From Candidatus Galloscillospira excrementavium (GTDB lineage: Bacteria > Bacillota > Clostridia > Oscillospirales > Oscillospiraceae), in assembly GCA_018711785.1 (NCBI GenBank), contig DVHW01000019.1, forward strand, positions 1 to 10,970: 10,970 nt of DNA, read 5' to 3'. Shown here in pieces: positions 1 through 10,970 of this stretch (positions within the stretch are counted from its first letter, which is position 1; every line of letters starts with the position of its first letter). Both the position numbers and the translations under genes were made by a program. The notes under the pieces were generated by a model. That model was given only the letters and a program-made list of their open reading frames with translations, did no database searches and had not been told where the DNA came from.

Positions 1-1113
1 GGTCCACAGCTCCTTGCCCTTCCGGCCCTGGTTGTGGCGGATAACGGCGTTGGATGCCTCCAGAATGTTCTTGGTGGAGCGGTAGTTCTGCTCCAGCCGG
101 ATGACCCGGGCCCCCTTGTACTGGCTCTCAAAGGAGAGGATGTTCTCAATGGTGGCCCCCCGGAAGCGGTAGATGGACTGGTCGTCGTCCCCCACCACGC
201 AGATGTTCTCATACCCCCCCGCCAGGGTGGAGGCCAGGAGGTACTGGAGGTGGTTGGTGTCCTGGTACTCGTCCAGGAGCACATAGCGGAACTTGCGCTG
301 GTAGTACTCCCGCACATCCTCAAACCGCTGCAGGAGGAGGACGGTGAGGAGGATGATGTCGTCAAAGTCCAGGGCGTTGGCCTCCCGCAGGCGGCGCTCG
401 TACTCCACATAGATTTTGGCAATCTTCGCCAGGCGGTAGTCCCCGCTCTTCTCGCACTCGGCCAGGTACTCCGCCCCCAGCTTCACCGCGTCCTTTGCCC
501 GGGAAATATAGCCCAGGACGCTCTTGGGCGGAAAGGTCTTGTCATCCAGGTCAAAGTCCCTCAGGATGTCCTTCACCACCCGCTCGGAGTCGGCGGTGTC
601 GTAGATGGTGAAGCTCCTGCCGTACCCCAGCCGCTCGATGTCCCGCCGGAGGATGCGCACGCAGGCCGAGTGGAAGGTGGAGGCCCAGACGTCGTTGGCC
701 TCGGGCCCCAGCAGCCGCTCCAGCCGCTCCTTCAGCTCCCCGGCGGCCTTATTGGTGAAGGTGATGGCCAGGATGGACCAGGGCACCGCCGGCTCCAGGC
801 GGCACAGCCGCTCCTGTCGGGCCTTTTGGGCCGGGTCGGGCCGGCGGACGTAGCCCTCCAGGAAGGCCAGGTCCTCCTCCGTCACCCACTCGGGCACCTC
901 GGCGCTGTCCGACCCCCGGCCGTACTTCATCAGATTGGCCACCCGGTGGATGAGCACCGTGGTCTTGCCGCTGCCCGCCCCCGCCAGCAGCAGCAGGGGC
1001 CCCTCGGTGGCCAGGACCGCCTTGCGCTGCTCCGGGTTCAGGTTTTGATAGTCCAGCTCGATGGCCGCCCGCCGGGCGGCGCAGAATCGCGCCTGTTGTC
1101 TCTGGTCCAGCAT
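1..1113 (-). CDS. pcrA: UvrD/PcrA-type DNA helicase, N-terminal part (runs off the left edge)
   Basis: ATP-dependent 3'-5' superfamily 1A DNA helicase of repair and replication. Only the first 371 codons are present; family members are about 730-750 residues, so the C-terminal half lies outside the window. The reading frame is open throughout. Walker A is AGAGSGKT (44-51, Lys50). Motif Ia follows as AITFTNKAAGELKERL. Walker B/motif II is DEYQDT (281-286). Motif III is VVGDDDQSIYRFRGA and motif IV is RLEQNYRSTKNIL, with the UvrD-like NQGRKGKELWT at the edge. The ATG at 1113 is preceded by a GAGGGGAG ribosome-binding site. About 22 extra residues precede the usual LNPEQRKAV (Q-motif) start. Copy A of the repeat family lies 65 bases upstream, in the region shared with the divergent aminopeptidase gene. 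PcrA rather than Rep or UvrD is inferred from the Firmicutes context. Confidence 0.95.
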   Translation of the reverse strand, partial: MLDQRQQARFCAARRAAIELDYQNLNPEQRKAVLATEGPLLLLAGAGSGKTTVLIHRVANLMKYGRGSDSAEVPEWVTEEDLAFLEGYVRRPDPAQKARQERLCRLEPAVPWSILAITFTNKAAGELKERLERLLGPEANDVWASTFHSACVRILRRDIERLGYGRSFTIYDTADSERVVKDILRDFDLDDKTFPPKSVLGYISRAKDAVKLGAEYLAECEKSGDYRLAKIAKIYVEYERRLREANALDFDDIILLTVLLLQRFEDVREYYQRKFRYVLLDEYQDTNHLQYLLASTLAGGYENICVVGDDDQSIYRFRGATIENILSFESQYKGARVIRLEQNYRSTKNILEASNAVIRHNQGRKGKELWT

Positions 1114-1146
1114 GGTCTGCTCCCCTCGCTCTCACCTGGCATGACA

Positions 1147-1174
1147 GAGCCGCCCACAGCGGTGTGGACGGCTC
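1147..1174. other. GC-rich hairpin between uvrD/pcrA and repeat copy A
   Basis: Arms 1147-1158 and 1163-1174 pair over 12 positions around the loop GCGG. The one imperfect position is C/A on the plus strand and a G-T wobble on the minus strand, which slightly favours the helicase mRNA leader as the folded strand. It is followed by CCAGCCTGTCGAAA, which resembles CCAGTCTGTTAAAT after the hairpin next to copy C. It may therefore be an outer part of the repeat element. No T-run follows it on the plus strand, so it is not a canonical terminator there. Confidence 0.55.
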
Positions 1175-1178
1175 CAGC

Positions 1179-1373
1179 CTGTCGAAAAACCTCGTAGAGT
1201 TCGCGCCCGCAGGCGCGAAAAAAGTCCAATCGGTTTTTCGCCGCGACATGCGCGTGGCGAAAAACACTTCTCAGCGTGCCAGTGTGAGTTTTGCCCGCCT
1301 CACGCAAGGGCAAAATCTTGTACGCAGCACGCCGCTACTTTGTCGAAAAAGTGACTCGTCACTTTTTCGACAG
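1179..1373 (+). repeat. Structured intergenic repeat, copy A
   Basis: One of three related copies. The hairpins, in order, are: P1 1200-1207/1212-1219; P2 1233-1242/1256-1265 (GTTTTTCGCC with GGCGAAAAAC); P3 GCGTGC 1274-1279 with GCACGC 1327-1332; P4 GTGAG 1284-1288 with CTCAC 1299-1303; P5 TTTTGCCC 1289-1296 with GGGCAAAA 1308-1315; P6 1342-1354/1359-1371, a perfect 13-bp stem with loop CTCG. P4 and P5 interleave, as in an H-type pseudoknot, or they are alternatives. The ends are perfect 11-bp inverted repeats, CTGTCGAAAAA 1179-1189 and TTTTTCGACAG 1363-1373. The 8-mer CTCCAGCC occurs at 1172-1179 and 1377-1384, close to a target duplication. It shares 18 bases with copy C (1188-1205) and 18 with copy B (1233-1250). 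It lies between divergent genes. No protein is plausible in it. Confidence 0.85.
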
Positions 1374-1488
1374 CCTCTCCAGCCCAGTTCGTGTGTCCTA
1401 TTTTAGCGGAAACCGGCGGGAAGGTCAAGCCCCTCTCCCCTCTTTTCCCCGGCGGGGAGCGGTCGGGGTGGCGCGCCGGGCCGGTCTG

Positions 1489-1497
1489 TGCTACAAT
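1489..1497 (+). promoter_or_regulatory. Possible extended -10 promoter of the aminopeptidase gene
   Basis: TGC followed by TACAAT (1492-1497) matches the TGn-extended -10 pattern, 31 bases before the chosen ATG. No good -35 is seen at 17 bases upstream, which extended -10 promoters tolerate. The stretch 1385-1488 between copy A and this site holds GC-rich sequence and no gene that I can support. Confidence 0.45.
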
Positions 1498-1528
1498 GGT
1501 GCAAACTGCTTTGAGAGAAGGTATTTCC

Positions 1529-2608
1529 ATGACGCAAAAGCGCGCCCGGGACTACGGGCTCACCGTGGGCTCCCTCCCCGCCGGACCGCGGAACCTGATT
1601 ACCGACGTGCCCGGTGTGGCGGTGGGCCACTGCACGGTGGACACCGCCGAACACAAGACCGGGGTCACCGTCCTCCTCCCCTGCCCGGAAAACCCCTTTG
1701 TCCACAAGCTCCCCGCCGCCGCCTTTGTGCTCAACGGCTTCGGCAAGACGGCAGGGCTGGTCCAGGTGGAGGAGCTGGGCACCCTGGAGACCCCCGTCGC
1801 CCTCACCAACACCCTGAACGTGGGCCTGGTCCACGACGCGCTGGTGGAGTACATGGCCCGCCGGTGCGAGACCGAGGGGGTCTCCCTCCGGTCGGTGAAT
1901 CCGGTGGTCTGTGAGTGCAACGATTCCTCCCTCAACGACATCCTTCACCGTGCGGTGGGACAGGAGGAGGTCTTTGCCGCCCTCCGGAGCGCCAGGGCCG
2001 ACTTTGCCCTGGGGGACGTGGGGGCGGGCAAGGGCATGATCTGCCACGACCTGAAGGGGGGCATCGGCTCGGCCTCCCGCCGCATCCTGCTGGAGGAGGG
2101 GGAGTTCACCCTGGGGGTGCTGGCCCTGACAAACCACGGAAACCTCTCTGACCTGACCATCGCCGGACGGCACATCGGCCCCGCCCTGGCCGAGAAGCTC
2201 TCCGCCAAGGCCGCCCCCGACCAGGGCTCCTGCATCCTCCTCCTGGCCACCGACCTGCCCCTGGACGCCCGCCAGCTGGGCCGCACGGCCCGGCGGCTCT
2301 CGGTGGGCCTGGCCCGGCTGGGCTCCTACATCGGCCACGGCAGCGGGGAGGTCTTTCTCGCCTTCTCCACCGCCAATCCCTACGACCCCCGCTCCGAGGG
2401 GGCCCTGCGGGCCACGGTGTCCTTTGCCGAGGAGCAGATGGACCTGCCCTTCCGGGCGGCAGCCGAGTGCGCCGAGGAAGCGGTGCTGGACTCCATGCTC
2501 TGCGCCCACACGGTGACCGGGTGGGACGGGCGGACCGTGCCCGCCCTCACCGATCTGTGGAATCCCAATACCTTGTTTTCAAACAAGTGCGAGCACTTGT
2601 TCGAGTAG
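1529..2608 (+). CDS. P1 family (S58) aminopeptidase, DmpA-like
   Basis: A 359-residue protein of the DmpA / beta-peptidyl aminopeptidase family. These are N-terminal nucleophile hydrolases made as a precursor and self-cleaved before a Ser into two chains; they release N-terminal residues from small peptides, amides and esters. Family blocks seen: RNLITDVPGVAVGH (21-34), NTLNVGLVHDALVEY (94-108), GDVGAGKGM with DLKGGIGSASR (162-184), then QGSCILLLATDLPL (232-245). Gly233-Ser234 is the expected cleavage site and Ser234 the nucleophile. SYIGHGSGEVFLAFSTAN (266-283) follows. The ATG at 1529 is chosen because AGAAGG lies 7 bases upstream; an in-frame start at 1391 would add 46 unrelated residues. 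No signal peptide is seen, so it is likely cytoplasmic. The last nine codons and the TAG lie inside repeat copy C, so the natural C-terminus appears to have been replaced. The exact substrate is unknown. Confidence 0.92.
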   Translation: MTQKRARDYGLTVGSLPAGPRNLITDVPGVAVGHCTVDTAEHKTGVTVLLPCPENPFVHKLPAAAFVLNGFGKTAGLVQVEELGTLETPVALTNTLNVGLVHDALVEYMARRCETEGVSLRSVNPVVCECNDSSLNDILHRAVGQEEVFAALRSARADFALGDVGAGKGMICHDLKGGIGSASRRILLEEGEFTLGVLALTNHGNLSDLTIAGRHIGPALAEKLSAKAAPDQGSCILLLATDLPLDARQLGRTARRLSVGLARLGSYIGHGSGEVFLAFSTANPYDPRSEGALRATVSFAEEQMDLPFRAAAECAEEAVLDSMLCAHTVTGWDGRTVPALTDLWNPNTLFSNKCEHLFE

Positions 2609-2908
2609 GCTGCGGCCCGCTGCAGCGCACATCGTCGTCGCAGGCTTCGTATCTTTCGCCCTGCCGCGGGCGGCAGGGCTCACTCACTCCGCCGCTCCTC
2701 CTCCCCCCACACAAACCGCTGTGGTTTGCGTGGGGGCCCCATTCCGCGTGAGAGACCAGAACTCACGTTTGCTGGCCGAGAAGAGTTTTTCCCGAGGCAC
2801 ACAAGGTGAATTGCCCCAAAGGGGCAAGAGAAGGCCCTCTGGAGGGTGTCCCCGGGAAAAACGGATTTCCACTTTTTTCGCGGCGTGCGCCGCGAACTCT
2901 ACGAGGTT
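2578..2908 (-). repeat. Structured intergenic repeat, copy C (expanded, minus orientation)
   Basis: Read on the minus strand it opens with AACCTCGTAGAGTTCGCG (2908-2891), identical to copy A. P1 is 2889-2896/2877-2884. The P2 arms are GTTTTTCCC and GGGAAAAAC (2862-2854/2793-2785), but the loop is 60 bases long and holds two small hairpins (2811-2827, 2835-2846). The conserved ACTCTTCTCGG follows, then the P4 equivalent CGTGAG/CTCACG (2767-2762/2752-2747). Next come inserted hairpins 2704-2717/2723-2736 and 2658-2666/2671-2679. It closes with GCCGCAGCCTACTCGA (2616-2601), identical to copy B, and a P6-like stem 2582-2589/2594-2601. The 2704-2736 stem has a G-T wobble on the minus strand and an A/C mismatch on the plus strand, in line with minus-strand RNA. 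It lies directly downstream of sodA on the same strand and overlaps the end of the aminopeptidase gene. Confidence 0.8.
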
Positions 2909-2923
2909 TTATTTAACAGACTG

Positions 2924-2947
2924 GGGCCGCCCCGAACGGGGCGGCCC
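2924..2947 (-). terminator. Strong hairpin after the superoxide dismutase gene
   Basis: GGGCCGCCCC (2924-2933) and GGGGCGGCCC (2938-2947) form a perfect 10-bp GC stem with a 4-base loop, 7 bases past the sodA stop. On the minus strand it is followed by CCAGTCTGTTAAATAAAA. That is T/A-rich but lacks a proper T-run, so termination is plausible rather than certain. The hairpin sits just outside repeat copy C, as similar hairpins do at copies A and B, so it may belong to the element rather than to sodA. Confidence 0.6.
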
Positions 2948-2954
2948 GGTTCGT

Positions 2955-3590
2955 TTAAGCGGGGGACTGTCCGTCGGCCTCGTACCGCTGGGCGGCGAAC
3001 TCCCAGTTGATGAGGGAGAACCAACCCTCCACATAGTCCGCCCGGCGGTTCTGGTAGTCCAGGTAGTAGGCGTGCTCCCACACGTCCACGCACAGGACGG
3101 GCCACAGCCCCTGGGAGAGGGGGCAGTCCTGATTCGCGGTCTTGACCACCGAGAGCGCGCCCTTTCCGTCCCGGACCAGGAAGGCGTACCCGGAGCCGAA
3201 CTGGCCGACCGCGGCCTGCTTCATCTGGACCCGGAAGGACTCCAGGGAGCCGAAGGACCGCTCCATGGCCTGGGCCAGGGCGCCGGTGGGCCGGCTGCCC
3301 CGCCGGGGGGTGAGGCCGCAGAAGTACAGGGCGTGGTTGTAGACTCCGCCGCCGTTGTTGCGCACGGCGTCCCGCCGGTCGATGGGGACGGCCTCCAGGT
3401 CGGAGAGAAGCTCTTCCAGCGTCTTTGCCTGGCAGGACTCGCAGCCCTGGAGGGTGTTGTTCAGATTTTCCACGTAGGTCTTGAAGTGCTTGTCGTGGTG
3501 GAAGTGGAGGGTGCCCTCCCCCAGGATGGGCTTGAGTGCGTCGTAGGAGTAGGGCAGGTCGGGCAGGCGGTAGGGGTAGCGCAGGTCCAT
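2955..3590 (-). CDS. sodA: Fe/Mn-family superoxide dismutase, Mn-type residues
   Basis: Cytoplasmic superoxide dismutase of 211 residues, the usual length for the family. The N-terminal part (YRLPDLPYSYDALKPIL, then LHFHHDKHFKTYVENLNN) supplies metal ligand His31. NNGGGVYNHALYF supplies His86, and DVWEHAYYLDYQNRRADYV supplies Asp169 and His173. Gly82 stands where Fe enzymes have Gln, and Gln154 in TANQDCPL is in the Mn-type position. By the family rule this points to Mn or cambialistic use. Phe36 replaces the second His of the common KHH motif. The ATG at 3590 is chosen for the AAAGGA site 9 bases upstream; the 21 further in-frame residues do not match the family. It is divergent from Mini-RNase III. 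No signal peptide is seen. In a presumed strict anaerobe it would serve in transient oxygen defence. Confidence 0.95.
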   Translation of the reverse strand: MDLRYPYRLPDLPYSYDALKPILGEGTLHFHHDKHFKTYVENLNNTLQGCESCQAKTLEELLSDLEAVPIDRRDAVRNNGGGVYNHALYFCGLTPRRGSRPTGALAQAMERSFGSLESFRVQMKQAAVGQFGSGYAFLVRDGKGALSVVKTANQDCPLSQGLWPVLCVDVWEHAYYLDYQNRRADYVEGWFSLINWEFAAQRYEADGQSPA

Positions 3591-3617
3591 AAAAGTCGTC
3601 CTTTCTGCTTGAAAAAC

Positions 3618-3646
3618 TTGTAGGAACGAAAATTGTGCGGTATACT
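3618..3646 (+). promoter_or_regulatory. Possible promoter of the Mini-RNase III / RqcH pair
   Basis: TATACT (3641-3646) is a good -10. TTGTAG (3618-3623) stands 17 bases upstream as a weak -35, with three of six consensus bases. It faces the gene pair starting at 3710. The 119-base gap must also hold the sodA promoter on the other strand; I could not settle on one. Confidence 0.4.
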
Positions 3647-3709
3647 GTTCCAATGAGCCGCCCTTAGTGTAACACGGCGGGCATTGAATATTTGTCGGAG
3701 AGAAGATTT

Positions 3710-4114
3710 ATGACGGATTATTTTCACCTGGACATGCCGCGGGACGACATCGGCGCCATCAGCACCCTGGGCCTGGCCCATCTGGGGGACGCGGTGTATG
3801 AGCTGATGGTCCGCTCCTGGCTGTGCCTCCACGGCAAGGCCACCAATAAGGGCCTGCACAAGGCCACTGTGGGCTATGTGGCGGCCTCGGCCCAGGCGGC
3901 CAGGTCGGAGCGCATCCTGCCCCTGCTCACCCAGGAGGAGGCCGACGTGTTCCGCCGGGGGCGCAACTCCAGCCCCCACACGGTCTCCAAAGCGGCCAGC
4001 CGGGCCGACTACCAGACCGCCACGGCGGTGGAGGCCCTCTTCGGGTATCTTTACTTACAGGGCAGGACGGACCGGCTCAACGAGCTGTTTTGCGTGATGA
4101 TGGAGGAGAACTGA
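3710..4114 (+). CDS. mrnC: Mini-ribonuclease III
   Basis: An RNase III catalytic domain without the double-stranded-RNA-binding domain. In Bacillus it matures the 3' and 5' ends of 23S rRNA. The 134 residues match the family's size. LGLAHLGDAVYELMVR (20-35) is the RNase III signature, with Asp27 as the expected essential acid. Conserved RRGRN (92-96) follows, then TAVEALFGYLYL (115-126), with Glu118 as the second metal-binding acid. The ATG at 3710 is chosen because GGAG lies 9 bases upstream; a TTG at 3692 would place that site inside the gene. The stop overlaps nothing but abuts the next start (TGAATG), and GGAGGAG near its end serves as the ribosome-binding site of rqcH, so the two are likely translationally coupled. 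In many Firmicutes mrnC lies by cysS and rlmB instead. Confidence 0.94.
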   Translation: MTDYFHLDMPRDDIGAISTLGLAHLGDAVYELMVRSWLCLHGKATNKGLHKATVGYVAASAQAARSERILPLLTQEEADVFRRGRNSSPHTVSKAASRADYQTATAVEALFGYLYLQGRTDRLNELFCVMMEEN

Positions 4115-5839
4115 ATGCCGCTGGACGCAATTTGCCTGATGGCGGTGGCGGAGGAGCTCCGCGCCGCCGTCCTGGGCGGGAAAATCGACAAGGTATATCA
4201 GCCCAGCCGGGACGAGGTGGTCCTGGCGGTGCGGGGGAGCTGCGGGAACGGGAAGCTGCTCCTCTCGGGAAGCCCCAACCACCCCCGGGCCCAGCTCACT
4301 GAGCTCAGCCGGGAGAACCCGGCCCAGCCCCCCATGTTCTGTATGCTCCTGCGCAAGCACCTGACCGGCGCCCGCATCCTGGACATCGTCCAGCCCCCCA
4401 TGGAGCGGGTGCTGGACTTTCGCCTGGAGTGTTTGGACGAGCTGGGGGACCGGGTGGAGCGGCGGCTGGTGCTGGAGGCCCTGGGCCGCCACGCCAACCT
4501 GATTTTGCTGGACGGCGAGGGGCGCATCACCGACTGCCTGCGCCGGGTGGACTCCGACATGTCCCGCCAGCGGCAGGTGCTGCCCGGGCTCTACTACCGC
4601 CTGCCCCCCGCCCAGGAGAAGGCGGACCCCCTCGCCATGGACGAGGAGGAGCTGCGGGCCCTGCTCTCCTCCCTGCCCGAGCGGGAGGGGGACAAGCTGC
4701 TGCTGGACACCTTCAACGGCATCTCCCCCCTCATCGCCCGGGAGGTGGCCTTCCGGGCCGGAGGGGACCGGGGGGCCCTGGCAGACAAGCTGTTGGCCGT
4801 GCTGAACGATGTGCGGGAAAAACGCTTTACACCCTATATGCTCCTGCGGGAGGGAAAGCCGGTGGACTTCTCCTTCCTGCCCATCCTCCAGTACGGCCCG
4901 GCCACCGAGCTGCGGGAGTACGACACCTTCGGCCATCTCCTGGACGACTTCTACGCCCAGCGGGAGCAGGCCGACCGGGTGCGGCAGCGGGGGGCCGACC
5001 TGCTCCGCTCCGTGACCGCCGCCCGGGACCGCACCGCCCGCAAGCTCCAGAACCAGCGCCGGGAGCGGGAGGCCACCTACGGCCGGGAGCGGCTGCGGGA
5101 GCTGGGGGACATCCTCACCTCCAATCTCCACGCCATGGAGAAGGGGATGAGCAAGCTCACCGCCCAGGACTTCTACGACCCGGATGGAAAACTGGTTGAC
5201 ATCTCCCTGGACCCCCTGCTCACCCCCCAGCAGAACGCCGCCAAATACTATAAGGACTACAACCGGGCCAAGACGGCGGAGAGGATGCTCACCCTCCAGA
5301 TTGAGAAGAACGAGGGGGAGCTGGAGTACCTGAACAGCGTGCTGGAGAACCTGTCCCTGGCCGAAGGGGAGCGGGACCTCCAGGAGATCCGCCAGGAGCT
5401 CACCGACACCGGCTACCTCCGCCGCCAGAAGAAGGCGGCGGGGCGGGAAAAGCGGGTGGCGGGGAAGCCTATGGAGTTCCGGTCCTCTGCCGGGCTGCGC
5501 ATCTCGGTGGGCAAGAACAACAGCCAGAACGACATTCTCACCACCAAACTCTCCCGCAAGAGCGACATCTGGCTCCACACCCAGAAGATACACGGCTCCC
5601 ACGTCATCCTCTGGACCGAGGGGGGCGAGCCCGACCTGCAGAGCCTCCACGAGGCGGCGGTGCTGGCTGCTACCTTCTCCCAGGCCCGGGAGGGGAGCAA
5701 GGTGCCGGTGGACTACACCCCGGTGAAATACGTGAAGAAGCCCGCCGGCGCCCGGCCGGGCATGGTGGTCTACACCACCTATGAGACCGCCTACGTGGAC
5801 CCGAGTGAAGAGCTGGCCAAGCGCCTGCGGGTGAAGTAG
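4115..5839 (+). CDS. rqcH: RqcH, ribosome quality control factor (NFACT / FbpA family)
   Basis: A 574-residue NFACT protein, full length for bacterial RqcH (about 570). RqcH binds obstructed 50S subunits carrying peptidyl-tRNA, recruits alanyl-tRNA and adds an alanine tail that marks the stalled chain for degradation. Older names are fibronectin-binding protein, FbpA and PavA. The NFACT-N domain begins at residue 1, with KIDKVYQPSRDEVVLAVRG (23-41), ENPAQPPMFCMLLRKHL (67-83) and GRHANLILLD. The middle (about 276-445) is charged and helical, as expected of the coiled-coil arm. The C-terminal NFACT-R (DUF814) domain holds VGKNNSQND (465-473), SDIWLHTQKIHGSHV (483-497) and VKYVKKPAGARPGMVVY. The Asp-Arg pair used by Bacillus RqcH at 97-98 is Glu97-Arg98 here, a conservative change. 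It acts in the cytoplasm and is co-transcribed with mrnC. Confidence 0.95.
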   Translation: MPLDAICLMAVAEELRAAVLGGKIDKVYQPSRDEVVLAVRGSCGNGKLLLSGSPNHPRAQLTELSRENPAQPPMFCMLLRKHLTGARILDIVQPPMERVLDFRLECLDELGDRVERRLVLEALGRHANLILLDGEGRITDCLRRVDSDMSRQRQVLPGLYYRLPPAQEKADPLAMDEEELRALLSSLPEREGDKLLLDTFNGISPLIAREVAFRAGGDRGALADKLLAVLNDVREKRFTPYMLLREGKPVDFSFLPILQYGPATELREYDTFGHLLDDFYAQREQADRVRQRGADLLRSVTAARDRTARKLQNQRREREATYGRERLRELGDILTSNLHAMEKGMSKLTAQDFYDPDGKLVDISLDPLLTPQQNAAKYYKDYNRAKTAERMLTLQIEKNEGELEYLNSVLENLSLAEGERDLQEIRQELTDTGYLRRQKKAAGREKRVAGKPMEFRSSAGLRISVGKNNSQNDILTTKLSRKSDIWLHTQKIHGSHVILWTEGGEPDLQSLHEAAVLAATFSQAREGSKVPVDYTPVKYVKKPAGARPGMVVYTTYETAYVDPSEELAKRLRVK

Positions 5840-5918
5840 CCTCTGGGCGGCTGGCGGCGGCAGAGGGAGCCTTCGGGTCCACGTCCGCGCCGTTTGGCGC
5901 GTCCCAAGCGCCCGAGGG
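5840..5918 (+). terminator. Two GC hairpins after rqcH, possible terminator
   Basis: CCTCTG 5840-5845 pairs with CAGAGG 5861-5866. Then CCTTCGGG 5870-5877 pairs with CCCGAGGG 5911-5918 (one wobble), enclosing CGCGCC 5886-5891 / GGCGCG 5896-5901 with loop GTTT. No T-run follows, so it is not a canonical intrinsic terminator. I see no match to the three-copy repeat. The 122-base gap holds no gene. Confidence 0.4.
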
Positions 5919-5961
5919 TGAAGCAGGCGGGAATCAAAAACAAAAATGGGAGGGAACCGGC

Positions 5962-6381
5962 ATGGAGGAGCGGGAGCGGGTCATCCGCCTGTGGTTTGAA
6001 ATGTGGCTGCGGAAGAGGGACCTGGGCATGGGAGAGATCTTCGCCCCGGACGCCGTCTACCTCGAGAGCTGGGGCCCGGAGTACCACGGCCTGGAGAAGA
6101 TACGCCACTGGTTTGAAGAGTGGAACACCCGGGGCACGGTGCTGCGCTGGGACATCCGGGGGTTTTTCCACCGGGGAGAGGCCACGGCGGTGGAGTGGAT
6201 TTTCTGCAACCAGATGACAGACGGCCGGGTGGAGGCCTTTGAGGGCATGAGCCTGGTCCGCTGGACGCCGGAGGGGAAGATCTCCTTCCTCCAGGAGTTC
6301 GGCTGCAACGAGGACCGCTACGACCCCTACGCCGCCGGGCCGGAGCCCGTGTTCCGGCCGGAGGGGAGCCGCTGGTTCTGA
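5962..6381 (+). CDS. SnoaL-like (NTF2-fold) small protein
   Basis: A 139-residue single-domain protein that reads like the SnoaL / nuclear transport factor 2 superfamily. The opening helix is MEERERVIRLWFEMWLRKRD. FAPDAVYLESWGPEYHGLEKIRHWFEEW (27-54) is the typical block in which the pocket-forming residues are followed by the helix that closes the cone. Beta strands follow, including FHRGEATAVEWIFCNQ, FEGMSLVRW and KISFLQEF. The family includes cyclases, isomerases, dehydratases and many proteins without known function; no catalytic residue can be assigned. The ATG at 5962 has GGGAGGG 7 bases upstream. There is no signal peptide. It is 36 bases ahead of the response regulator on the same strand and might be co-transcribed with it, but nothing ties its role to the transporter. 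Confidence 0.8.
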   Translation: MEERERVIRLWFEMWLRKRDLGMGEIFAPDAVYLESWGPEYHGLEKIRHWFEEWNTRGTVLRWDIRGFFHRGEATAVEWIFCNQMTDGRVEAFEGMSLVRWTPEGKISFLQEFGCNEDRYDPYAAGPEPVFRPEGSRWF

Positions 6382-6417
6382 GCCGGCGGGCATCAACGAC
6401 AGAAAGGACGGACCGGA

Positions 6418-7119
6418 ATGGACACCTATCATATTTTAGTGGTGGAGGACGACCCGGACATCAACCGGCTGCTGTGCAAGATCCTCACCGACGGGGGCTA
6501 CGACTGCCGCCCCGCCTTTTCGGGCAGCGAGGCGGTGCTCTGGGCCCAGCAGTACAACTACGACCTGGTCCTGCTGGACCTGATGCTCCCCGGCCTGACG
6601 GGGGAGGAGTTCATCGCCCAGATGCGGCAGAAAAAGACCATGCCCATCATCGTCCTCTCCGCCAAGGCGGGGGTGGCCGACCGGGTGAACGTCCTCAAGC
6701 TGGGAGCGGACGACTTCATCCCCAAGCCCTTTGACAACAGCGAGGTCCTGGCCCGGGTGGAGGCCCAGCTGCGGCGGTACAGGCAGTTCTCCGGCGGCGG
6801 AGGGGAGAAGCAGGTGCTCACCTGCGGCGACCTGGTGCTGGACCGGGAGAGCGTCACCGTCACCGCCGGGGGGAAGCCGGTGGCCCTCACCGCCCGCGAG
6901 TTCGACATCCTCGCCCTCCTCATGTCCCACCCCAAGAAGGTCTTTACCCGGGGGCAGCTCTACGAGCAGGTGTGGGGCGGGGAGTACTTCGGGGACGACA
7001 ACACGGTGAACGTCCACATCTCCAACCTGCGCTCCAAGCTGGCCAAGGTGAGCGGCGGGGAGTACATCAAGACCGTGTGGGGCATCGGCTTCAAGATGAA
7101 CGAGGAGGCCCACGCCTAG
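6418..7119 (+). CDS. OmpR/PhoB-family response regulator
   Basis: A 233-residue DNA-binding response regulator. The receiver domain (1-about 118) has the acidic pair Asp11/Asp12, phospho-acceptor Asp54 in DLVLLDLMLPG, Ser81 in IIVLSAK, and Lys103 in DDFIPKPF, so all phosphotransfer residues are present. The winged-helix effector domain spans about 140-230, with LTAREFDILALLM, VFTRGQLYEQVWG, NTVNVHISNLRSKL and the wing sequence IKTVWGIGFKM. The ATG has an AAAGGA site 10 bases upstream. It is followed by an ABC transporter and, 2.8 kb later, by the only histidine kinase in the window, which is its likely partner. The arrangement suggests that it controls the transporter promoter at about 7150-7210. 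Such regulators often answer cell-envelope peptide antibiotics; that is inference here. Confidence 0.95.
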   Translation: MDTYHILVVEDDPDINRLLCKILTDGGYDCRPAFSGSEAVLWAQQYNYDLVLLDLMLPGLTGEEFIAQMRQKKTMPIIVLSAKAGVADRVNVLKLGADDFIPKPFDNSEVLARVEAQLRRYRQFSGGGGEKQVLTCGDLVLDRESVTVTAGGKPVALTAREFDILALLMSHPKKVFTRGQLYEQVWGGEYFGDDNTVNVHISNLRSKLAKVSGGEYIKTVWGIGFKMNEEAHA

Positions 7120-7151
7120 TCCCCCGCCGCCCGGGGAGGCAAAGTTTAGAG

Positions 7152-7209
7152 TTTCTTCACCTTTCCTTTAGCGGGAATTGTTGACTTGCCGTTATACTGG
7201 CATCACAAT
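7152..7209 (+). promoter_or_regulatory. Promoter and possible regulator site before the ABC transporter
   Basis: Two readings are possible. Either TATACT (7193-7198) is the -10 with no proper -35, which an activator would compensate, or TTGACT (7181-7186) is the -35 with CACAAT (7204-7209) 17 bases on. TTGACT and TATACT cannot pair with each other, being only 6 bases apart. Upstream lie TTCTTCA (7153-7159) and TCCTTTA (7164-7170), an imperfect direct repeat of period 11, as OmpR-type regulators bind. The T-rich stretch stands out in GC-rich surroundings. It starts 33 bases after the response regulator stop, so the transporter can be switched separately from the regulator. Confidence 0.55.
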
Positions 7210-7231
7210 CTCAAAGAAAGGTTGATGCCAC

Positions 7232-8155
7232 ATGGCAGAGAGCGTGCTCGTCACCCGGGACCTGACCAAGCGGTACGGTCAGGCCGCCGCGGTGAACAGC
7301 GTGAATTTGAATGTTGAAAAGGGACAGATCTACGGCCTGGTGGGCCGCAACGGGGCCGGCAAGACCACCATCATCCGCATGATCTCCGGGCAGACGGTGC
7401 CCTCCGGCGGGGAGCTGGAGCTCTTCGGGGCCACAACCCCGGCAGAGCAGAACAAGATGCGCCGCCGCACCGGCGCCATGGTGGAGACCCCCAGCTTCTA
7501 CCCCTACCTGAGCGCCCGGGAGAATTTGGAGTACTACCGCATCCAGCGGGGCATCCCCGGCCGGCACGTGGTGGACGAGGCCCTGGAGTTTGTGGACCTG
7601 GCGAACACGGGGAAGAAGAAGTTCAAGCACTTCTCCCTGGGCATGAAGCAGCGGCTGGGCCTGGCCCTGGCCCTGATGAACCACCCCGACTTCCTCCTGC
7701 TGGACGAGCCCATCAACGGCCTGGACCCGGAGGGCATCGTGGAGTTCCGCAACATCCTGCTGGACTTAAACCGCCAGCGGCAGACCACCATCCTCATCTC
7801 CAGCCACATCCTCACCGAGCTGGCCAACGTGGCCGACCACTACGGCTTTATCGACCGGGGGCGGATGCTGGAGCAGATCTCGGCCAAGGCCCTGGCCGAG
7901 AAGTGCCGGGCCTGCCTGGAGCTGACGGTGGCCGACGCGGCCCGGGCCGCCCAGGCCCTGGAGCAGAGCCTGGACATTTTGGACTACGAGGTCCTGCCCG
8001 GGAACGTCATCCGCCTTTACAGCCACCTGGACGAGCCCGCCCGGGTGACCCGGGCCCTGGTGGAGGCCGGCGTGGCCCTGGAGAGCATCGAGCAGAAGGG
8101 CGCCAACCTGGAGGACTACTTCCTCAAGCTGATCGGGGGTGTGCGCCATGGTTGA
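7232..8155 (+). CDS. ABC transporter ATPase, BcrA/LanF type with E-loop
   Basis: A 307-residue ATP-binding subunit that would power the two permeases that follow. Walker A is GRNGAGKT (38-45, Lys44), the signature is SLGMKQ (135-140), Walker B is FLLLDEP (Asp158, Glu159), the D-loop is NGLDPEG, and the switch is His192 in ISSHIL. The usual Q-loop Gln is Glu85 in GAMVETPSFYPYL. An E-loop at this site is the described hallmark of lantibiotic immunity ATPases (LanF), and BcrA-type resistance ATPases are close relatives. The C-terminal about 90 residues form an accessory domain of low conservation. The ATG at 7232 follows AAAGAAAGG by 10 bases. Its end overlaps the first permease by 8 bases. The likely role is keeping a peptide antibiotic off the membrane; the substrate is unknown. 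Confidence 0.93.
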   Translation: MAESVLVTRDLTKRYGQAAAVNSVNLNVEKGQIYGLVGRNGAGKTTIIRMISGQTVPSGGELELFGATTPAEQNKMRRRTGAMVETPSFYPYLSARENLEYYRIQRGIPGRHVVDEALEFVDLANTGKKKFKHFSLGMKQRLGLALALMNHPDFLLLDEPINGLDPEGIVEFRNILLDLNRQRQTTILISSHILTELANVADHYGFIDRGRMLEQISAKALAEKCRACLELTVADAARAAQALEQSLDILDYEVLPGNVIRLYSHLDEPARVTRALVEAGVALESIEQKGANLEDYFLKLIGGVRHG

Positions 8156-8906
8156 CTACATCCGCGCCGAGTTCTACAAGCTCTTCCACCGGCGGTACTT
8201 CTACCTGGCCCTCCTGTTCCTCTTCGGCTGCGCCGCCCTGCTGGTGGCGGGCTGGGCCTTTACCAACAGCAACGGCAACACCATTGACTTCAACAGCGGC
8301 GGCAGCATGGCCATCCTCCTGCTGTCCGTGGGGCTCTACGCCCCGGTCATCGTGGGCGACCTGGTCTTTTCCGAGCAGTACAAGGCCAATACCATGAAAA
8401 ACGAGGTCTCCTTCGGCCTGCCCCGCTCCCGCATCTACCTGGGCAAGCTGCTGGTCTCGGTGATCGTGGGGGTGGTGGCCGCCGTGGCGGTGCTGGCCTT
8501 CTACGAGCTGCTGTGCTGGCTGTTCCTCCTGCCCAGCGCGCCGGGGGAGGTGGAGCAGGTCCTGAGAATGGTGGGCTACGGCATCCTGGTGGCCCTGCCC
8601 CAGTGGCTGGGTATGCTGGCGGTGAACATGATGCTCAGCTTCCTGCTGCGCTCCACCACCCTGGCGGCCTTCCTCTCCATCGGCGTCATCGTGCTGCCCC
8701 AGACCCTGTTCAAGCTGCTGGGCCTGCTCATCAACGACGTGTTCGCCAAGGCGGCCGAGTGGATGCCCACCGCCATCGTGGAGGCCGTCCAGAGCCACAT
8801 GTTCGACTGGAGCTTCCTGGCGGGCAGCGTCATCGCCGGGGCGGTGTGGTTCGTGGCCGCCACCGCCGTCGGCCTGGCCGTGTTCCAGCGGCGGGAGATC
8901 AGCTGA
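8148..8906 (+). CDS. ABC-2 type permease 1 (BcrB / LanE-LanG like)
   Basis: A 252-residue integral membrane subunit with about six transmembrane segments: about 17-37, 53-73, 100-122, a pair across about 145-190, and 220-245. It starts MVDYIRAEFYKLF, the short amphipathic lead of ABC-2 permeases of the lantibiotic-immunity type. KNEVSFGLPRSRIYLGK (84-100) is shared with permease 2 at 16 of 17 residues. The ATG at 8148, with GGGGGT about 8 bases upstream, is preferred over an in-frame GTG at 8139, which would have no spacing. It overlaps the ATPase gene by 8 bases, a sign of coupling. A strong inverted repeat and repeat copy B separate it from permease 2, although the two should form one heterodimeric channel. 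Confidence 0.9.
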   Translation: MVDYIRAEFYKLFHRRYFYLALLFLFGCAALLVAGWAFTNSNGNTIDFNSGGSMAILLLSVGLYAPVIVGDLVFSEQYKANTMKNEVSFGLPRSRIYLGKLLVSVIVGVVAAVAVLAFYELLCWLFLLPSAPGEVEQVLRMVGYGILVALPQWLGMLAVNMMLSFLLRSTTLAAFLSIGVIVLPQTLFKLLGLLINDVFAKAAEWMPTAIVEAVQSHMFDWSFLAGSVIAGAVWFVAATAVGLAVFQRREIS

Positions 8907-8910
8907 GCCG

Positions 8911-8951
8911 CCCCAGCCGTGCCCCGGAGGACCTCCGGGGCACGGCTGGGG
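8911..8951. terminator. Near-perfect 20-bp inverted repeat after permease 1
   Basis: Arms 8911-8930 and 8932-8951 are exact reverse complements around a single A, so the effective stem is about 18 bp with a tiny loop. It begins 4 bases after the permease 1 stop. No T-run follows, so it is not a textbook terminator, but a stem this strong could slow RNA polymerase or protect the upstream mRNA from 3' exonucleases. It could partly separate the ATPase and permease 1 from permease 2 and the kinase. It sits beside repeat copy B, as other GC hairpins sit beside copies A and C. Confidence 0.6.
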
Positions 8952-8990
8952 ACTGCGGCCACAGTGAATCCAGCTTCCAAAGGTCTCACC

Positions 8991-9166
8991 GAGTTCGCGG
9001 CGCGCACGCCGCGAATAAATTAAAAATCCGTTTTTCGCCGCGACATGTGCGTGGCGAAAAACTCTTCTCGGCGTGCAAGTGTGAGGCTTGTCCGTCTCAC
9101 GCAAGGACAAGACCTTGCGCGAAGCACGCCGCAGCCTACTCGAAAAAGTGTCTTGCACTTTTTCGA
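8991..9166 (+). repeat. Structured intergenic repeat, copy B
   Basis: Same order of helices as copy A: P1 8994-9002/9007-9015; P2 9030-9039/9053-9062 (arms identical to A); P3 GCGTGC 9071-9076 with GCACGC 9124-9129; P4 GTGAG 9081-9085 with CTCAC 9096-9100; P5 CTTGTCC 9087-9093 with GGACAAG 9105-9111; P6 9140-9150/9156-9166. Against copy A, two P5 pairs change on both sides (T-A to C-G, C-G to T-A) and P1 also changes in a paired way. The 5' end is less clear than in A and there is no terminal inverted repeat. It fills the gap between the two permease genes, ending 25 bases before the second start. An in-frame ORF from 9045 through it into permease 2 is not credible as coding sequence. Confidence 0.85.
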
Positions 9167-9191
9167 TGGTGCTGACCGGGAGGTGAGGAAC

Positions 9192-9938
9192 ATGCTCAAC
9201 TACATCAAGGCCGAGCTCTACAAGGCTCTGCACCGGCCCTATCTGTGGGTCCTCCTGGCGGTGATGCTGGCCCTGGAGGAGCTGTTCCTCTGGCTGCTGG
9301 TGAGCGCCAGCTTTGTGGATATGGTGGCGGTGCTCTCTCCCCTGATGACAGCGGGGAACTTTTTGGTCATCCCCCTGTCCCACCTGGTGGTCTCCGGGCC
9401 CTACGGGAGCGGCACGCTGAAAAATGAGCTCTCCTTCGGCCTGCCCCGCAGCCGCATCTATCTGGGCAAGCTGTTCACCGCCATCCTGCTGGGGGTGGCC
9501 CTGTGTGCCGTGCTCATCGCCTTCTACCTGGGAACGGGCTGGCTGCTGGCCGAAGAGAAGGGCGGGGAGACCCTGTTGGAGAACCTGTCCGTCCTGGCCT
9601 ATGTGGTGGCCGGCTCGGTGCCGCTGTGGCTGGGGTCCCTGGGTATCTGCATGGCCCTGTTCTTCCTGCTGCGGAGCGAGACCGGGGCGGTCATCACCCT
9701 GACCCTGGCATTGGCCATCGGAACGCCCCTGCTGGAGATTTTCCAGGGCATCCAGGTGGAGCCCTTCCAGGCGGCCGCCCGCTTCCTGTGGTCCATCCTG
9801 CCGGTGACCCAGTTCGGGCAGTACACCAATGAACTGACCTGGGGCCTGCTGGCCAAGTACTGGGCCATCGGCCTGGGCTGGCTCGCCGGCGCGTCGGCCC
9901 TGGGCGTGGCCGTGTTCCGGCGCAGAGACATCCGGTGA
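9192..9938 (+). CDS. ABC-2 type permease 2 (paralogue of permease 1)
   Basis: A 248-residue membrane subunit starting MLNYIKAELYKALHRPYL, closely matching the start of permease 1. About six transmembrane segments are seen: about 17-38, 44-66, 93-115, 130-150, 155-180 and 215-240. KNELSFGLPRSRIYLGK (77-93) is almost identical to permease 1, and similarity is also visible in the DNA there, so the pair arose by duplication. The ATG at 9192 has GGGAGGTGAGG just upstream, the strongest ribosome-binding site in the operon, which may offset the break caused by repeat copy B. It should form a heteromer with permease 1 and the BcrA/LanF-type ATPase. The kinase follows after 16 bases. Confidence 0.9.
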   Translation: MLNYIKAELYKALHRPYLWVLLAVMLALEELFLWLLVSASFVDMVAVLSPLMTAGNFLVIPLSHLVVSGPYGSGTLKNELSFGLPRSRIYLGKLFTAILLGVALCAVLIAFYLGTGWLLAEEKGGETLLENLSVLAYVVAGSVPLWLGSLGICMALFFLLRSETGAVITLTLALAIGTPLLEIFQGIQVEPFQAAARFLWSILPVTQFGQYTNELTWGLLAKYWAIGLGWLAGASALGVAVFRRRDIR

Positions 9939-9954
9939 GAGAGGGGGGAGAGAC

Positions 9955-10866
9955 ATGGAAGCCATCCTTCTGGCGGCGGTGGTCCTGGCCCTGGTGTGCC
10001 TGGGGCTGGGCCTGCGGGTCTACGCGGTGGAGCGTTCCCTGCGCCGGGCGGCCCGGCAGCTGGAGGAGCAGGCCCGCAGCGGCAGCACGGCCCGGATTTT
10101 GATGGCCGCGCCCAACGCGGCGGCGGAGGACCTGCTGGGACAGGTCAACCGTCTGCTGGAGCTGCGCCAGGCCGACGAGGCCCGCTATCAGGAGCGGGAG
10201 CGGGAGTTGCGGCGGCAGATCGCCAATGTGTCCCACGACCTGCGCACCCCCCTGACCTCCATCCTGGGCTACCTCCAGCTGCTGGAGGGGGACACCCTGA
10301 CGGCCCAGGAGCGGGGGGAGTACCTGACCATCATCGAGGGGCGGGCCCGGGCCCTCCAGAGCCTGATCACCAGCTTTTACGACCTGTCCCGGCTGGAGGG
10401 GGGAGAGTACCCCCTGAAGCGGGAGCAGGTGGACTTATACAGCGTCCTCAGCTCCCTGCTGGCCGCCTTTTACGGCGACCTGGAGCAGGCGGGCTTCGAG
10501 GTGTCGGTGGAGCTCCAGGAGGGCCTGCCGGCGGTGTGGGGGGACAGCGGCGGGGTGCTGCGGGTGTTCACCAACCTGATCCGCAACGCCATGGACCACG
10601 GCAGCGGGCGGCTGGAGATCCGGCTCTACCGGGAGCGGGACAGCGTGGTCAGCTCCTTCACCAATGACGCCGGGGGACTGACCCAGGAGGACGCGGAGCA
10701 CGTGTTCGAGCGGTTTTTCACCTCGAACAAGAACCGGACCGGCCGCAACACCGGCCTGGGGCTGGCCATCGTCAAGGCCCTGGTGGGCCAGATGGGGCAC
10801 CAGGTCTCCGCCTTCCTCCGGGAGGGGCGGTTCACCATTGCCGTGCGCTGGAAGGTGCCGAAGTGA
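9955..10866 (+). CDS. Sensor histidine kinase with one transmembrane anchor
   Basis: A 303-residue membrane histidine kinase, probable partner of the response regulator at 6418. One hydrophobic segment (about 3-20) is followed at once by a helical linker (26-90). There is no room for an external sensor domain, so the signal may come through the membrane or from the transporter. The HisKA motif is NVSHDLRTPLTSILGYL, with phospho-acceptor His94. The N box is NLIRNAMDHG (207-216, Asn211). The G1 region reads NDAGGLTQED, a degenerate form also typical of kinases of this small type. The F box is VFERFFTSN and the G2 box is TGLGLAIVKAL. The ATG at 9955 has GAGGGGGGAGAG upstream. It is last in the operon and complete. 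The sequence after its stop belongs to something else. Confidence 0.93.
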   Translation: MEAILLAAVVLALVCLGLGLRVYAVERSLRRAARQLEEQARSGSTARILMAAPNAAAEDLLGQVNRLLELRQADEARYQERERELRRQIANVSHDLRTPLTSILGYLQLLEGDTLTAQERGEYLTIIEGRARALQSLITSFYDLSRLEGGEYPLKREQVDLYSVLSSLLAAFYGDLEQAGFEVSVELQEGLPAVWGDSGGVLRVFTNLIRNAMDHGSGRLEIRLYRERDSVVSSFTNDAGGLTQEDAEHVFERFFTSNKNRTGRNTGLGLAIVKALVGQMGHQVSAFLREGRFTIAVRWKVPK

Positions 10867-10970
10867 CAGAAGGGCGGAAATTATCTTGAAATGCTGGCTA
10901 AGGCGGACACCTTTGTTTTCGATAAGACCGGAACTCTGACGGAAGGCGTGTTTGAAGTGCTTGAAGTCTA
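10867..10970 (+). pseudogene. Fragment of a P-type metal ATPase (ZntA/CadA type), no start
   Basis: From the base after the kinase stop, and in the kinase frame, the sequence reads [18 protein letters not shown], then [21 protein letters not shown], followed by the DKTGTLT phosphorylation motif with its catalytic Asp, is typical of P1B zinc/cadmium/lead exporters. That motif lies deep inside such proteins (roughly 300 or more residues in), so the N-terminal part and start are missing. G+C is 49 of 104 bases, and only 18 of 34 codons end in G or C, against nearly all in the kinase. The fragment runs off the right edge. It is either a 5'-truncated remnant joined by recombination or a false join of two genomes in the assembly. 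I cannot decide between these from the sequence. Confidence 0.75.

What the first reader, a model, noticed from the sequence alone, without database searches (positions are those of the whole stretch)
1179..9166. Three copies of one structured intergenic repeat in 11 kb
Copies A (1179-1373, plus), C (2578-2908, minus) and B (8991-9166, plus) share exact blocks: 18 bases between A and C at 1188-1205 / 2891-2908, 18 between A and B at 1233-1250 / 9030-9047, and 16 between B and C at 9128-9143 / 2601-2616. All have the same order of hairpins and a shared CTTCTC linker. Three copies in both orientations in one window imply a high copy number in the genome. I do not recognise the family. Candidates are a MITE-like or REP-like mobile element, or a repeated structured RNA.
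Basis: seen in the sequence. Interest (0 to 1): 0.85.

Follow-up and report, generated by a model that had tools for sequence, protein, structure and literature searches.

The report
Terminator-doubling mobile element with RNA core
The three repeats are copies of a short, gene-less mobile element present in up to dozens of copies per genome in one bacterial family; it often lands in the hairpins that end transcription and doubles them, and it carries a conserved folded, RNA-like core that matches no family in the RNA library searched.

Summary
The own genome, a 71%-complete draft, holds 39 model matches; 21 of 37 genomes of the same family and 1 of 23 from other families of the order carry the element. 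In the class, 3 of 293 genomes matched, all of the own family. It is a mobile, gene-less element of about 200 nt. One class has ends like CAGNCTGTCGAAAAA and lies between two copies of one hairpin: 33 of 127 copies have a direct flank repeat scoring 15 or more, against 0.16% of shuffled pairs. Two IS1182-family insertion sequences have such ends and such hairpin duplication, so that family is the likely mobiliser. A second class lacks the left end and mostly the duplication; an end-less copy is absent from 7 of 7 congeners read. The interior keeps one fold: 94% of cells paired, covariation 0.51 against 0.18 shuffled, 153 G.U against 7 A.C cells, which points to a plus-strand RNA. No Rfam family matches. 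Mobility is well supported; the RNA's job, and how the second class moves, are not shown.

The parts
1175..1377 (+). Copy A, full element with both ends
   Evidence: R1 match 1187-1370, 198 bits; left end CAGCCTGTCGAAAAA at 1175-1189, right end TTTTTCGACAGCCTC at 1363-1377
1147..1174 (.). 28-nt palindrome directly against the left end of copy A (candidate target hairpin; no second copy on the right)
1200..1219 (+). Hairpin H1 of copy A, loop CGCA
1233..1265 (+). Hairpin H2 of copy A, loop ACATGYG, covarying stem with a conserved wobble pair
1266..1272 (+). Conserved linker ACTTCTC
1273..1332 (+). Domain H3 of copy A
1342..1371 (+). Hairpin H4 of copy A at the right end
2578..2923 (-). Copy C, long copy with two inserted cassettes; H4 at 2579-2604
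2801..2846 (-). Cassette M1 in the H2 loop of copy C (limits approximate, set by eye)
2629..2743 (-). Cassette M3 in the H3 loop of copy C (limits approximate, set by eye)
2924..2947 (.). 24-nt palindrome directly against the left end of copy C
8981..9166 (+). Copy B (H1 8994-9015, H2 9030-9062, H4 9140-9166); left end degraded
   Evidence: R1 match 8981-9166, 190 bits
8911..8951 (.). Perfect hairpin with 20-bp arms about 30 nt upstream of copy B
   Evidence: I21

Best explanation
This is a family of short, non-autonomous DNA transposons (MITE-like) of the Oscillospiraceae whose cargo is a conserved folded, RNA-like module (H1, H2, linker, H3, H4). The class with ends is moved by IS1182-type transposases. 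They act on palindromes, mostly hairpins that look like intrinsic terminators, and join the element at the feet of the hairpin, so that the whole hairpin is duplicated and each neighbour keeps one. Shown here by sequence comparison: copy number, spread, ends, hairpin duplication, the same ends and duplication in two IS1182 elements, one recent insertion, and structural constraint with a strand bias. Inferred: that IS1182 transposases act in trans on the element, that the hairpins are working terminators, that the plus-strand transcript is the constrained molecule, and that the fold serves the element's own spread (for example transposase binding or transcript protection). How the end-less class moves is not explained.
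For: Copies: 39 model matches in the own genome, 21 of 37 same-family genomes, 1 of 23 from other families. Hairpin duplication: 33 of 127 copies with direct flank repeats scoring 15 or more versus 0.16% of shuffled pairs; 34 of 127 if inverted repeats count too, versus none of the shuffled pairs. Strong hairpins (-18 kcal/mol or lower in 42 nt) next to the left end in 49 and the right end in 52 of 127 copies, versus 6.1% of 964 control stretches. IS1182 elements with the same kind of ends: L458 (1,496 bp, exact 31-bp palindrome on both sides) and L457 (1,522 bp, same hairpin on both sides, loop inverted); IS1182 family at E 3e-115 to 2e-112 for three proteins. Recent insertion: the nusA/ylxR copy is absent in 7 of 7 congeners read. 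Fold: 25 pairs in 53 sequences, 94.0% of cells paired versus 75.2% shuffled, covariation 0.510 versus 0.178 shuffled and at most 0.136 slid. G.U 153 versus A.C 7; one sequence per genome 52 versus 3; without the four wobble-rich pairs 24 versus 6.
Against: A strong match to this transposase is present in only 2 of the 24 element-bearing genomes searched (G012, G089); G000 and G001 have weak or partial hits; none in V. fastidiosa (G391), which has a recent insertion, nor in G033. 94 of 127 copies have no direct repeat scoring 15 or more. In 63 of 131 copies simple patterns found neither end and there was no duplication. Of four IS1182 elements with such ends, two (L463, L464) show no duplication. 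Perfect stems can also arise from palindrome-correcting replication errors. Folding energy does not separate the strands. The 25 pairs were chosen on the alignment on which they were counted. No transcript data were available.
Confidence: 0.55

Rival explanations
1. Plain MITE without RNA function. The stems stay perfect because replication template switching copies one arm onto the other, or because the hairpins serve as DNA sites for the transposase; the covariation is mutational or acts at DNA level.
For: H1, the H3 top and H4 swap whole stem sequences among otherwise similar copies within one genome; 5 of 34 flank hairpin pairs match better as inverted than as direct copies, which suggests hairpin-copying events; prokaryotic MITEs are described as forming stem-loops (PMC10969869, passages).
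Against: Wobble pairs are the commonest state at three fixed places (143-178 U.G in 46 of 53, 144-177 G.U in 37, 99-111 G.U in 30) and would be A.C mismatches on the other strand; G.U 153 versus A.C 7. Palindrome correction would make Watson-Crick pairs there. Loop and linker sequences are shared across genera.
Confidence: 0.22
2. The core itself is the mobile unit and moves by an RNA-dependent or other route that needs neither terminal repeats nor target duplication; the class with IS1182-like ends is a core captured by such ends.
For: 15 class-N copies of V. fastidiosa share the core at 88% mean identity while the left 20 nt are at 0.325; 1 of 15 of them has a flank repeat scoring 15 or more versus 9 of 14 in class T; an end-less copy is a recent insertion; strand-biased wobble pairs.
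Against: No reverse transcriptase or other agent was linked to the element (none was searched for); one class-N copy, L406, still has a decayed terminator duplication and several show residues of the ends by eye; some may come from the hairpin-replacing mode described for IS1272, which leaves no duplication.
Confidence: 0.13
3. A cis-acting host element: a riboregulator, 3'-UTR stabiliser or terminator used by the neighbouring gene.
For: 25 of 27 copies tabulated by hand in annotated V. fastidiosa stretches have a flanking gene whose 3' end faces the copy; some abut stop codons, for example that of nusA.
Against: No orientation preference that would make it part of the mRNA: tandem sense 5, tandem antisense 11, convergent 9, divergent 2 of 27 (by hand); crude own gene calls give 32 sense versus 27 antisense tandem placements among 131 copies. 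The neighbours are varied genes, and one site is empty in 7 of 7 congeners read.
Confidence: 0.1

Closest known systems
IS1182 family (IS1272, TnSha1)
   Same: Hairpin or terminator targets without sequence consensus; DDE transposase; matching ends in the IS1182 members found here. [quoted passage not shown]
   Different: IS1272 and TnSha1 replace or delete the hairpin and leave no duplication (PMC5678879 sections 22 and 24; PMC4923244 passages). Here the hairpin is duplicated in one class, and the element has no gene and carries a conserved structured core. Recalled, from no call: ISfinder's tables give direct repeats of 0-60 bp for IS1182, so long duplications in the family may not be new.
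Prokaryotic MITEs (BOX, RUP, SPRITE, Correia, QMITE)
   Same: Short, gene-less, intergenic, many copies; terminal repeats and target duplication in one class; elements inserted into one another (PMC10969869, passages).
   Different: The target is a whole palindrome and the duplication is about 19-40 bp; the core keeps one covarying fold with conserved wobble pairs across genera; a second class lacks the left terminal repeat.
REP/BIME with RAYT transposases (recalled, no call)
   Same: Repeated extragenic hairpins in many copies.
   Different: Much longer here, with four domains; RAYT/Y1 transposases were not searched for.
Group IIC introns (recalled, no call)
   Same: Structured RNA that prefers terminators.
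   Different: No relevant Rfam match and DNA-transposon-like ends in one class.

Membership tests
MITE (non-autonomous DNA transposon) | Short and without a transposase gene | tested here: met
   Model matches span about 143-200 nt, up to 365 nt with cassettes, too short for a transposase; no test for a short conserved reading frame was run
MITE (non-autonomous DNA transposon) | Terminal inverted repeats and target duplication | tested here: inconclusive
   Present in one class: direct flank repeats in 33 of 127; in V. fastidiosa 9 of 14 class-T but 1 of 15 class-N copies
MITE (non-autonomous DNA transposon) | Ends shared with an autonomous IS | tested here: met
   L457, L458, L463, L464
IS1182-mobilised element | Same kind of terminal repeats and same hairpin-duplicating insertion as an IS1182 element | tested here: met
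   L458 exact 31-bp palindrome on both sides; L457 same hairpin with inverted loop; L463 and L464 share ends but show no duplication
IS1182-mobilised element | Transposase present in the host | tested here: not met
   Strong match in 2 of 24 element-bearing genomes; many assemblies are incomplete
IS1182-mobilised element | Transposition in trans by the transposase | not testable with these tools
   Needs a mobility assay
Any Rfam family | Match to a covariance model | tested here: not met
   In the window only five weak hits, all on the 8911-8951 hairpin region and all below gathering scores; 0 matches at E up to 0.1 in six loci
Functional structured RNA | Covariation above controls | tested here: met
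   0 of 500 shuffles reach the observed value on any of five measures; slid versions far lower
Functional structured RNA | Transcription | not testable with these tools
   No expression data
REP/RAYT element | Cognate Y1 transposase | not tested
   No search was made

The most novel reading that the evidence does not exclude
The core is a mobile RNA: a SINE-like bacterial element whose structured transcript, not terminal repeats, is what is copied into new sites. This would account for the copies of V. fastidiosa that lack ends and duplication, one of which is a recent insertion, while IS1182-type ends were acquired by one branch.
Probability: 0.12. Interest if true: 0.92.

Novelty: new variant of a known kind. 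Interest (0 to 1): 0.64.

Why it matters
The element is present in many genomes of one bacterial family and, in Vescimonas fastidiosa, even between genes of the nusA-ylxR pair. If the reading holds, it gives natural examples of an outcome drawn for structure-guided IS1182 transposition (duplication of the whole hairpin), shows a way for a transposon to land with little harm because each neighbour keeps a hairpin, and offers a MITE-like element with an RNA-like fold under selection. That makes the question whether a mobile DNA can depend on its own structured RNA directly testable.

Tried and rejected
Rfam (window at E up to 1, six further loci at E up to 0.1): nothing relevant.

H-type pseudoknot in H3 (first idea from copies A and B): set aside, because the outer arm pair is lost in copies with CCCCC in the loop, while the simple nested stem is kept.

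RNAalifold pairs of GAG with CTC before H4 (columns 11-13 with 161-163 of A1): not in the structure predicted across genera, so not counted; they remain part of model R1.

Structured core inside IS1182 elements: no R1 match at E up to 0.1, default filters, in the 28 loci L217-L244 or in L191-L193.

IS110-like bridge RNA: considered and set aside because the variable parts are stems and no loop seemed to follow the flanks (reading; no formal test).

The first gene-orientation script was faulty, since it cut frames at the element; it was replaced, itself crude. Orientation claims rest mainly on annotated V. fastidiosa stretches.

Window synteny with the congener G001: the places of copies A-C have no counterpart there, so no empty site could be read.

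Literature: eight searches listed no paper that by title or shown abstract describes this repeat; most listed papers were not opened, and subscription papers and ISfinder are not covered.
Full report
WHAT WAS CHECKED. The window lies in a draft genome (G000, 1.82 Mb, 281 contigs, 70.8% complete). There copy A gives 49 and copy C 65 BLAST matching pieces, and a covariance model of 17 copies (R1) gives 39 matches.

ANATOMY. From 5' to 3': a conserved CCTCGYAGAG; hairpin H1 (loop often CGCA); an A-rich linker ending AATC; hairpin H2 with a U/A-rich foot and loop ACATGYG; the linker ACTTCTC; domain H3, with a G+C-rich base, an inner helix with two neighbouring wobble pairs and a top stem that varies freely; a pyrimidine-rich linker; hairpin H4. 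Some copies carry cassettes in the hairpin loops: M1 and M2 in H2, M3 in H3, M4 in H1. Two have a doubled H1, and one has lost the middle and is 62 nt. Window copy C carries M1 and M3, which is why it is long.

SPREAD. R1 matches 22 of 60 relatives: 21 of 37 genomes of the same family and 1 of 23 from other families of the order. At most 44 candidates per genome were scored, with stricter filters, so counts are lower bounds. In the class, 3 of 293 genomes (90% complete or more, except the own one) matched at 1e-5, all from the own family, with only 9 candidates scored per genome. Genome G033 is probably Papillibacter cinnamivorans, because a contig has the same length, 348,713. An annotated replicon of Vescimonas fastidiosa (861 kb) has 39 matches, 33 of them with 95 bits or more.

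MOBILITY WITH HAIRPIN DUPLICATION. In 33 of 127 copies with enough flank, the two flanks hold a direct repeat scoring 15 or more; flanks paired at random between copies do so in 0.16%. The repeats are 19-40 bp long, most are whole palindromes that look like intrinsic terminators (judged by eye; a few, such as L115, L119 and L124, are not palindromic), and most begin 8-19 nt left of the model start and 2-10 nt right of its end. This places the ends near CAGNCTGTCGAAAAA and TTTTTCGACAGNCTC. L156 and L157 carry nearly identical elements in different duplicated palindromes. Counting inverted matches as well gives 34 of 127 (none in the shuffled pairs), 5 of them better inverted. Strong hairpins lie next to the left end in 49 and next to the right end in 52 of 127 copies, against 6.1% of 964 control stretches 300-900 nt away; the controls are probably mostly coding, so part of the excess may reflect intergenic position. 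In the window, copies A and C have a palindrome directly against their left ends but no second copy on the right.

THE LIKELY MOBILISER. Transposase family PF13751 occurs in 49 of 200 genomes of the host family; some members lie in insertion sequences with ends like those of the element. L458 (1,496 bp, ends CAGTTTGTCAAAAAA) is flanked on both sides by an exact 31-bp palindrome. L457 (1,522 bp, ends CAGACTGTCGAA) is flanked on both sides by the same hairpin, the loop being inverted on one side. L464 and L463 share such ends, but L464 has a hairpin on one side only and L463 different hairpins on its two sides, so neither shows a duplication. Other PF13751 elements fetched have other ends. The three proteins tested belong to IS1182 (NF033551, E 3e-115 to 2e-112). 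IS1272 and TnSha1 of this family are known to attack hairpins and terminators but to replace or delete them (PMC5678879: abstract, sections 22 and 24, passages; PMC4923244: passages). [quoted passage not shown] the present elements look like natural cases of that path. Against a simple story, a strong match to this transposase is present in only 2 of 24 element-bearing genomes searched.

A SECOND CLASS. In V. fastidiosa, 29 of the 33 strong copies were grouped by their H2 into 14 of class T and 15 of class N. Direct flank repeats scoring 15 or more occur in 9 of 14 T and 1 of 15 N. Class N shares the core at 88% mean identity, but its left 20 nt at only 0.325 and its right 12 nt at 0.469. The copy between nusA and ylxR (L407/L424) has a class-T H2 but the borders of class N. 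It is absent from 7 of 7 species of the same genus whose nusA-ylxR junction I read; an eighth species of that genus in the sample, G296, was not fetched. So it is probably recent. How such copies move is open: lost or altered ends, hairpin replacement as in IS1272, or another route.

WHY AN RNA IS SUSPECTED. On 53 copies from 18 genomes aligned by sequence alone, 25 pairs of H2 and H3 are 94.0% paired (shuffled 75.2%), with 231 double changes (63.5) and a covariation score of 0.510 (0.178); sliding the partners gives at most 0.136. The structure was chosen on the same alignment, which favours it somewhat. The pairs are strand-biased: 153 G.U against 7 A.C cells; 52 against 3 with one sequence per genome; 24 against 6 after leaving out the four wobble-rich pairs. 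At three places a wobble pair is the commonest state; on the other strand it would be an A.C mismatch. Folding energy alone does not separate the strands: copy A gives -83.1 and its complement -83.9 kcal/mol, z -7.35 and -5.23. Whole-stem swaps among similar copies could partly come from palindrome-correcting replication errors, which would imitate covariation in perfect stems but would not keep wobble pairs.

SURROUNDINGS. Window neighbours are ordinary: UvrD helicase, peptidase S58, Fe/Mn superoxide dismutase, a ribonuclease III domain protein, NFACT, SnoaL-like, response regulator, ABC transporter parts. For the 27 of 33 strong V. fastidiosa copies that lie in the annotated stretches fetched, I tabulated by hand 9 convergent, 2 divergent, 5 tandem-sense and 11 tandem-antisense placements (that gene table is incomplete). 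There is no sign that the element must be part of a neighbour's mRNA.

JUDGEMENT. Mobility of the family: about 0.95. IS1182-type mobilisation of the class with ends: about 0.8. Selection on a plus-strand RNA or RNA-like fold: about 0.7. The combined reading: 0.55. After rechecking the calls I corrected some counts and ranges; none of these changes moved the odds.

Noticed in passing
L245 (about 6262, minus), L246, L247, L248, L249, L250 (genome G033): A second short element family with the same kind of ends and, in several cases, the same hairpin on both sides, but a different hairpin-rich interior; L246 and L249 match R1 only weakly, about 21 bits.
   Followed up: partly
window 2579-2608: The peptidase S58 gene reads into copy C, so its last codons and stop lie in or next to the element's H4; the Pfam domain ends before that.
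   Followed up: partly
L051, L058, L060 and other places in the own genome: Sequence like cassette M3 gives BLAST matches away from any element match, so the cassettes may be mobile on their own; exact M3 motifs were not found in these three loci.
   Followed up: partly
own genome contigs C20, C226, C269; L089, L169: Several contigs begin inside or next to the element, so the repeat probably breaks assemblies.
   Followed up: no
L457; flanks of L079, L105, L122, L123, L135: The two flanking hairpins match better as inverted than as direct copies.
   Followed up: partly
window about 5860-5935: By eye, a G+C-rich stretch with inverted repeats between the NFACT and SnoaL-like genes that does not look like the element.
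   Followed up: no
MT836333.1 6602-6774 (L387): A match to copy A at 74% identity in an unannotated faecal 'Bacteriophage sp.' scaffold; whether the scaffold is phage or host was not checked.
   Followed up: no
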